A DNA stretch of 64,000 nt from a virus, in IMG/VR virus record IMGVR_UViG_3300026484_000394, positions 1-64,000 of that record; one strand, given 5' to 3'. Of the stretch, positions 1 to 64,000 are shown one piece after another. The position numbers were made by a program, and so were the translations under genes. The stretch's first letter is position 1; every line of letters starts with the position of its first letter. The notes under the pieces were generated by a model. That model was not told where the DNA came from and searched no databases. It saw only the letters and a list, made by a program, of their open reading frames with translations.

Positions 1-258
1 TGTGCCTCTCAGGTCTAAATAATCGCCAACAGACAGGTTTTCAGGCAGTTCCGTGATGGCTGTGTGTTCTAGGTCTAAATAGTCGCCCACAGATAAATTT
101 TCAGGCAGTTTTGTGATAGCTGTGTCCCCTAAATACAAAGAGCCACTCACAGATAAATTCTCAGGCAGTTCCGTGATAGCTGTGTTTTCCAAGTCTAAAG
201 ACCCTTCTATTGCTAATCCTAATTTTGGGTTAAGTTTTCCATCTACTACTGTTTTCAT
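1..258 (-). CDS. Leucine-rich-repeat-like protein, 5' part only
   Basis: The first 86 codons of a minus-strand gene that runs off the left edge. After a short N-terminal leader (MKTVVDGKLNPKLGLAIEGS) it consists of about 20-residue repeats built on LPENLSVGxYLDLxxTAITE, a leucine-rich-repeat pattern that would form a short beta-strand and turn per unit. It is a paralogue of the gene at 546-1433. Bases 1-127 are identical to 876-1002, which points to recent duplication or recombination. The start ATG (256-258) is preceded by the ribosome-binding sequence AAGGAG in a leader shared with the next two minus-strand genes. LRR proteins usually bind other proteins; no target can be named. Confident as a gene, unknown in function. 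Confidence 0.8.
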   Translation of the reverse strand, partial: MKTVVDGKLNPKLGLAIEGSLDLENTAITELPENLSVSGSLYLGDTAITKLPENLSVGDYLDLEHTAITELPENLSVGDYLDLRGT

Positions 259-307
259 ATTTTACTCCTTAAAGTTTTAGGCTATGAAACCTTTGCTGCT
301 CAACAGC
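259..307 (-). promoter_or_regulatory. Conserved leader with small palindrome, copy 1
   Basis: Read on the minus strand, this contains GCTG-TTGAG-CAGC (295-307) followed by a 36 nt block that includes the RBS and leads to the ATG at 258. The block is almost identical to 1434-1470 and 2007-2043, one A shorter. The palindrome arms differ from the other two copies while the loop is conserved. It could be an RNA hairpin in the 5' leader. Alternatively TTGAG is a -35-like box about 18 bp upstream of TAAAAC, with the flanking arms acting as an operator. Confidence 0.7.
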
Positions 308-334
308 TTATTTGCCTTGAATAAAGGCATCTTG

Positions 335-424
335 GATACTCAAATCATATACTACTTTCATCTGCTACTCAATTTTTTCTGAGTAGAATACTCTAGATTA
401 CTTATAGTATCTGATTTGAGTATC
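335..424. repeat. Nested inverted repeat upstream of LRR gene copy 1
   Basis: The 20 bp arms at 335-354 and 405-424 pair at 19 of 20 positions. Inside them a second perfect 7 bp stem (365-371 with 380-386) closes an 8 nt loop. The outer right arm is followed on the + strand by GTTTTT. The element lies between the stop of one LRR gene and the leader of the next, so it may be a terminator, an operator or a small structured RNA. Elsewhere in 259-545 I see a weak hairpin at 313-329 (TGCCTT/AAGGCA) and no gene. Confidence 0.6.
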
Positions 425-486
425 GTTTTTATCTGAGTTAGTTTTTAGTCTTACATAAAGCACAGGTAAAAAAAAGATATATTTTA

Positions 487-507
487 AAAGCCTCTTGATG
501 GGCTTTG
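487..507 (-). terminator. Possible hairpin after LRR gene 2
   Basis: A 6 bp stem (AAAGCC/GGCTTT) lies about 40-60 nt beyond the stop of the 546-1433 gene on the minus strand. An A/T-rich run including eight consecutive T follows further down on that strand. It is plausible as a weak terminator, but the T run is not adjacent to the stem. Positions are approximate. Confidence 0.3.
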
Positions 508-545
508 CTTCGTTTTACGCCCAGCTTGGCGAGAAGTCTAACTTG

Positions 546-1433
546 CTATTTTAACTCCTTTGCTTTGTCAAAGCATTCTCTAACCTTATTGATATAATCT
601 TCTGGGCTTGAATACTTCTTTTTAATACGAAATATTGCTTCTTCTTTAGTACCTCTAAAACATCCAATATGAATTATTGTTTTGTCTTTTAGGTCTAAGT
701 ATATAGCCCTATTATTGGAGCCACAATCATATACGACAGGGTAGTTTACGATGGCTGTGCCTTCCAGATACAGAAAGCCACCCACAGACAAGTTGTCAGG
801 TAATGATGTGATGGCTGTATCTCTTAGGTCTAAATAGTCACCCACAGACAAGCTTTCGGGTAGTTCTGTGATGGCTGTGCCTCTCAGGTCTAAATAATCG
901 CCAACAGACAGGTTTTCAGGCAGTTCCGTGATGGCTGTGTGTTCTAGGTCTAAATAGTCGCCCACAGATAAATTTTCAGGCAGTTTTGTGATAGCTGTGT
1001 CCACTAAATACAAAGAGCCCCCTACAGACAAGTTCTCAGGCAGTTCCGTGATAGCTGTACATCCTAAATTTAAAGAGCCTTCCACAGACAGGTTTTCAGG
1101 CAGTTCTGTGATGGCTGCACCTCCTAAATTTAAACAGCCACACACAGACAGACTTTCAGGCAGTTCCGTGATGGCTGTGCCTCTCAGGTCTAAATAATCG
1201 CCAACAGACAGGTTTTCAGGCAGTTCCGTGATGGCTGTGTGTTCTAGGTCTAAATAGTCGCCCACAGACAGGTTTTCAGGCAGTTCTGTGATGGCTGTGT
1301 TTTCTAAGTCTAAATAGCCTCCAATAGATAGGTTTTTAGGCAATTCTGTGATGGCTGTGTTTTCCAAGTCTAAAGACCCTTCTATTGCTAATCCTAATTT
1401 TGGGTTAAGTTTTCCATTTATAACTTTTTTCAT
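546..1433 (-). CDS. Leucine-rich-repeat-like protein, 295 aa
   Basis: After an N-terminal leader nearly identical to that of the neighbouring paralogue, about eleven 20-residue repeats run from residue 14 to about 235. Each follows LPxxLSVxxxLxLxxTAITE. A non-repeat C-terminal cap of about 60 residues is rich in Lys and Glu and predicted helical. No signal peptide or membrane segment is visible, so the protein is probably cytoplasmic in the infected cell. The start at 1433 follows AAGGAG in the shared leader. Such repeat proteins occur in phages and bacteria without a fixed role. The minus-strand position away from the virion genes suggests an early or accessory, host-interacting gene (inference). 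Confidence 0.85.
   Translation of the reverse strand: MKKVINGKLNPKLGLAIEGSLDLENTAITELPKNLSIGGYLDLENTAITELPENLSVGDYLDLEHTAITELPENLSVGDYLDLRGTAITELPESLSVCGCLNLGGAAITELPENLSVEGSLNLGCTAITELPENLSVGGSLYLVDTAITKLPENLSVGDYLDLEHTAITELPENLSVGDYLDLRGTAITELPESLSVGDYLDLRDTAITSLPDNLSVGGFLYLEGTAIVNYPVVYDCGSNNRAIYLDLKDKTIIHIGCFRGTKEEAIFRIKKKYSSPEDYINKVRECFDKAKELK
741..1400 (-). repeat. 60 bp tandem repeats encoding LRR units
   Basis: About eleven copies of a 60 bp unit, one per 20-residue leucine-rich repeat. Several neighbouring units are nearly identical at the base level. The block at 876-1002 is repeated exactly at 1-127, so unequal crossing-over between or within the two genes could change the repeat number. 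Confidence 0.8.
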
Positions 1434-1483
1434 AATTTACTCCTTAAAAGTTTTAGGCTATGAAACCTTTGTCGCTCAACGAC
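1434..1483 (-). promoter_or_regulatory. Conserved leader with small palindrome, copy 2
   Basis: On the minus strand, GTCG-TTGAG-CGAC (1471-1483), then the 37 nt conserved block with RBS leading to the ATG at 1433. Arm sequences differ from copies 1 and 3 but remain fully complementary. Spacing to the start codon is the same as in copy 3. Confidence 0.75.
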
Positions 1484-1508
1484 TTGTTTGAGTCTTTCGA
1501 CCTCCTAA

Positions 1509-1577
1509 TTGTCTAAAAACAAAATACAAAAATATTCTCTTTTTAGACAAGATGCACAAGAAATAAATCTTGTGCAT
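1509..1577. repeat. Two consecutive perfect inverted repeats after the 140 aa gene
   Basis: A 9 bp stem (1552-1560 with 1569-1577, 8 nt loop) begins seven bases past the stop of the 140 aa minus-strand gene. A perfect 11 bp stem (1509-1519 with 1540-1550, 20 nt loop) follows. Read on the minus strand the second has T-rich sequence in and before its right arm. Together they could act as a terminator between two minus-strand genes. The 11 bp repeat also sits about 76 nt before the next start codon, as in the other two minus-strand leaders. Confidence 0.6.
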
Positions 1578-1583
1578 TATCTG

Positions 1584-2006
1584 CTAGTAGTGTTTTTTTT
1601 GAAAAGCTTTTGTTAGCTTTTCAGTTTTTGGTACTGTTGATTTAATTCCGTAAACAAGAGAGCAGATGATTGGAGTGTATAGCTCTAAAATGTCCCCCAT
1701 TAGTTTATAATAGTCTCCTGTAAAACTTTCAGACATTTCTAGTGCTATTTCCATACGTGCACCTTTTTTAGACAGCTGGTAAAAGAGTTGCCCCGTAATC
1801 GAGCCACTTTTAATTGGCAACGTGTCCGACTTAGTTCCACCAAGTGCTAATTTTATTTTGTCTAAAAAACTGATTTTTGATACATTTAACATTTTGCCAT
1901 TTGCAGCACCAAAGATTTCATTTATATTTTCAACAGCTGTATCTTGATATGTTGCAACTGATTTTAGTTCTGCTGCTGTAACAACTATAGTAGTTTGTAA
2001 TTTCAT
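1584..2006 (-). CDS. Hypothetical protein, 140 aa
   Basis: A 140-residue protein with no recognised domain. It begins MKLQTTIVVTAAEL, has a mixed alpha/beta composition and a basic Lys-rich end (TEKLTKAFQKKHY). There is no signal peptide; residues 108-120 (LELYTPIICSLVYG) are mildly hydrophobic but too short for a clear membrane span. It shares the conserved leader and palindrome with the two LRR genes downstream on the same strand, so the three probably respond to the same signal. The start at 2006 is supported by AAGGAG in that leader. Function unknown; accessory or early expression is inferred from strand and position. Confidence 0.7.
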   Translation of the reverse strand: MKLQTTIVVTAAELKSVATYQDTAVENINEIFGAANGKMLNVSKISFLDKIKLALGGTKSDTLPIKSGSITGQLFYQLSKKGARMEIALEMSESFTGDYYKLMGDILELYTPIICSLVYGIKSTVPKTEKLTKAFQKKHY

Positions 2007-2057
2007 AATTTACTCCTTAAAAGTTTTAGGCTATGAAACCTTTGCTAATCAATAGCA
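2007..2057 (-). promoter_or_regulatory. Conserved leader with small palindrome, copy 3
   Basis: On the minus strand, TGCTA-TTGAT-TAGCA (2043-2057), then the same 37 nt block as copy 2 to the ATG at 2006. The arms are again different and again complementary. Confidence 0.75.
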
Positions 2058-2088
2058 TTGTTGATCTCTTTTTACTTAAAGACACCTC

Positions 2089-2133
2089 TTACCCAAAGCA
2101 CAACACATATATAATATGTTCTGCTTAGGGTAA
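2089..2133. repeat. Long imperfect hairpin in the divergent intergenic region
   Basis: Arms 2089-2100 and 2122-2133 pair at 11 of 12 positions (TTACCCAAAGCA against TGCTTAGGGTAA). The intervening bases contain a perfect ACATAT/ATATGT stem around ATA, so the whole segment could form one nearly continuous hairpin. It lies 83 nt upstream of the minus-strand ATG at 2006, close to the 76-77 nt seen for inverted repeats upstream of the two LRR genes. No minus-strand gene lies to its right in the window, so a terminator role for that strand is unlikely; an operator or bidirectional control element is possible. Confidence 0.5.
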
Positions 2134-2199
2134 ACATAAGATATATTCTCCTACATATATATATACCCTGTTTTCTCTAAAAAGTCCCACCCAGAAATG

Positions 2200-2208
2200 T
2201 GCTATAAT
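2200..2208 (+). promoter_or_regulatory. Extended -10 promoter before HNH gene
   Basis: TGCTATAAT, a perfect -10 hexamer with the TGn extension, 26 nt before the ATG at 2235. No convincing -35 box is seen at 16-18 bp. The same nine bases recur at 30339-30347. Confidence 0.65.
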
Positions 2209-2234
2209 TCACGATATTTATACAAGGACGAACG

Positions 2235-2531
2235 ATGAGCAAATGGAGAAATACTAGGGCATACCGAAAATGGAGGGCTCTTGTTATTCGTAGAGATGTC
2301 AAATGTGTTGTGTGCGGAAGCATGAAGAGAAGAAGTGCTCATCATAAGAATCATGCAACATACTTTCTCTCTCAAAGGTTTGATTTAGAGAATGGAGTAT
2401 GCTTGTGTGGTCAATGCCACATCCAGTTTCATTGCAACTATAAAAATTCAAGTAGAGAGAAATGCACAAAAAAAGATTTCAATAATTTTATGGACCTATG
2501 CGGGTATCTGAAATCAATAAACTCAAAGTAG
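2235..2531 (+). CDS. HNH endonuclease, 98 aa
   Basis: A small free-standing HNH nuclease. Two CxxC pairs (CVVCG near residue 24 and CLCGQC near 57) frame the HNH core: HHKNH at residues 36-40, an Asn in the middle (LENGVCL), and the final HIQFH. This is the beta-beta-alpha metal fold in which one metal ion cleaves DNA and the Cys pairs bind structural zinc. At 98 residues it is normal for the family. In phages such proteins are homing endonucleases or packaging-associated nickases. Its place at the junction between the divergent clusters, away from any recognised terminase, favours a homing-type element (inference). The start follows AAGGACGAACG. Confidence 0.85.
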   Translation: MSKWRNTRAYRKWRALVIRRDVKCVVCGSMKRRSAHHKNHATYFLSQRFDLENGVCLCGQCHIQFHCNYKNSSREKCTKKDFNNFMDLCGYLKSINSK

Positions 2532-2572
2532 TAATTAGGTATCATAAGCAAAAGATTTTCAAAGGAGATGTA

Positions 2573-3295
2573 GTGAGTAAGATACAAATATTACTTCGGG
2601 GATTACTTTCGTTGTTGTCGACTAAAAAAGTCAGTCATCAAAAAGAATTCGCCATGGTAAAAAAAGATGTCCCCACAAGTGCTATCCCAAAAATAAAAGT
2701 AGCATTAATTGTTGGGCACAGTCGAAAAAAGCAAGGAGCTGAAGGGTCAGCAGGAGAGTCTGAGTTTATGTTCTATAAAAATTTAGCTCCTGAGATTGTA
2801 AGTAGTTTTCATCAGAACCCAAGCCTACAAGGAAAGGTCCAAGTAAAAGTCTTTTTCAGGGATGAGACTGCGGGCTATGTTGGAGCAATGCATATTCTTC
2901 ACAAAGATATAGATACGTGGGGAGCTGACTTAAGTATATCGTTGCATTTCAATGCTGCACTGGACCCTTCTATAAATGGACACGAAGTCTTATACTGCAA
3001 TAATAGTTCGAGAGGGCACAAATATGCAAACTCCCTATGTAAAATTTTGCATGCAAAAATAGGTACGCAAAACAGAGGTCCACTAGCTAGAACGAAACAG
3101 AATAGAGGAGGCCAGTTCCTTTGCCTTGGAAAATCTGCATGTATTCTAATAGAGCCTTTTTTTGCAGCACACCAATTGGACTATATGCCAGGACATAGAA
3201 ACAGAGAACTACTTATAGCTTCTCTTTCTGAACTGGTACTTGAAGCTTGGGAAGAAGAAAAGGTTCCTAAACAACAGACTGAAGGAGAAGAGTAA
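2573..3295 (+). CDS. N-acetylmuramoyl-L-alanine amidase (endolysin candidate)
   Basis: An Amidase_3-type zinc enzyme that would cleave the bond between N-acetylmuramic acid and L-alanine in peptidoglycan. Visible zinc and catalytic residues are His in IVGHS (about residue 52 from the GTG), Glu in GESEF, His in SLHFNA, and Glu in LIEPFF near the end. I chose GTG at 2573, preceded by AAAGGAG with 5 nt spacing, over an in-frame upstream start at 2498 that would overlap the HNH gene and lacks an RBS. The N-terminus (KIQILLRGLLSLLS) is a short amphipathic or hydrophobic stretch that might associate with membrane, but it is not a clear signal peptide. It is the likely lysis enzyme working with the holin and spanins at 16795-17646, or a virion lysin. 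Confidence 0.85.
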   Translation: MSKIQILLRGLLSLLSTKKVSHQKEFAMVKKDVPTSAIPKIKVALIVGHSRKKQGAEGSAGESEFMFYKNLAPEIVSSFHQNPSLQGKVQVKVFFRDETAGYVGAMHILHKDIDTWGADLSISLHFNAALDPSINGHEVLYCNNSSRGHKYANSLCKILHAKIGTQNRGPLARTKQNRGGQFLCLGKSACILIEPFFAAHQLDYMPGHRNRELLIASLSELVLEAWEEEKVPKQQTEGEE

Positions 3296-5481
3296 TGTCT
3301 GACTATATCGCAAATGGAGGGAAAGCACTCACTATTACCCCAGAGAATATTGAGAAAGTTACTTCTATACAGGCTAACGATGGAACTATAAATATTGTCA
3401 ATAGCTCCGATTCCGGGATGGTAGTGGAATTTGAAAAAAGTGCAGTAATATCAATTAAGTCATTCGGGCAAGTTAATGTTCGGGGAAAGATGATTACTAT
3501 AGGGAGTTCTGACGGAACAATAGAACAGGTGATTCCTCATTGGCAATCTGTTCATCCGATAAATGTAATTTGGGTTGAAGATGCTCCTGAAACGAATAGA
3601 TTTTCTCCGTGGTTCGGTATTAATCCTCAAGGTTCAGACTTAGCTGGATTTGAAGCATTTAGCACAGAGATAGAAGGGAGAGTTTTTAAATGGCAAGATG
3701 GAGATATCATTTTCTCAGATAGCGAAAGCTACTCTCAAATACCTGCAGATGGCTGTAAGATACAAGTTCCAAACATTATCTTTTCCACTGAAGACCCGTT
3801 TAGTTCAACTAAATATGCACGGCTAAGAAATGATGAAGGTGGAAGCCTAAATATATCTGGAGTCAGCTTTTCTGACTTTGGTGGTACATTCAGAGGATTG
3901 TCTCATTTGGATATTAGAGACACTGGTTTTTACGGTTCTACTTATATTCAGTACGGTCTTAAATTGAAACTATCTAATGTTTTCTCTGGAATGAGAGATA
4001 GTCTATCTAGTGGATTGAATATCAACTATTCATCCGACATCCTAGTTTCTGATGTAGGAGGTATTTCTTTTAAGAATAACGGACTCTCTATTACTCATTC
4101 TAAAGAAATAAATGGTTATCGACTGCTTGGAATAACAGTAAAAAGAGATTCTGCTAATGACAGTCCTGTTAGCCTAAAGACTGTACAGAACCTAAAAGTG
4201 ATAGGCATAGTTGCTTCTGGTGGGCAGTTCAGATTAGAGAATACGGCAAAAGTAAGAGTTTATGAAATTAGACTTTCTGACCAAGTTAGTGGAGAAGAGA
4301 ATAGTTCAACAGCTACCTCTAATATAGTAATTGACAATGCATCAGAGACATCTCTTCATCATGTGTCTGTCGTGAAAGAAGGTGGAGCTAAACTATCCTA
4401 CGCTTCTATCCGAAATTCATCTGACATAGATATCACTAAGATGAGCGTGAGAAGTTCATATGCGAACAATGTTATGACGGGCGATGTGTCTAGTAACCTG
4501 AGAATTTCAGAATTGTATTATGACGGCTTCAGTGGAGCAACTCCATTCTTTTTCCCTAGAAAAAACAACGGTCTTTTGTTGCAATCTGTAAGCTCAAAGG
4601 TTACACCTGATATAAAAATTGAAGCAATCAATACTGTCATTAAAGGTGTGCAGGCAAACCAAATCATTACTGATATTGATGGAATAGCTAACTGTAGCTT
4701 TGCTCAGATTTACACAGGAGAGAGCGAAGGAAAACTAGTATCAATAATGACAAAAGGGAGTGCTTCTTTCTCTAACATTTTAGGAAGACTAAAATGGTCC
4801 AATGATGCTAAGATGTATTTTGATCAAGAAGGTGATTCTATTGAGATAGAGATGCCATTTAATGTTAAAGGAGTTACTCTTCAGGATATAGAACCTGAAA
4901 TAGACGGAAGTAATATAGATGCTTTAGCGATAGATTATAGCCTCCATTCAGAAGAAGGATGGTCTTCTTTTAAAGGCTTTCATTCAGAACATTTACAAAA
5001 TGAAGTTATTGATACCAATAAGGGGTTCAGACTTAAGTTCAGAATTACGGCAGGAAGTATAGAAAAGAGTACTTGCATATCTACTATAACGCTTAATACC
5101 TACGATAAGAGGACGGTATATCCACTAGATACTGTTTCTGGTATTCTATCTTTTGAGGAAAATGCAGTTATTGATGACCATGCTAAATATTTCTTATTCT
5201 TCAAACAGGGCTATGGAACGCCCAATGCAGTGTTGGTTAAGGATGCTAATGGGCTGGATATTCAAGGACATGTCGATGGTCGCTCTGAGATTAGATTTGA
5301 ATATGATTTTGCAAATGATAATACTAATGGAAGAGAGCCAGGCTTTGATGTAGAAATGGTTTTAGTCCTTGCTGGGAGTAGCATAGCTTCTAGTCAAACT
5401 GTATCTCAAGAATTCAGAGATGGAATAATTAATATGTTTAGAATGAGAGCCTCTCGTGATAATGCATACAAAGGAGAATAG
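3295..5481 (+). CDS. Large beta-rich protein, putative tailspike or appendage
   Basis: 728 residues; the ATG overlaps the amidase stop (TAATG). No named domain is recognised with certainty. From about residue 180 to 470 the sequence is a series of short beta-strand-like stretches rich in Ser, Asn, Gly and Val with little helix, resembling right-handed beta-helix appendage proteins. The rest is also beta-rich (for example KFRITAGSIEK and HAKYFLFFKQGYG). The position at the head of a run of appendage genes supports a tail fibre or spike role. Receptor binding or polysaccharide binding is inference; no catalytic motif is seen. Confidence 0.55.
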   Translation: MSDYIANGGKALTITPENIEKVTSIQANDGTINIVNSSDSGMVVEFEKSAVISIKSFGQVNVRGKMITIGSSDGTIEQVIPHWQSVHPINVIWVEDAPETNRFSPWFGINPQGSDLAGFEAFSTEIEGRVFKWQDGDIIFSDSESYSQIPADGCKIQVPNIIFSTEDPFSSTKYARLRNDEGGSLNISGVSFSDFGGTFRGLSHLDIRDTGFYGSTYIQYGLKLKLSNVFSGMRDSLSSGLNINYSSDILVSDVGGISFKNNGLSITHSKEINGYRLLGITVKRDSANDSPVSLKTVQNLKVIGIVASGGQFRLENTAKVRVYEIRLSDQVSGEENSSTATSNIVIDNASETSLHHVSVVKEGGAKLSYASIRNSSDIDITKMSVRSSYANNVMTGDVSSNLRISELYYDGFSGATPFFFPRKNNGLLLQSVSSKVTPDIKIEAINTVIKGVQANQIITDIDGIANCSFAQIYTGESEGKLVSIMTKGSASFSNILGRLKWSNDAKMYFDQEGDSIEIEMPFNVKGVTLQDIEPEIDGSNIDALAIDYSLHSEEGWSSFKGFHSEHLQNEVIDTNKGFRLKFRITAGSIEKSTCISTITLNTYDKRTVYPLDTVSGILSFEENAVIDDHAKYFLFFKQGYGTPNAVLVKDANGLDIQGHVDGRSEIRFEYDFANDNTNGREPGFDVEMVLVLAGSSIASSQTVSQEFRDGIINMFRMRASRDNAYKGE

Positions 5482-5484
5482 AAT

Positions 5485-5784
5485 ATGAGAATTCAAAATT
5501 CAGACACAAAAATACTTCTCTTAGAGATAGGGCTTCAAACAGCCCTGTTTCAAGGCGACACTAAACAAGTGGATGAGAACACTACTGCTGTCTACAATCC
5601 AGATGGAGTGAAAATTCAGGAAATTAAAGTGGTTGATGGACAGAGAAGTGCAGCTATCAAAACACATTCTTTTGTATGGATGGGTCAAGAGCCTAGCCTG
5701 GCGACACATCAATATTTATTGGAAACTCCAGGAGAAGAAACTTTATCTCAGAAATCAATTATTTTAGGAGGACGAAATGGCTAA
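5485..5784 (+). CDS. Hypothetical small protein, 99 aa
   Basis: A 99-residue protein begun 3 nt after the previous stop, with AAAGGAG upstream. It ends inside the next gene (8 bp overlap). It is beta-rich, without cysteines or membrane segments. The phrase AVYNPDGVKIQEIKVVDG suggests a small beta-sandwich. Tight coupling on both sides suggests a virion or assembly partner of its neighbours. Function unknown. Confidence 0.6.
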   Translation: MRIQNSDTKILLLEIGLQTALFQGDTKQVDENTTAVYNPDGVKIQEIKVVDGQRSAAIKTHSFVWMGQEPSLATHQYLLETPGEETLSQKSIILGGRNG

Positions 5785-6247
5785 AATAGAATTTGATGGA
5801 GCGAGACGACTTATCATAGTTGAACAAGGAGAAACTTCTCTCGATGTTCAAAAGGATATTTATTCTGCTTGGAAAGAATGGTTTATTTCAGAAAGGAATA
5901 GTAGATTTTTGGTGGCGTTTCATGTGGTAGGAGGAGACTCTCTTCCTGGCGATGGAGAGCAGTTGGGCTTAACTTTCTTTTTGACAAATGGGTGGAAGAT
6001 TAGACCATTTGAAGGAGACCATAGATTAATAATTAATGGAAATCTATATAGTAAAGATGGGACGGATCCCATTGTTGATACAGTAGGTGATTACAGAGTT
6101 ACTGTAACAATGAAGGTATCTAATTTAGTTACTACTGTAAATAGTGGTATAATTACATTGCCTGATAATTTCGGAGAACATACATCATCTACTCAAAACA
6201 TAGAAGATGCTACTGTTACTGAAGAATGGACAATGACAGCAAGTTAG
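5777..6247 (+). CDS. Conserved phage structural protein, 156 aa
   Basis: The pattern of a phage family usually found next to tail-fibre genes: an N-terminal block (YSAWKEWFISER), a central block (FHVVGGDSLPGDGEQLG), then FFLTNGWKIRPFEGDHRL followed by a GNLYSKDGTDP turn and VGDYRVTVTMKVSN. From memory of similar annotated proteins this is a virion or tail component without known enzymatic activity. It overlaps the preceding gene by 8 bp, with RBS AGGAGG before ATGGCT. A beta-sandwich trimer that links fibres is plausible but unproven. Confidence 0.6.
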   Translation: MAKIEFDGARRLIIVEQGETSLDVQKDIYSAWKEWFISERNSRFLVAFHVVGGDSLPGDGEQLGLTFFLTNGWKIRPFEGDHRLIINGNLYSKDGTDPIVDTVGDYRVTVTMKVSNLVTTVNSGIITLPDNFGEHTSSTQNIEDATVTEEWTMTAS

Positions 6248-6275
6248 ACCAAATTAAACAAACAAGGAAAATATT

Positions 6276-6884
6276 ATGATAAAAAAAGTAGGACTTCCAT
6301 TTCATGTGGAATTAAATAGTCACCAAAAGTTTTTTGGAGCGACTGGGTTTAAAACAAAAGTAGTTAATCTTCATGAAGATTCAATGGAAACTCTTTCGAC
6401 TGATGCAGTAGAGATTGTTGAGAATATCGAAGATGCTCATACAGCAACTGTGGATGTGGCAACACCAGTAGGTTCTCGCACAATAGTTTTAGCTGACGGA
6501 GCAAATCTTGAAGATGGAGAAGTTTTTGAGACACCGGCTGGAGATAAATACTATATTGATTCTGTTGTTGACGGGATAGTGAAGCTTAAATTTGCACTTA
6601 CTCAAGCCTTGGCTAGTGGAGATGATTTGACGCAGGTTGGAAACACTGGTGTATATAAGATTTCAATTGCTATTAATACGGCTGGAGACTTTGGAGTATA
6701 TGTGAGCAACCCATCTTTAAATATGAGATTGAAAGGTATCCAATATACTTTAAAAGATATTGTAATCGAAGATATTGCTCAAAAATTAGACTCTTTAGAA
6801 ACAGCTCTTGCTGACAAAATAAATAGTATTCAATCTACTCTTGATAATGCAGAGTCAGCTGAATTTACTGTATTTGGTGGTTAA
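6276..6884 (+). CDS. Putative virion protein with coiled-coil end, 202 aa
   Basis: Residues 55-130 form a Thr/Val/Gly-rich beta module (DVATPVGSRTIVLADGANL, then FETPAGDKYYIDSV) of a kind common in phage appendage proteins. Residues 155-195 are a heptad-like helix (DIAQKLDSLETALADKINS) likely to oligomerise, probably as a trimer. The RBS is AAGGAAAATATT before the ATG. It sits between the conserved structural protein and the YadA-like fibre, and may connect the fibre to the particle. Confidence 0.5.
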   Translation: MIKKVGLPFHVELNSHQKFFGATGFKTKVVNLHEDSMETLSTDAVEIVENIEDAHTATVDVATPVGSRTIVLADGANLEDGEVFETPAGDKYYIDSVVDGIVKLKFALTQALASGDDLTQVGNTGVYKISIAINTAGDFGVYVSNPSLNMRLKGIQYTLKDIVIEDIAQKLDSLETALADKINSIQSTLDNAESAEFTVFGG

Positions 6885-6887
6885 GCT

Positions 6888-8573
6888 ATGACTGAATATA
6901 TTATACCCAGTGCGGCGGTAGACTTCGAGTTAGATTTAAGTGCTCTAAATCTTCCTTGCAAGATTATTGACCTCAGAGAGACGACTGACTATCCTGGAAT
7001 CTCTGTATGTGAAAGTTTAGAGGATGGTTTAAAATTACTGTCACTTTCCGCTTCTGTTCTTTCGACGACACTAGAGAATAGTCTGTTTATTAGAGAGAGA
7101 AATGAAACAGAGGGTAGGTATTGTGTGTTAGGAAAAGAGGCTATTGACTTATCTTACTCAGATGCACCAGACTCTGAAACAGGGGCGAAAGGTAACCAAG
7201 CAATAGCTATTGGAGTCCAGAATAATGCCATTGGGGACAAGTCTATTGCTCAAGGGTACGGAAATATCGCCAAAGATATTGGAGATGTTGCGTTAGGGAA
7301 CAGCAATAGTGCTGATGGAGCTGTCTCTATTGGGGTGAAAAATCGTGGAGAATCCAGCGTAGCTATTGGAGATGGGAACTCTGCACTAGTCGAAAGCGTT
7401 GCAATAGGGATTCTATGTCTTGCATCTACGTCGGGTGCGGTTGCGATTGGTGCTAGGTCTAAAGCTGAAGCCGAAGGAGCTATAGCTTTAGGTTATGGTT
7501 CTAAGGCAAAGAGCAGAGGAAGTGTCGCTCTTGGCTGGGGCAATACGGCAAGTGGATCTCATTCTTTTGCAACTGGCGATAGGAATACGGTAAGTGGAGA
7601 TAATTCTTTTGTATCTGGCTATAAAAGTACGGTAAGTGGACATCATTCTTTTGCATCTGGCTCCCGGAATACGGCAAGTGGAGCTGCTGCTTTTGCATCT
7701 GGCTGCGAGAATACGGCAAGTGGAACTGGTGCTTTTGCATTTGGCCGTGAGAATACGGCAAGTGGAACTGGTGCTTTTGCATTTGGCCGTGAGAATACGG
7801 CAAGTGAAACTGGTGCTTTTGCATTTGGCTATAGGAATATGGCAAGTGGAGATTATTCTTCTGCATCTGGCCGTGAGAATACGGCAAGTGGAGATCATTC
7901 TCTTGCATCTGGCTACCAGAATACGGCAGGTGGAGCTTGTTCTTTTGCATTTGGCGAGAGGAATAATGCAAGTGAAACTAATTCTTTTGCATTTGGCGCA
8001 AATAATACGGCTTCGGGCTATAATGCTATGGTCTTTGGAAGCGACAGTAAATCACTGGCTAGACATTCTTTCACTCATGGTCGCAAAGTGACTAACTCGG
8101 GCAAATATTCAATGATTGTAGGATTTTGTGGAGTCAACAGACATAATCATGCGACCGGAGTAGCATATGCTGGATACAGAGTCGGAGTCGGAAGTAATGC
8201 CGTTCTAACTGCCTGTGCTGAATTTACCAGTGATGAAACAGAAGTATCAACGAATGATCTAACTCTGCTACATAAGTCATCTATGACAAGACTGGAATAT
8301 ACAATAACTGCATTCACAGTAGATATGTCAAAGCGGATGTGTATTAGTAAGGACATTCTTGTTTCAGTTGGAGCAGACGGTAATGTTTCTGTGGATTCAG
8401 AAGTAAATGAAAACATCTTTGTAACAGACGAGACAGAATGGTTGTTCAACATTAATGTGTTTGATGCAACAGATTCTGCTGATGCTTACCTGCAACCTTC
8501 TGTGGTGGGAGAGGCTGATACAGAGATAAACTGGTCTTGGTCAGTAAAAATAACAGAAGCTTACGCAGCATAA
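6888..8573 (+). CDS. Tail fibre / adhesin with YadA-head-type repeats, 561 aa
   Basis: Residues about 103-395 are a long run of 14-residue repeats of the form NxASGxxSFAxGxx, the signature of the trimeric left-handed beta-roll in YadA-type autotransporter adhesin heads. Early units are variable (AIAIGVQNNAIGDKS); later ones (from about residue 219) are nearly identical. The N-terminal about 100 residues are non-repetitive and may attach to the virion. The C-terminal about 150 residues (from GFCGVNRHNHATGVAY) form a beta-rich tip or trimerisation domain. No signal peptide or membrane anchor is present, as expected for a phage rather than a cell-surface adhesin. The likely role is a trimeric receptor-binding fibre. 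Confidence 0.8.
   Translation: MTEYIIPSAAVDFELDLSALNLPCKIIDLRETTDYPGISVCESLEDGLKLLSLSASVLSTTLENSLFIRERNETEGRYCVLGKEAIDLSYSDAPDSETGAKGNQAIAIGVQNNAIGDKSIAQGYGNIAKDIGDVALGNSNSADGAVSIGVKNRGESSVAIGDGNSALVESVAIGILCLASTSGAVAIGARSKAEAEGAIALGYGSKAKSRGSVALGWGNTASGSHSFATGDRNTVSGDNSFVSGYKSTVSGHHSFASGSRNTASGAAAFASGCENTASGTGAFAFGRENTASGTGAFAFGRENTASETGAFAFGYRNMASGDYSSASGRENTASGDHSLASGYQNTAGGACSFAFGERNNASETNSFAFGANNTASGYNAMVFGSDSKSLARHSFTHGRKVTNSGKYSMIVGFCGVNRHNHATGVAYAGYRVGVGSNAVLTACAEFTSDETEVSTNDLTLLHKSSMTRLEYTITAFTVDMSKRMCISKDILVSVGADGNVSVDSEVNENIFVTDETEWLFNINVFDATDSADAYLQPSVVGEADTEINWSWSVKITEAYAA
7542..8045 (+). repeat. 42 bp tandem repeat array in the fibre gene
   Basis: Twelve units with a strict 42 bp period begin at 7542, 7584, 7626, 7668, 7710, 7752, 7794, 7836, 7878, 7920, 7962 and 8004. 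Units at 7710 and 7752 are identical over all 42 bases. The period is a multiple of three, so gain or loss of units keeps the frame and changes fibre length. Confidence 0.9.
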
Positions 8574-8582
8574 GGAAAACAA

Positions 8583-10493
8583 ATGGCAAACTATGTAACT
8601 AATATAAAGAACCCAGAAATAATAGCATCTCTTCCAGATATCAGCATTCTTGCTGATCTCTTTGATGAAGGGCTGACAACAGATGGATTAAAAGGAAGAC
8701 TTAATTCTGTTTCATTTAGAAAAAAGCTTCAAACGATCTTGTCTTTTAAAATGTCTGATACAGTAAGAGAGCTTCTCTCGTCACAGCTCAGGACTGGATA
8801 CATACAACTAAAAAGAGATGAGGGCTGTAAAGTTGAGATCATAGATAAAGCAATCTTTGTTGACGATAAACTCATCACATACAGTATAGATTCTTTTGCG
8901 GACGGAATTTTTGCAGATGACAGTTTCTCGGCATTATTTTTTACTCCAGAAGTAATAGATGTGGTACTTTCATCAAAAGACAATTCTTTTATAGAATCTG
9001 TGCTTAAGGTTGGTAACTTTTGGAACAGAGCCGTTGAAGTAGAGAACCTTATTGCTCATTTGGAAGAAAACCATTTAGAGGTGATTACTCCATATATCGA
9101 AACTTTAGAGGTGCCGTATGTTAAATATGTGTGTTATAAGGCGGGTCTTGAAGTGCCGAGATATAGAGATATATCATTTATCATAGAAGACAGTCATGCA
9201 ATGGATGCTATTGCTTTAGTTCCAGCAGCAGTTGCAGTAGAAAGAGCTTCTCAATATGGAATTAGTGCAAGGATATTGTATTCTTTTGGCAAACAGTCTC
9301 TTGATGAGGTTTCAGATTCAGAAGATGTTTTAAGCCTAATTAAGAAAGACTCAGCCCTAAGAAGTATTGTTGTTGACTTTAATGCTGTTCAAGCTCTTAA
9401 AGAAGGGAGCATTATAGAAAGATATATTTTAAATAATGACATTCACTTTGGACATATTGTATCTGAAAAATTAAAGATTGAAACTAGCATTAAAATGTCA
9501 AACTTATTTTTTGATGAGACATATGCAGAAGAACTGAAATTATTTATTGGTGACGATCGACTGGTTGAAATGTTATTTAGAAGTAATCTTTATCCAACTT
9601 TTGCTTCTGTATTCTTTGAGGTATTTAGCGGTCTTAATATAAGTGGACAGCAGTTTTCAATGATGGTAGACGACACTAATGGAACCTTATCTATGAGTTA
9701 TGCTACTCGTGAATTCAATGCTAGACAGTTGCAAGTTTCTTTAGATTCTTTTTCTGAAACAAAAGCCAGTTCTATTGTAGATGTTGAGACAGAAAAAAGA
9801 GTTTTCTTTGTTCCGTATACTTTCTCGGACAAGACGGTACTCGCTACTCAGACATCTCACAAAGTAGAACTAACCAATCCAAATAACTATAACTTATATG
9901 GAGAATTTGCAGAGGATAGATTCAATACTCTTATCGGGTCAGATGGTCATATATTTGGAATTCAAAGTGATGGAAAAGTAGTTTCATCTAGATTTTCAAT
10001 CTCTTTAAATCTGTCTTCAGAAAACATTTTAAGTATTTCAGTTCTTCCTCAAAATGTATTCATTATCACAGAGGAGACAATTCATGCATTTGGAAACTTT
10101 GGTGAAGACAAGGAAGATATTATTCAGAATGTTATTGTGAATAAAGACGATATTTTAGGACTGACATATTTCCGTGGAGCAGTAATTGCCTTAAAAAATG
10201 ACCACACTCTTGTGACAGTTACAAAAGATGATTTAGTTCCTTTTCTTGAAGATGTGAAAGTGTTAGACCTAATGGTTATTCGAGATAAGCTTCTACTTTT
10301 AAAAGAAGATGGTGTTCTAATTGAATGGCAAGATGAAGAAACTGTTGTGGAAATTGCTAGTGATATAACAGCAATTACATATTCACAAATGGGCATCGTA
10401 GCTACTATTGTAGAAGAAGAAAGAGCAATCTTTAACTACGAAGACAGTTGGTTGGTTTATGATTTTAATGTAAATAATTTATTCGGAAACTAA
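8583..10493 (+). CDS. Large virion-type protein with propeller-like C-terminus, 636 aa
   Basis: The N-terminal about 420 residues are mixed alpha/beta with no recognised family. The C-terminal about 200 residues have repeated short strands of RCC1/beta-propeller character, for example GSDGHIFGIQSDGKVVSS, then VFIITEETIHAFGNFGED, VIALKNDHTLVTVTKDD and LLLLKEDGVLIEWQDE. Such motifs place a Gly/Asp turn before each strand. AAGGAAAACAA precedes the ATG. A second RCC1-like protein is encoded at 19662-21443, so the phage seems to use this fold twice. Role presumed: appendage or host-surface contact. Moderate certainty for the propeller, low for function. Confidence 0.5.
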   Translation: MANYVTNIKNPEIIASLPDISILADLFDEGLTTDGLKGRLNSVSFRKKLQTILSFKMSDTVRELLSSQLRTGYIQLKRDEGCKVEIIDKAIFVDDKLITYSIDSFADGIFADDSFSALFFTPEVIDVVLSSKDNSFIESVLKVGNFWNRAVEVENLIAHLEENHLEVITPYIETLEVPYVKYVCYKAGLEVPRYRDISFIIEDSHAMDAIALVPAAVAVERASQYGISARILYSFGKQSLDEVSDSEDVLSLIKKDSALRSIVVDFNAVQALKEGSIIERYILNNDIHFGHIVSEKLKIETSIKMSNLFFDETYAEELKLFIGDDRLVEMLFRSNLYPTFASVFFEVFSGLNISGQQFSMMVDDTNGTLSMSYATREFNARQLQVSLDSFSETKASSIVDVETEKRVFFVPYTFSDKTVLATQTSHKVELTNPNNYNLYGEFAEDRFNTLIGSDGHIFGIQSDGKVVSSRFSISLNLSSENILSISVLPQNVFIITEETIHAFGNFGEDKEDIIQNVIVNKDDILGLTYFRGAVIALKNDHTLVTVTKDDLVPFLEDVKVLDLMVIRDKLLLLKEDGVLIEWQDEETVVEIASDITAITYSQMGIVATIVEEERAIFNYEDSWLVYDFNVNNLFGN

Positions 10494-10495
10494 CC

Positions 10496-11470
10496 ATGAA
10501 TCTAGGATTGCCTTTCATGGGAAGTAATACGGCTGGAGTTATTGCTCTCTCTATGTTTGCGAACTTTCAAGAGGCTTCGGTCTCTGGTCCTAAAGAGTTT
10601 GCTATGTCTGGAAGTATATTTGAGAACGAAGTGCACCTTCCACTAACTACAAATCTATTGATTTCAGACAACCCTGTCTCCCCAAATATAGAGTTATCTA
10701 TAGGCAGTTCTTTATATCAAACCGACTTTCACATTCCGATGACAATGCAGAGTAGGATGTTCGCAGGAAAACCATATATGGCAACAAGTTTTAGCGTCAA
10801 CGAAACTTTCTTGGAGAATCTAAATATACAGAGTACCATTAAGGGGGATAAATACACTTTAGTTTCCCCCTCTGTATCTCTTGATAAAAACTCGGCTCGA
10901 ATGACTTTGGGAGCGTATATGGAAGAAAAGAACTACTCTATGCCTGTTAAAGCAGATGTATATGCAACGGCTATTTCTATTCCTATTTCGATACCTGGTC
11001 ATGTTTATGAAGGTGAAGTTCCGGAGTTCGTATTTAATGCAACAGTAAATGGTTCCCAAATTACGGTCGAGGCAGCTATTTGGAATGAAGATAATATTGT
11101 CCGAAAAATTAGTAATATTGACAAGGGAAATATTGATGGCAAGGTTACTATTTTTCCGAATTCTTGGACCTGTGCTTTCGTGAATAAACCACTTCTTGCA
11201 AATGGGAAGTTAAGCAGAATTTCTGATTTTGTATCTGAGCTAGAGGCAGTTCATGGAGCCGAGATTTTCAATGCAATATCTGTCATTGTTTCTCGTGATG
11301 CTCAGACTGGAGCAGAATACAATTATACAGTTCAAAATGATTTCAGAACAAAGAAGGGGTCAATCAATGATTTTTTACTTTGCTATGAGGAAGATAAAAC
11401 TTTCCATCCTGTCCCTTTTATGATAAAATCTATCTCAGAAAAAAGTTTTGAACTAGACTGGAATGTATAA
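10496..11470 (+). CDS. Hypothetical beta-rich protein, 324 aa
   Basis: Begins 3 nt after the previous stop without a clear RBS, so it is probably translationally coupled. The first about 190 residues show loosely repeated segments of similar design: a Gly/Ser start, an aromatic-acidic pair and a Pro-hydrophobic strand, for example IFENEVHLPLTTNL, LYQTDFHIPMTMQS and YMEEKNYSMPVKAD. This suggests an internally duplicated beta domain. The C-terminal part is mixed alpha/beta. No known family. It closes the appendage cluster before the protease region, so a virion role is likely but inferred. Confidence 0.5.
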   Translation: MNLGLPFMGSNTAGVIALSMFANFQEASVSGPKEFAMSGSIFENEVHLPLTTNLLISDNPVSPNIELSIGSSLYQTDFHIPMTMQSRMFAGKPYMATSFSVNETFLENLNIQSTIKGDKYTLVSPSVSLDKNSARMTLGAYMEEKNYSMPVKADVYATAISIPISIPGHVYEGEVPEFVFNATVNGSQITVEAAIWNEDNIVRKISNIDKGNIDGKVTIFPNSWTCAFVNKPLLANGKLSRISDFVSELEAVHGAEIFNAISVIVSRDAQTGAEYNYTVQNDFRTKKGSINDFLLCYEEDKTFHPVPFMIKSISEKSFELDWNV

Positions 11471-11508
11471 TACACCAGATTTAGTTCTTTACATAAAAAG
11501 GACTTCAT

Positions 11509-11751
11509 ATGGTAATACAAGCACAATTTGCAAGTCAGTCTGAAGCAGAAATTTTCTGCAAGACTGTATCTCACCCTAGTCGTACAATTTCAGGCTTCCA
11601 TACATCATCTATTGTATCGGAAGCAGACATTATCTCACTTCGTTTCGGACTACTCAGTCTATCTGACCAAAAAGAAATTCTAAATGCACTTCAGCAGATT
11701 GCAAGAGACCTTGAAATCAAAGCTACTTACGAAGTTGTAAATAATGATTAA
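11509..11751 (+). CDS. Hypothetical small protein, 80 aa
   Basis: 80 residues with AAAAAGGAC before the ATG. It overlaps the protease gene downstream by 8 bp. The second half is helical (SLSDQKEILNALQQIARDLE). No motif recognised. Close coupling to the capsid protease gene makes an assembly role possible. Confidence 0.55.
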   Translation: MVIQAQFASQSEAEIFCKTVSHPSRTISGFHTSSIVSEADIISLRFGLLSLSDQKEILNALQQIARDLEIKATYEVVNND

Positions 11752-13069
11752 GTTTGACGATTTCTCAATAGAGAGTGCTGAGATTGGCTATAGTTCTTGC
11801 TTTGGAGGAGTATGTCCTATGATAAAGACAGCTTCTGATAATCTCCTTGCCGGAATTACACAGAAAAAAAACCACGCCTATCTTCATGTTATAGCAATGG
11901 GGGCTGGGGATTATTATGGAGAGAATCGCAATGGGGATTTCTTCTACGAAAAAGATTTAATTACCTATTATAAGACATTTGAAACAGCAGGTGTTTTTGT
12001 TCAGCACGATAATAAAAATCCGGAAAAAAGCCTAGGTGATGTTGCTCTAGCTCACTATAATCATGATATGCATCGAGTTGAGTTAGTGATAGAAGTGTCT
12101 AAACAGAAAGCTCCTGAGTATTATAATAGAATAGAAAGAGGCGAGCGTTTAAAAGTTAGTATGGGAGTTAAGGTACCTTCGGAACACTGTTCATACTGTG
12201 GTGCAGTAACAAAAGGTTCTTTAGCAAACAGATGTTCTCACCTAACATACGAAATGCATCAACAAAAAGAAAATGGTCAAGTTGTGTATGCTATCAATGT
12301 TCCACCAATGAATTTTTTTGATATTTCATTTGTTTCGAAACCTGCAGACGACCAAGGACATGCTCTTTATCAAAAGGTAGCTTCGGAGCATAAAGAAAAT
12401 AGCAATCTTCTTCAGGATAAAATTGCTACGCTAATTAAACATATGCCTGTGCTTAACACTATTCCAAATGCCGTGACAGACGAAGAGCTAAATGATTTTA
12501 AGCAGCTTGTTCCAAGTGGGTTGAGAGGGCGATTAATTTCGTCAAAAAGAATTATACTAAAGCCTTCAGAGATTATGTTTCTTGGGACAGATATGCCAGC
12601 TCATGATTTAGATCATTGTAGAGAGCATTGTGATAACGAAGACTTTATTCACACTTTAATGGAAAAGCTAATTAGCAATGGGAAAAGAAAGTGTTTCGCA
12701 GATATGCTAAAAACAGCAGAAGAAGATGATTACGATAATCCAATATTGAAAAAGCTCGTTACAAGAACATATCTTGTCAAGCAAGCTGCCAAAGAGGACT
12801 TTTATGGAAATAAGCAGATCTTAAGAGCACCGAATAGGAATAAAGAAAATAGACATCTTCGTTATGCACAGTTTCAAGTTAATATGTTTGACGGAAAAAG
12901 AGTTACTGTTCCGAGCTCTCCGACAAGATTAGCAGACAGTATCTTTCCTGTCGGGCACAAGCAAATCCCTGCATACTATACTGATCTTGTTGATGACGGA
13001 TATGCATCTAATATCGTAGGGATTCTGCCTGATGGAGCAGAGCAATTAGTATATGCGAAGGAACGATAA
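11744..13069 (+). CDS. Prohead (capsid maturation) protease
   Basis: Resembles phage prohead serine proteases of the herpes-assemblin-like fold. These cleave scaffold, core and capsid N-termini during head maturation. The likely catalytic His is H88 in FVQHDNKNPEKS and the likely nucleophile is S139 in LKVSMGVKV, in the usual order and surroundings (GVFVxH, then xVSMG). An unusual insertion at 149-166 carries C-x2-C-x11-C-x-H and could bind zinc. The remaining about 200 C-terminal residues are family-specific. The protein contains several copies of the K-x-A-S/E motif (IKTAS near residue 27, YQKVAS near 210, LVKQAA and MLKTAE further on) that recurs in other virion proteins here. The start overlaps the previous gene. 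Confidence 0.75.
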   Translation: MIKFDDFSIESAEIGYSSCFGGVCPMIKTASDNLLAGITQKKNHAYLHVIAMGAGDYYGENRNGDFFYEKDLITYYKTFETAGVFVQHDNKNPEKSLGDVALAHYNHDMHRVELVIEVSKQKAPEYYNRIERGERLKVSMGVKVPSEHCSYCGAVTKGSLANRCSHLTYEMHQQKENGQVVYAINVPPMNFFDISFVSKPADDQGHALYQKVASEHKENSNLLQDKIATLIKHMPVLNTIPNAVTDEELNDFKQLVPSGLRGRLISSKRIILKPSEIMFLGTDMPAHDLDHCREHCDNEDFIHTLMEKLISNGKRKCFADMLKTAEEDDYDNPILKKLVTRTYLVKQAAKEDFYGNKQILRAPNRNKENRHLRYAQFQVNMFDGKRVTVPSSPTRLADSIFPVGHKQIPAYYTDLVDDGYASNIVGILPDGAEQLVYAKER

Positions 13070-14419
13070 GTGAAGGAATCTGTAGAGGGCATCGTAGAGG
13101 CAGTAACAGGCAATAGTATAACTATTGAGACTGAACAGGGAATAGCTCTCACACTTCCTCGATTTTATGGAGAAGTTCCTAATCCTGGGACGGCAGTGGT
13201 TATAAGTTATTCCGAAGGTGGACCACAGATTTCAATAAAAGCCCCTGTTACTAAAATAGCTTCTATAGATAAATTTCTCAACTTTAATATGTTTAGCTTC
13301 TCTGTGAAGACAGGCAATGTTGGAGCAGAGGGATTAAGCGAAGCGTCTGATACTCCCTCAAATAATGTTCCGTTTAGTTTTATTGATACACCAATAGGTT
13401 CCAAAACAATTATTGCTTCCAATGGTAATGTTTCGTTTGCCGGCCCAACAGCAGCAGGGATTGCTGTGTCTTGCGAGAATAAGCTGATACTAAGAGATAC
13501 TAGCGAAATGGAACTTGTCTCACCACATTTTGTCTCAATGCAAGGAAAAACAATTATAGTTAATAGCTTTAAATATGACCTTATGGTTGAGATTGATATA
13601 TCTAGAAATGCCGTTGAATCTGAGATAGATTTTATCTCTATTAAAGAGGAAATTGCTAAAAAAATATTATTTGGATTAGATGAAAAATTCTATACTTACG
13701 AAGAGGCTCTAGAAGATTCTTATGATTTATTTGAATACCCAGGCTTTTTAAATCTATTTGGGCTACATCTTGCTGAAATTCTGTGTGTCTTTTCTTGGGA
13801 AAGATTAAAATTTTCAGGGAATGATATGGTGCTATCTGGAGTGCTTGATGGAATTGCTGAGATCAAAGGTTTTCAAGACATAGCACGATGTGACTTCGGA
13901 GACGGAAAGATTAGGTCTGGGGAATTTTGGTTTACACCTAAGCCAGAGGGAGATACTGGCCTCAACTTCGCAGCAGTAGTAATTCCAACTTCCTCTGTTG
14001 ATTTGAAGGGAAAGGTTCAAGAATGTATTCTAAAGCGAAAAGGTGAAGTGAAGTCTGTGTACGCATATAATCTAACTCTTTCTAACGGCACAATAATTGA
14101 ATATAAAGCAAGAGCAAGAGAATACTCTTTTGATACTGCTTCTGTGAGCGACAGGATATCTGTTTCTTCCAGAGAGACAGGTTCTTATCACAGAAGGGCT
14201 CATAGCGAGATAGAACAAATGAATTTTGGGAAATTAGTGATAGGTGACTATATCTTTGATGCTGTAGATACATTGCATTCTTCAGTAGAATTTCAAAGTG
14301 ATTTTGAGCTTAGCTCAACAGGAAAATTAAGTTTTAGTTCTGCGGTGGAATTATTTCTTCTTGGACAAGGTCGTGGACTAAGGATTGATGGAGAGGGTTC
14401 AACAGCTATCACAATCTAA
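13070..14419 (+). CDS. Putative baseplate spike / hub-like protein, 449 aa
   Basis: A GTG start directly follows the protease stop, with AAGGAACGATAA as ribosome-binding context. Residues 1-55 read like an OB-fold barrel (GIVEAVTGNSITIETEQ, then a LPRFYGEVPNPGTAV loop), the design of gpV/gp5-type spike N-termini. A beta-rich stretch at 105-165 (IIASNGNVSFAGPTAAG, KLILRDTSEMELVS) could be a needle-like helix. The C-terminal half is unclassified. A K-x-A-S motif (TKIASID) occurs near residue 61. The spike assignment is an inference from fold pattern only. Confidence 0.4.
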   Translation: MKESVEGIVEAVTGNSITIETEQGIALTLPRFYGEVPNPGTAVVISYSEGGPQISIKAPVTKIASIDKFLNFNMFSFSVKTGNVGAEGLSEASDTPSNNVPFSFIDTPIGSKTIIASNGNVSFAGPTAAGIAVSCENKLILRDTSEMELVSPHFVSMQGKTIIVNSFKYDLMVEIDISRNAVESEIDFISIKEEIAKKILFGLDEKFYTYEEALEDSYDLFEYPGFLNLFGLHLAEILCVFSWERLKFSGNDMVLSGVLDGIAEIKGFQDIARCDFGDGKIRSGEFWFTPKPEGDTGLNFAAVVIPTSSVDLKGKVQECILKRKGEVKSVYAYNLTLSNGTIIEYKARAREYSFDTASVSDRISVSSRETGSYHRRAHSEIEQMNFGKLVIGDYIFDAVDTLHSSVEFQSDFELSSTGKLSFSSAVELFLLGQGRGLRIDGEGSTAITI

Positions 14420-14433
14420 AACTGTGATATAAT
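14407..14433 (+). promoter_or_regulatory. Extended -10 promoter overlapped by a 7 bp inverted repeat
   Basis: TATCACA (14407-14413) and TGTGATA (14423-14429) are perfect inverted repeats around a 9 nt spacer. The right arm merges into TGATATAAT (14425-14433), an extended -10 element. The upstream gene's stop codon is in the spacer. The geometry suits an operator over a promoter. A hairpin terminator is less likely because no T-run follows. Confidence 0.5.
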
Positions 14434-14469
14434 TGCAACAACCAAAATAAATGAAGAAGGATAGAAACT

Positions 14470-15003
14470 ATGGCAACAAATTATGAGAAAATTCAAGAGG
14501 ATCTAGCAACTTGTAATGTTACTTTATGGGAGCCTCCAAGAATGGCTGACCTCCAGTTAAATCTATGTAGATTAAAATGTGCTGAACAAGAAATTACAGC
14601 CAAAGCTACTTCCCTTGAAGCAGTGAAAGAAGCTTTAGTAGATATTGAAAGCATCTCGACTTCAGATAGTGAAATTGAAGATGTTACTTTCTCTGTGACA
14701 AAATCAGATGGAGTAGCTTATGTATGGGCAATGATTCCAAAAGCAAGTGGAGACATTTCTTTTTCTTTAAATACTAAATCTGAATTTTTCGATAAATTCA
14801 TTTTACCAGCTGTTTCTGTTGATATCGTTTCTTTAACTGGAGAGGGTGGATTGGCTAAAACAGATCACCAATTAAGAAAAGATAGACTACAGGCTCTTGA
14901 GAATAGTCCTGTCAATGTAATAGATACGACTATAAGTGCAGTAGCAAAATTACTAAGTATAATCACAGCTAAGAGAGAAACTCTAGAAGCAGAACACGAA
15001 TAG
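14470..15003 (+). CDS. Hypothetical protein, 177 aa
   Basis: First gene after the promoter at 14425, with RBS AAGGATAGAAACT. It is predominantly alpha-helical in its first third (including LRLKCAEQEITAKA-like stretches), with a short beta middle and a C-terminal helix ending in acidic residues. No known family, signal or membrane segment. It lies immediately before the RNA-polymerase-like gene and may be co-transcribed with it; whether the two proteins interact is unknown. Confidence 0.55.
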   Translation: MATNYEKIQEDLATCNVTLWEPPRMADLQLNLCRLKCAEQEITAKATSLEAVKEALVDIESISTSDSEIEDVTFSVTKSDGVAYVWAMIPKASGDISFSLNTKSEFFDKFILPAVSVDIVSLTGEGGLAKTDHQLRKDRLQALENSPVNVIDTTISAVAKLLSIITAKRETLEAEHE

Positions 15004-15017
15004 AAAAGGAATTAGCA

Positions 15018-16763
15018 ATGGACACTCTACAGGAACTCAATAAGCTTATGCCACAGGATATAAAGTTTAAGCAAAGTGATTTGCCTTTAACTAAGCCTAT
15101 TATAAAAGCTAAGCTGACTCGTTTTGCTAAAAAGTACCCATCGCTATATGCCAAAAATATTCACCAAATTGGAAATCTAGGAGAGGAATTAGCTTATCTC
15201 TCCGGACACAATATGGGGCTCGCTGACTTGAGACTAGGTAACCAAAAAAGTATTGATAAGAAGTTAGATGGAGAAGAGCTTAAAATGAGAGGAATGTCTA
15301 CTCTTCAAAAAAAGAAACATCTTCTCAATGCATTTAACCTAGCTCAGACTGAAGTGATGAAAAATACTGACAATAATCTTGTGTCTCAGGCCATATCTAA
15401 GGCTAGGGGAAACCCAGCTTCAGTAACAAGAACGGCTGGGGCGGTTGTCTATGCTGTAGATATGAACTCAGAGCCGTACCCATTTATGATAAAAAATTCG
15501 CTGGCCAAAGGACTTAGAGCACACGAGCAATATGCTTCTGGTGGGCAAGCCCGTTTTGCTGCCGTACAATCTGCTGTTTCTACATCTGAGCCAGGAGCTA
15601 TGGGAAAAGTGTTAATAGCTAACACGGAGCATCTTAAGATTGCTGAGAAAGATTGTGGTACCAGAAACGGAATTCCTCTGTCTCTGGATGGTACAGATGC
15701 AATAGATAGATATGAAGCAGGCACCAATAAGTTGATTACTCCACAATATTTGTCACAACTTAAAAAGAGGGGTAAAAAATCTATTATTGCTCGTTCACCT
15801 AGAACCTGTCAATCTACAAAAGGCATCTGTTCTATGTGTTTTGGCTTAAATGAAAAAGGGCATCTTCATTCTTCTGGGCATAATATCGGAATAGAAGCAT
15901 CAGAATCTGTTTCTGAAAAAGCTGTTCAGTTGGTATTAAATGCAAAGCACAATGTGTCTGGGAAAGCAGGGGGTTCAAGAATACCTACTGGATACCAAGC
16001 TGTAAAAACAGTTTTAAACTCTACGGAGACGTTTCCAGGTAAGGCAACGGTATCAACATTAAATGGGAGGGTGGATAAGATTACACCTCTTGCTACAGGT
16101 GGACATAATATAGAAATCTCAGGTCAAAACCATTTTGTGTCTCACGATGTCTCTCCAAAAGTTAAAATTGGCACTCAAGTAGATATGGGGGACATATTGT
16201 CTACTGGCATTGCTTCGACTAAAGACATGATGCAATACCGAGGTGTACAAGAGGCTAGAGCATACCTTTCTCATCAATTAGATAAAGCACACAATGGCTC
16301 TATTGACAACAGAAACTTCGAAGTAATTTCAAGAGGATATTTAGACTTAGTAAAGCCAAGAGGAATGCCAGGAACAACCAACTTGCATTCGTACGATACT
16401 TATGTACCAAGCTTATCTGGTACTCATGAATTAGTAATGAAGACATCAGATAAACAGCTGGTTAAAAAGCATCTAGCAGAACCTATATTGAATTACAGTC
16501 CAGGGAAACCTATTACAAAAGCTGTACAAAACAATCTCATTGACAGAGGTATCAAGTCGGTATTAGTGTCTCATACTGCGATGCCATACACCCCTGTGTT
16601 TAAAACATATGAACAGAAACCTCTATTTAATTCATCTCCGTGGCAAAGCATTAACTATCGTGGTATCAAAAAAGGAATTAAAGATGACCTTTTGATGGGG
16701 GAAAAAGAGGATGTAAGTAAGCTCAAATCAGATAGAGCTAAATTTACTCTTGGTATACTATGA
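15018..16763 (+). CDS. RNA polymerase beta' C-terminal-half homologue, 581 aa
   Basis: Residues about 120-330 are colinear with bacterial RpoC. KARGNPASVTRTAG matches the F-loop segment GARGSAAQIRQLAG. Residues about 160-215 match the bridge-helix region and end in KDCGT where RpoC has DDCGT. All four Cys of the second beta' zinc site are kept: C213, then C264-x6-C271-x2-C274, the same spacing as in E. coli. The trigger-loop region follows (GHNIGIEASESV, QLVLNAKHN); the His equivalent to H936 is kept while R933 is Asn. The catalytic NADFDGD segment is absent because the protein begins downstream of it. Such C-halves exist as separate subunits in phiKZ-like phage polymerases. Otherwise this may be a repurposed virion protein. 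The start has RBS AAAAGGA. Confidence 0.8.
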   Translation: MDTLQELNKLMPQDIKFKQSDLPLTKPIIKAKLTRFAKKYPSLYAKNIHQIGNLGEELAYLSGHNMGLADLRLGNQKSIDKKLDGEELKMRGMSTLQKKKHLLNAFNLAQTEVMKNTDNNLVSQAISKARGNPASVTRTAGAVVYAVDMNSEPYPFMIKNSLAKGLRAHEQYASGGQARFAAVQSAVSTSEPGAMGKVLIANTEHLKIAEKDCGTRNGIPLSLDGTDAIDRYEAGTNKLITPQYLSQLKKRGKKSIIARSPRTCQSTKGICSMCFGLNEKGHLHSSGHNIGIEASESVSEKAVQLVLNAKHNVSGKAGGSRIPTGYQAVKTVLNSTETFPGKATVSTLNGRVDKITPLATGGHNIEISGQNHFVSHDVSPKVKIGTQVDMGDILSTGIASTKDMMQYRGVQEARAYLSHQLDKAHNGSIDNRNFEVISRGYLDLVKPRGMPGTTNLHSYDTYVPSLSGTHELVMKTSDKQLVKKHLAEPILNYSPGKPITKAVQNNLIDRGIKSVLVSHTAMPYTPVFKTYEQKPLFNSSPWQSINYRGIKKGIKDDLLMGEKEDVSKLKSDRAKFTLGIL

Positions 16764-16794
16764 CGATTAATTTCTATTAAGGAGAAATAAAAAA

Positions 16795-17040
16795 ATGATT
16801 AAGACAGCAAGATATTATTGGAGAACTTTGGTTAGCAGTAAAACGCTTATATTTAATATGCTACTCGCTATGGTAGGAGCAATTGAGGTTTATTCAGGAG
16901 TGCTTCAGGGATTCTTTTCAGACCCTAAGTATTTTGGAATGTTTATGGTTGCAATAAGTATGTTTGGTGCCGCCTTGAGATTTGTTACGACAACATCAAT
17001 TTCAACGAAACTTAATGATAGATTTGGAGAAGACCAGTGA
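16795..17040 (+). CDS. Holin-like membrane protein, 81 aa
   Basis: 81 residues with two predicted membrane spans (about 18-38, NMLLAMVGAIEVYSGVL, and 44-66, FGMFMVAISMFGAALRF). A charged N-terminus and short polar tail are also present, matching small two-span phage holins that permeabilise the inner membrane at lysis time. The family resemblance (SKTLIFN near the start, then FGMFMVAI and LRFVTT) is to phage proteins commonly annotated as holins. RBS AAGGAGAAATAAAAAA precedes the ATG. It is followed with 4 bp overlap by spanin-like genes, which strengthens the call. Confidence 0.65.
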   Translation: MIKTARYYWRTLVSSKTLIFNMLLAMVGAIEVYSGVLQGFFSDPKYFGMFMVAISMFGAALRFVTTTSISTKLNDRFGEDQ

Positions 17041-17324
17041 GTGTTATCGCAGCAATTGCAGGTTTAGTAAGTCTTATTTTTGGTTTAATAATGTCCAAAC
17101 AAAAGAAAGAATTAAAGAAACAAGCATTAGAAATCAGTGAACTTACAGTTGCATTTGATGTAACAAAGAGCACACTGAAGAAAGAGCGTCAAATCGTAAA
17201 GCTTCATAAAGATGTTTCTCGTGTGGCTCAGCAAAATGAGCGTAAAATGAAGCTGCAGATTAAAGAGACTCAGAAAATATTAGAAGGAGCAAAAAATGGG
17301 CAAAAAATTACTATCAAATTGTAA
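17037..17324 (+). CDS. i-spanin-like protein (Rz type), 95 aa
   Basis: The GTG start overlaps the holin stop. One N-terminal membrane segment (residues 3-20, VIAAIAGLVSLIFGLIMS) is followed by a long charged coiled coil (about 22-80), the plan of inner-membrane spanin subunits. These span the periplasm and fuse inner and outer membranes in the last lysis step of Gram-negative hosts. It overlaps the following lipoprotein gene by 29 bp in another frame, as Rz/Rz1 pairs do. Assignment rests on topology and context, since spanins share little sequence. Confidence 0.65.
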   Translation: MSVIAAIAGLVSLIFGLIMSKQKKELKKQALEISELTVAFDVTKSTLKKERQIVKLHKDVSRVAQQNERKMKLQIKETQKILEGAKNGQKITIKL

Positions 17325-17646
17325 GGTTGGATTGGTTGCGACAGGTTGCTTCGCTATGCTTGCTATCGCTCCTGCATTTATGTTCTCTGGATGTCAGAAG
17401 CAGATAGTTGTTACTCCTATTAAAACAGCTAAATATATTCCCTTAGAGTTTGAGGCATATGACATTAGCGAAAGCTTGGTGATTGATGCAGTTGTTCATC
17501 ATGACGAGGTAACAATAAGCAAAGCAACTTTCAAAGCTATAGTGACTAAGATGACAGAGTTGAAACATCAAGTACTCATTCTTCAAGAGACTATTAGAAT
17601 GTATAATCATGGTCTTTCGGAAATAAACAAACAAGAGGAGATGTAA
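17296..17646 (+). CDS. o-spanin-like lipoprotein (Rz1 type), 116 aa
   Basis: A signal sequence of about 32 residues ends in FSGC, a lipobox with the modified Cys at position 33. The mature part is about 84 residues with a helical C-terminus (KHQVLILQETIRMYNHG). Outer-membrane lipoproteins that pair with an i-spanin have this form. The gene starts inside the i-spanin gene (29 bp overlap) and has a good RBS (AGAAGGAG before AAAAAATG). It is longer than lambda Rz1 but within the range of separately evolved o-spanins. The prediction implies a Gram-negative host. Confidence 0.65.
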   Translation: MGKKLLSNCKVGLVATGCFAMLAIAPAFMFSGCQKQIVVTPIKTAKYIPLEFEAYDISESLVIDAVVHHDEVTISKATFKAIVTKMTELKHQVLILQETIRMYNHGLSEINKQEEM

Positions 17647-17647
17647 A

Positions 17648-18223
17648 GTGGAAAATGAATTAGAAAAAATAGCTTCTTCTGTGGAGACTGATGGTTATTC
17701 AGAGGACAAAGAGCTTTCTATTGAGAAGATTGCTCAAGCAAACTTCTTACTAAGGGCTTTAGAAGATGATATAACAAAAGAAGCAGGTTTTGGACAGTCA
17801 TTAGGCGAAGGCATGGCAGCCACTGCAATGATTGGACTGGGTGTGTCTGCTGCAGGTAGAGCGATAGACAAAGTCGAAAGTTCTTTAGATCAAATGAAAT
17901 TCAATAGAAAAAAGGATCACTTAATAAGCTATGCTCGGAAGGAAAATCCTTCTTTAAAAGGTGTTTCGTCAGGGAAAATGAGTGAATGGCTGGATTCTGC
18001 ATATGTGGTATCTCCTAGAGTTGCTAAGGATCCAGTGCTAGCTTCTACTTATCTGAATACTCTTCATGCCGTAGGTGGAGCAGACCTAAACACGGTGAAA
18101 ACTTTAGCAGACATACAGCAGAAAGGCGGGAAGTCATACGATAAGTCTTATGATGCGTTAAGAGGGACTTCCAATACAATGACAGGACTTGCGTTGTCTG
18201 ACCACAGTGCAGTGCAGTCATAA
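17648..18223 (+). CDS. Small virion-type protein with K-x-A-S motifs, 191 aa
   Basis: GTG start one base after the o-spanin stop, with GAGGAGATG as RBS context. The acidic N-terminus contains LEKIASS, IEKIAQ and ITKEAG. It is followed by a Gly/Ala-rich hydrophobic stretch (GEGMAATAMIGLGVSAAG, about residues 55-75) and a helical polar tail. The same motif-plus-Gly-rich design is seen in the protein at 31310-32242. This suggests an internal virion or ejected protein that is processed by the prohead protease (inference). No database family recognised. Confidence 0.55.
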   Translation: MENELEKIASSVETDGYSEDKELSIEKIAQANFLLRALEDDITKEAGFGQSLGEGMAATAMIGLGVSAAGRAIDKVESSLDQMKFNRKKDHLISYARKENPSLKGVSSGKMSEWLDSAYVVSPRVAKDPVLASTYLNTLHAVGGADLNTVKTLADIQQKGGKSYDKSYDALRGTSNTMTGLALSDHSAVQS

Positions 18224-18240
18224 AAAAAGGAGGTTAAGAA

Positions 18241-18720
18241 GTGAATAATTTAGATCAAAAACAACCAAAGAAAAAGCCAAGCATATTTAAGAGAGTAAAG
18301 AACAACACTCTGTATACTTTAAATTTATCTAAGTATGATCCAGTAACGGGAGATAAAATTGCAAAGGAGAACGAGCCAAATCCAGAAAATGTAAAAAGAA
18401 GTAGGCTTGCATATATGGAAGCTGTTTCTAGATCCAAGTCGAACAAGGAAGCACCTACAGATAATGTAGAAACAGCTAGGGATGCTGGGCTTGGAGGTTC
18501 CTTGGGAATGCTGGGGGCTCATGTCTTAATGGGAAAATCATCACTTCAAAGAAAGGGACTTGTTGGAGCAGCTGCAACAATAGGTTCTGGCTTACTTTCT
18601 GTTTCTAAGCAGAAGTCAGAGTATAACAAGCAGCAGGCCTCAAGAGAATTACTATCTGGAGTAAAGACTGATCGAAGTAGTGACTACAAAAATTACCTAG
18701 ATAAAAAATATCAAAGATAG
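18241..18720 (+). CDS. Hypothetical protein with Gly-rich hydrophobic segment, 159 aa
   Basis: GTG start behind a strong AAAGGAGG. The N-terminus is basic and Lys-rich (KQPKKKPSIFKRVKNN). Residues about 80-120 are Gly/Ala-rich and hydrophobic (AGLGGSLGMLGAHVLMG and GLVGAAATIGSGLLSV), then a polar basic tail. It pairs with the gene before it, which has the same kind of hydrophobic segment. They may be head-internal or membrane-interacting ejection proteins. Function not established. Confidence 0.5.
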   Translation: MNNLDQKQPKKKPSIFKRVKNNTLYTLNLSKYDPVTGDKIAKENEPNPENVKRSRLAYMEAVSRSKSNKEAPTDNVETARDAGLGGSLGMLGAHVLMGKSSLQRKGLVGAAATIGSGLLSVSKQKSEYNKQQASRELLSGVKTDRSSDYKNYLDKKYQR

Positions 18721-18725
18721 TTTAG

Positions 18726-19250
18726 ATGGGATTTATAAACACTGAAGGCTCCCCATTAAAACTCTTTCGAGATGTCTTGGCTGTTTACAAGAAGCTGACT
18801 CAAGAATCTTTGATTGATTCCACTTTTGAAAAAGGGATAGTAAAAATCAAAGATACTGGGGTTATCAAAATGGATAGGGCACCTATGATTATACTGCATA
18901 GAGGTGCTATTGGTCATGAGCCTCGTTCTTTGATGTTGAATGAAACAATAGGGTCTTCAAATGGTGGGAATCAACCTTTCTCTAATACCATACACATAAT
19001 AGATTACCCAATCGTGTTTACTTGCTACGGAAATTCATATTTAGAGACAGAACAATTAGGTATAATAGCATTAGAAACAATATTGACCGCAGGACAAACC
19101 GCAGTATCCAATAGACATGAAAATATACTTGGAGCTGAATTTGTTTCCATGTCTGAAGCAGCACAGGTTGAAGGTGCAGAGTCTCAGCTCACGGAAGTCG
19201 TTGTTGTTGGCAAGGTCACTATCATGACTTCAGCTATTAGAAATTTATAA
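18726..19250 (+). CDS. Putative neck or tail-completion protein, 174 aa
   Basis: Mixed alpha/beta, 174 residues, with a central strand-rich block (TIHIIDYPIVFTCYGNSYLE) followed by a helix (LGIIALETILTAGQ) and a final strand pair (VVVVGKVTIMTSA). This alternation, with a long disordered loop after RSLMLNE, resembles tail terminator and head-tail joining proteins. The likeness is to the general fold, not a confirmed match. Flanking genes encode virion-type proteins. Confidence 0.35.
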   Translation: MGFINTEGSPLKLFRDVLAVYKKLTQESLIDSTFEKGIVKIKDTGVIKMDRAPMIILHRGAIGHEPRSLMLNETIGSSNGGNQPFSNTIHIIDYPIVFTCYGNSYLETEQLGIIALETILTAGQTAVSNRHENILGAEFVSMSEAAQVEGAESQLTEVVVVGKVTIMTSAIRNL

Positions 19251-19272
19251 TAATAAAAAAAGGAATATCAAT

Positions 19273-19662
19273 ATGAAAAACTTAAATATATCATCTCTAG
19301 TGGCTTCGATTGAAGCAGAAGGAACATCACCAATGCAAGCTCCTCGCTCACAGCTTGGAGAAAAATTAGCTGCCCGTGCAGAAGCTACTCGAGCCAATGA
19401 ACCAGAGCTGTCTAAAGTTGCTTCTGAGGCAGAAGACATGGCCGCAATACTTGCTAATTCAATAGGTCTAGATACAATGAGTATCGCTAGTCAACTGCAG
19501 AAAACTGCTTCAGATATGTCTGAGGCTGAATCTCTTGAAGAGATAGTCAAAATTGCGAGTGATTTAGGAAATACAGATCTAGCTAACATTTCGACTATTG
19601 CAAATAAAATTACCGATGTTGTTTGTGCTCAAATAGAGAGTCGTACTTCAGGAGAACACTAA
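19273..19662 (+). CDS. Small acidic helical protein with K-x-A-S motifs, 129 aa
   Basis: 129 residues, mostly alpha-helical and acidic, with LSKVASE, LQKTASD and IVKIASD spaced about 35-40 residues apart. RBS AAAAAAAGGAATATCAAT. The repeated motif places it with the 17648, 31310 and 44852 products. Scaffold or core proteins of capsids are typically short, acidic and helical and are cleaved by the prohead protease, so a scaffold-like role is possible. No direct evidence. Confidence 0.5.
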   Translation: MKNLNISSLVASIEAEGTSPMQAPRSQLGEKLAARAEATRANEPELSKVASEAEDMAAILANSIGLDTMSIASQLQKTASDMSEAESLEEIVKIASDLGNTDLANISTIANKITDVVCAQIESRTSGEH

Positions 19663-21443
19663 TGGGTAGAGTGCAGCTTTTTGGAAATGATTTTATATCC
19701 AATAGTTCAGCTGTGTTTGTAGGCACAAATGGAAAATTGGCTATAAATAGAGCTACTTCAGATGATTACAATGTAGGCATTGTTTCTAGAGATGCTTTTG
19801 ATTTTTCTTCTGGAAACAGAGCTGTTTCTTTTATTGTGAGTATGAAGAATTCTGCTCCAAGTGTTCGCTCTAGCCAGTTAGCTTGTTTCAGAAATACAGG
19901 GTCTGTCTTTCTGATGGACGAAGAGAAACAATTGTCTTGGTGCGGCTCAGAAGAGGCATTCGACTCTGTTCTTCAGCCAGACTGTGAAACTATGTCACAA
20001 AAGCAATGTACTAACTTTTACGGCATGACCATTTCATCTACGCATACGATTGTAAAGCAAGGTGAAGCATTCTCTTGCTCAGGAAGTGATCAGTTTGGAC
20101 AGCTTGGGCTAGAATCTCTGGAGACAATAAAACAAGTAGCCGCAGGAAAAGACTTTACAATTTCTCTAGACTGGAGTGGCAGAGTAGTTTTATATGGTTC
20201 AGATAGAGATGGATTACTAGCAATACCTGAAGCAGTGTCTGACTTTGATGAAGAGGATAAGCCAGTATCTATCAGCTCGAGAGAAGATAGCTATGCTGTT
20301 CTACACAGAAACGGGACGGTTACTGTTGTTACTGAAGACGAAGTCTTTAAGCTAGATACAGACAACAAGATGATTTTACAATTAGGCTCTAAATACGCGA
20401 TAGATACTGATGGAAATACATTCAATTTATTTGAAAAAGAAAGTCTACCGGCTTTATTTCTGAAAGTAGATAGTGCTGAGATACGAAGTATAGGGCTTAC
20501 TACAAGTGGTAAAGTGTTAGAGTGGGGTGACGACATTGATGACTATAGAGAGCTCTTGATTTCAGATTCGAACTCTGTTATAGATGTGTATGCTGGAGAG
20601 AAGTTTTCAATAGCTGTTTTAGCAGATAGAACTGTAATATCTTCTGGTAATGTTCCTGATGATGTGCTTGAACTCCTTGACAATAAAAGTGGTTCCAAAA
20701 AAGTGACAATTACTTTTTCTGATTCCTATGATGATTATCCTATGTTAAGAGAGCTTGGTCTTTCTAATATTGCATTTGGTATCCAAACAGACACCCTGGA
20801 TGATAAAGTTCTATTGCATCAGAATTCAGATGGTGAAAGCACTCCTGTCATGAGAGGGCATACAGAGTTAAAATCTGTGTTTGCTTGTCTAGGTGGCTTT
20901 ACGAAAGGAACTGTTGTAGCCAAACATACAAGTGGGGCTACATATAGTCACTTAACGACAGGGGAAAAAAATGTTCCCGTAGAAGGACATTCTTTTATTG
21001 GAGAGGACTTTATTTCTGACAAAAACGAAAGATATAAAATTACAATAAGTTTCTCTCCTTTTGGAAAAACTATCAGTTTTAGAAAAATAAATGGTAGTTT
21101 CATTCGTGATTATCCGGTCAAAACTTTATCTATCCAGGAGAATGGGTATAGACAAGGAAGAGTAGCCATCTATATTAGAAATGCAAACAGTTTCGTTCTA
21201 GAAGAATGCTACATAGAAGACAGTATTCCTAGTGGTATTTTACCAGCGGAAATTATTTATCGAGATATTGATACAGCTGTTCTGCAGTCAGAAGCAACGA
21301 GTTTAATCAACGATATCGCATCTACAACCAAAGAGGCAAAAGTAGCTGTAGCTAAGCTTTCAGAATCTCTATTGGTTCTCAATTCTGACTACAAAAAGAA
21401 TCTTAAGGAAGTTTTTGAACGCCTTGAAGCAGTTGAGGACTAA
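19662..21443 (+). CDS. RCC1-like beta-propeller appendage protein, 593 aa
   Basis: I place the start at ATG 19662, with CAGGAG upstream, overlapping the previous stop (TAATG). An in-frame start at 19623 lacks an RBS. Residues about 110-330 contain several RCC1-type blades: TIVKQGEAFSCSGSDQFGQ, then VAAGKDFTISLDWSGRVVL, IGLTTSGKVLEWGDD and VYAGEKFSIAVLADRTVIS. The pattern of a strand, a Gly, a strand ending near W/YG, and a turn is typical. The C-terminal about 55 residues form a coiled coil that would trimerise. Likely a tail appendage or receptor-contact protein. It parallels the 8583-10493 product. Confidence 0.6.
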   Translation: MGRVQLFGNDFISNSSAVFVGTNGKLAINRATSDDYNVGIVSRDAFDFSSGNRAVSFIVSMKNSAPSVRSSQLACFRNTGSVFLMDEEKQLSWCGSEEAFDSVLQPDCETMSQKQCTNFYGMTISSTHTIVKQGEAFSCSGSDQFGQLGLESLETIKQVAAGKDFTISLDWSGRVVLYGSDRDGLLAIPEAVSDFDEEDKPVSISSREDSYAVLHRNGTVTVVTEDEVFKLDTDNKMILQLGSKYAIDTDGNTFNLFEKESLPALFLKVDSAEIRSIGLTTSGKVLEWGDDIDDYRELLISDSNSVIDVYAGEKFSIAVLADRTVISSGNVPDDVLELLDNKSGSKKVTITFSDSYDDYPMLRELGLSNIAFGIQTDTLDDKVLLHQNSDGESTPVMRGHTELKSVFACLGGFTKGTVVAKHTSGATYSHLTTGEKNVPVEGHSFIGEDFISDKNERYKITISFSPFGKTISFRKINGSFIRDYPVKTLSIQENGYRQGRVAIYIRNANSFVLEECYIEDSIPSGILPAEIIYRDIDTAVLQSEATSLINDIASTTKEAKVAVAKLSESLLVLNSDYKKNLKEVFERLEAVED

Positions 21444-21446
21444 CCT

Positions 21447-24400
21447 TTGAGAATAGACAACGAGTGGCTAATTGCTCATGTCCAGCAAGATAGAAGTATT
21501 AAAGCAATGCAAGCAGCAACATCATCATTGGTAAGCCAATATGATCGTCTGCTTGCTACCATTATGGCAGATAAAAGGAATTACATGAAAGAGAGTGTGT
21601 CGTCTACAAAAGACAAGATAATGACATCTAAGGTGAAAGGGTTTGCCGAACTGATGCCTTCTTCTGGTGTTGCAGACGGAGAAGAATTTAATATAGAAGC
21701 GAATGACATTCTGATTGAAGCAGAGATGTTTCTGGATATAGAGAATGCTGCATGGACAATAAAGAAGATTAAAGAGCAGATGAGTGACAAATTTGTAGCA
21801 AGAGAGCTTATTCTAATGTCTCCTGTTTTGTCTTCTTATTTAAGGGCTTCTAATATAGTCTCAGTGGATGCTCTCTCTTTAAGAAGTGATGTATTGGCAG
21901 TTGGAACAACAGAACATATTAGTCCTTTTTCAAGAGTTGACCACACAGACCTTTCTAATCCTAATGCGATAGTGAATAAGCAAGCCTTTGAGCGAGCGTT
22001 CTACACGGCTAACACGAAAGAGCCTTATGCTTCTGTCAATTTTCAAAATAGTATCAAGAATATTGAACTTAGTAATTCAAAGCTCCCATATATTGAGCAG
22101 AATATCTCAGATGGAGAGTTGAAAGGTTCAGGCTCTAAACTTTCTGAATATATTCAATTATCGGAGGGGAAGTCAGGCAGTCCACAAGTAGACAATATCT
22201 TTATTCTTTTTGGACAAGAGAAAGAGTATACAATTACAATAGATGAGACAGACTATACATACACAGCTGGAGCAGATGAAAATCCAGAAGATATCGCAGG
22301 AGAACTACAGGCTGTTCTTGAAGAAAATGCCGACCTAAATATAGATGTAGATACTGGATATTGGTCTCTAGTTTTTGAAAATGATGATGGAGACAAGCCT
22401 TTGGGATGGTATGCTGAAAGTACTGATGACAGCTTGGCATTTGGGGTGAGAATGGCTCTTCGCGATGAGGGAGGCGATTTAGAAATTGAGGTAGATCCTG
22501 ATAACGAAGACGGTGTTTTGATTACTTTCGAAAATGATGGTTCAGACACAGTTTATCCATTTATGGAAGACCTAGTAAATCTTGTAAATGGATTTTCTGA
22601 TTCAAAGATTAGAGTAAAACTTATGCCCGACTATGATGTAGAAGATGAATATGCGACAGTAGATACATTTGATTTAGAGATACTTGCATCAAAGATTTCA
22701 ATAGAGGTGCAGAGCGATTCTGCTGTTGATTTACCAGATTCGTTCAGTATGATGCAAGAGCATATCTCTGACTATTCTGAGTCGTCTAGTCAGTCTGGAA
22801 AAATTGAAGTGATAGCTTTTAACAAAGATGATAATTATTCAATTACAATAGGTGATGTGGAATATATTGTTGATATGGAAGATGATGAGAATGCTTCTGT
22901 GGAGGACGAGGAGAGTCTAGCTGCTAGATTTATAGAGTTGACTCAAGATGACACCTTAGCTGATGTAACGAGAGTAGTAGCTACGATTATGGTTGAAGCT
23001 AAGAACGGAGGGGATAGTTTTGCAGTAGTGTCATCAGGTGAGCATAACTATGTTGTCCCAGTTATACGGGAAACTCTTTTGAAATACGACATTAGACAAA
23101 GCCTGCTAATAGGCTCTGGTAAAATCACAGGGTTGCAAAAAGCAGAAGGAAAAGTAAGATATTTAAACACTCCACTAAGTAAAGGGGATGTGGATGGATT
23201 ACTTGATGCTGGATATTTATATTCTTCGGAAAATTTACTTCTTCCTCAAATTGATAAAACTTTAGCACAAGAAGAAAATGAGGTTCCGTCAGTTCAAAGA
23301 GTTGGAGCTTCTATAGAAAAAATTACAAGAGCAAAAACAGGAGCCATTACTTCCGCTGCTAAGAAGATTGAACAAATCTCTAAGAGTATGCCAGTGCTAG
23401 TAGACCCTTACTATGCTACATCTCAAGCAAAATCGAACAGATGGTTTTTTGTAGAGGCAGGAGGTAATAGTGTGGCAGCTAAAACATCTCTGGAAATTGC
23501 TTTACATACTATCGCTCCTTCTGATTTTGAACGGCTCGTATATCAGGATGATGCGGCAAGCTTCTCTACTGCAATCAAAAATAGACTTCCTAATGTAGGC
23601 CAGGACTTCGAGTCTCTACACAGCTTAATGACAGAAAAAGTTCCCTCATATAATGCATCTGGACTACATAGTCGTATGCCATCTTTTCAAGATATATTCA
23701 AAGGGTCTTTAATCGAAAATCTTAACAGCAGTCTTGGAGAAAAAGTAATGTATGGGTTTATTACCTATGCTCTCTTGCCTCAAATTGATAGTCTTGTTGA
23801 TTTTATACTCTTAATGAAGCTTGGCATCCAAATGGATGATGAACTTAAAGAACAAAGGTTTATTGCTTTGGCTGGTGCTTATGTTGCGGATGCTTCTTCG
23901 CTTGAAGAATTTTTCTGCGACCCATACTTTAGTGATTTTATGTTTGGAATAAATGAAGAGGAAGAGGCTCCTGAGAATAATTATGGGTTAGGAGGAATAC
24001 CTATTGATGGGACAGTAACTATGGCTAAATTGTATTTTAGAAATATGAGAACCCAAGCAATGCCTATCGAAGACAAGAAGCCTGTAACTATGTTTTCTGA
24101 ATCGCTTTCTATTCTTTCTATTATGCCAACATTCTATATAGGTAGTATTCAGGGAGCATCAAGTAAATCAACTCTAAGCATTAAGGAAAAGCCTATTTAT
24201 CAGGGTTCTGTACCAGCTGATCTTAGCTTGGAGACGGAGATGACATTAGGAATGGGGCAACTGGAAAATTATTCAACAATTAATGAAGACTTTCTTTTAG
24301 AAGAACTTATTAGAACAGGCAATTCTTCTACTAGAATAGAGGCTGCTATCAATAGGTTTCAGACAGGCTTTTCTAAAGAATATCAAACTTCAATCTTTTC

Positions 24401-24950
24401 TGAGATGATGAATTATATTGAAATAAAGCCCGATGGAAACATTGTCTCTATCAGTCAAGGAAAAATGTCACTTCAGATGGCATATCAGTCGTTCGTAGAA
24501 GAAAGTATAACTCCATATGTTTTTGTGTCTATGCTTGCCTCGTACGAGACTTCTTTAAGTCAACCAAAACATGCAAACTCTTATAGTGCATACTCTACAC
24601 TCTCAATAAAAGTAGCCTTATTCTTAAAAGAGTCTGCTACTCCTTTTTCTGACTGGGAAGAGAAATACCAATCTCTAATAGGGCTAATCTTTATGGATGA
24701 TGATTTAGCTGAAAACATACTTCCTTTTCAAGCTTTTCTGATTTGGCTTTCCAATTGTGGAATGGCAAATATGTTTTCGTTTGCTGAGGATATTCAATCT
24801 TCTGCACAAACAGTTCTTAATGCTCTTGATTTCTCTGAATTAGGAAATATTTTTCTTCTTGATGGAAAAGATACTGCAGTGGATGCTTCAGCCTCTTTAG
24901 TGCAAGGTAAATTAGTTATGGTTTATAATATATCGGAAATAGGAGCTTAA
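21447..24950 (+). CDS. Very large virion-type protein, 1167 aa
   Basis: TTG start 3 nt after the previous stop; the next in-frame ATG is at codon 20, so TTG is preferred but not certain. Residues about 255-320 and 460-530 are two copies of a beta module with the pattern YTITIxxxxYxY followed by an acidic Ala/Glu helix and a strand (LVFENDDGD in one, MVEAKNGGD in the other). Similar modules occur in phage tail proteins. The rest is largely helical with few Cys. No enzyme motif was recognised. Size and neighbours suggest a tail or baseplate component. Confidence 0.55.
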   Translation: MRIDNEWLIAHVQQDRSIKAMQAATSSLVSQYDRLLATIMADKRNYMKESVSSTKDKIMTSKVKGFAELMPSSGVADGEEFNIEANDILIEAEMFLDIENAAWTIKKIKEQMSDKFVARELILMSPVLSSYLRASNIVSVDALSLRSDVLAVGTTEHISPFSRVDHTDLSNPNAIVNKQAFERAFYTANTKEPYASVNFQNSIKNIELSNSKLPYIEQNISDGELKGSGSKLSEYIQLSEGKSGSPQVDNIFILFGQEKEYTITIDETDYTYTAGADENPEDIAGELQAVLEENADLNIDVDTGYWSLVFENDDGDKPLGWYAESTDDSLAFGVRMALRDEGGDLEIEVDPDNEDGVLITFENDGSDTVYPFMEDLVNLVNGFSDSKIRVKLMPDYDVEDEYATVDTFDLEILASKISIEVQSDSAVDLPDSFSMMQEHISDYSESSSQSGKIEVIAFNKDDNYSITIGDVEYIVDMEDDENASVEDEESLAARFIELTQDDTLADVTRVVATIMVEAKNGGDSFAVVSSGEHNYVVPVIRETLLKYDIRQSLLIGSGKITGLQKAEGKVRYLNTPLSKGDVDGLLDAGYLYSSENLLLPQIDKTLAQEENEVPSVQRVGASIEKITRAKTGAITSAAKKIEQISKSMPVLVDPYYATSQAKSNRWFFVEAGGNSVAAKTSLEIALHTIAPSDFERLVYQDDAASFSTAIKNRLPNVGQDFESLHSLMTEKVPSYNASGLHSRMPSFQDIFKGSLIENLNSSLGEKVMYGFITYALLPQIDSLVDFILLMKLGIQMDDELKEQRFIALAGAYVADASSLEEFFCDPYFSDFMFGINEEEEAPENNYGLGGIPIDGTVTMAKLYFRNMRTQAMPIEDKKPVTMFSESLSILSIMPTFYIGSIQGASSKSTLSIKEKPIYQGSVPADLSLETEMTLGMGQLENYSTINEDFLLEELIRTGNSSTRIEAAINRFQTGFSKEYQTSIFSEMMNYIEIKPDGNIVSISQGKMSLQMAYQSFVEESITPYVFVSMLASYETSLSQPKHANSYSAYSTLSIKVALFLKESATPFSDWEEKYQSLIGLIFMDDDLAENILPFQAFLIWLSNCGMANMFSFAEDIQSSAQTVLNALDFSELGNIFLLDGKDTAVDASASLVQGKLVMVYNISEIGA

Positions 24951-24951
24951 T

Positions 24952-25671
24952 ATGCATTTTAGAAAGCAGAAAACATTTTTATCTAGAACAGAGTTGTCAT
25001 CTGAGACCAAAAGTAGAACATTGTTTGTTTCAGGAGACTCTGCAAAATTAGCCTTTTTGGATTCAAGAGAAGCTGTGCTTAATGGGGATCTTGTGGGAGT
25101 GGCTTCTACTACATTGGCTAGAGGAACAGCAGTTCGCTTACACGGTCTTCTGTCTAGTAATCTATATGTTGGGCAGTCATCAGAAGAAACTCCTGTCTTC
25201 TCGCTAATACTCAAGCAAGGCTTAGCTCCGTATGTGAATACTTCTATACCATCTCTTCCATATACATCTAGTGTGAAGATAATCTCTCAGGAGACAAATT
25301 CTTTCTCTTTAGTTGAATGGAAAGATGAGGATAGAGTATTCTCTGATTCTGGGGTTGTAACTAGCAAAGTTTTTGCAAATGCTATCGTTTGTCAAGAAGG
25401 AAAACCAGATCAAACTATTACTCAGGAATGTACAGTGTCAGAATGGGCACGAATTAAGATGACTGGAGACAAGGATGTTCAGATAACAACAGATGATACA
25501 TATGTTGATGCTGGAGCAGAAAAGCCAGAAGATTATGTCTCTAGCCAATTAACAGTCGACAATCAAGTTACGGAAGGGGTAGAAGGAACATATCCTGTCA
25601 TCTACACATTAGAGAATGTAACCGGCATTTTAGACAGACAAATAAGAAAGGTTGTTATTGTCAGCTCATAG
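24952..25671 (+). CDS. Virion-type protein with Ig-like C-terminal domain, 239 aa
   Basis: Residues about 160-238 match the pattern of the DUF5011/bacterial-surface Ig-like fold: ITTDDTYVDAGAE, then QLTVDNQVTEGVEGTYPVIY and a final strand in RKVVIVSS. Such domains decorate virions or bind carbohydrate. The N-terminal 160 residues are beta-rich and unclassified. The gene starts 1 nt after the previous stop, so coupled translation is likely. A promoter (25678-25686) follows directly, so this gene probably ends a transcription segment. Confidence 0.55.
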   Translation: MHFRKQKTFLSRTELSSETKSRTLFVSGDSAKLAFLDSREAVLNGDLVGVASTTLARGTAVRLHGLLSSNLYVGQSSEETPVFSLILKQGLAPYVNTSIPSLPYTSSVKIISQETNSFSLVEWKDEDRVFSDSGVVTSKVFANAIVCQEGKPDQTITQECTVSEWARIKMTGDKDVQITTDDTYVDAGAEKPEDYVSSQLTVDNQVTEGVEGTYPVIYTLENVTGILDRQIRKVVIVSS

Positions 25672-25686
25672 TGATTATGATATAAT
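25658..25686 (+). promoter_or_regulatory. Sigma-70-like promoter with extended -10
   Basis: TTGTCA (25658-25663), 17 bp spacer, then TATAAT (25681-25686) with the TGn extension at 25678-25680. This is the best complete promoter in the window. It starts inside the end of the preceding gene and lies about 30 nt before ATG 25715. Confidence 0.7.
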
Positions 25687-25714
25687 CTGTGTTAACTTTT
25701 AAACAGGAGTAAAT

Positions 25715-25918
25715 ATGGCAGATTATGATTTTACATCATGGAGTTGTTCTAAAATAGAGAGATTTTTAGAAGGAAAAAGAGTAGAGTGGTTTGTGGATAA
25801 TGTGAGCCTATCAGAATTGCAATTATTGAAAAGAAAACTATACGGCTGTAATAAAACTGTATATGCCAGAATGCAACGCTTCTTTGGATTGGCAGAGCAG
25901 AAAATAGCTAGGAGATGA
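25715..25918 (+). CDS. Hypothetical small protein, 67 aa
   Basis: First gene after a strong promoter, with RBS CAGGAGTAAAT. 67 residues, helical, basic C-terminus (RMQRFFGLAEQKIARR), two Cys. It may be a small regulator or assembly factor. No family recognised. Confidence 0.6.
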   Translation: MADYDFTSWSCSKIERFLEGKRVEWFVDNVSLSELQLLKRKLYGCNKTVYARMQRFFGLAEQKIARR

Positions 25919-25922
25919 TAAA

Positions 25923-26132
25923 GTGGAATGGCTACAATCTTTATCAGCTAAAAAAAAGATAGTAAAGAGTCAGATTTTTGTATTTGATGATGAGCTTTCA
26001 CCAGAGGATTATGCATTGCAAATAAATAGTATTGTTTTATCTAAGCATTCTTCAATCATCTCTGAGGAGAAAAACTGGGACCAAACAGGAATCCTTAGTA
26101 TTTTATTAACTTGGGAAGAGGAGAAGGAATGA
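25923..26132 (+). CDS. Hypothetical small protein, 69 aa
   Basis: GTG start 4 nt after the previous stop; the preceding AGGAGATGATAAA gives an RBS. 69 residues, helical with an acidic C-terminus (LLTWEEEKE). It overlaps the next gene's ATG. Unknown. Confidence 0.5.
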   Translation: MEWLQSLSAKKKIVKSQIFVFDDELSPEDYALQINSIVLSKHSSIISEEKNWDQTGILSILLTWEEEKE

Positions 26133-26443
26133 TTTATAGCAATTTAGTTTCACTTCATAATGATAAGTTTTTTGCTGAGACATCTAGTCTATCTAAATTG
26201 GAAGACAACAGGGGAATTATTCTCTTGAAGAAAAGCAATAATAGGCGTGATTTCCAAAAGTATCTCAATGGAGCATTTGATGATACTTTTGGAAAGCATA
26301 TTTTCACAAATCTAATGCAGTCAGATAGTGTTAACTTAAGCACCAGCGTTAGAGAGCAGGGAAGAGCTACTCTCTCGATACAGGTGGCTCTGCCTTCAAA
26401 TAATAAAACTTGTGTTATTCAAGTTCCACACGGAGAATATTAA
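26129..26443 (+). CDS. Hypothetical small protein, 104 aa
   Basis: I set the start at ATG 26129, preceded by GAGGAGAAGGA and overlapping the preceding stop (ATGA). An in-frame TTG at 26111 is possible but has a poorer RBS. Mixed alpha/beta with a long beta hairpin at the end (GRATLSIQVALPSNNKTC). No known family. One of four small genes under the 25658 promoter. Confidence 0.55.
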   Translation: MIYSNLVSLHNDKFFAETSSLSKLEDNRGIILLKKSNNRRDFQKYLNGAFDDTFGKHIFTNLMQSDSVNLSTSVREQGRATLSIQVALPSNNKTCVIQVPHGEY

Positions 26444-27118
26444 ATGGCAAACATAGTAATAAATGCAGCAGTTTCCAAGGTTCACAAAGATAAAGCTTCA
26501 GGTATAGCAACTGCAATTAGGGATAAAAATATTGTAGGCTTTATGGATTTAAGAAATGTTATTTATGAGAATCAGACTAGGCATATCGCAGGGCTAAAAT
26601 ATGACAAGAATGAGAGAATGTTCTACATGGTGTCTCCAAAGAAAGCTGATGATGTAAATATAGGGATCTTTATATCTACTTATGACATTGAATTGGTACA
26701 CGGAAAGATTATGGCAAAAGAGGAGCTTTCTGATGTTTATGAACTTCCTTCAGTTGCTGAGAAGATGAGTAGAGGTGGATACAAAAAATCATTGGACACC
26801 ACTATTCAGAAGCGTGCAGAAGTATTTCCAAAAAAGGTAAATCTAAAGATATTGATAGCAACAGCAAAGGATAAGTTAGTAATAAGAAATAAAGCAGGAT
26901 TCCTCTTTACTTGTGATTTTAAGACTGGGAAATGGCATACTTTAAGACCAGGTTCTAAATTACAAACTATCTTTATGATGGAATCTGACGATCTAAATAT
27001 TCAATCCATTTTTAAGCATAGCCTGCCTTTTCCTGCCTTAGATAGGGGGATGTTCGACAAAGAATCTAATGCTTCAGAAACTTTTGACATGACGAAGCAT
27101 ATTTTAGATAATGTGTAG
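26444..27118 (+). CDS. Hypothetical protein, 224 aa
   Basis: Abuts the previous gene. 224 residues, basic, mixed fold, with beta-strand pairs (KVNLKILIATAKDKLVIRN) and an aromatic turn (KTGKWHTLRPGSK). No signal, membrane span or catalytic motif. Conserved context only: it is followed by two larger structural-type genes, so a virion role is likely but unproven. Confidence 0.5.
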   Translation: MANIVINAAVSKVHKDKASGIATAIRDKNIVGFMDLRNVIYENQTRHIAGLKYDKNERMFYMVSPKKADDVNIGIFISTYDIELVHGKIMAKEELSDVYELPSVAEKMSRGGYKKSLDTTIQKRAEVFPKKVNLKILIATAKDKLVIRNKAGFLFTCDFKTGKWHTLRPGSKLQTIFMMESDDLNIQSIFKHSLPFPALDRGMFDKESNASETFDMTKHILDNV

Positions 27119-27147
27119 TCTAAGACCACTCTACAAAAGGATATAAA

Positions 27148-28545
27148 ATGACTTTCGATTTCGACAAATACAAAGCGATAGTGGATTATATAAGTTCTAG
27201 TACAGGGAAAATCACAACTTCAATAGACAAGCTTATTGCTGGAACTATTGAAATGAGAAAGCATTCCACTGCGGCTATAATTAGATATAGTACTAACATC
27301 ACTGAGATTTCAATGGGAAGACTATCAAATAAGATTGACAGCTCTCTGTGGCTAGCACAAGGGAAGGTGGCTCTGCATATACAAAATGGTGCAAGGCTTC
27401 TCTTTTCTGAGAAGTATATTTTCAGAGAAAACTCAATGCTTCCAACTAAGCTTCCAGCAGAAGCTCTTGAAATATTAGGTAAACAATTTGCCTCAAGGGA
27501 TTCTGTGAAGAGTCTTTTTTCAAGAACATATTCCTCTTCTGTAGCTGATTTTTCTGGCGATGAAGTTCCAAACATTTTATATTTCCGAAATCATTTTCTA
27601 ACGACAAAGGGGTCTGTGCTTCAAGGACCTCTTGAGGTATCCTCTGAACAGGTAACTGAAGATAATAACTGTATGTCTTATCGTATTGCGTCTAAACTAG
27701 CTGGGGTAAATAAAGCAACCCTTATCGCACGACTACAAGTCGACCAATTAGAAACAAATCTATTTATTGCTCAACAAGCAGTAACTATGGAAGCTGCTGT
27801 TGAAAAAGTCGACATAGACAGTGGCGTTTCTTTATCTGGGGCTCCCTCGGATAAATCACTAATCTTAAGAAGCAATATAGAGCAGGTAGCGGTCAAAAAA
27901 AACCTATCAAATATAAGAGAAGCAATAATCTCAGACAAAGAGTCTTTTTCTTCTTCTGATGTTGTCACGGAAGTGTATGCTAGTAAGGGTGCTGCAGAGC
28001 ATGGAATAATTCAAGAAGAGTCAATAAAAATAGATGCTGAAACTCAGCCCCATTATTCGGTTGCAAGAATTCATCCATCTTTAGAGTATTCTTTAGCAGC
28101 AAAGCCTGATTCGACTTTGATTTCTGGTCTTTCTGATAGCCTCTACTCTTCTCGCTCACTTGATATGGAAAAGAATCAAATTGCATATGGACAATTCACT
28201 GCTATTGTCCCAAGAGTTAAGGGAGAAATTGCAGACGAAATATCTGCTGAAATTCTATCTGACCCTAGAGGTAAAGCAGCAGCAACGCTTAAGCTGGTTT
28301 TCGAAATAGTTGCTTCTCGTTTAAGAATGGAAAATCCAGAGCTATTTATGGGAAATACGGAACTGTCTCAACTAAATAATATAAAGGGAATTATTATGAA
28401 GCCAGGAGACACAGTAGCATTTAACAGAAGACCTATTTTGAAAGCAGAGAATAATGAAGCGGCTTCAGCAGAAGATATCCTTGCAAAAGTAGTTCACTTA
28501 GAGAAACCAGTTTTGTCTGCTAAAGTTGGGAAATGGAACTTTTAA
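27148..28545 (+). CDS. Hypothetical virion-type protein, 465 aa
   Basis: RBS AAAAGGATATAAA. Residues 1-60 are helical; the middle is a mixed Ser/Ala-rich region with many short strands; the end has a helix (AAATLKLVFEIVASRL) and a beta tail. It overlaps the next gene by 13 bp. No recognised family. Co-orientation and coupling indicate a partner of the 28533 product. Confidence 0.5.
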   Translation: MTFDFDKYKAIVDYISSSTGKITTSIDKLIAGTIEMRKHSTAAIIRYSTNITEISMGRLSNKIDSSLWLAQGKVALHIQNGARLLFSEKYIFRENSMLPTKLPAEALEILGKQFASRDSVKSLFSRTYSSSVADFSGDEVPNILYFRNHFLTTKGSVLQGPLEVSSEQVTEDNNCMSYRIASKLAGVNKATLIARLQVDQLETNLFIAQQAVTMEAAVEKVDIDSGVSLSGAPSDKSLILRSNIEQVAVKKNLSNIREAIISDKESFSSSDVVTEVYASKGAAEHGIIQEESIKIDAETQPHYSVARIHPSLEYSLAAKPDSTLISGLSDSLYSSRSLDMEKNQIAYGQFTAIVPRVKGEIADEISAEILSDPRGKAAATLKLVFEIVASRLRMENPELFMGNTELSQLNNIKGIIMKPGDTVAFNRRPILKAENNEAASAEDILAKVVHLEKPVLSAKVGKWNF

Positions 28546-30044
28546 ATAAGCTTGTTGAAGCTGGAGACCAGCCTGGGATTTTTTCTTCAACAGTGCAATC
28601 TTTTCAGAATGGTATCGTCTGTGGGTACTCTCTGCATATAGACCATGCTGTAGATGCAGACATTGTAGTTCCAAAGGGGTATGTTCGAGTTTCTGTATCT
28701 GAAAGCATTTCAGGGGCTGGTATCACAAGACACTCAGATTACTTTCCGAAGCTAGCACTACTATTAGATAAGATGTTCTTTTTTACTCCAGCTTCTATCA
28801 ACCCTACTATGGGAACAGTAGCAGAAATACCTCATTTCACACCAGGGGAAAGAGCGTCTCTTTATATGAGCATATTTGAAATAGAGACTACTCTTAGAAC
28901 AATGCTAGACAAGCTCAACATTGTAGCCACTATCGAAACTAATTTAAGCTTCTATGAGTGTTTAATGCAGTTTAAAAAGAACTTCAAACCTCTTGGGCTA
29001 AAAGTAGTGGATAATATGATTGGAACAAGATTAACAATCAATAGTTTTTTTATGATGCTTTACCGTGGTTTTGAACTGCGTCTTGAAGTTACTGCAGATA
29101 CTATTGTGTTGACTGATTTATTTCAAATGCTTAGAAGAGCAGACGTTATTTTGTCTGCAGAGGATATTACAGGCACACAAAACTATATAAATTTCAGAAA
29201 GATACCAAAGTATACGACCACAGCGATAGGTTCTGACGGAAGCATTTTAGATACTTCTCCTGTGGTCGCAGGGGATTTTTCGAGATTAACACAGACAGAA
29301 AGAAATTACAAATCTGATACACGAACACATGCTTTGCCTTTTGCTGATATGTCGTTATCTATGGATGCTTCTCAGGAAGCAATAGCACAGAGTAATATGT
29401 TAATAAGGGCTGCCATAATTAGTCCTAAAATTGAAATTGAAGATAAGACGGATCAAATGGGTGAAGCGACAGTGCGGGATTTAGAATCTTGTGGTTTCGA
29501 AGACCTTGTAGTAAAAGTTCCTGTCATTCAAAAGAAGTCAGCTTTTTTAGAAGAACTGCTGATACAAGCTCAAACAAAAGAACTGGAGAAACAGAAAGCG
29601 ATAGAAGGAATTACTCCAGAACAGCTTGCTGACATTGACCGACAAATAGCAGCAATTAGCATTCCTCCGGAAAAAGCCTATGATTTGTCTGCTATTTCGG
29701 TTAAGCTAAAAAGTAACTTTTCAAAGTTTTTACACACTCTTGCTGCATACAGAGCTATGTCTGCTTCTATGTCTCGCTCACTTATGATGGAAGATATTAC
29801 CTGTCCCGTGAACACTCCATTTACCATAGAGAGAGGGGAGAGTGTTGTTTGTAGGCAGAAGATTGCTAGCTCAGATGGTCAAACTAAACAAGATTTTATA
29901 AACATAAATTTACATGGAGCTGGGTTTGTTCAGTCGGTGAGTGTTGTTCAAGAACCTGGGATTAAAACCTGCACGATAAACTATATCAACTTTGGAGCAG
30001 CAGAGTATGAGTTATATTCAGACGAAGGAGAAAAAGAAGAATGA
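28533..30044 (+). CDS. Hypothetical virion-type protein, 503 aa
   Basis: Starts inside the previous gene and ends inside the next (ATGA). The N-terminal beta region contains FQNGIVCGYSLHIDHAV. A helical block lies at about 105-210, a long charged helix at about 340-380 (ELEKQKAIEGITPEQL) and a C-terminal beta domain from about residue 420. Unclassified. The presence of two Cys-containing C-terminal strands (MEDITCPVNTP, ESVVCRQKIAS) is noted without known meaning. Confidence 0.5.
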   Translation: MELLNKLVEAGDQPGIFSSTVQSFQNGIVCGYSLHIDHAVDADIVVPKGYVRVSVSESISGAGITRHSDYFPKLALLLDKMFFFTPASINPTMGTVAEIPHFTPGERASLYMSIFEIETTLRTMLDKLNIVATIETNLSFYECLMQFKKNFKPLGLKVVDNMIGTRLTINSFFMMLYRGFELRLEVTADTIVLTDLFQMLRRADVILSAEDITGTQNYINFRKIPKYTTTAIGSDGSILDTSPVVAGDFSRLTQTERNYKSDTRTHALPFADMSLSMDASQEAIAQSNMLIRAAIISPKIEIEDKTDQMGEATVRDLESCGFEDLVVKVPVIQKKSAFLEELLIQAQTKELEKQKAIEGITPEQLADIDRQIAAISIPPEKAYDLSAISVKLKSNFSKFLHTLAAYRAMSASMSRSLMMEDITCPVNTPFTIERGESVVCRQKIASSDGQTKQDFININLHGAGFVQSVSVVQEPGIKTCTINYINFGAAEYELYSDEGEKEE

Positions 30045-30346
30045 GAACACTTGAGATTATTATTGGGGACACTACCGAACTATCAGTCGAGATAGAAGAT
30101 GGAGCAGAAGATGCAGATGAATTAAAGTTAACTATTTATGCAAGCAAGAGTCAAGAAGAAGGCTTTACTGGAGAACTTCTCTCTGTCGAGCCATCTTCAT
30201 ATGTTGAAGGCGTTGCCACTTTCATCTTTGAGACAGAAGGGCTGGCTTTTTCTCCAAAGACATTGTTTGGACGCTTTCATATTGAGAACAATAGCAAAAA
30301 GAGCAATACCTATTTCAAACTGAAGTTTGTATATTCTGTGCTATAA
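30041..30346 (+). CDS. Small beta-sandwich protein, baseplate-fibre-like, 101 aa
   Basis: 101 residues, nearly all beta. Its beginning (EIIIGDTTELSVEIEDGAED, then ELKLTIYASK) resembles the small N-terminal domains of phage baseplate or fibre proteins that start with a GDT-x-L-V/I-x-I strand pair. A role as a fibre adaptor fits the following fibre-like gene. The resemblance is weak. A promoter overlaps its end. Confidence 0.4.
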   Translation: MRTLEIIIGDTTELSVEIEDGAEDADELKLTIYASKSQEEGFTGELLSVEPSSYVEGVATFIFETEGLAFSPKTLFGRFHIENNSKKSNTYFKLKFVYSVL

Positions 30347-30347
30347 T
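30339..30347 (+). promoter_or_regulatory. Extended -10 promoter before fibre-like gene
   Basis: TGCTATAAT, identical to the element at 2200-2208, 31 nt before ATG 30379 and overlapping the stop of the preceding gene. No good -35. Confidence 0.6.
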
Positions 30348-30378
30348 TCTGTTTCAATAATTCACACAAGGAAAATTC

Positions 30379-31218
30379 ATGAGTTTAATTAGACGTAGAA
30401 AAAAGTCAATCGCAGGTTTAGAGTCAACTCTAGCAAAAGCAGTTCAGAAAGATCAGATTTCTTCTAATCTTGACGATATTTTAAGTGGCGGAGTAGACAA
30501 TAAAGTTAGTTCAACATCTGCTATTCAAGCACTGTATGAAAAAGTAATCCAAAACATCAAAGATAATAAAGTAGTTCTTACTGATATTATTGATGATGCT
30601 GCTGAAACTGGTGGCGAAATAACTTGGTCAATAGATCAGATCAAATCGTTTGTTGCTTCTGTTAATGACAGTATTGTTGTTAGTAATCTTGCAGAAAGAG
30701 ATGAGATTGAAAACCCAGCAAGTACATTAATAGCATTTGTTTTAGACACTGCTGGTGATGAAAGTCTTGGTAAGAGTGAAGGTAACCCTGCTTCATATAT
30801 TTATGTTGAAGGCGATGGCTGGAAGCTAATGCAAGTATTAAAGGGAGATATTGATTTAACTCCATATGTGAAAAAAGATTCTATTGTAAATAACATCACT
30901 GAAGGTGGAGCTGGAGTTCCTTTATCGGCTGAGCAAGGTGTTGTTCTTGCAGCGATGATTGCCGAAGGAATTAAACTTGCTTCAGTAGAGATGGTTGTAG
31001 ACGCTCTTGTTGTAGACGGAAATTATATTACTCTTACTTATGAAGCGAGAGGAGCAATCGTTAATAATACTATTGAAATAGAAGTTGATGATGGAATTTG
31101 GGATATTGTTGATATTGAAAAAGATGCAGACAATGCGAAAAAATACAAAATTCTTTCAGATAATGATTCTGAGTATGATGGAAAGAACTGTAAAGCTTCT
31201 TATATTAAACAAAAGTAA
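30379..31218 (+). CDS. Tail-fibre-like protein, 279 aa
   Basis: Shows short patterns common in phage tail-fibre shafts: a repeated helix/turn with SSTSAIQALYEKV, a SNLAERDEIENP segment leading to YIYVEGDGWKLM, and VPLSAEQGVVLAAMI, which resembles the SAAQGKVL motif of fibre proteins. It begins with a basic N-terminus. RBS AAGGAAAATTC. It is followed by a terminator and is the only gene between that terminator and the promoter at 30339, so it is probably expressed as its own unit, perhaps at high level. Confidence 0.6.
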   Translation: MSLIRRRKKSIAGLESTLAKAVQKDQISSNLDDILSGGVDNKVSSTSAIQALYEKVIQNIKDNKVVLTDIIDDAAETGGEITWSIDQIKSFVASVNDSIVVSNLAERDEIENPASTLIAFVLDTAGDESLGKSEGNPASYIYVEGDGWKLMQVLKGDIDLTPYVKKDSIVNNITEGGAGVPLSAEQGVVLAAMIAEGIKLASVEMVVDALVVDGNYITLTYEARGAIVNNTIEIEVDDGIWDIVDIEKDADNAKKYKILSDNDSEYDGKNCKASYIKQK

Positions 31219-31222
31219 TCTA

Positions 31223-31260
31223 GCCTCTCTTTCGTAACCCTTTGCGAGGCGTATTTTTTT
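31223..31260 (+). terminator. Rho-independent terminator-like hairpin
   Basis: GCCTC (31223-31227) pairs with GAGGC (31246-31250), followed by GTA and seven T. The stem is short and the loop long, so strength may be moderate. A new promoter begins immediately after. Confidence 0.6.
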
Positions 31261-31269
31261 AGGTATAAT
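31242..31269 (+). promoter_or_regulatory. Sigma-70-like promoter
   Basis: TTGCGA (31242-31247) with a 16 bp spacer to TATAAT (31264-31269), overlapping the terminator, 40 nt before ATG 31310. Confidence 0.5.
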
Positions 31270-31309
31270 TACTTAAAAATTTCGCCGATTCGCATACAAG
31301 GGGTAAATC

Positions 31310-32242
31310 ATGAATTTTAAAGAACAAGCTATTCAAATAGCATCCGCAGAAGACCCATATGGGGAATTTGAAAAAGCCGCATCCGAACTTTCAAGCAATC
31401 ATAAAACAACTTTAGCACGAGAAGTAAACAAGCAATTCTTCCTTAGTCGACTAAACGGTGAAAATGAAAATATAGCTTTTGATATTATCCAGCCTTCTGC
31501 TTCAAGTTCTGTATCGCATACAGATATAGAACAATCCGTTGTTGAGAAAACAGCATCTGTTTCTCAAGACACTCTGCCAAATAAGAGTCACTTAGTGACG
31601 AGTGACATGTTCTCTTTAGGAGAAACAGTCTACAGAGGCAAGCATTCTTCGTCTTTTGGTGGAGCATCAGAACATCTTGAAAAAATAGCTGAAGCCCAAG
31701 TAGATGAAATACATCAGCAAGCAAAAGAGCTTCGTCAAGATAACTTGGCCACTGCTAAAATGAGAGTGCGAGCAGACTTAAGTGAACAACTAATGTTATG
31801 TACAGAGGATTTATGTAAAGTAGCTAGTGATGCTTCCGAATTCAGAAGTGTAGCCAAAATGATGTTAGATGTATCTCTTACGGACGATCTTTCTGCAATG
31901 GTAACGATGTTTAACGATACCGAAGCAAATATTGTTAAAGTAGCCTCAGTACCTCTCTCTTTCGACAAAGTAGCTTTAACAACATCATATATCCAGCAAA
32001 TACTCTCTCTTCGTGAAAACAAAGAAGCACTTCAAGAAGCAGACACTGTTGAAAAAGTAGCATTTCTTGGAGCTTTAATAGGAGGGGTTGCAAGAAAAAT
32101 AGGGGGTGGAGTAGCAGGAGTACTTGGAGGAACCGCTAAAACCGTACTAAAGCACCCCGGCAAGGTAGCGGGAGTAGGCCTTACGGGAATCTCTGCAAAG
32201 AGTGGTATTAACAGCTCATATAAAAAAATTAGTGGGCTATAG
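31310..32242 (+). CDS. Virion-type protein with many K-x-A-S motifs and Gly-rich end, 310 aa
   Basis: Carries at least six copies of a K-x-A motif: FEKAASE, VEKTASV, LEKIAEA, LCKVASD, IVKVASV and VEKVAFL. It ends in a Gly/Ala-rich, hydrophobic and basic tail from about residue 255 (LGALIGGVARKIGGGVAG and VAGVGLTGISAKSG). The rest is helical. The tail could be membrane active; the motif may be a processing or packaging signal shared with the products at 17648, 19273 and 44852. It has its own promoter and RBS (AAGGGG). Likely an internal or ejected virion protein (inference). Confidence 0.55.
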   Translation: MNFKEQAIQIASAEDPYGEFEKAASELSSNHKTTLAREVNKQFFLSRLNGENENIAFDIIQPSASSSVSHTDIEQSVVEKTASVSQDTLPNKSHLVTSDMFSLGETVYRGKHSSSFGGASEHLEKIAEAQVDEIHQQAKELRQDNLATAKMRVRADLSEQLMLCTEDLCKVASDASEFRSVAKMMLDVSLTDDLSAMVTMFNDTEANIVKVASVPLSFDKVALTTSYIQQILSLRENKEALQEADTVEKVAFLGALIGGVARKIGGGVAGVLGGTAKTVLKHPGKVAGVGLTGISAKSGINSSYKKISGL

Positions 32243-32244
32243 TC

Positions 32245-33495
32245 TTGAAACTAGCTAAGCTAAGAGAACAATACTCACCTTCTATGCTTTCAAAGATTGA
32301 AGCTGGTGTGAGAAACAATGTCCTAGAATTGTTTTCCGAGGATGAATACGAAGCCAATAAATGGACTATTGAGAACATATTTGTTCAGCCTGTTCTATAT
32401 TCAACCTTACTTCAGTACCAGACGATATATGAGCAAAAGACTTCTGTGTCCGTAAAAGACATTTTGTCTGACGATGAAGCAACAGATGGAAAAAAGCAAG
32501 CATACTTGAGTGCATTCGCAGATGCTCTAAATATATCTTCGGAGGGAATGGAAGCTAGTGCTCTTACTACTGCCATTCAGAATAAATTATCAATCGCTGA
32601 GATTGACTTATTGCGAGAGATACAAAAGTGCACCAGTTCGTATTCTATTGTTAAAAACATTATTGGTGGAACTTCCAAACACAGTCACAGAAGTTCACCT
32701 GAGTATATATATTTTCTTGTTAATAAGTTCGCTGCTGTAGTTATTTCAGAAGGTTTAGTTCAAGAAGTTCCTTTGGTGGAACTGGAATCGCAGTCAATCA
32801 CAGTTAATGACATGCTGAGATATAAGAACGCTCGCAATACCGGAAACCTATATGGCTATGTAGATGTATATATAGATTCGAAAATAACTTCTGAGCAGTT
32901 TGGGTTCTCTCTTGAAGAGGGCGAGACAAAGACAATATCTCTTCCTCTTAAGAAGTGGAAAACAATCAAAGTATCCTCAACCCAAAAAGAATCAGTAAGG
33001 TGTGTTTCTTTTGGTGGAACAATGGTTGGATTTGGGGAAAGAGAATTAGAGTTTCATATTACTGGTCCAGCCACAGGAACAATTAATGCGGATAGCTATG
33101 CTTCAGATTTAGATAAAGAAGCTGAGATTCGAGAACAGCTTCCAAAACTTGACATAGAGTTTTCTGGACTCATTCCCGTAGAGTTAACAATTGAACTGCT
33201 TAATGGCAATGCCGTAGATAAGATAGCAGAGTCTGTTAAGTCTAGCTTTTTTGGGGGCAATTGGAATAGTAGAATAGCCTCCCTGCACTCTCTATCCCTT
33301 CAGAATGGAAATGGCATACAAAAGATAACAGCAAGGGTGTTCGTGAACCCTATGCTTTCAAAAGAAATTGTTTTCTATGGAAATGCATTCTCTTTAAGTA
33401 GATATGGAATGCTCGACTGGATTGGGTATGGAAATACACTATTTAAAGTGAAAAGCTTAATTGACATAGAGAGTGGACATGCTACATCCTTATAA
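32245..33495 (+). CDS. Hypothetical virion-type protein, 416 aa
   Basis: TTG start 3 nt after the previous stop. The N-terminal 190 residues are helical; the C-terminal part is beta-rich (EGETKTISLPLKKWKTIKV and REQLPKLDIEFSGLIPVEL). It overlaps the next gene by about 20 bp. Not recognised. Position before the tape-measure-like gene is compatible with a baseplate or tube-associated protein. Confidence 0.5.
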   Translation: MKLAKLREQYSPSMLSKIEAGVRNNVLELFSEDEYEANKWTIENIFVQPVLYSTLLQYQTIYEQKTSVSVKDILSDDEATDGKKQAYLSAFADALNISSEGMEASALTTAIQNKLSIAEIDLLREIQKCTSSYSIVKNIIGGTSKHSHRSSPEYIYFLVNKFAAVVISEGLVQEVPLVELESQSITVNDMLRYKNARNTGNLYGYVDVYIDSKITSEQFGFSLEEGETKTISLPLKKWKTIKVSSTQKESVRCVSFGGTMVGFGERELEFHITGPATGTINADSYASDLDKEAEIREQLPKLDIEFSGLIPVELTIELLNGNAVDKIAESVKSSFFGGNWNSRIASLHSLSLQNGNGIQKITARVFVNPMLSKEIVFYGNAFSLSRYGMLDWIGYGNTLFKVKSLIDIESGHATSL

Positions 33496-34189
33496 TATTT
33501 TATATCCTACTCAGCATCAGACAGTAGAAAGTGACCCTTACTTTAAGGCCTTTAAAAAATATCTTGGAGCAACAGAAGAAATTATTGTAGCTAACCGTGC
33601 AAATGTTAAACAAGGCCGTATCATTATTCCTTGCCATATTGTTGACATAGATGACGATAACTTTATGTTTGCAGATAGAGATGATATCAATATTTCCTCT
33701 ATTGTTTCCCAAGTTAGTTTTAATGGAGAGTGGGTTTTGTCCGACCTAGAGGATTCTATTAGTAAAGAACATGATTTCTATCAAATGGTAAATGATATTG
33801 TTTTTGTTGTTTGCAAGGCAGAACCTATTATTTATCATTCTACTGTCACTGGGGACTTGAGTGCGGATGGTGTTTTTTTTCTGCAGTCAACCTCAGAAAA
33901 AATCGCAACCATCTCCAACTTAGTCCTTCAATCGTCAATTTCATTTGAAGAGAAGATAGTAGAGATTCAAGACAACATTGTCACGACAGATAAAAGAATT
34001 ATTAAATTAAACCACATAGATATGTTTCACTATTCAGTGGATGATGTAGTAGTGAAAGGTGTTTTCTTTGACCCTGTTGCAACTGTAAGCAACTCTGATG
34101 GCTATATAGAAATATCTCTGCCTAGTGACAAAATGTATCTAAAAGAGCATCTAAATTTCCAGACAAATATTTATTTCAAAGAGGTGTAA
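33473..34189 (+). CDS. Hypothetical protein, 238 aa
   Basis: GTG at 33473 or ATG at 33479 could begin this gene; both lie inside the preceding gene and neither has a strong RBS. It is beta-rich with an Asp-rich turn (IVDIDDDNFMFADRDD) and a SEKIATIS segment that fits the K-x-A motif. No known family. It directly precedes the 1224-residue gene (2 nt gap). Confidence 0.5.
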   Translation: MDMLHPYNILYPTQHQTVESDPYFKAFKKYLGATEEIIVANRANVKQGRIIIPCHIVDIDDDNFMFADRDDINISSIVSQVSFNGEWVLSDLEDSISKEHDFYQMVNDIVFVVCKAEPIIYHSTVTGDLSADGVFFLQSTSEKIATISNLVLQSSISFEEKIVEIQDNIVTTDKRIIKLNHIDMFHYSVDDVVVKGVFFDPVATVSNSDGYIEISLPSDKMYLKEHLNFQTNIYFKEV

Positions 34190-34191
34190 TA

Positions 34192-37100
34192 ATGCAAGAC
34201 CCAATGGCTACACAAACTCAATCTAGCATGTATCTTAATCCTTGGCAATCAATGCTGTCTCACCCATCCATGATGGGTACTGGACCGCAAGGCTTTGTAG
34301 ACCCATCTTCATTGAGCTATTATCAGAATAGTTACGGCAGCAATATGTCAAATATTGCGAGTAGTCAATATGGACAAATTCATTCAAACGCATTTTCTAA
34401 TGCAGCATTACTAAATACTGGAATGGTAGCTCCAGGTGCAGGAATGAACATGTCAATGCTTAGACAGCATCAAGCAAATGCGTCAATGAATATGGGACAT
34501 AGTATGACAACTACTGGTATTGGGCTAATGGGTGGTTTTGCTGGGGCTACGATAGGTTCACGGTTTGGTGCCATTGGTGGTGTTATTGGTGGTATTGTTG
34601 GCGAAGCAGCAGGTTCCATGGTAGGGGTTTTAGCTGAAGATGGTTTAAATACTCTTTCAGGAGTTCATCGCTCCATGGGACTATTGGCTAATCCAGACAG
34701 TCCCTACGGTGGTGGCTATGGGCATTCTACCTCTGATGCGAAAGATGTATATTCATCTATTCAAGATATGTCTATGGATGATATTACTTTTAGTCAGCAA
34801 GAAATTGGTCGAATACTTAACGAAGGCATTAAAACAGGCCAGATTTCTGGAGGCTCTACAGATCAAATAAAAACTAAACTGAAAGAACTGAAAGAGACTG
34901 CAAAAGGACTAGCTTCAATGTTTGGGACCAATGATATCTCCGAAATAATGGATCATATGAGAAAGCTAGGTGGAAGTGGACTTATGGCGGCGGATACAAA
35001 GCAGGTTGCAGCAGATGTTGCAGTGGCAGCAAGAGCACTCGGAGTAGATGCTCAGCAGTATGGGGTGGCTTATGAAGCAAGAAGTAAAGCTAAATCTGAT
35101 ATGGGGGGTCATTCTGAGCAAATGAACTTATTGTTAGATGCTAGGGTAGATGGCTTTATGTCATTGGGAGACAAGACCTCTCTTTTGTTTGGGGGGAGTA
35201 AAGATAAAAGAGCAAAAGTAAGCCAAGAACTATACCAAATAGAGGCAAACTTATTCGGCAGCTCTACCACAAGTTCAGTTTTATTGTCAGAGCAGAACAC
35301 AATGTCAAAAGAACAAATAGTTATGTCCTCTAAAGCTTTTGCAAGAGAGTCATTCTTAAATAGTGACAGAGAGAATTTGACAAAAGAAGCTTCTTCATCA
35401 GGTCAGCCTCTTTCATCTGTTGTAACTTCTAAATTTGAAGCCCTATCGGAGAAAGAGAAGAGAAAGTTTTACGATATTGGGAACAAGAAGGTGTTGAGTA
35501 AATGGGAAGATAAGAAAGGTATGTACGAGGATGTCGTAAGCATTTCCCCCGATGTTTTCAGTATAAGGGAAACTGATGCATACAGTTCTTTTGATGCACA
35601 AGCTTTGAAAAATGCCACTCAAGATGATTCTAAATTTGTATTCAGTAATACTGATTTGGCAAACAAGAGTATTCACTCTGTTTTCAAAGCTATTCAGTTT
35701 GGCTTTGGGAAAGAAGAGTCGATCGGTACCGGGAATATCTCTACTGATGTATACAAATTAGCAAATGCAATGACGGAAGACATGAATGGTGGGGTTGCGA
35801 AAAAGGCACAGGACATTCACGACCAGATGAAAGCAGATCGTGAGCAAAAGAGTATCTTAATGAATACAAATAGAGCTGGATTCATAGAGAAGATATACCG
35901 AAAATACTCAAACAAGGCTACAGATTTTGTTGTAGATATTTCTACAAAAGCCATGTATGATGCTGAATTTTCTGGCACTGCAGAGAGTGACGGGATGTCT
36001 AAAAAAGAAATATTTTCCAAGTATTCAAAAGAGATCTCAGAAGGTAAATCAGGATTAGATAAGAGGTTTTCTTTAGATTCTATGCTTACTCAAGGAGGCA
36101 GAAGTTTTAGTGCACTTGCTTGGATGAAAGACAAAAGTGCTACAAAAGCAGACACTATTGTAAACTCTTCATTAGCTGCCGTAGGAGACTACCAAGTAGT
36201 AATACAGGAAAGTAAGAGTCAAGCACTAGCCCAATTGATGGCAGGAGAGTATAGCAAAGATAAACGTAATCATGGGTCAGAGACGAAAATGCAGAATCTC
36301 TTGTCTGTCGCGTCAGGTAAAATAAGTGTTGACGAGTGGGCAAAAAATAGGGATATCCGATCTAGCCAAATTCAAGAAGATGCGAAAAGCTTTAAAAGCA
36401 CTATGTCAAGGTCAACAACAAATAGACATCGTCAGCTAAAGAACGCTTTGACAGAATTTGATGATACTCATTCATCGGGATATTTTAATGTGGCTGTGAT
36501 GGCAAAAGATGAACTGTTTTATTCAGGAAGAAGGGTTGCAAAAAACAAGGTAGCAAGAGTAAATAAAAAACCAAAATATACAGAAAAAGTGAGTAGTTAT
36601 TTGCAATCCATTAATCAAGGCTCTGATGATGATATTAAAACTCGATTGGAGTTTGCTAAGAAACTGGAGAGTGGAGAGTTAAAAAAAAGCATTGATGAAA
36701 AAGGCTTCAGTCAAGTAGTAGATGATTTTATGTCCTCAGATGCAAACAAGAAACTTAGTGGAAAGAGACATATTGCAGACAAAATCAAGAATTCTAATGG
36801 AGATATTAAGTCTCTATATTCGGATATGTTTAAGGATACTGCAAAAAGAGAAAAATTTAAAGCTGGTGGAGCGGACATAAAGTCTATGTTGGATTCTATT
36901 GGGGTGAATGTTTCTGGAAATTTGTCCAAAGATGACTATTTGGATACAAAAGATATGCTGAGAGATGGAAAATTTTCCAAACAAATAACACAGCTATTGG
37001 GAGAAGGGGTGGATGCAAAAAAAATACAGACGAATTTAGCTAATGCTATTGACGGAAATGAAAAAGCACTTGCTCTAGCAAACTCCCCTTTCGCTGGACA

Positions 37101-37866
37101 GGTGACTCAATTGTATGCAGCAGATAAGAACAATAGTCCTCTTCAAAAAGAGGCTAATCACAGCCTGAAATTCAGAAAAGGACTTGTGGGCTTCGGAGAA
37201 TTATCACAAGAGAGAAAAGAGGCTGTGTTAACTGCTGCCAAAGGGGCAGCAGCTGTCACTAAAGGTGATAACAGAATTGAACATGCTTTAAGTATTCGCA
37301 ATAAACTAGATAGCTATTCTGACCTTGATGAGGAAGAAAAAATAATAGCTACCAACCTCTCTTCATATGAAGATATTGGAGATGTGGATCTAAAAAACCT
37401 GTCTTCTTTTGCTGCAAGCACAGATATGAGCGGTCGTTTTATGAAAGAAATGAGGACAATCACAGGGCAAAGCTTAAGAACAGAGGACGACCAGGGGCAT
37501 ATGAGAGATGCTTTTGCTTTATTTAAAGAGGAAGAAGATGGGTCTTTTGATCTGCGAACAACTTCTGAAATGAAAGAAGTGCTTGGCGGTGACGGGAAAA
37601 TGTCAAGCCATTTCAAAGACTTATGGGAAGAGAAATTTAATGAGTCTTACAATGAAAAGAATGCATCTGAAAAAAAGATAAATTCATTTCAATCTTTCAT
37701 AGCTGAGAATGCTGGGATGGGAGGAAAGCTAGATGCTTTTGAAAGCTCTTTAAATGGAGGAGCTAGTATGAAGGCTACTGAAACGCTTTTAACAAGTATT
37801 GATTCGACACTTGCTCAAATCGCTAAAAATACAGAGAATAAAACATCAATTAAAAGTACGGAATAA
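34192..37866 (+). CDS. Tape-measure-like protein, 1224 aa
   Basis: The N-terminal about 110 residues are rich in Met, Ser, Gln and Asn. A Gly-rich hydrophobic segment follows (about 115-150, GGFAGATIGSRFGAIGG and VIGGIVGEAAGSMVG). About 1000 residues of mostly charged alpha-helix make up the rest. Length, helical content and one Gly-rich hydrophobic region fit tape-measure proteins, which set tail length and enter the cell on ejection. Other large internal virion proteins look similar. Unusually, the tail-chaperone frameshift pair lies downstream, separated by the chaperonin genes. RBS is GAGGTGTAATA. No lytic-enzyme domain was seen. Confidence 0.5.
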   Translation: MQDPMATQTQSSMYLNPWQSMLSHPSMMGTGPQGFVDPSSLSYYQNSYGSNMSNIASSQYGQIHSNAFSNAALLNTGMVAPGAGMNMSMLRQHQANASMNMGHSMTTTGIGLMGGFAGATIGSRFGAIGGVIGGIVGEAAGSMVGVLAEDGLNTLSGVHRSMGLLANPDSPYGGGYGHSTSDAKDVYSSIQDMSMDDITFSQQEIGRILNEGIKTGQISGGSTDQIKTKLKELKETAKGLASMFGTNDISEIMDHMRKLGGSGLMAADTKQVAADVAVAARALGVDAQQYGVAYEARSKAKSDMGGHSEQMNLLLDARVDGFMSLGDKTSLLFGGSKDKRAKVSQELYQIEANLFGSSTTSSVLLSEQNTMSKEQIVMSSKAFARESFLNSDRENLTKEASSSGQPLSSVVTSKFEALSEKEKRKFYDIGNKKVLSKWEDKKGMYEDVVSISPDVFSIRETDAYSSFDAQALKNATQDDSKFVFSNTDLANKSIHSVFKAIQFGFGKEESIGTGNISTDVYKLANAMTEDMNGGVAKKAQDIHDQMKADREQKSILMNTNRAGFIEKIYRKYSNKATDFVVDISTKAMYDAEFSGTAESDGMSKKEIFSKYSKEISEGKSGLDKRFSLDSMLTQGGRSFSALAWMKDKSATKADTIVNSSLAAVGDYQVVIQESKSQALAQLMAGEYSKDKRNHGSETKMQNLLSVASGKISVDEWAKNRDIRSSQIQEDAKSFKSTMSRSTTNRHRQLKNALTEFDDTHSSGYFNVAVMAKDELFYSGRRVAKNKVARVNKKPKYTEKVSSYLQSINQGSDDDIKTRLEFAKKLESGELKKSIDEKGFSQVVDDFMSSDANKKLSGKRHIADKIKNSNGDIKSLYSDMFKDTAKREKFKAGGADIKSMLDSIGVNVSGNLSKDDYLDTKDMLRDGKFSKQITQLLGEGVDAKKIQTNLANAIDGNEKALALANSPFAGQVTQLYAADKNNSPLQKEANHSLKFRKGLVGFGELSQERKEAVLTAAKGAAAVTKGDNRIEHALSIRNKLDSYSDLDEEEKIIATNLSSYEDIGDVDLKNLSSFAASTDMSGRFMKEMRTITGQSLRTEDDQGHMRDAFALFKEEEDGSFDLRTTSEMKEVLGGDGKMSSHFKDLWEEKFNESYNEKNASEKKINSFQSFIAENAGMGGKLDAFESSLNGGASMKATETLLTSIDSTLAQIAKNTENKTSIKSTE

Positions 37867-37951
37867 TTATAAGTATTTTTATGTTATTATTCAGACATAT
37901 TCTGCAGGGTTCTATTTATATCTAGACCTTGCTACAAAACAAGGAGTTTAT

Positions 37952-38218
37952 ATGTTAGAAGCATACAAAGAAGTGATTATTACAAGAAGACTTGGGAACA
38001 GTAAAGAAAGTGAAATGGGGGCAGTAAGAACATCCTCTGAGAAAGCAGAATCCCTTAAAGTGGAAGTGCTAAGTTCAAATGTGCATATGGTAAATGCTGG
38101 AGACAAACTTTTGATTGCAAAATACTCCGGAACTGCAGTTACTTATAAGGGCGAGGATGTTGTGTTTATACGAGAAGAGGATATCTTAGCGTCAATTATA
38201 GGAAGAGATGATGCATAG
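37952..38218 (+). CDS. groES: Phage GroES-like co-chaperonin, 88 aa
   Basis: 88 residues colinear with bacterial GroES (about 97). The first strand VIITRRLG matches VIVKR. A short mobile-loop region with GAV corresponds to GGIVL. VEVLSSN matches GEVLAVG, VNAGDKLLIAKYSG matches VKVGDIVIFNDGYG, and the end VVFIREEDILASI matches VLIMSESDILAIV. The start is ATG 37952 with AAGGAG at 37941-37946. It overlaps the GroEL-like gene by 11 bp. It would form the heptameric lid of the chaperonin. The loop sequence is changed, so it may fit the phage ring, the host ring, or both. Confidence 0.85.
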   Translation: MLEAYKEVIITRRLGNSKESEMGAVRTSSEKAESLKVEVLSSNVHMVNAGDKLLIAKYSGTAVTYKGEDVVFIREEDILASIIGRDDA

Positions 38219-39614
38219 AGACCTGATAACTTCTGTATTTCAAACGGCCGCGAGAACAGTTGGCTCAACATATGGTCCAAATGGTAGTTTCGCAATTTTA
38301 ACGGATGGGAAAAACTCTGTAGTAACCAAGGATGGCGTGAGTGTTCTTCGTCATATGAAATATTCAAGCAACGTGGAGCAAGGTATATTTGAAATTATCA
38401 AGGAAGCCTCTCTTCGGACTCTTACTGAGGTAGGTGACGGGACAACAACAACTATTCTCTTGGCTGAAAATATTTACTCGCTATTACATCCTGTGGACTT
38501 TCACAAAAAAGAAGATATCCTAGCTAAAGCAATTGCTCAGCTTTCTGATGTGAAGAAAAAGGCTTCCCAAGAGGACTTATTCACAGTGGCAATGACTGCA
38601 ACTGCAGGCGACGAAATTTTAGCAAGAATAGTTGTGGATGCTGTAATAACATCTGCTGAAAAAGGATATTCTAGTGTCACTGCCGAAGCTAATTCTGAGA
38701 GTAATACTTCTATTCTTGAAGAAGAAAGACTTGGGTTTAAGGGTACTTTAGTGGACAATGCTTTTTATGATAAGTCAGGCGACTTTTTAGAATGGGCAGA
38801 TGCAGTTACCATTGTATCTTTGTCTGAAATAGCAGGAGAAGAGAATGTTATTTCGCTTGTAGAAAAATGCCTAAGAGAGGGGATTGAGAAAATTATGATC
38901 CTGGCACCAAGCTTCGCACTCACTGCACTCTCTGCAATGGCAGTGAATAATCATCTGGTTCGATTTGCTCCTATTGTAATCTCAGCAGGAGACGCCGCTA
39001 AAACAAAGCTTGCCCTAGAGACATTGGCTATCTCTTTAGAAGCTACAGCGATAGGTATAGAAACTGGAGTGGAGTTAAGAGACGCTACACAAACACATTT
39101 TGCTCAGATAAAATCTCTTTCTTTTCGCAATTCACATATATCTTGTGAAGTGAAATCAACTGATGGTGGAGAGGTTAGGAGAGAGTCTGCTCGAATACTT
39201 GCTTTAGATTGTCTAGCAAAGGCTTCTGATGACGAAGAGCGAGATATGTATAGAGTAATACTTGGGATCTTAAATAGAGGAAGTATCACTATTCAAGTAG
39301 GAGCAGCTAGTTTAGGTGCTGCTATTGAAAGAAAAGATAGAACAGACGATTGTGTTAATGCAGTAGAGCTAGCCTTATCTGGAGGTGTTGTAGCTGGGGC
39401 AGGAAGAGCTTACGAGGCAGCTCTAGCTAATCTTGGTTACGACACTCCCTTTGGAGAAGCATCAAGTGCATTAATTCTTCCAATAACGAAGAGCACTCGC
39501 CCTTTAGATCCATATGCTGTTGCTGAAACTGCTCTTACTCAAGCAATAGAGCTTGCCTTTCTAATGAAACGGTCAGCAGTAGTTGTATTAAATAATAAAA
39601 ATAAGGAATCTTAA
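38208..39614 (+). CDS. groEL: Phage GroEL-like chaperonin, 468 aa
   Basis: Group I chaperonin pattern: YGPNGSFAIL near residue 20, KDGVSVLRHM near 42, and GDGTTTT with the ATPase Asp at D77 (GroEL D87). The C-terminal equatorial block VGAASLGAAIERKDRTDD, with D381 at the place of the catalytic D398, is followed by LSGGVVAGAGRAYEA. The protein is about 80 residues shorter than GroEL, mainly in the apical domain, and lacks the GGM-rich tail. Expected to fold phage proteins with ATP in a ring with the GroES-like partner just upstream. Phage GroELs (for example in EL and OBP) are known; coupling to its own GroES in one operon is less usual. Confidence 0.9.
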   Translation: MMHRDLITSVFQTAARTVGSTYGPNGSFAILTDGKNSVVTKDGVSVLRHMKYSSNVEQGIFEIIKEASLRTLTEVGDGTTTTILLAENIYSLLHPVDFHKKEDILAKAIAQLSDVKKKASQEDLFTVAMTATAGDEILARIVVDAVITSAEKGYSSVTAEANSESNTSILEEERLGFKGTLVDNAFYDKSGDFLEWADAVTIVSLSEIAGEENVISLVEKCLREGIEKIMILAPSFALTALSAMAVNNHLVRFAPIVISAGDAAKTKLALETLAISLEATAIGIETGVELRDATQTHFAQIKSLSFRNSHISCEVKSTDGGEVRRESARILALDCLAKASDDEERDMYRVILGILNRGSITIQVGAASLGAAIERKDRTDDCVNAVELALSGGVVAGAGRAYEAALANLGYDTPFGEASSALILPITKSTRPLDPYAVAETALTQAIELAFLMKRSAVVVLNNKNKES

Positions 39615-40292
39615 ATGACGGCCAATGCAAATATTCAAACAGAAAATCTTGAAGAGGACAGCATCTCTAGTGATGCTATTGATTTTGAAGATAGTTCATT
39701 TATAGCAGAAAATGACCACTCTCAAGAAAATCAAGATACGCAAGATACACAAGATGACACTCAGCCTGCAGAAACTAAGGAGGAGAAGAGTGAGACTCCT
39801 CCTGAATCTGAAGCTACTAGAATGGAGAAGCTCATGAAAGAAATAGCCAGCCAGCCGATTGAAGTGGCTATGGCTAATCTTGAAGTAAGTGAGCGAGAGC
39901 TTCAGGCTGCGGCAGAAGGAGTGTTTTCAAAAAAAGGTTATGCTCAGAGGGCCTTTACTCTTCCTTTTGGGGGAAGTATTGTTTTGAGAACAAAGTCTGT
40001 AAACGATTTCATTGATTATACGAACTATGTTCGAAGATTACTGCTAGAACCCATTTCAAAGAATGAGTACGACACATATACTCAATTAAGAAATTTAGCC
40101 TATGCTATTGTTGAACTAGATGGTGAAGATTTAACAGAAATGGATATTGAGGAGAAATTCCAATATTTAAGAACATTGAGTGATGCAAAAGTAGCAGCTA
40201 TAATCACAACTACGGTTAAATTTTGGAGAGTCTCTCACTTGCTTCTTCATCCGGAGTTAGTTCCTTTTTTGTCAAAACAGCCCAAAACATAG
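39615..40292 (+). CDS. Tail assembly chaperone, zero-frame product (gpG-like), 225 aa
   Basis: Begins directly after the chaperonin stop. The N-terminal about 75 residues are acidic and disordered, rich in Asp, Glu, Gln and Thr. The rest is helical (DFIDYTNYVRRLL, then YTQLRNLAYAIVELDGEDL). Gene size, helical C-terminus and the overlap with a -1 frame containing a slippery site match tail assembly chaperones, which coat the tape measure during tail building. The zero-frame protein ends at TAG 40290-40292. About 1-10% frameshifting would give the longer 299-residue form in other systems; the rate here is unknown. Confidence 0.7.
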   Translation: MTANANIQTENLEEDSISSDAIDFEDSSFIAENDHSQENQDTQDTQDDTQPAETKEEKSETPPESEATRMEKLMKEIASQPIEVAMANLEVSERELQAAAEGVFSKKGYAQRAFTLPFGGSIVLRTKSVNDFIDYTNYVRRLLLEPISKNEYDTYTQLRNLAYAIVELDGEDLTEMDIEEKFQYLRTLSDAKVAAIITTTVKFWRVSHLLLHPELVPFLSKQPKT

Positions 40293-40303
40293 TTCTTTGG
40301 GCT
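40265..40303 (+). other. Programmed -1 ribosomal frameshift signal
   Basis: Slippery heptamer T TTT TTG at 40265-40271 in the zero frame, then a 7 nt spacer, then a perfect 8 bp hairpin: AGCCCAAA (40279-40286) with TTTGGGCT (40296-40303), 9 nt loop. The zero-frame stop TAG (40290-40292) lies inside the loop. Slipping back one base leads into GTC at 40271 and a frame open to 40513. Confidence 0.9.
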
Positions 40304-40513
40304 CTAAAAAGATTAGATCAAATGGATGGACCTCCACAAGACGGTTTAGAAAAAGCTCTCTTTGAAGCATTGATGATGCATGAGCGGTCCAGACAAAAGA
40401 AGATTGCTATCTCAAGCTCTCTAATAGGGGTGTTTGGTAGCTTGTCTACCGAGTCTGCTGACTACAGCAAGAATATCGGAGAATTAATAAGAGATATATT
40501 GAAGGAGAATTAG
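40271..40513 (+). CDS. Tail assembly chaperone, frameshift extension (gpT-like), 80 aa
   Basis: The -1 frame continuation joins after residue 219 of the 39615 product, giving a 299-residue fusion. It has no credible start of its own: the only upstream in-frame start, TTG at 40223, has no RBS. It is mostly helical and ends in ELIRDILKEN. In lambda-like and many myophage tails the equivalent GT fusion recruits tube proteins to the tape measure. The stop overlaps the GTG start of the next gene. Confidence 0.8.
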   Translation, partial: VKTAQNIVLWALKRLDQMDGPPQDGLEKALFEALMMHERSRQKKIAISSSLIGVFGSLSTESADYSKNIGELIRDILKEN

Positions 40514-42381
40514 TGGCTAGCAATAAGCAGATTGTGGAAATTCCTGATGTTGGAGCCGTGGGCAGAGAGTTAGGAATACAATTTGATATCAAAGAAGGGT
40601 ATTATGTTTGTGGGAGAAACTTTTATAGAACTTTTTCGTGTATGGTTGAAGAACAGTTTGACATACAAGGAAGAGCAGATGAAACACTAGACCAATACTT
40701 TCATAAACTCAGGGATACCCAGTCTCTCGAAGCACAAATTAAAAAAGAAAGATCATTAAATCTGGAACCTTTTACTGAAATTCAATGGCAAAGTAAAAAA
40801 CTGAATATATTTCAAGAAACTGACTTGGAAAAGAAAGGTCACCACGAGTGTTTCAGAAGAGATACTGAGACCAAGGCTGGAACTTTTGTAAAGGGAGATG
40901 TTGTATTTAGAATAGTTAATTCCAAAGGAAGAGAGTGTGGTGTTATTATCACAAGAAAAGGGAAGCCTTCGTTTGTAGAGTTTCCAAAGAGTGAGTTACT
41001 TCTTCCTATTAATTACTCAGGCACCGTAAGGGAAGCTAGGTATTTTAACACTATCTCGAAGGCAATAATAAAAGGTTTTGCTGAATTGCCAATCATAACA
41101 AAATCATTTGGATCCAATATCTTCCTTTGTGTCGCATTAGGACTTGTGGAAAATATAAGAGTTGGGACTTTGCATCTATGGTCTTTGGCTCAGGTTCTAG
41201 TCGAGTATCCGGATATATTTAAGTATCCTCGCTTTACTATCAATGGAAGACAGCCATTAGAGATGATAACTACTCATTATGCTAGATTTTCTGGTGAAAA
41301 AAAAAGAGAGATTACAGGACAGCTTCTTGAAGTATATGCAGAAAGAAACCTCCCTATTCCAAAAGAGATGTCTGCTTATATCGTTCAAGATGGAATGCCT
41401 AAAATGTCAAGGAAGCTTCTCTATGAGAAGATGAGAAATGCTCTTGAGATAGCATTTACTTTTTTCTATCAAAATGGGTTTTTTTGCTATAAGGAAAAAT
41501 TGACTGGTGATGTCATCGAGTTTAGCTCAGATAATTATAGTTCAGAATCAAAAGACATTTCAGAAAGGCTTAAAAGATACGCTCCTATTTCCCAGGGCTT
41601 CAAAAGTTTTACTTATCAAGAAAGAGTGTTTACTATTGCCCATATCGTGAGAGAGATTATATCAGAGACACAAGTGATAGAGAATCACAAATTTGAGCTA
41701 GGTGAGCAGATGATTTGGATTGATTATGCAAGAAGTGTTGTCGGATATAAGACAGATGGTGTAGAGCTTGTGGAATTCAAAAGACTTGCTTATCCTGCAA
41801 AGAAACCCAGTGTCACAGGCGTACTTAAAAGGTATGATATGTTCAGGCTGTTATTTGCAGATGAGGAATCATTTTTAGAGTTCTTAGCTATTTCCATAGC
41901 TATTCAGGTTTGTTTAATTATGAAGATACATTTTCATGTTAAAATTCCAAATACTAATGCTAAGCATAAGTATAGAATAAGTCAACTGCTCCGTAGTGCA
42001 ACTCTAAATCCCTTGAGGCTGTCTTTTGTTACAATAAGAGGGCATAAGCCAAAACTTCGGGAGGACAATATATCTCTAGATGAAAGTCTTTTCAGTAATT
42101 ATATGGTAACTTTTGATGACTCTTCAGATATTCCAATCAAGTACGATAGCATAACCCAAGAGTTTGAACTTGCAAGAAGAATAATGATGTATATCTCGAG
42201 ATGTGGAAGTCCTTTTCATTCTAAATTAATCACTGAAGTGCTACAATATATAGCACAAACATATCGCAATGAAACACACGCCGACAATACTGTTTATACA
42301 TTTGATATGGTGCGTAAGATTGTTGATGTGATATGCGGGCAACAGCTTCGCAAAAGACCAACTAAAAAAATAAAGGAATAA
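40513..42381 (+). CDS. Hypothetical protein, 622 aa
   Basis: GTG start with AAGGAG 5 nt upstream, overlapping the previous stop. 622 residues, mixed alpha/beta and basic, with several Cys and long helices in the second half (FRLLFADEESFLEFLAIS, then a hydrophobic IAIQVCLIM stretch). The hydrophobic stretch at about 452-475 might be buried or a membrane contact. No homologue recognised. It follows the tail chaperone where a tape measure or tail tube is often found, but it is not evidently either. Confidence 0.55.
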   Translation: MASNKQIVEIPDVGAVGRELGIQFDIKEGYYVCGRNFYRTFSCMVEEQFDIQGRADETLDQYFHKLRDTQSLEAQIKKERSLNLEPFTEIQWQSKKLNIFQETDLEKKGHHECFRRDTETKAGTFVKGDVVFRIVNSKGRECGVIITRKGKPSFVEFPKSELLLPINYSGTVREARYFNTISKAIIKGFAELPIITKSFGSNIFLCVALGLVENIRVGTLHLWSLAQVLVEYPDIFKYPRFTINGRQPLEMITTHYARFSGEKKREITGQLLEVYAERNLPIPKEMSAYIVQDGMPKMSRKLLYEKMRNALEIAFTFFYQNGFFCYKEKLTGDVIEFSSDNYSSESKDISERLKRYAPISQGFKSFTYQERVFTIAHIVREIISETQVIENHKFELGEQMIWIDYARSVVGYKTDGVELVEFKRLAYPAKKPSVTGVLKRYDMFRLLFADEESFLEFLAISIAIQVCLIMKIHFHVKIPNTNAKHKYRISQLLRSATLNPLRLSFVTIRGHKPKLREDNISLDESLFSNYMVTFDDSSDIPIKYDSITQEFELARRIMMYISRCGSPFHSKLITEVLQYIAQTYRNETHADNTVYTFDMVRKIVDVICGQQLRKRPTKKIKE

Positions 42382-42383
42382 TC

Positions 42384-44069
42384 TTGATTACATTTGTAGG
42401 AAAAGTAGCTGATTTTGGTGATGGATTTACACAAACAAGTGTGCAAATCTTATTGGTAGATAAAGCTAATAATATAAACGAATGGTCTCCTATAGTCTCA
42501 GTATCTGATGAAGGCGTTTATGGACATACATTTATTCTTGATGGCTTGATGGACTTTGTTTCATCTGAAGCAAGAGCTGTAGTTATAGCTTGGAATGACA
42601 AAAAAGAACGAAGTGCTACTCACGAAATGCTCTACAGTCAGGTTCATCATGTTCCGAAAGAACCATTAGTGGTGACTGATATTACACTAGAAAAAGCAGC
42701 AGAAGCTAATCATAGACTCCTGAATGGACTAATAAATACTGTTGAAGGACTGACATCAGAATATCAGCCTGAAATAGACACCCCTAACCAGCTCGCTTAT
42801 TTTGAAGATGAGCCGATTTTCAATCAGACAAAGCCTATTTCGTTTCAGATGAAAAGTAGGGGGGTGTATATTGATCCATTCCCAATACTGTTTGTTAAGG
42901 CAGGTAGCTACCAAATTCCTATCAGAGTGAGCTTTGCTGGCGGTAGCAAGAGGGAAATGATTCTGAATGTTAATGTTGCTAAAAAAGAGGAAGAGGTTCT
43001 AGTCTCATTAGATGACATAAATATAGACAAAGGGCTTTGTTTATTTGCAGTAAAGAACAGAGGAATTAAAGATAATATTTTTAGAGCAGACTTGTTTACT
43101 TCAACAAAATTTAATTTACAGAATGTTGATTTTATAATAGATGGCCAAAAGTATTCAACAAATGATCTTTCTCGACTTGGAGTTCAATTCTTACTACCAG
43201 ACTCTGATGAGGCAAAGGTCGAAGTGACCATGATTGCTTATGGAACGGTCAATGAAGGATCAAAACTAGAAACATATGAGTATACACAGGAAGTCCAGAG
43301 ATACAAAAGTCTTGTCGGAGATATGGCAGTCTCTCTTGATGCTGACTCTGGTAAATATACTGCCGCTGTGAATTTTGAGGGAGGAGATGATATCTCTACT
43401 ATTCTATGGCAGATTGTGTATAAATCTACTGTAATCGAAAAGGTACTTAAGGTTACTGATGTAGACTCTAAGGCCTTGATAAACATTCTGTACCAAGACT
43501 ATGCCTCACCGGATAAAAAGAGTATAGAGTTTGAGACTATTAAGCCTGGAAACTACGATATTAATGCATACGCTATTAATTCAGCCGGAGTATATACAAA
43601 AGTCTCTCATTCTCTTTTTGTTCCAGGAGGAGACGCTGAAGAGGACGACATTGAAGTTGGAGATAGCATTACTATTGGTTGTGTAAGTGATCACGGAGAA
43701 GTTCCAATCGTTACTGTGTACCGACTATCCAGAGAAGGATATATAAAAGACACTTCCACTCCTATGGACCATGCCTTTGAGCAAACTTACGTATACGACC
43801 ATGTTGCAGAATATGCCGATAGCTTTTATATATTTAAAGTTGGTGAGAGTATAGTTGTAAAGAAAGTTGGAGCTCCAAGAGGCTGTATGGTTGTTTATGC
43901 CAAAGGTCTTCAAGCCGGTAGAGAAATTGCTTTCCAGCTTCAGGACTTTGAAGGAGAAACAATAGATGAAGGGATACTAGATGATTCTGGATTTGGAGTC
44001 TATTATAAAGTTATGTCTGAGAATGTACGAGGTGTTCTAGTTGTGGGCAAAACCAGACGAGTAGTGTAA
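42384..44069 (+). CDS. Multi-domain beta-rich protein, 561 aa
   Basis: TTG start with AAAGGAATAATC upstream. Several Ig-like or fibronectin-like stretches appear (GKYTAAVNFEGGDDIST and PGNYDINAYAINSAGVYT). The last about 130 residues resemble nearly the whole of the next gene's product. Both contain a strand pair of the type SFYIFKVGESIVVKK (here) against GYYIVKGHKTVQVYK (next gene), then a Pro and further strands. An appendage or baseplate arm is likely. Confidence 0.5.
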   Translation: MITFVGKVADFGDGFTQTSVQILLVDKANNINEWSPIVSVSDEGVYGHTFILDGLMDFVSSEARAVVIAWNDKKERSATHEMLYSQVHHVPKEPLVVTDITLEKAAEANHRLLNGLINTVEGLTSEYQPEIDTPNQLAYFEDEPIFNQTKPISFQMKSRGVYIDPFPILFVKAGSYQIPIRVSFAGGSKREMILNVNVAKKEEEVLVSLDDINIDKGLCLFAVKNRGIKDNIFRADLFTSTKFNLQNVDFIIDGQKYSTNDLSRLGVQFLLPDSDEAKVEVTMIAYGTVNEGSKLETYEYTQEVQRYKSLVGDMAVSLDADSGKYTAAVNFEGGDDISTILWQIVYKSTVIEKVLKVTDVDSKALINILYQDYASPDKKSIEFETIKPGNYDINAYAINSAGVYTKVSHSLFVPGGDAEEDDIEVGDSITIGCVSDHGEVPIVTVYRLSREGYIKDTSTPMDHAFEQTYVYDHVAEYADSFYIFKVGESIVVKKVGAPRGCMVVYAKGLQAGREIAFQLQDFEGETIDEGILDDSGFGVYYKVMSENVRGVLVVGKTRRVV

Positions 44070-44070
44070 T

Positions 44071-44661
44071 ATGCGATATGCAGCTTGTTCCGCAAAAAAC
44101 CTAACTTCTAGTAAGATTAAGGTTCTTGTGGCGGACAGTGCTGATGTCATCGTGTATCATATTATTCAAGGTCAGATTGCCGAAATAGACCATACTGCTC
44201 TTGATGAAAAAGATAACAAGACAATATTGACATTTCCTGTTCATGAGAGAGGGTACTATATCGTCAAGGGTCATAAAACAGTTCAAGTATATAAGCAAGG
44301 TACTGTCCCTTATGTAGGCTTTGTGATTTCCTCTTCTGACTTAGAATTGGACTACCAAATTTTAGATGCAGATATGCAAGAGAAAGACTTAGCTGTGCTA
44401 ACTCTTTTGCAGGACGGCATTATTCAGATTTCTCCTAATGGGTTGCGATCTTTTTTTGTGTTAGTAAATGAAAAGATGTATTTCTTTTGTCCTAGCTGTG
44501 AAATCAAGAAAGAAACTTCTGCTTCTTGCCCAAAGGCTTCACTGTCTATAAAAAACACAGGTTTCAGTATCTCATCTTCAGGCTCAAAATTAGCTGTATC
44601 TTCAGAGAAAAGTAGCAAAACAACTCTTTCAGTCAAACGAATGCAAATAAAGGAGCTCTAA
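44071..44661 (+). CDS. Beta-domain protein related to the previous gene's end, 196 aa
   Basis: Residues about 15-140 share strand order with the C-terminal domain of the 42384-44069 product (ADVIVYHIIQGQIA against IVTVYRLSREGYIK, and the VQVYK strand noted there), suggesting an ancient duplication. A possible zinc ribbon follows (FFCPSCEIKKETSASCPK; C-x2-C with a later Cys). The tail is Ser/Lys-rich and low complexity. Starts 1 nt after the previous stop. Confidence 0.5.
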   Translation: MRYAACSAKNLTSSKIKVLVADSADVIVYHIIQGQIAEIDHTALDEKDNKTILTFPVHERGYYIVKGHKTVQVYKQGTVPYVGFVISSSDLELDYQILDADMQEKDLAVLTLLQDGIIQISPNGLRSFFVLVNEKMYFFCPSCEIKKETSASCPKASLSIKNTGFSISSSGSKLAVSSEKSSKTTLSVKRMQIKEL

Positions 44662-44662
44662 G

Positions 44663-44797
44663 TTGACTAAAAATAGAACAGTGAAGATTTCTACGAAAAC
44701 ATATATTACACGGCTTCAAGTGAAGCCTCCAATCACTCACGACAAGATATCTCTCAAAAAAAATAGTAATTTTTCTTTTCGAATCTCTTTTAAATAG
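44663..44797 (+). CDS. Possible small basic protein, 44 aa
   Basis: A short reading frame with a TTG start, preceded by AAAGGAG at the right distance, fills the gap before the next promoter. The product is Lys/Arg/Ser/Thr-rich, beta-leaning and ends in FSFRISFK. It starts 1 nt after the previous stop. The RBS and tight packing argue for it; the short length and rare start argue against it. Confidence 0.4.
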   Translation: MTKNRTVKISTKTYITRLQVKPPITHDKISLKKNSNFSFRISFK

Positions 44798-44817
44798 AAA
44801 TTTCATAGAAAAGATAC

Positions 44818-44823
44818 TATAAT
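44818..44823 (+). promoter_or_regulatory. -10 promoter element
   Basis: TATAAT in an A/T-rich gap, 28 nt before ATG 44852; no clear -35 and no TGn extension. Confidence 0.5.
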
Positions 44824-44851
44824 TAACTAAATGCAAAAAAAGGATATACCT

Positions 44852-45466
44852 ATGAATTTTATAAATCATGTAGCACAACATTTGGATGCTTATTCTGAAC
44901 AAGAAGATACTGGCAGTTTTATCAAGGAAGCTGCGGAGAACGATGTAACTTATAACGATATGGTTGCTCTAAACAACCTCCTTAATGGAGATGCGGCCAC
45001 AGGCGAGAACATTATTCAACCAAATGGTGAAATAGCCGACAGCAGAATTAATGTTGCAATTATGGGCTATGAAAAGATAGCTAGTCAAAGTATCACTCAA
45101 AATGAACTTCTTCAAGAGCTAAATCAAGTTGGTTTAACGGGAGAGGATTTTGATATTGTGGCAGGTTTAATTGAGAAACAAGCTTCAGATCGTTTGGAAG
45201 CTGAATTCATGTCTAGAATGGACGGTATTCACGGAGGTCTTATGACAGCCAATATTGACCCTATGGAAGCAGTACATTTTATGGATTCTTTTGCCCAGGC
45301 AGAAAATAATGAAGAGCAAGACAAGGTAGCTTCTGAATATCCACATTACTCAGAAGCAGACCTGGAGGCGATCGCTATTGCGAAAGTTTCTCTTGATGAG
45401 CTTTCTGACACGGGAGCAACAGAACCTATGCATTATTTTTTAGCCGCTTCACAAAGAGAGGTGTAA
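44852..45466 (+). CDS. Acidic helical protein with K-x-A-S motifs, 204 aa
   Basis: I choose ATG 44852, preceded by AAAAAAAGGATATACC, rather than an ATG at 44831 that lacks an RBS and lies 7 nt after the -10 element. The protein is acidic and helical, with FIKEAAE, YEKIASQ, IEKQASD and QDKVASE. It therefore joins the motif-bearing set at 17648, 19273 and 31310. Its own promoter opens the last segment of the window. Possibly a core, scaffold or internal virion protein. Confidence 0.55.
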   Translation: MNFINHVAQHLDAYSEQEDTGSFIKEAAENDVTYNDMVALNNLLNGDAATGENIIQPNGEIADSRINVAIMGYEKIASQSITQNELLQELNQVGLTGEDFDIVAGLIEKQASDRLEAEFMSRMDGIHGGLMTANIDPMEAVHFMDSFAQAENNEEQDKVASEYPHYSEADLEAIAIAKVSLDELSDTGATEPMHYFLAASQREV

Positions 45467-45469
45467 GAA

Positions 45470-46456
45470 ATGACTGCTGAGCAAGAACAGATAAACAAAA
45501 CAGAAGGTCTTGTTCGGGCTGTCATTGATATGATGGCAGGAAGACAGTCTGACTTTGTAGATGGAGAAAAGCTAAAGAAGTTTCTTGACAACTATGCTTT
45601 CATTGAAGCTATTGCAGAGAATCAGACGATTGATATTTTCCTTGCTAATGTTACTCAAACAAAAGCACGCTTCAATCAGGTATCAGAACGTCTTTCTGGT
45701 TTACTAGCTGCTGCTGAATCCGAATCTGATAAGCTGATTTCACAGATGGGAGAAGGCTCGTCAGGACTAGCATTAAATTTGGCTAATATATCTTTATTTC
45801 AATCAACTGTAGCTGATTCTTATGGGTCAATATTACAACACTTAGCAGATATTGATATAACTGCTAAATTAAATCAGATGGATTCAAGTCTTGCTGAATC
45901 TATGGGGCTTATAGAGGACATGCGTTCACAGAGAACAGAAATAGATGCTCTCCTCAGAAAAGTTGCAGACAATAAGGCCTTGATTGAAAACATGGATGAT
46001 GTGAACTCTACTCAAACTTCTCTGATTGAAGATACAGGAGTAATGCTACTAGAATTAGAGAAGCAAATAGAGAATTATGCATTTTATTCGGAAGAGTTTG
46101 ATAAGGTCTATGTAAATGCCGTTCAATTTGTAGAGAAGTTTGCCTCTCTTGCTAAGCAAATAGAGCATGTGTCCTTGAGAGACGATAAGTTAATATCACT
46201 AATGCATAATGTAATAGAGAACTCAAGCAAAGAGCACTTAGAATTACAACAAATAATTGCAGATGCCGGAAATTCTATAGAACAACTTGGATTAGGTACA
46301 GCACAAAGGCTTACAGAGATGACTCTTTTTATCAATGAGTTCAATGCTATAGGTCAAGCAATCTCTTCTTTTTCTCTGGACTTTGAAAAGCAAAAGCAAG
46401 ATTACAGAGCAATCACTGTGGAATTAGAATCTACAGAGTTTACATATGGTAAATAA
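45470..46456 (+). CDS. Coiled-coil protein, 328 aa
   Basis: Almost entirely alpha-helical with heptad patterning (ESESDKLISQMGEGSSG, then LEKQIENYAFYSEEFDKVY and LRDDKLISLMHNVIEN). Few aromatics, no membrane segment. Such rods occur in tail fibres, internal cores and assembly scaffolds. RBS AGAGAGGTGTAAGAA. Function unknown. Confidence 0.55.
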   Translation: MTAEQEQINKTEGLVRAVIDMMAGRQSDFVDGEKLKKFLDNYAFIEAIAENQTIDIFLANVTQTKARFNQVSERLSGLLAAAESESDKLISQMGEGSSGLALNLANISLFQSTVADSYGSILQHLADIDITAKLNQMDSSLAESMGLIEDMRSQRTEIDALLRKVADNKALIENMDDVNSTQTSLIEDTGVMLLELEKQIENYAFYSEEFDKVYVNAVQFVEKFASLAKQIEHVSLRDDKLISLMHNVIENSSKEHLELQQIIADAGNSIEQLGLGTAQRLTEMTLFINEFNAIGQAISSFSLDFEKQKQDYRAITVELESTEFTYGK

Positions 46457-46459
46457 TCT

Positions 46460-47599
46460 ATGAGACAGTTCTCATACAAATACAAGTCTTATATGATTAA
46501 CAAACATGGATTTGTCAATATGATTCCCCATGCTAAGTTTTTTCATGACTACATGGGATTTACAGGTAGCTTAGGGCTACCTATTTTTCAAACTTCTGCG
46601 AACCCAATGTATTCGGCAAATTTTTGCAAGTTGTTTACCGACCACACAATGTCATTTAAGCATAAAGTAGAATTGTTTTTTCCTGAGATTGAACAAGGGG
46701 TCTTTCTTGTTTCTGATATAAAATATGATGTCCTTCAAGACCCTACGGATGATGTAACAGTAACTCACAGTGTGGACTTAGGCGGTCAGTACGAAGAATA
46801 TGTTGTGATAGAGAACTTTACTGCTACTTTTGAAATTGAACTCTTTGTTGATTTTGGCAAAAGACTTTCTATACAAGCACCATTAGAGATAAACTGTGCA
46901 TACATAGACATAATCCTGTTTAATCAGAGAATTAGCTTGACTACTCACGCAAACAATATCTTCATTCTTCCATATTTAATGTCGTATAAGACAGATTTCC
47001 CTCCAGAAGCAGCAAGACAAGACAACAGTTTCTCAAATATTTCTACAAACTCAGACTTAAGCTATGGATTTATTCTGTCAGATAGCTGTAGAGAAGCTCT
47101 GCAGAGAAAGAAAATATCCTTTCAAAAATTAGATATGGAACTCTTTGAGATTAAGAGAAAAGCAACAGAGTTGGAAGTACAAGCAGAAAAAGATAATCCA
47201 ATGGAAGACATCTATAGTCCAGAAACTCAACCCAAGACTAAAGATAAGTTTACAATTTCCCTTCCTCAATCACTGTTTAGGGATAAGATGGAACTGTACG
47301 GCTTCCCTCTGTTTAACTCCGAGATTAATCTGGAGTGCTGTAAGTATTGGGAAGGAGCACTGTATAGTGTTTATTTTGGGTTATATGATGTTCCTGTTCT
47401 ATCAGAAGGAAGTGATCCAGTAAGCTGTCTTAAAACCCCGAAAGAATGTCAGGAAACACCTCAGTACGAGGTTAGAAATAAAGTTATAGATGGATTTATC
47501 ACATATTCTGATTTATCTTGGGACGAGCTAGATAGCAGAATACCAGGAATGATAGACCAACCTACTAAACTAGAAGCAGAAAAAGATATGGAGATATAA
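46460..47599 (+). CDS. Hypothetical protein, 379 aa
   Basis: Mixed beta-rich protein with aromatic-rich N-terminus (QFSYKYKSYMINKHG). A helical stretch lies at about 220-245 (KKISFQKLDMELFEIKRKA). The C-terminal domain contains several Cys (EINLECCKYWEGALYS, CLKTPKECQE). The stop overlaps the start of the next gene (TAATG). Not recognised. Part of the terminal run of large coupled genes. Confidence 0.5.
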   Translation: MRQFSYKYKSYMINKHGFVNMIPHAKFFHDYMGFTGSLGLPIFQTSANPMYSANFCKLFTDHTMSFKHKVELFFPEIEQGVFLVSDIKYDVLQDPTDDVTVTHSVDLGGQYEEYVVIENFTATFEIELFVDFGKRLSIQAPLEINCAYIDIILFNQRISLTTHANNIFILPYLMSYKTDFPPEAARQDNSFSNISTNSDLSYGFILSDSCREALQRKKISFQKLDMELFEIKRKATELEVQAEKDNPMEDIYSPETQPKTKDKFTISLPQSLFRDKMELYGFPLFNSEINLECCKYWEGALYSVYFGLYDVPVLSEGSDPVSCLKTPKECQETPQYEVRNKVIDGFITYSDLSWDELDSRIPGMIDQPTKLEAEKDMEI

Positions 47600-49887
47600 T
47601 GATAGTTCTACATTCCAAAATCCCTTCGTCAGGTTCTTGTAATAAAGGAGAAGACAAAGAGGAAGATAGTGAAGAAAATAAAGAGGATGAATCGTGTTCA
47701 AAGAAAGAATTGCCTCCCAAGTCTGATACAAAGAAACAGAACAAGAAGGCTGACGATGAAGAGGGTGATGACGAAGAAGATTCTCCCTTGTTTGCCCAGG
47801 ACGGATTTTCATCTGTAGTTCCAGTTCTGCCTTTAGGTGATTACACATTTAAGAAAGGCGAGTATATTAGCTGTGAGCTTGAAGCTGTAGATATAAGTAG
47901 TATGACTGTTACTTCCGCTGTAGCAACAGTTTCTATGTATACCCTTGACAGAAAAGAGACTGTTGACTTTACTAAGCAAGAACTCCTTTCTGGAGTAGAT
48001 TCTTTCTTTGAGACGGTTATCTTATCTGAGGAGCAAGATTTTGCAGCCTCGAACAGTTTGTTGTTTGGGGATGAAAGTGTCTCAATATCTTGTGCTTCCA
48101 AAGAAATTGATGTTGAGTGCAAGATAGCTTCTTGTGAAGATGACAAGGCAGTCCTTCATGTGATGATGGATTCTTTACAGTCCGAAAGTGAATGTGATTG
48201 GGAAGAGATATGGCAGTTAATCGTAGTAGCGGATGCAGAAATGGGAGACGGCACAATAATGGAAGTTGTGATTCCGTTTAAACTTGAACTTTTTGCAAAA
48301 AGGATAGTCTTATCTTGTGATGAAGCAGACATTCTTTACGGTGATACAATAAAATGCTATAACGGCTGGATGTCAGATACTCAAACAAATATAGGAATGT
48401 TTAAATTCTGTAAGACTGAAAACACAAGAACAACTTTGTATTTGAGATATATTTTTTCCAAGATTTTTAATTACTATGTTCCTGCTAGGCAAGACCTGTG
48501 TAAATTTCTTGCTTCGCATATCGAAGATACAGCGGGGTATGAAAAAGTATATCTCTTGAAATTACCCATGTATGCTGAAGATGCTGAAATCATCAAACTA
48601 GAACTAATGAATGGTGAAGGTGAAGTGGCTATGTCCTTTGTTGACAACAGAGGTAAAGCTTCATTTGATTTCTCAAACATATCATCAAGTACAGGAAAAG
48701 TTATACTTAAAGCTACTGTAGCAGAGCAAGAATCCTTTTTCATAATAGAAGCGGGTTCTGCAGAGACAGAGTATATTGTTTCAGTTGCAGATAATAGGCT
48801 GGTGTATCCAACAAAAAACCGTGCTTTTGTTAGCAGTGATATAGATTTAGCCAAAGCCAAAAGTTCTATGTATTGGTTTCATACCTTTGTAGATTCTTTG
48901 CAGTCAGGATTAGTTCGAATTCAGGAAGCTAAAGCTCGCTCGCATGTAGTAGCAATGGTGTTTACGAGAGGAATGTCAGCTGGGTTACTTACTAATATGA
49001 TGGACTTTATTGCATATTTATTGTATGAGAATATAAAACTCCAAATTTCCGACAGTGAAAGAACTTTTTTCCTTGACTCAATAAAGCAGGTAATAGATGC
49101 TTATGCAAGAAGTATGGCTAAGGCACAGTTTGGGCTCAAAAAAGATATTCGAAAGCGTGTGGCTAGGGATTGGCTTTTTACAATTAGAAGAGACGCATTT
49201 AAAAGAAATCAGCAACAAGCATATGTGGAATATATGCCTTTGATTATGTGTGGAGCAGTGTCGTACTGTGCCTTCACAAAAAGACCTCAAATGGTAATTG
49301 GGGCACCTATGTTTGGGTCAACGATAGATTTAGAAGACACTTCTGTGGCAGCACTAGATATTGAAGATGCAGTAATGACCGATTCTATCTCATCAATGTT
49401 TCAAAAATATATCAACTTCTTTATACCATCGACAGATCTAGTAAGACTAAATACATTAAGACACCTAAAAACATCCATTCTGTATGGAGCATCTCAAAAC
49501 AATTGGTCTGGGCATTTAGTGGTAATCAAAAAAGATGGCCTTCATTCTGAGCCGTACAGTTCTGAGAATAAGGCCTATGGCATTAATGCAAAGCCAGGAA
49601 TGACAGTTGAGACCCCAGGAAAAATAGGTAAAATATGGAAAGAGTTAACAGACCAATGTGTTCGAGTTAGAACTTTTGAAAGCTATTACCCTGTTCACGG
49701 GAAAAAAGCAATGGAGGCTATCGAAACAATGCCCGAAGGTGCTTTTCCGATGAATTGGTCAACTCAGCAAATAGTTGTCCTTGATATGGATGAAAACAAA
49801 CTGATTGTAGACGGTGAAGTTATATATGAAAATATTATTTTTAGTAGACCAAATGAGCATATTCTCATAGCAGAAAGGAAGGTATAA
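47599..49887 (+). CDS. Large protein with charged N-terminal tract, 762 aa
   Basis: Residues about 15-62 are a low-complexity run of Asp, Glu, Lys and Ser with two Cys. They are followed by beta-rich domains (to about 420) and a helical region at about 430-545 with many basic residues (KKDIRKRVARDWLFTIRRD). The end is again mixed. The acidic/basic tract could be a flexible linker. No family recognised. Virion component suspected from context. Confidence 0.5.
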   Translation: MIVLHSKIPSSGSCNKGEDKEEDSEENKEDESCSKKELPPKSDTKKQNKKADDEEGDDEEDSPLFAQDGFSSVVPVLPLGDYTFKKGEYISCELEAVDISSMTVTSAVATVSMYTLDRKETVDFTKQELLSGVDSFFETVILSEEQDFAASNSLLFGDESVSISCASKEIDVECKIASCEDDKAVLHVMMDSLQSESECDWEEIWQLIVVADAEMGDGTIMEVVIPFKLELFAKRIVLSCDEADILYGDTIKCYNGWMSDTQTNIGMFKFCKTENTRTTLYLRYIFSKIFNYYVPARQDLCKFLASHIEDTAGYEKVYLLKLPMYAEDAEIIKLELMNGEGEVAMSFVDNRGKASFDFSNISSSTGKVILKATVAEQESFFIIEAGSAETEYIVSVADNRLVYPTKNRAFVSSDIDLAKAKSSMYWFHTFVDSLQSGLVRIQEAKARSHVVAMVFTRGMSAGLLTNMMDFIAYLLYENIKLQISDSERTFFLDSIKQVIDAYARSMAKAQFGLKKDIRKRVARDWLFTIRRDAFKRNQQQAYVEYMPLIMCGAVSYCAFTKRPQMVIGAPMFGSTIDLEDTSVAALDIEDAVMTDSISSMFQKYINFFIPSTDLVRLNTLRHLKTSILYGASQNNWSGHLVVIKKDGLHSEPYSSENKAYGINAKPGMTVETPGKIGKIWKELTDQCVRVRTFESYYPVHGKKAMEAIETMPEGAFPMNWSTQQIVVLDMDENKLIVDGEVIYENIIFSRPNEHILIAERKV

Positions 49888-49889
49888 TA

Positions 49890-51014
49890 ATGAATTTCAA
49901 TCTTTCAAAAGAGCATCTTAAGATCAGTTTAGAGGGGGGAGATTTTTCTCTCCTTGTAGAAGACTTTTCTTGTGCTAGTGATACCAAACACAAGGTATCT
50001 CAGAAGACGAAATGTACAATTGAGATAGAAGAGGAAGCAGCTTCTGATATTCGACAGATTTTTATTGACGGATTAGTGCAGAAAGCCAGTGGAGACAATA
50101 GTTATATTTCTAAGCGAAAACTTCAAACACTGTTCTCGTCTCTTTTACCTATTGTCGAGTATAGTGATGCAGGGCTGATTGATATCTCTGATGAAATCAA
50201 AGAGCAAATTGAGACTGCAACTAAAGATATTGAAATCAATACCAAGGTGTCTATAGAAGATAGTTCTTATTACCTAGATGCTAAGTATTGTATAGTAGCT
50301 GAGACAGAAGTAAAGAAAATAAACTTGTCTCTCAAGGCTATTACAAAAGACAATAATGAAGTAATTGAGGAGAACAGTCTTGTGAGTAGCCAGTTCACAC
50401 TAGCTCCATCAGATATACTTGATGAAGATGATGGGCTAACAGCGGACACAAGCATTGATTTGGAATATATTTTTAATCGAGTAGTTACGCTAACTGAAAG
50501 AAAAGACTTGAATGTAATAGAGACTTTTGGTAGGCTTTGGGAAAGAGACATTCAAGATATAGAAGACATCTTAGATATGTATGTTGAGTTATTCAATAGT
50601 GCTTTCCAAAGTCTGACAGGAATTAAGTTTGAAGTCACTTCAAGATACCCTTTTGTTTCACACATATGTGGTATAAATCCTAATGTAAATGGGTTTATGA
50701 TAATTCCAATTAATCATACACAGATTTATATGAGCGGGTCAAGAGCAACAATACAAGCGAATGATACTGAGATGACTTATGTATCCGGAGATATTCAATT
50801 TCCCTTCATCCCAGTAATAGGATCCGCAGAGAAAATGTTTGATATTTGTTCTGGTGAACCGGAATGGAGCAAGACGGGACCCCTTTGTAAAGAGTATGTA
50901 GGGGAAAATATATCCGAGTTTGAAATAAATACAATGTTTAGCTGGGTAAATAGAACTTCGGCGGACACAAAGACTTATAGCTTATCTGCTCTGGGTCTAG
51001 ATCATAAGGAATAA
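49890..51014 (+). CDS. Hypothetical protein, 374 aa
   Basis: RBS AAAGGAAGGTATAATA. Acidic protein with a first part of strands and helices (AASDIRQIFIDGLVQKASG) and a middle of about 60 acidic residues. The C-terminal domain holds Cys residues (SHICGINPN, MFDICSGEPEW, GPLCKEY). No known family. It is coupled to the 1290-residue gene downstream (2 nt gap). Confidence 0.5.
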   Translation: MNFNLSKEHLKISLEGGDFSLLVEDFSCASDTKHKVSQKTKCTIEIEEEAASDIRQIFIDGLVQKASGDNSYISKRKLQTLFSSLLPIVEYSDAGLIDISDEIKEQIETATKDIEINTKVSIEDSSYYLDAKYCIVAETEVKKINLSLKAITKDNNEVIEENSLVSSQFTLAPSDILDEDDGLTADTSIDLEYIFNRVVTLTERKDLNVIETFGRLWERDIQDIEDILDMYVELFNSAFQSLTGIKFEVTSRYPFVSHICGINPNVNGFMIIPINHTQIYMSGSRATIQANDTEMTYVSGDIQFPFIPVIGSAEKMFDICSGEPEWSKTGPLCKEYVGENISEFEINTMFSWVNRTSADTKTYSLSALGLDHKE

Positions 51015-51016
51015 AT

Positions 51017-54000
51017 ATGAGAGCAAAAGAACATTTTACAGCACTTCAGTTTGATGAAGGAGTGGTTATGTCGAGCGATGCAACTATCGTGGCTCCTCAA
51101 GCAAAAACAATTATCTGTCGAGAAGGCCTCAATCAAACAGTTTCATTTAGCCATGGAGCTGGAAGCACTTTTCCTCTTTTAGGAGAGTCTATTAGTAAAC
51201 TAATTAAAAAGACTGACTATATGTCCTTCCGAAATTTCCTAGATGAGAGCACTTCTGCCTTAAGGGAAAACGAGGTTCTATCTAGTGATAAAGAAGTAAA
51301 CTCTTTGCTTCAGGCCAATCTTAGACAGGAAATTTTCACCGCGAAGAGACAAAGCCTGTTCCTTGACAATCATTCATTCAACAGTCAGACATTTTCCCTG
51401 TTTTCGGAGATAAAAGTTCTAAAAACAGCCCCTCAATTTGATAAGAAACTAAAGTTTAATGGGTTAGACAAGGGACTTTCCTCATTCCCTTTGTACCAAT
51501 TGTCTTTAGAAACTTCTACTGTAGTATTTAATTCTGCAGGTAAATTATCTCTATGCTATGATCAATCAAGGTTAGACTCTGCATTTGCAGGACTGCTTGA
51601 ATTCTCTCTTAGAGATAAATCCAAGAATGTAATTCGTCCTTTATGTAGAGTTCGGGATATTGTTCCTTTAAATAAGGGGAGACTTGTTTTTCTTCCTGTC
51701 GATGAAGCAGCCTGCTCTGAAGCAGTAATGAATCAGAAAGAATCAAAATCGGTTGTAGAAGTTATGACTAGCAGGAATGATGTAGCTATAGAAGTAGATG
51801 ATTCACTTATTAAAGAAGGAGATTTCTTTCTAGTAAATAAAACATCTCAGCCTGTTCGGATAACTCTTACTAACGGAGACACACACAACCTCAATCCTTA
51901 CGCAATAGAAAAAATCAGAATAAACCAAGTCTCATCAGTAACCGTGTTTAAATCTCTTTTTGCATATCCTACTCGAATTACAGAGGGTGCCGAAGAGAAA
52001 TTCTTATTTAAACCTCTTCCAACAGTGAAATACTATTCTGTAGGCGACCGATATGTTAATGCTCCTAGCTTTTCAATAGATAAAATCACTCGCAATCTAC
52101 AGAGCAGTCTAAATCTAAGAAATGAATCTGGCCTTGTTCATATCTTGAGCTACGCAACCAACTTAAAGTTAGAAAAAACAACTGTTGTTGCTTTTGGTGA
52201 CGAGCTTGGAATGAGATACAATGAAACTGATATTATTATTCGAAATGGCGAAGTCTTAACTAAAAAGGCTTCAGAGACAGATTTCGCTACAGTGAAACTT
52301 CCTGATACTAAAACAGGAGGAGAAAGAAAGTATGTCCAAGATGGGATTGAATTCAGCTCTAAAGAATCTATTGTAGGAGGTCGAACAATAGAAGATAAGG
52401 CTTTTATGTACGAAACAAACTACACTTACACAAAAGGTGCTGTTCATCGAAAACTGACGGGTCAAGCATATCCTGTTGGATTTTATAGAATTACATTTCA
52501 GCAAAGTGGGTGCCTACTTCAGAAATTTCCTATGCAGGATGGGAATGTAAATGTGCGAAATAGTTATTACGCAAGTGAAATCGCGTTAGTTCTTTCGGCT
52601 AAGGATGGAGAATTAGCTGTTTTAAATAGAAGAGACCCTGATGAGGACAGAATTATATACTCTTATCTAAGTGCATTTGCTAAGCATTCTAAAACAGCAT
52701 TTGTTATTGAGTCGTTTGGTATGGTTTCAAGAAAGACTCTTCCTTATACTGTTAGCGAACACTGGTTGGCAAAAAAAATACTTGCTGACTATCCTTCTGA
52801 CTATCCATTTTTATTGCAAGGAACTGCCTCAAGGACTCTTGAGAATTATTATTTGTGCTGGGTAGCTTTACGCCAGGTAGGTTCCAAAGAAATTAAATTC
52901 TTTTTTGAATTAGAGAGTGAACATGGATTTTATTCTCACTTAGGAAACTCCTTCTATCTTTCACAACCCGCCATAAAATGTGAGGATGAGCAAAAATATG
53001 CCTTAAATAAGCTAAGTACTTGTGGTCATCCATATAAATATGACTTATTTACTTCAACGACCATCAACTCTATGGAAATACAAGAAATCATCCCAGAGAG
53101 TTATTTTACTAGCGAGGTTATTTCTGCTGGGCATATGTTTCATGTAGACCCTTTGCCAATAAAAACTGAAATGGTGGGTAACTATGGTCTTCATGCAATC
53201 TCTGTTCAAGAGAGCTCTTCGCTAGAGACAAACATATACCACTCTAGCCCTACAAACACTAACCTGAATGAATATTTCAATGAAAATATATTTTTATATA
53301 CTCTTCCCGAAATAGGTCTGATTTGTTCCGTTCCTTTTGCATTAGATACGGTGCCCACACAGGTAGAAAAGATAAAAGACAATTACAAAAGAGGAGTTAG
53401 GTATACTTTTGCCACTCATACTGTTGAAGCCTGGTTTTCAGAAGCAAAAGGGATAGCTGAAAGCAATTATCTTGTGTCTATTGATGGCAAAGAAGTCTAT
53501 CTTGAGCAGAAGCCATATCCTGAATTCATGAACAAAGACCAAGATATTTATAATCTTAAAGCCTTCTATTTAACAGAAATGAGGCTTGATGAGCTACATT
53601 GCCAACCAACTATTTTAGCGAGTCTTTTGTATGCAAAATATGGTTTTATTCAGTGTATTCTTGGCGTTTGGTCAGAAGAAGACGAAGATGTGTTACTTGA
53701 TGATACAAGCCTGCAGATAACTAAAGAGCATAGTCAGAAAGGACATCTTCTGGTAGCTTCTTGTAATGGACTTAGTCCGAAATACATAATAAATTACTAT
53801 TCTATGTATAGTGTGTTTTCTACAGGTAAATTGTTTGAATATGATACTGAGTTTCGTCTTACCATCAAAAAAGAAGGATTGGTGTCTAAGTTGCCATTCT
53901 CGTATATTGCAGATGCAAAAGAGAGTTACTTCAATGAAGAAGAAGAGATAGCTACGAAGCTTATTATTCAAGGTTTTTCAAGTGAGCTACAAGGGGCTCT

Positions 54001-54889
54001 TCTTATTGCATATGCTCCAAAAGGTTTCACTCTGAATGGAATGTGGGAAAATCCCGTAGACAATGTAGGCTCGCTGGATAAAATTCTTCTTCAAGACCAT
54101 TTGGAATATACCGTTCCTTCAGGAAGTCGAGTCCCTATTGACATTAATCTTGGCAGTACGAACAAGCTAGTCTCTACAGAAATCTTAAGGAATACTATTG
54201 AGCACTATGAGAGGATAGATGGCTTTGTTACCAAAGAAGTTATAGCGAATGAGAAGATGAGTCCATTTCAGAGAGGGAAGTATACATACTCTCTCCACTA
54301 TGTTCATCATGAGCATAATGGAGTGTTTTTGTCTAGGCAAATATCTGTAGACCTAGAGGCTTATCCTCGCTCTAAGTCATACCAGAACAATAATGCTATC
54401 CAGTCTCTAATCTTCCCTTTAAAACAGGATTCTCATCAAAAGAAGATGGCTGCTCGTGCAGTGTATGTACGCTTTGATACAAGATTTATCTCAGAGGCAA
54501 TCCCTTCATACTACGACAAGTTCATAGAGTTACCTACTGCATTCACTTGTGATTTGGCTCCAGAAGAATCGGTTCTGGCAGAAGCTTCTGACAAAATAGA
54601 TTTCTTCAAAGAAGAGACTTTTGAGATTTCGGGGGAAGCTCTAATTGGACTACAAGGAAAGAATAGATATTATATAGACAATATAGATGCTAGTTCGAAA
54701 ATCTTCAAACTGTCTTTCAGAAATACAGAGATTAGCTTTCACGACCAATCTAATGTAGGAACATACGATATACTAAATGCATATCCACTTTACGCTAAAG
54801 GACTGTTATTTAAGCAACCGTATAAGCATCTAAATAATGTCAAACAAAACGGGTTTATCAAGGAGTCAGATAATGTTGTGGGTAAATAG
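51017..54889 (+). CDS. Very large hypothetical virion-type protein, 1290 aa
   Basis: Second-largest predicted protein start here after TAAAT, with AAGGAATAA upstream. Beta-rich throughout with numerous Tyr/Phe and short loops. A segment near 275-310 (FFLVNKTSQPVRITLTNGD, then an IRINQVSSVTVF strand) resembles a segment near residue 205-250 of the 60461 product (STFITNNSPFTAVVTKE, then IEAGQSIQVIHS). This hints at a shared domain. No enzyme motif. Probably baseplate or appendage. Confidence 0.5.
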   Translation: MRAKEHFTALQFDEGVVMSSDATIVAPQAKTIICREGLNQTVSFSHGAGSTFPLLGESISKLIKKTDYMSFRNFLDESTSALRENEVLSSDKEVNSLLQANLRQEIFTAKRQSLFLDNHSFNSQTFSLFSEIKVLKTAPQFDKKLKFNGLDKGLSSFPLYQLSLETSTVVFNSAGKLSLCYDQSRLDSAFAGLLEFSLRDKSKNVIRPLCRVRDIVPLNKGRLVFLPVDEAACSEAVMNQKESKSVVEVMTSRNDVAIEVDDSLIKEGDFFLVNKTSQPVRITLTNGDTHNLNPYAIEKIRINQVSSVTVFKSLFAYPTRITEGAEEKFLFKPLPTVKYYSVGDRYVNAPSFSIDKITRNLQSSLNLRNESGLVHILSYATNLKLEKTTVVAFGDELGMRYNETDIIIRNGEVLTKKASETDFATVKLPDTKTGGERKYVQDGIEFSSKESIVGGRTIEDKAFMYETNYTYTKGAVHRKLTGQAYPVGFYRITFQQSGCLLQKFPMQDGNVNVRNSYYASEIALVLSAKDGELAVLNRRDPDEDRIIYSYLSAFAKHSKTAFVIESFGMVSRKTLPYTVSEHWLAKKILADYPSDYPFLLQGTASRTLENYYLCWVALRQVGSKEIKFFFELESEHGFYSHLGNSFYLSQPAIKCEDEQKYALNKLSTCGHPYKYDLFTSTTINSMEIQEIIPESYFTSEVISAGHMFHVDPLPIKTEMVGNYGLHAISVQESSSLETNIYHSSPTNTNLNEYFNENIFLYTLPEIGLICSVPFALDTVPTQVEKIKDNYKRGVRYTFATHTVEAWFSEAKGIAESNYLVSIDGKEVYLEQKPYPEFMNKDQDIYNLKAFYLTEMRLDELHCQPTILASLLYAKYGFIQCILGVWSEEDEDVLLDDTSLQITKEHSQKGHLLVASCNGLSPKYIINYYSMYSVFSTGKLFEYDTEFRLTIKKEGLVSKLPFSYIADAKESYFNEEEEIATKLIIQGFSSELQGALLIAYAPKGFTLNGMWENPVDNVGSLDKILLQDHLEYTVPSGSRVPIDINLGSTNKLVSTEILRNTIEHYERIDGFVTKEVIANEKMSPFQRGKYTYSLHYVHHEHNGVFLSRQISVDLEAYPRSKSYQNNNAIQSLIFPLKQDSHQKKMAARAVYVRFDTRFISEAIPSYYDKFIELPTAFTCDLAPEESVLAEASDKIDFFKEETFEISGEALIGLQGKNRYYIDNIDASSKIFKLSFRNTEISFHDQSNVGTYDILNAYPLYAKGLLFKQPYKHLNNVKQNGFIKESDNVVGK

Positions 54890-56501
54890 AGATTTAATAG
54901 AAGGGGAGCTAGCCATAAATGGGTTAAGCTTCTACAAAGATGGGTCAGCGAATGGAAATGGTTCCTGGGGTTTTTTTTATTTGCTTAGAAATGGCAAAGA
55001 CAAGCCTATCAAATTATTCCTTGGACTCAAATTTAATGTACTGTCTGTTATCACGGATAGCTATACAGAAAGTTTCATTAATATTCCAAAGTACCAAGAA
55101 GAGAAGGTACATAAGCTTCGTCGTGCTAATACTTTTTCTTTTGAAGCTGAGGACCTTACTCAATACAATGCAGATGAAGTAAATAGCGATGACTTAATCA
55201 GCTTTGTCTTGGATGATTTCAAGCTGGAAGTTGATATTGTAGAGTTTGCTAAGAGAATATATACTAAAGTGAAGTTCTTAGAACAATTTGAAGCCATGTT
55301 GCAGTCAAAAGTTTTGCAGACACGGGGTGCAAAGCCTTTTCGAGAAATCATTGCTATTCCTACTAAAATCTTTGAGGGGAATATAGAGACAATGAGTACA
55401 CTTTTTGTTGGGCAAACTAGCTATTCAGTAATCAATAATCGAATTTACTTTCCCAATGAAATTCATCCCGAAATCAGATATTCTGTCTGGAATATTCCAA
55501 TAGATATTGATTATGATGGAGCCTTACATACAAACTTATTGAGATTAAAAAGTGGACACCTCGGAATAGTTGATATGGGTGTAATAGACAATAGTTCTTC
55601 AGAGGATGGATTTTCCCCTTCTTTCGATATTCGAACAATAAGAGATGGTTATTATGATATTGAAGTGGTTGACCCTTTTGTAAACATAGGATATCGTCCT
55701 AGTAAACACTTATATTGTCAAGATAACTCGGCTTGGTATACTCGCACTATTCCAAGCAGTGAACCAAGATTGGTGGGAGATATTCCTCTTGTTGTTGATG
55801 AGTTTAAATCGTTGGAACCTATTATTGGTTTAGGGGATAGGGTTATATTAAAGCTTATTGCTGATTTCAAAATTAAACATGGGTTTAGTCTAGAGCAGGA
55901 TAGATTTTTTAGTGAAAATATTCCTGTGTTAATTCAGGCTTTTCTCTCACACAAAAAAATCCCATGGGTAGAGAGCACTTTAGTTGAACGCCTTGCAAAA
56001 AGATTTGAAGCAGCTTACAATTTACCATTAGCAAGCAGGAATACGCTTATAGACATAGAAAAACAAACCAATATGGACAGAAATGTTATAATCGTGATGT
56101 ATCATCCGGTCTTGAATGAACATGTGTTTTATGAAGCAGGAGATAATGATAATTCTAGTATTGAAAAAGGCTCTGTGATTTTCAGTATTAAAGGCTTTCG
56201 ATATGGAATATGCATTGAGAATGGAGAAGGTAAATTCATTTGGTCAAATATTGAGAAACCCTTCCGTGCAAAAGAGAAAATATTCCTTGATTTTCACGGC
56301 AAAGAGGATTCTGTAACTCAAAAAAGTATAACTTGCTATTTGGATTTACAATATAAAGGAAGTAATGCTTACATACTGGCTATTCCAAAAACATCTTTTC
56401 GCACATTTGTGGAAAAAAGCATGGGAGTTTTCCAAGGTAATTATATCTTGGGTCAGAAAAGTGGAACAATTAAATTAGATAGGAATGTAATATGGCAGTA
56501 A
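54873..56501 (+). CDS. Hypothetical virion-type protein, 542 aa
   Basis: I place the start at ATG 54873, with AAGGAG at 54860-54865, inside the end of the previous gene (17 bp overlap). An upstream in-frame ATG at 54837 lacks an RBS. The N-terminus is beta-rich with a Gly/Asn turn (SANGNGSWGFFYLL). Central helices occur at about 110-165 and 340-400, and the end is beta-rich. Unknown family. It overlaps the next gene by 10 bp. Confidence 0.5.
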   Translation: MLWVNRDLIEGELAINGLSFYKDGSANGNGSWGFFYLLRNGKDKPIKLFLGLKFNVLSVITDSYTESFINIPKYQEEKVHKLRRANTFSFEAEDLTQYNADEVNSDDLISFVLDDFKLEVDIVEFAKRIYTKVKFLEQFEAMLQSKVLQTRGAKPFREIIAIPTKIFEGNIETMSTLFVGQTSYSVINNRIYFPNEIHPEIRYSVWNIPIDIDYDGALHTNLLRLKSGHLGIVDMGVIDNSSSEDGFSPSFDIRTIRDGYYDIEVVDPFVNIGYRPSKHLYCQDNSAWYTRTIPSSEPRLVGDIPLVVDEFKSLEPIIGLGDRVILKLIADFKIKHGFSLEQDRFFSENIPVLIQAFLSHKKIPWVESTLVERLAKRFEAAYNLPLASRNTLIDIEKQTNMDRNVIIVMYHPVLNEHVFYEAGDNDNSSIEKGSVIFSIKGFRYGICIENGEGKFIWSNIEKPFRAKEKIFLDFHGKEDSVTQKSITCYLDLQYKGSNAYILAIPKTSFRTFVEKSMGVFQGNYILGQKSGTIKLDRNVIWQ

Positions 56502-59500
56502 AAGCAACTCACACCCCACAGCTTCAAGAGGATGCTCTTTATGAGTTGAAAAAAGAAGCATTTTTTAGAATCTCTGAGCAAGTAGGCAGTCTTCAGTCAG
56601 ACAGTCAGATACCAGTTTCTCTTAGAAATATATCTTTGTACCTGGGAGACAATAGTAGGATAGTATATAAGCCTTCTCAAATTAAGGGACTTTATAGCAG
56701 TCGTTCAAGCAATGTATTTGTGAAAGAGTACATTAAACTCGACAATAGCAACTGGATGATGTTTGTTCACATAGGACAGGAGAACAGTGTCGGACAGGTA
56801 GACAAGATAGCTATAGGCTCTGTTGATGGAGCTATTAAGATTGCCCCTAAAGGAACAGAAAGAGTAATCTCTCTTACAACTACTTTTGCGAACGAAAACA
56901 TTCAAATTATTCCGAGTGAACTGAGAGAGCATTTTGAAGCAGAAGCAAACCGTACTGGATATCCTCTTGGGGACTACGAAGAAGGGGTATATCTGCTGGA
57001 TAGCCCAGCACCTCTTTTTGCTAATGACACGGCTATGACTAGAGACAGTGATTTTGTAGGACTTTGGATTTCTTTTGGAACAATGCTTAAGTATGATTTA
57101 TCTAATCTGTCTAATTTTAATATTGATGGTGTGAAAGTCGGAGCAATCGACATCAATAATGACATCAACTCTATTCAGATTTTGAAGATGCTTTCGAACT
57201 GTGCCTTTGGATATGCCACTATTCTTTTAGATAAGGAATTGTTATTAGCAGACCTAATGAAATACTCAAAGAAGTTCGTTTACGAAACTAATATGCAGGA
57301 TACAACAAGAATTTGCGTTGATAATGTTCTGGAAACATTACAAGAAAAAGGGTTGTTCGGTATGCTTTATGAGGAGATGGAAGCCATCAAAGAGTATCCT
57401 ATTATGGCTTTTGACGAACATACGGGGAAAATACACAGAGACCTTCAGACTGTACTAAAGTTTAAATATAAAAAAGAATACATCTATATGCTTTTAGATT
57501 CTAAGTCTGAAAAAATGTATTTCCTTAGTTATGCAGGGGATATTTCAACTTACGAAAATTCTAAATATAATTATTCCGTGAAAGTTTCTAGTTCTCTGTG
57601 GCTGTCAAAATCAAACAGAATTAATCTTGATGGCTTTGTACTTTTCACAGGCTTCCCTAATCTTCAGCATAACAAAGTTTTAGATATATATTTTGATAAT
57701 ACTTCAGAGAGCTTCAGTTCTTTAGACAAAAACTTCTCTATCGACGTTTCAGAGTTTGATAAGTTTTTTGATGAAGAGTCGGCAGGAGCCAAACAAAATA
57801 GCTACGAACATAACACTGACCTTATTCACTCTTTTGGGAACAATTCTTTCCCTCTTGTGAGTGGCTTGGTGGGCTATCGCTTTAAAGAGGTTAGAAATAA
57901 GATTCCTTATTTTAGCTTACAAACAAGTGCAGAACCTACTTTTAGTACAATGATAGATGTTGTAGCTAAAAAGGCTTTTCTCTTCACCCCTGCACTGAAG
58001 ATGAATTGTGATTATTCTAAGTCATATCCTACTTTAGAGATTATGTCTTTTCTTAAAAACTATGTCTCGATGCAACTAGGGATAAAAGATGCAAAAGAAT
58101 TTGTAGGTGAGCTTGAGGGAGGCAGTTATGTCTACGCTGTACAGTTTGGATATTATGCTGATGGATGGACCTTATTTAAGACAGACGATAATACTTTTGA
58201 ATGTAAAAAGACAGACCCAATAAGACTTTCTTATGCGTTCAATGGTGCTGTAGAGCAAGTAGCTATGGATGAGGCAAAGAGTATTTTGGAAATAGTACAG
58301 AAGCTTCAAGAGCAAAATGTTTCACCCTCAGACATAGAAGAGAGGATATCCGATAGTCTCAATAGTGCGACAAATAGAGTTCATTCAAAGATTAATGTTG
58401 CAATCAAGGGTATGGCACTTGCTTTTGACCAGGAAATTATAAGAAAAACTGCTCAAATACCTAAAATCATAGATTCTCAAACCCCTTCTTATGTGTTTGA
58501 TAGATTTTTGGACTCAGATACGATTTATGTCAATAACGCTCCAACTGGTCCAGCTCTTAATCATGCTCTTTTGTTTGAAGATACATTTAATAATATCTAT
58601 TTGCAGCACAGGTCTCATTACCTAAGCCTAATAGATATGAATCCAGATAAAAACAAAGTACATTGTCCATATCTAATAGACTTTACTATGTCTATGCTTG
58701 AAAACAAGATACACCTTATTGTAGATACTGATGTGTCCAATAGCATATCAGTATCTACTAATGATGTGTTAGGACTCAGTGCACTAGGAGAAATGCTTTC
58801 TGCCAATGGAGAGATAGAAATAGAGGGAGAATTGTTCCCTTACAGCGAAGCATATTCAAAAGAGATGACAATACAATATTTTGGAATACGAAACATTGAC
58901 GGAAAAGACTTTAATATCTTTAAGCTCACTGACTTTACTACAATGTCGGACGAGGTGGCAAAAGCATACAATAAAAGATTTCTTTCTGAAGCCTCAGATC
59001 AGTTCTCTGCAATTGGCATCGACTTTGAAGAAGCAAAGAAAGAAATGTTTTCTTTTGGAAAGGGTGACTATCAAGAATTGAGTGTCCCTAGGGTTCCGGG
59101 AGGACAACCTCTTTATGTAGCTATGCTAGAGAACAAACTGATGGTGTCTCTTGATGGAGAGGAGTATTCACAAGTAAATCCTGGTTTCTCATTTGACCTA
59201 TCTGCAAGATTAAAAATTAATAGCAGGCTAGCATTTATTTCCTCTCTTCAGAATTTAGTGAATATGCGTATAACAGAGACTACTTTTAGCTTGTTCCCAG
59301 AAGAAGTGCACGATAAAGAAGATATATATAATGTGTCTATTAAAGAAGTAATTCTAAATGCAGAAGAAATACATTTAAACAAGATACATATCACCACTGT
59401 TTGCCAAGTTGATAATGGGAGCATCGTTCTATATGACAACAAAAATATTGTTTATCAAGAAGGAGAATCATTTGCGTTTGAACAATCTGTTTCTATAGAT

Positions 59501-59761
59501 GGGTTTGTTCGTAAATCGGCTGAAGAAATTAGCTATTTAGCTGTTGCTAAGTTGAAATATTACAGCAAAATCGTAAAAGACAATCATGTCGTCGACACTG
59601 CAGATGAATTATTAGGTGAGGAAGACACATATCTGATAGAGTTAAATCTTCCTTTTACGGTAGTGATGGAAGCAAGTTCTTATATTTTTGCTGACATTAA
59701 TGAAGCACGACATCTTGGCTTAGATGACCAATTTGTAATAATGGAGGAGAAAGATGACTAA
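56492..59761 (+). CDS. Very large hypothetical virion-type protein, 1089 aa
   Basis: Overlaps both neighbours. The N-terminal half alternates beta strands and short helices. A long helical coiled region lies at about 590-660 (AKSILEIVQKLQEQNVSPS, then ISDSLNSATNRVHSK). The C-terminal part is beta-rich with acidic turns. No recognised domain. Co-translated with the 54873 and 59754 products, so the three may form one substructure. Confidence 0.5.
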   Translation: MAVKATHTPQLQEDALYELKKEAFFRISEQVGSLQSDSQIPVSLRNISLYLGDNSRIVYKPSQIKGLYSSRSSNVFVKEYIKLDNSNWMMFVHIGQENSVGQVDKIAIGSVDGAIKIAPKGTERVISLTTTFANENIQIIPSELREHFEAEANRTGYPLGDYEEGVYLLDSPAPLFANDTAMTRDSDFVGLWISFGTMLKYDLSNLSNFNIDGVKVGAIDINNDINSIQILKMLSNCAFGYATILLDKELLLADLMKYSKKFVYETNMQDTTRICVDNVLETLQEKGLFGMLYEEMEAIKEYPIMAFDEHTGKIHRDLQTVLKFKYKKEYIYMLLDSKSEKMYFLSYAGDISTYENSKYNYSVKVSSSLWLSKSNRINLDGFVLFTGFPNLQHNKVLDIYFDNTSESFSSLDKNFSIDVSEFDKFFDEESAGAKQNSYEHNTDLIHSFGNNSFPLVSGLVGYRFKEVRNKIPYFSLQTSAEPTFSTMIDVVAKKAFLFTPALKMNCDYSKSYPTLEIMSFLKNYVSMQLGIKDAKEFVGELEGGSYVYAVQFGYYADGWTLFKTDDNTFECKKTDPIRLSYAFNGAVEQVAMDEAKSILEIVQKLQEQNVSPSDIEERISDSLNSATNRVHSKINVAIKGMALAFDQEIIRKTAQIPKIIDSQTPSYVFDRFLDSDTIYVNNAPTGPALNHALLFEDTFNNIYLQHRSHYLSLIDMNPDKNKVHCPYLIDFTMSMLENKIHLIVDTDVSNSISVSTNDVLGLSALGEMLSANGEIEIEGELFPYSEAYSKEMTIQYFGIRNIDGKDFNIFKLTDFTTMSDEVAKAYNKRFLSEASDQFSAIGIDFEEAKKEMFSFGKGDYQELSVPRVPGGQPLYVAMLENKLMVSLDGEEYSQVNPGFSFDLSARLKINSRLAFISSLQNLVNMRITETTFSLFPEEVHDKEDIYNVSIKEVILNAEEIHLNKIHITTVCQVDNGSIVLYDNKNIVYQEGESFAFEQSVSIDGFVRKSAEEISYLAVAKLKYYSKIVKDNHVVDTADELLGEEDTYLIELNLPFTVVMEASSYIFADINEARHLGLDDQFVIMEEKDD

Positions 59762-60464
59762 TCTTACAGGCACTAATATACTAACACCCACAGATTGTTC
59801 TAGCCAAGTAGTGGTAGTTTCAGGGAGAGAAATCACTGTTTGTTCAGGAAAAGGAGGGCAATCTTTTCTTGAAATCAACAATAGCGATTCTCAAGGGACA
59901 ATTCCTCATTTTTTAAGCAAGTCTGGAGACTATCTTGTTATTGAATATCTAGGTGCTTTTCCTGAAATTGACTACGGTACTATTGATGATAATAGATTTA
60001 GCTTTTTTAGAATAGCTCAGGTAAATAAAACCATGATGGAAATATCCTTTCGGCCTTCTACAGATAACGAAGAGGGCAATGTGTCTATCCCTTTTGAAAA
60101 AGCACTCCTTCCAAAATCAGAAGAGACACTTAATCGAATAGCAATCTTGATTTCTTCTACTGGGGATAACCTTCATTGTATACTAGCAACTCAAACAAAG
60201 CTATTTCATTTATACGGCTCTTCTCGCCAAGAGCAAGACTCTATTGCCGAGAGAGCTAATGTTCGGTTTAAGATTGGCAGCAAAAGCAAGATTTACAAGA
60301 TTTCTACTGGAACCTCAAAGTGTATTGGGTCGACAGCAGTCTCTGCTTTGCAAAATTCTTCGCTAGAGTTTCACGAAGTTGCACGGTTCAATTCAGCTTC
60401 AGAGAATCGTAGACTAGATATAATACAAGATCTAATTTTGGGAAATAAAAGGGTGTTTCAATGA
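59754..60464 (+). CDS. Hypothetical protein, 236 aa
   Basis: The start overlaps the previous gene by 8 bp and the end overlaps the next by 4 bp (ATGA). The preceding GGAGGAGAAAG is a very good RBS. Beta-rich with two Cys near the start (TDCSSQ, TVCSGKGGQS). No family recognised. Small partner between two very large proteins. Confidence 0.5.
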   Translation: MTNLTGTNILTPTDCSSQVVVVSGREITVCSGKGGQSFLEINNSDSQGTIPHFLSKSGDYLVIEYLGAFPEIDYGTIDDNRFSFFRIAQVNKTMMEISFRPSTDNEEGNVSIPFEKALLPKSEETLNRIAILISSTGDNLHCILATQTKLFHLYGSSRQEQDSIAERANVRFKIGSKSKIYKISTGTSKCIGSTAVSALQNSSLEFHEVARFNSASENRRLDIIQDLILGNKRVFQ

Positions 60465-63400
60465 TTGCTACTTCGGTAAATATACTCAGCAACGCAATAA
60501 ATCTTGTGTATCAACAAAGTGTAAAAGTGAATGGAATAGGTGGAGTAAGATTCTACTTTTCTCGGAAAACGACAGATTCTAATCTGCCAATAGAAATCTC
60601 TTTTGTTCTTTATCAAGGTCAACTAAGAGCTTTTTGTAAGCAACATCAAGATGTAATCCTACAAGAAGTCACAATTGGAGAAAGAGATTGTTACACATAT
60701 AGAAATGATATTATTTTCTTTAAAGAAGCAATCCTCGAGCTTATAAGTAAACAGACTAACCAAGAAGAAACAAGCAGTGTAGTTGAGACAGTTAATTCTA
60801 TTTTCGGTGTAGACCTAAGCAAAATTGAGAATATTACTGCTTTTGAATTCCAGAAGTCTATGTATGTGGACAATATGAGTCTAAGCTCTAGCGATAATGT
60901 AGCAGAGGGGTATCTTATTATGCTTGCGGATATAGCTACTAAATCATTTATCACATCTATCTTCGTAGGAAAAATAAAGCCTCTTTCTAGGCGACAATAT
61001 GCAGATAAAGTAAACGAGTATTCTCAAAATAGAATTTTAGATGATATTGTCATTCAAAATCTAGAGAACTCTACTTTTATAACCAACAACTCTCCATTTA
61101 CTGCGGTTGTTACAAAAGAAGCATACCAATATAAGCAGTACAGAATTGGAAAGGCAGATGCTTTTTTTCAGAGGGAAATTAGCACTACTAATGACCTCAC
61201 TATCGAGGCAGGACAATCTATACAGGTGATACATTCAGTTCCACAGAGAGAAAATAGATATTCTTTATTATCTAATCCTATCCAAAAAATTCCTGGCCCT
61301 GTCAGAAAATCAAACCTTAACGAGATGAGAGAGGCGTTGCCATACATTAAAGAAATGCCATTTTATTTTGAACTAAAAGAAATCTCTCTTCCTATGAGTG
61401 AGGTTTCAAGCAATGACTTTGTTGTAGTTAGCTCTCTTTTTGAGTTATTTTCAGAAAAAGATAATTTTGCTAGAGCTATATTAGATGCGGAAGATGAAAT
61501 ATCAGGTACTTCTATTACGGGTTCTCTCGGTATTGTATCCATATCCAATGGGAATGCAGTAAAAGATTTTATAGACAATGGTAGAGTTTCTTATTTCGCC
61601 TCCAATTTTCGGGTAACATTTAATGCCAAGCTGAGAAAGATATACTCATATCTTGGGGAAGACCAACTCAACGCAGTAGTTGATTACACTGCAGCAATGA
61701 AAGCCTCTCGTATCTTGGCGATAGAAAGCAAGGTTGTATACAATGACACAATCTCTACTCCTATGCAAGCCCTTGCTGTGGAAATAGGTTTCTTTGGAGA
61801 TATGAGAGAAGTAATAGCCAACAATAAAACATTGGTGTATGTAGATGAAGTATCCAAAGGTGGGTTGCCCTGTAACACAGATAGACAAGAGATTGTAAGG
61901 CAACTACTCTCAGGCGAGTTCTCTGGAGACACTGTTGTGTTCAATGCCAATGATATACTAAATAACCCTTCCAAGCCCGTCTACTACGGAAAAATAACTG
62001 CAACAGGAGATGGAGAATTAGATGATGCATATGCTGCTTATCAGAAGAATATTGTTAGTAATCTTTCTGGCTTCAATATGGTTAATACTCAGCTCCAAAT
62101 GACCTCTGCACAGTTTGCTGCAGTCGCACCATTGTTTAATTCAGACCCAACTTTTTCAGACCCTTGCCGAGAAGACTTAGTTTATGTAGTAGAAGAAAAT
62201 ATATCAGAGCTAGGTCTAGCAACAAATCTTGAGCAGACAATACAATCCATTAAGAAAAGGGCATACTCTTTCCGCAAGCCTATAGAGCTACTTGCTGTGA
62301 TGAATATAGGAATATCTCTTGATGGAGCTTGGTATTTTTGTGGGGAAGATTTTTTTACCTCAGAAAATATTGAAAATGAAAACTACACAACCGTTATCTC
62401 AGATGAAATAAAACACTTCCAAGGAGATTCAACATCAGTAAAGCATCCTATCTCTGACAAAAAAAAGTTCATGGATAGAGCACTGAAAGGAGATGAATAT
62501 AAGCAAAAGCTTCATGATGTGTTTAGAGCACTGGCTATTGGAGATATAGACACTTCTTTAATTTATAAACACCAGGGATTAAGATATATTGCAGAACATC
62601 TTCTTGATCAAAACAAAAGATATTTTTATGACTATGAAGATATTTTTAAGCTAAAGAGAAAGGCTGTATTCAAAAAAGAGCAGGATACAATAACTAATAA
62701 ATTTGTGTTACCTAATATTTTAGAACAACTCATAAATGACCAAAAAGATGGATGCGTAGGGTATATTGGAGACAGTGATGTTCATTATTTTGGAAAGAGA
62801 AGAGAAGCTCATCGAAGAAACTATGCCAAGCTTCGTCCTAACGACAAGCCAGATGCTGCTTATGAAATAGGTCATACCGTGTCATGTATGATAAACACTG
62901 AAAATATTAGAAATGCAAGCAGCTTATTTCACTCTACGGGAAAGGACTTGTTTGGAGTCAATTTTGGAGACTGGACAACCATTGATACTTTGTCTGTTCA
63001 AAAGACTGAAAATGTCTTCTATAGAGGAATGATTTACGGCTTTCAAGTTAGCATACATAAAAATGATATTAAAGTTTTTAGCATCTTGTATGACTATAAG
63101 ACCAAGATGTTAACAATAAACAACCCTCAAAAACTAGAGATTATAGATTATGCGTTACTTCTTACATCTTTTGATGTTCTTCTACATGACTATTATGATA
63201 GTCTGGAAGGACTTCATAGAGTAGCTCTCGGTGTTTATGCTTACTCTGGCGAAGAGTCTTTGCGGTCACAGCTTTCTCAGAAATTTCTTCTCAGTAACCA
63301 GCCTCCAAGAAGAAGGTCTACAACAAAGATTTTCGGGGTGTCTGTTGGCCTTTTCGGAAGAAGCCTTTTTGTGAAACAAATGGAAGAATCTGCTACAAAT

Positions 63401-63883
63401 ATAGATGGGGCAAGTATCGCTTTAATCTTAGATAGTCAGTCGCTAAAAATTTACAGAGATGGGATTGAAGCTTCTTCTATACCTGTATCATACCTTGAAA
63501 GCTGTTCCGAGCTAGCTTTTTTTCAAGATGGATTTTTTGTGCAAATAGAAAGAGGAGAGAGGTTTCTTCCAGCAAACTACATCGCTAACAGCTTGACGAG
63601 AGCAAGCATTACAATATCTAGCTACAAAGGGACACTGTCTCAAACAAGGGGACTGTCAGGAAGACTTGTAGTCGTGGATTTTCTCGAAAAAAGAACTATT
63701 GCCTGTTCTCCTGATGTAGACATAGAATTTCTGTTGGATGGCAAAGGATTGCATATGCAACAGGTTTCAAGCAAGTATAGACATCCATTGGAGTTAGTGC
63801 ACGGAATAGCTGATATTCTAAATGAAAATACTACTTCTGTTGAGCAGCTAGGTCTGTCTTTTACAGTTAGTTATGACATCTAA
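60461..63883 (+). CDS. Very large hypothetical virion-type protein, 1140 aa
   Basis: Mixed alpha/beta. N-terminal strands are followed by helices around 85-120. A segment near 205-250 looks similar to one in the 51017 product. A helical region near 650-760 has basic patches (KRRAFKKEQ-like; AHRRNYAKLRPNDK) and a final beta-rich third. No known domain or enzyme motif. Last complete gene of the late run. Confidence 0.5.
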   Translation: MIATSVNILSNAINLVYQQSVKVNGIGGVRFYFSRKTTDSNLPIEISFVLYQGQLRAFCKQHQDVILQEVTIGERDCYTYRNDIIFFKEAILELISKQTNQEETSSVVETVNSIFGVDLSKIENITAFEFQKSMYVDNMSLSSSDNVAEGYLIMLADIATKSFITSIFVGKIKPLSRRQYADKVNEYSQNRILDDIVIQNLENSTFITNNSPFTAVVTKEAYQYKQYRIGKADAFFQREISTTNDLTIEAGQSIQVIHSVPQRENRYSLLSNPIQKIPGPVRKSNLNEMREALPYIKEMPFYFELKEISLPMSEVSSNDFVVVSSLFELFSEKDNFARAILDAEDEISGTSITGSLGIVSISNGNAVKDFIDNGRVSYFASNFRVTFNAKLRKIYSYLGEDQLNAVVDYTAAMKASRILAIESKVVYNDTISTPMQALAVEIGFFGDMREVIANNKTLVYVDEVSKGGLPCNTDRQEIVRQLLSGEFSGDTVVFNANDILNNPSKPVYYGKITATGDGELDDAYAAYQKNIVSNLSGFNMVNTQLQMTSAQFAAVAPLFNSDPTFSDPCREDLVYVVEENISELGLATNLEQTIQSIKKRAYSFRKPIELLAVMNIGISLDGAWYFCGEDFFTSENIENENYTTVISDEIKHFQGDSTSVKHPISDKKKFMDRALKGDEYKQKLHDVFRALAIGDIDTSLIYKHQGLRYIAEHLLDQNKRYFYDYEDIFKLKRKAVFKKEQDTITNKFVLPNILEQLINDQKDGCVGYIGDSDVHYFGKRREAHRRNYAKLRPNDKPDAAYEIGHTVSCMINTENIRNASSLFHSTGKDLFGVNFGDWTTIDTLSVQKTENVFYRGMIYGFQVSIHKNDIKVFSILYDYKTKMLTINNPQKLEIIDYALLLTSFDVLLHDYYDSLEGLHRVALGVYAYSGEESLRSQLSQKFLLSNQPPRRRSTTKIFGVSVGLFGRSLFVKQMEESATNIDGASIALILDSQSLKIYRDGIEASSIPVSYLESCSELAFFQDGFFVQIERGERFLPANYIANSLTRASITISSYKGTLSQTRGLSGRLVVVDFLEKRTIACSPDVDIEFLLDGKGLHMQQVSSKYRHPLELVHGIADILNENTTSVEQLGLSFTVSYDI

Positions 63884-63895
63884 AAAGGACTTTAT

Positions 63896-64000
63896 GTGAT
63901 ACCTTTATTTTATATACTACCTACAGACAACTTGTATACAAAGACGACAGGAGTGGTTACAAAAATCACTCCATCTTTTGTTCAATCTTCACGGGTGCTA
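63896..64000 (+). CDS. 5' end of a further gene, partial
   Basis: Open frame of 35 codons to the right edge, beginning with GTG at 63896 and preceded by AAAAAGGACTTT. An ATG two bases upstream meets an immediate stop, so GTG is the only reasonable start here. The product begins VIPLFYILPTDNLYTK and continues beyond the window. Identity unknown. Confidence 0.55.
   Translation, partial: MIPLFYILPTDNLYTKTTGVVTKITPSFVQSSRVL

Follow-up and report, generated by a model that had tools for sequence, protein, structure and literature searches.

A hairpin leader with a fixed loop and compensated stems in unrelated phages: a candidate cis-acting RNA element

At the left end of the window, i.e. the whole stretch of 64,000 nt analysed here (positions 1-64000 of the 97,197-bp IMG/VR contig IMGVR_UViG_3300026484_000394, labelled G000), three successive minus-strand genes are each preceded by a leader of common design, which contains a small hairpin (P1). 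The genes and the three P1 copies (c1, c2 and c3) lie as follows:

1584-2006, minus strand: open reading frame (ORF) behind c1, 140 aa, no family found
546-1433, minus strand: ORF behind c2, 295 aa, leucine-rich-repeat (LRR) protein (LRR_14, E 1.4e-10)
1-258, minus strand: ORF behind c3, LRR protein, truncated at the contig end
2044-2056, minus strand: P1, copy c1, GCTA TTGAT TAGC
1471-1483, minus strand: P1, copy c2, GTCG TTGAG CGAC
295-307, minus strand: P1, copy c3, GCTG TTGAG CAGC

The c1 ORF has no relation to the two LRR ORFs, and that behind c3 is incomplete since the window starts at the contig end. G000 ends in repeats on both sides, namely the LRR ORF on the left (window 1-258 and 546-1433) and PSKTR repeats on the right (96992-97183); it was probably broken there and, because its ends fall in repeats, further leader copies may be missing from it. 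Elsewhere the contig carries a GroEL-like chaperonin gene (window 38208-39614; PHROG match, E 2.6e-51), a single ORF joining beta-like and beta'-like multisubunit RNA polymerase domains (G000 80963-85243, minus strand) and a second RNA polymerase ORF with Rpb1 domain 5 (window 15018-16763, plus strand).

The leader follows the plan [N4 TTGAK N4'] AAAGGTTTCATAGCCTAAAACTTT(T)AAGGAGTAAA(TT/AT)ATG: the five-base loop of P1 is fixed as TTGAK in all copies, and it is the invariant AAGGTTTCATAGCCTAAAA, the Shine-Dalgarno sequence and the ATG that come next. The original prediction had described three minus-strand leaders whose arms differ yet pair around a fixed loop, the c1 palindrome spanning 2043-2057, with the next 36-37 nt nearly invariant, and the sequence agrees on each point; a fifth T-A pair stretches the c1 hairpin to 2057-2043, and the 37 nt after P1 are the same in c1 and c2, while in c3 a single T is deleted and a single base is swapped. 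By chance, the 35-nt block would be expected 0.00 times in the window. Two further helices are predicted between P1 and the start codon:

2028-2041, minus strand: P2, copy c1, invariant AGGUU-UCAU-AGCCU
1455-1468, minus strand: P2, copy c2, predicted from energy
279-292, minus strand: P2, copy c3, predicted from energy
2012-2024, minus strand: P3, copy c1, weak predicted pairing of ACUUU with GGAGU over the Shine-Dalgarno AAGGAG
1439-1451, minus strand: P3 with the Shine-Dalgarno, copy c2, predicted
264-275, minus strand: P3 with the Shine-Dalgarno, copy c3, predicted

Pattern scans of IMG/VR found the leader once in G001 (IMGVR_UViG_3300026512_000003, 165 kb) and once in G002 (IMGVR_UViG_3300026521_000428, 35 kb, 26.6% GC), which brings the total to five copies in three contigs (three in G000). 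No copy beyond c1-c3 occurs in the rest of the 97,197-bp contig, and the 2.9 million contigs of IMG/VR, screened with the patterns tried, gave no other. Loose IMG/VR patterns gave coincidental matches, dropped once their context was read, and the single match in prokaryote genome contigs is unrelated; blastn of the leader against GenBank phages returned chance-level matches only. None of the 4227 Rfam models attains its family's gathering score in the window or, at a relaxed threshold, in the five leader-bearing loci. A methyltransferase considered as a clue to the host matched many genera. G001 is distant kin of G000: dozens of their proteins correspond, with identities of roughly 20-80%. Between G002 and G000 no protein matches at E<1e-4, and the leader is therefore shared beyond genome ancestry. 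The otherwise unrelated G001 and G002 do have in common a metallo-beta-lactamase-fold protein (43%; L025, a locus of G002, 2647-3456 and L033 8207-8947) that weakly matches the anti-Pycsar family Apyc1. A further contig, G003 (IMGVR_UViG_3300003981_000006), contains split homologues of the G000 multisubunit RNA polymerase (L056), as well as a leader that resembles the motif (GCAG AGCAA CTGC ... AAGGAGTAAATTATG).

The four distinct arm pairs known (GCTG/CAGC, GCTA/TAGC, GTCG/CGAC and GACG/CGTC) each pair at 4/4 positions, i.e. 16/16 cells, counted on the 13-nt hairpins alone because MAFFT had misplaced one gap in G002. Three of the four P1 pairs have changed on both sides. The covariation score was matched by 3/500 column shuffles and by no slid register, and sliding the partner lowers pairing to 12-56% (slides keeping all four pairs). 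A covariance model (R1), built from c1, c2, c3 and G001 with G002 left out, recovers the G002 copy at 59.7 bits (E 1.5e-9), all P1 pairs being formed by an arm pair new to the model; against the G003 leader it reaches an E of 0.18 only. As a natural control, a loose pattern without arm requirement was used, of which 80 matches were located in IMG/VR loci: the arms paired 4/4 in two, which are the two true leaders, and at three positions or fewer in the other 78. The search of the remaining contig and of relatives and the building of a covariation model, both originally proposed, have added two contigs and strengthened the case for selection on structure; copies with unpaired arms, or loss of the pattern in relatives, were looked for and not found, both further copies pairing perfectly.

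The identity of c1 and c2 over 37 nt, and the shuffling promoter-terminator cassettes (PeSLs) of T4-like phages (cited in PMC4503421), would suit a leader that is simply a recombination cassette of recent spread with incidental arm differences. Linking the four arm pairs takes, however, at least four base-pair replacements, every one of them compensated, which makes mere copying very improbable.

RNAfold forms P1 and then P2 (AGGUU-UCAU-AGCCU) in 5/5 copies, followed by the weak helix between ACUUU (UAUUC in G002) and the Shine-Dalgarno GGAGU. P2 is invariant in all copies and therefore has no covariation support, its prediction being based solely on energy. A pseudoknot of the P1 loop with an upstream CTCAA/ATCAA/TTCAA, discernible by eye in c1-c3, was rejected, being absent from G001 and G002. 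In seven leaders, counting the two of G003, the Shine-Dalgarno has a predicted accessibility of 0.25-0.65, whereas 231 other starts have a median of 0.67; 7/7 leaders fall under that median and 6/7 in the lowest quarter, and the predicted occlusion is a weak effect. The leaders as a whole fold more stably than shuffles (z -3.6, -4.3, -5.5, -6.0 and -2.9 for the five). It is established for ompA-type leaders that 5' hairpins can protect mRNA, and such strongly folded 5' regions might act as a passive stabiliser or processing site, in which tandem hairpins block or direct ribonucleases with no specific ligand. Such a role needs, however, neither a fixed TTGAK loop nor an invariant 19-nt tail across unrelated phages, and is judged rather unlikely.

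The original prediction had left two readings side by side, an RNA hairpin and a -35 box within gene-specific operator arms, of which the former is favoured here and the latter finds no support. A sigma-70-like promoter with TTGA as its -35 element would have the expected spacing (TTGA, 17-18 nt, TAAAA(C/T)), and in a consensus scan the site in G002 reaches 9/12. The scan list, however, lacks c1-c3 at that register, and the region has no more sigma-70-like matches than shuffles do (7 vs 7.4); instead of hexamers conserved over a spacer of 16-18 nt, it is the spacer AAAGGTTTCATAGCC that is invariant and conserved above the putative hexamers, its length varying by one between copies. Nor do arms that differ between copies suit the operator of a common repressor, and this reading is regarded as having very little chance of being correct.

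P1 contains no G-U pair in any copy, and its arms alone can therefore not tell RNA from DNA. Additional hairpins lie upstream of each copy in the window:

2088-2134, minus strand: long imperfect hairpin upstream of c1, with sense-strand G-U pairs
1509-1577, minus strand: two long hairpins upstream of c2 (1552-1577 and 1509-1550)
313-424, minus strand: hairpins upstream of c3, one long (335-424) and one short (313-329)

The upstream hairpins of c1, c2, G001 and G002 contain 3-10 sense-strand G-U pairs (5-10 in c1, G001 and G002), and their antisense energy is weaker: in kcal/mol, sense versus antisense, -34.6 vs -19.8 for c1, -28.4 vs -14.9 for G001 and -42.1 vs -23.8 for G002. For c2, the energy favours the sense strand (-35.5 vs -26.5 kcal/mol) and the z-score does not; a sense-strand preference is absent in c3 and in the two G003 leaders (G003a and G003b). 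Sense-strand G-U hairpins are as expected of transcribed RNA, most clearly in c1, G001 and G002. Moreover, about 165 nt upstream of the G002 P1 lies a 44-nt AT-rich box (AATTTACTTTAAAATAACTAT...GTATAGATAT.TTATAA) that G002 and G003 share at 89%, its copies being located as follows:

L025 (G002) 10399-10442: 44-nt box
L039 12278 and 12384: 44-nt box
G003 22001: 44-nt box

In both contigs its best matches lie between genes, in every case ahead of a plus-strand gene, and other near matches are at shuffle level. The box is probably a promoter, in which case the G002 P1, lying downstream of it, would be within the transcript.

The best rival at the DNA level is a promoter of the type found in phage N4, in which the palindrome is extruded, a phage RNA polymerase reads its loop and transcription starts a few bases downstream. 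Early N4 promoters are likewise free in their non-conserved stem bases provided that the hairpin is kept (PMC4496689), P1 lacks G-U pairs, and G000 itself codes for parts of a multisubunit RNA polymerase (Rpb2 domain 6, E 3e-31, and Rpb1 domains); indeed, since both G000 and G003 encode parts of such a polymerase, unusual promoters are possible in them. Against this, the loop has five bases in all copies and three in N4, the A-run 3' of the hairpin on the sense strand has the opposite polarity, and the conservation extends through 19 nt and the Shine-Dalgarno up to the ATG. The contigs read contain no polymerase of about 3500 aa, their largest ORFs having 1426 aa (G000), 2391 aa (G002) and 1105 aa (G003), with the reservation that the contigs may be incomplete. 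In addition, G002 places a promoter-like box upstream of P1, and 165 kb of G001 hold one site. An N4-type promoter thus appears improbable.

All five P1 copies are on the sense strand, 36-39 nt ahead of an ATG with AAGGAG; this orientation and fixed distance, together with the G-U hairpins upstream and the promoter-like box of G002, favour the RNA hairpin over the promoter/operator. The transcription of the leader as RNA may hence be considered well supported, its position suggests that it acts on translation, and the fixed loop and tail, set against drifting stems, suggest that a trans-acting factor reads it. The motif would then be a cis-acting RNA leader, probably a factor-binding site, controlling translation beside a weakly occluded Shine-Dalgarno, an explanation to which I give a little better than an even chance. 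According to this explanation, the leader would be co-transcribed with its gene; P1, a 4-bp stem with a fixed UUGAK loop, would need only to fold, and for that reason its stem could drift through compensated changes, and the loop, the invariant P2 and the UAAAA linker would hold the sequence that something reads. The weak downstream pairing would hide part of the Shine-Dalgarno, and a factor encoded by phage or host, probably an RNA-binding protein, might bind P1-P2 beside the ribosome-binding site and thereby set the translation (or decay) of the leader genes jointly.

A second structured motif, M2, occurs near the leaders, mostly from a few to about 15 nt past a stop codon, in G000, G001, G002 and G003; its design is C-N-N-C, a loop RAGCTG, G-N-N-G and then TAAAAYGRAGC.

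507-540, minus strand: M2, CGCC AAGCTG GGCG TAAAACGAAGC, hairpin at 518-531, directly behind the stop codon of the 546-1433 ORF
L032 2568-2600 and 3487-3522: M2
L025 11108-11140 and 11378-11410: M2
L039 14065-14097: M2

The second G002 copy falls within a short predicted ORF, and an M2 string in L037, apparently within coding sequence, was set aside as chance sharing. Three arm pairs of M2 are known, with two pairs changed on both sides (4/500 shuffles). On the sense strand, the motif-bearing blocks of G001, G002 and G003 fold with mean z-scores of -2.5 to -3.4, the genome-wide values being -0.5 to -0.8 (mononucleotide shuffles). When coding sequences were compared with codon permutations that preserve the protein, ranks 1-3 among 369 ORFs of four contigs went to genes full of perfect hairpins, two in the block of G002 (L025 10617-11105 and 11896-12441; z about -6.6 and -11.7) and one in that of G001 (L032 2808-3197; z about -5.3). 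In G000 the leaders are strongly folded and the coding sequences behind them, by the same permutation, are not. Two unrelated phages further share a leader (M3; L032 about 2340-2384, L025 about 11855-11898) made of a hairpin with differing stems (CCCG/CGGG and CTCC/GGAG) followed by AAGAAAGGTNNTCATG, and another string (M4), AGTAATCTAGAYGATGTNACTCTCAGA, lies within long hairpins upstream of leaders in G001 and G003 (L038 540-566; L036 2674-2700 and 3636-3662), a partial version being found near window 400 on the minus strand.

That the leaders head blocks rich in strong hairpins, with nine terminator-like sites in G002 where 1.3 are expected, might suggest a put- or nut-like element, whose hairpin RNA binds RNA polymerase, directly or via a factor, for antitermination or another modification that lets it read through the hairpins farther downstream. 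A constant spacing to the Shine-Dalgarno and ATG and the recurrence of the leader ahead of three genes in a row suit a translation element better, a boxA-like element is not seen by eye, and such a function is unlikely. More tentatively, and with considerable doubt, the 5' leader motif (M1), M2, the other structured leaders and the hairpin-packed coding sequences might form one RNA-structure programme of a probably early gene block, exchanged between unrelated phages, some with their own multisubunit RNA polymerase, and either read by a common RNA-binding factor or evading an RNA-cleaving defence.

The leader is thus a testable RNA element common to unrelated uncultured phages, whose natural compensatory variants separate the part that matters for shape from the part that is read, and it may be a hitherto undescribed switch or binding site in the RNA by the translation start. 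The genes that it marks, most of them of no recognisable function, are probably regulated together, and from it one is led to blocks in which the messages fold far beyond protein requirements. Coding RNA folded beyond protein needs is known from RNA viruses; I know of no description of it for DNA phage genes.

Structured leaders beside a Shine-Dalgarno are already known in phages; the motif itself, its occurrence in unrelated phages and its combination with a like-designed 3' motif have no counterpart in the libraries searched. A PeSL combines a strong sigma-70-like promoter with a terminator stem-loop. These cassettes of T4-like phages are short regulatory stem-loop units between small variable genes, implicated in gene shuffling (cited in PMC4503421). 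The leader is likewise a short stem-loop unit between small variable genes, yet it has no promoter hexamers, the scan being at chance, and its hairpin stands just before the Shine-Dalgarno with no T run after it. With the hairpin promoters of the N4 virion RNA polymerase it shares a fixed loop, a stem of free letters that pair, a fixed flank and a place near genes that are here probably early; the N4 promoters have a 3-base loop, a hairpin from -17 to -5 and four As then the +1 C on the template strand, and serve a giant single-subunit polymerase that starts just downstream of the hairpin (PMC4496689), whereas the polymerase found here is of the multisubunit type. Lambdoid nut boxB and HK022 put are also small fixed-loop hairpins in early phage leaders, from which the present one differs in lacking a boxA by eye, in its constant start-codon spacing and in having a single copy for each gene. 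With the cis-regulatory leaders and riboswitches of Rfam it has the conserved structured 5' leader in common, with no family match here. Phage translational operators (the T4 RegA, gp32 and gp43 sites and RNA-phage coat operators), none of which to my knowledge has the sequence of this leader, resemble it in having structured or specific RNA at the ribosome-binding site, with a fixed loop and a freer stem. Structured RNA next to the Shine-Dalgarno is likewise predicted here, with weak occlusion, but in this case the copies precede several unrelated genes, in unrelated phages.
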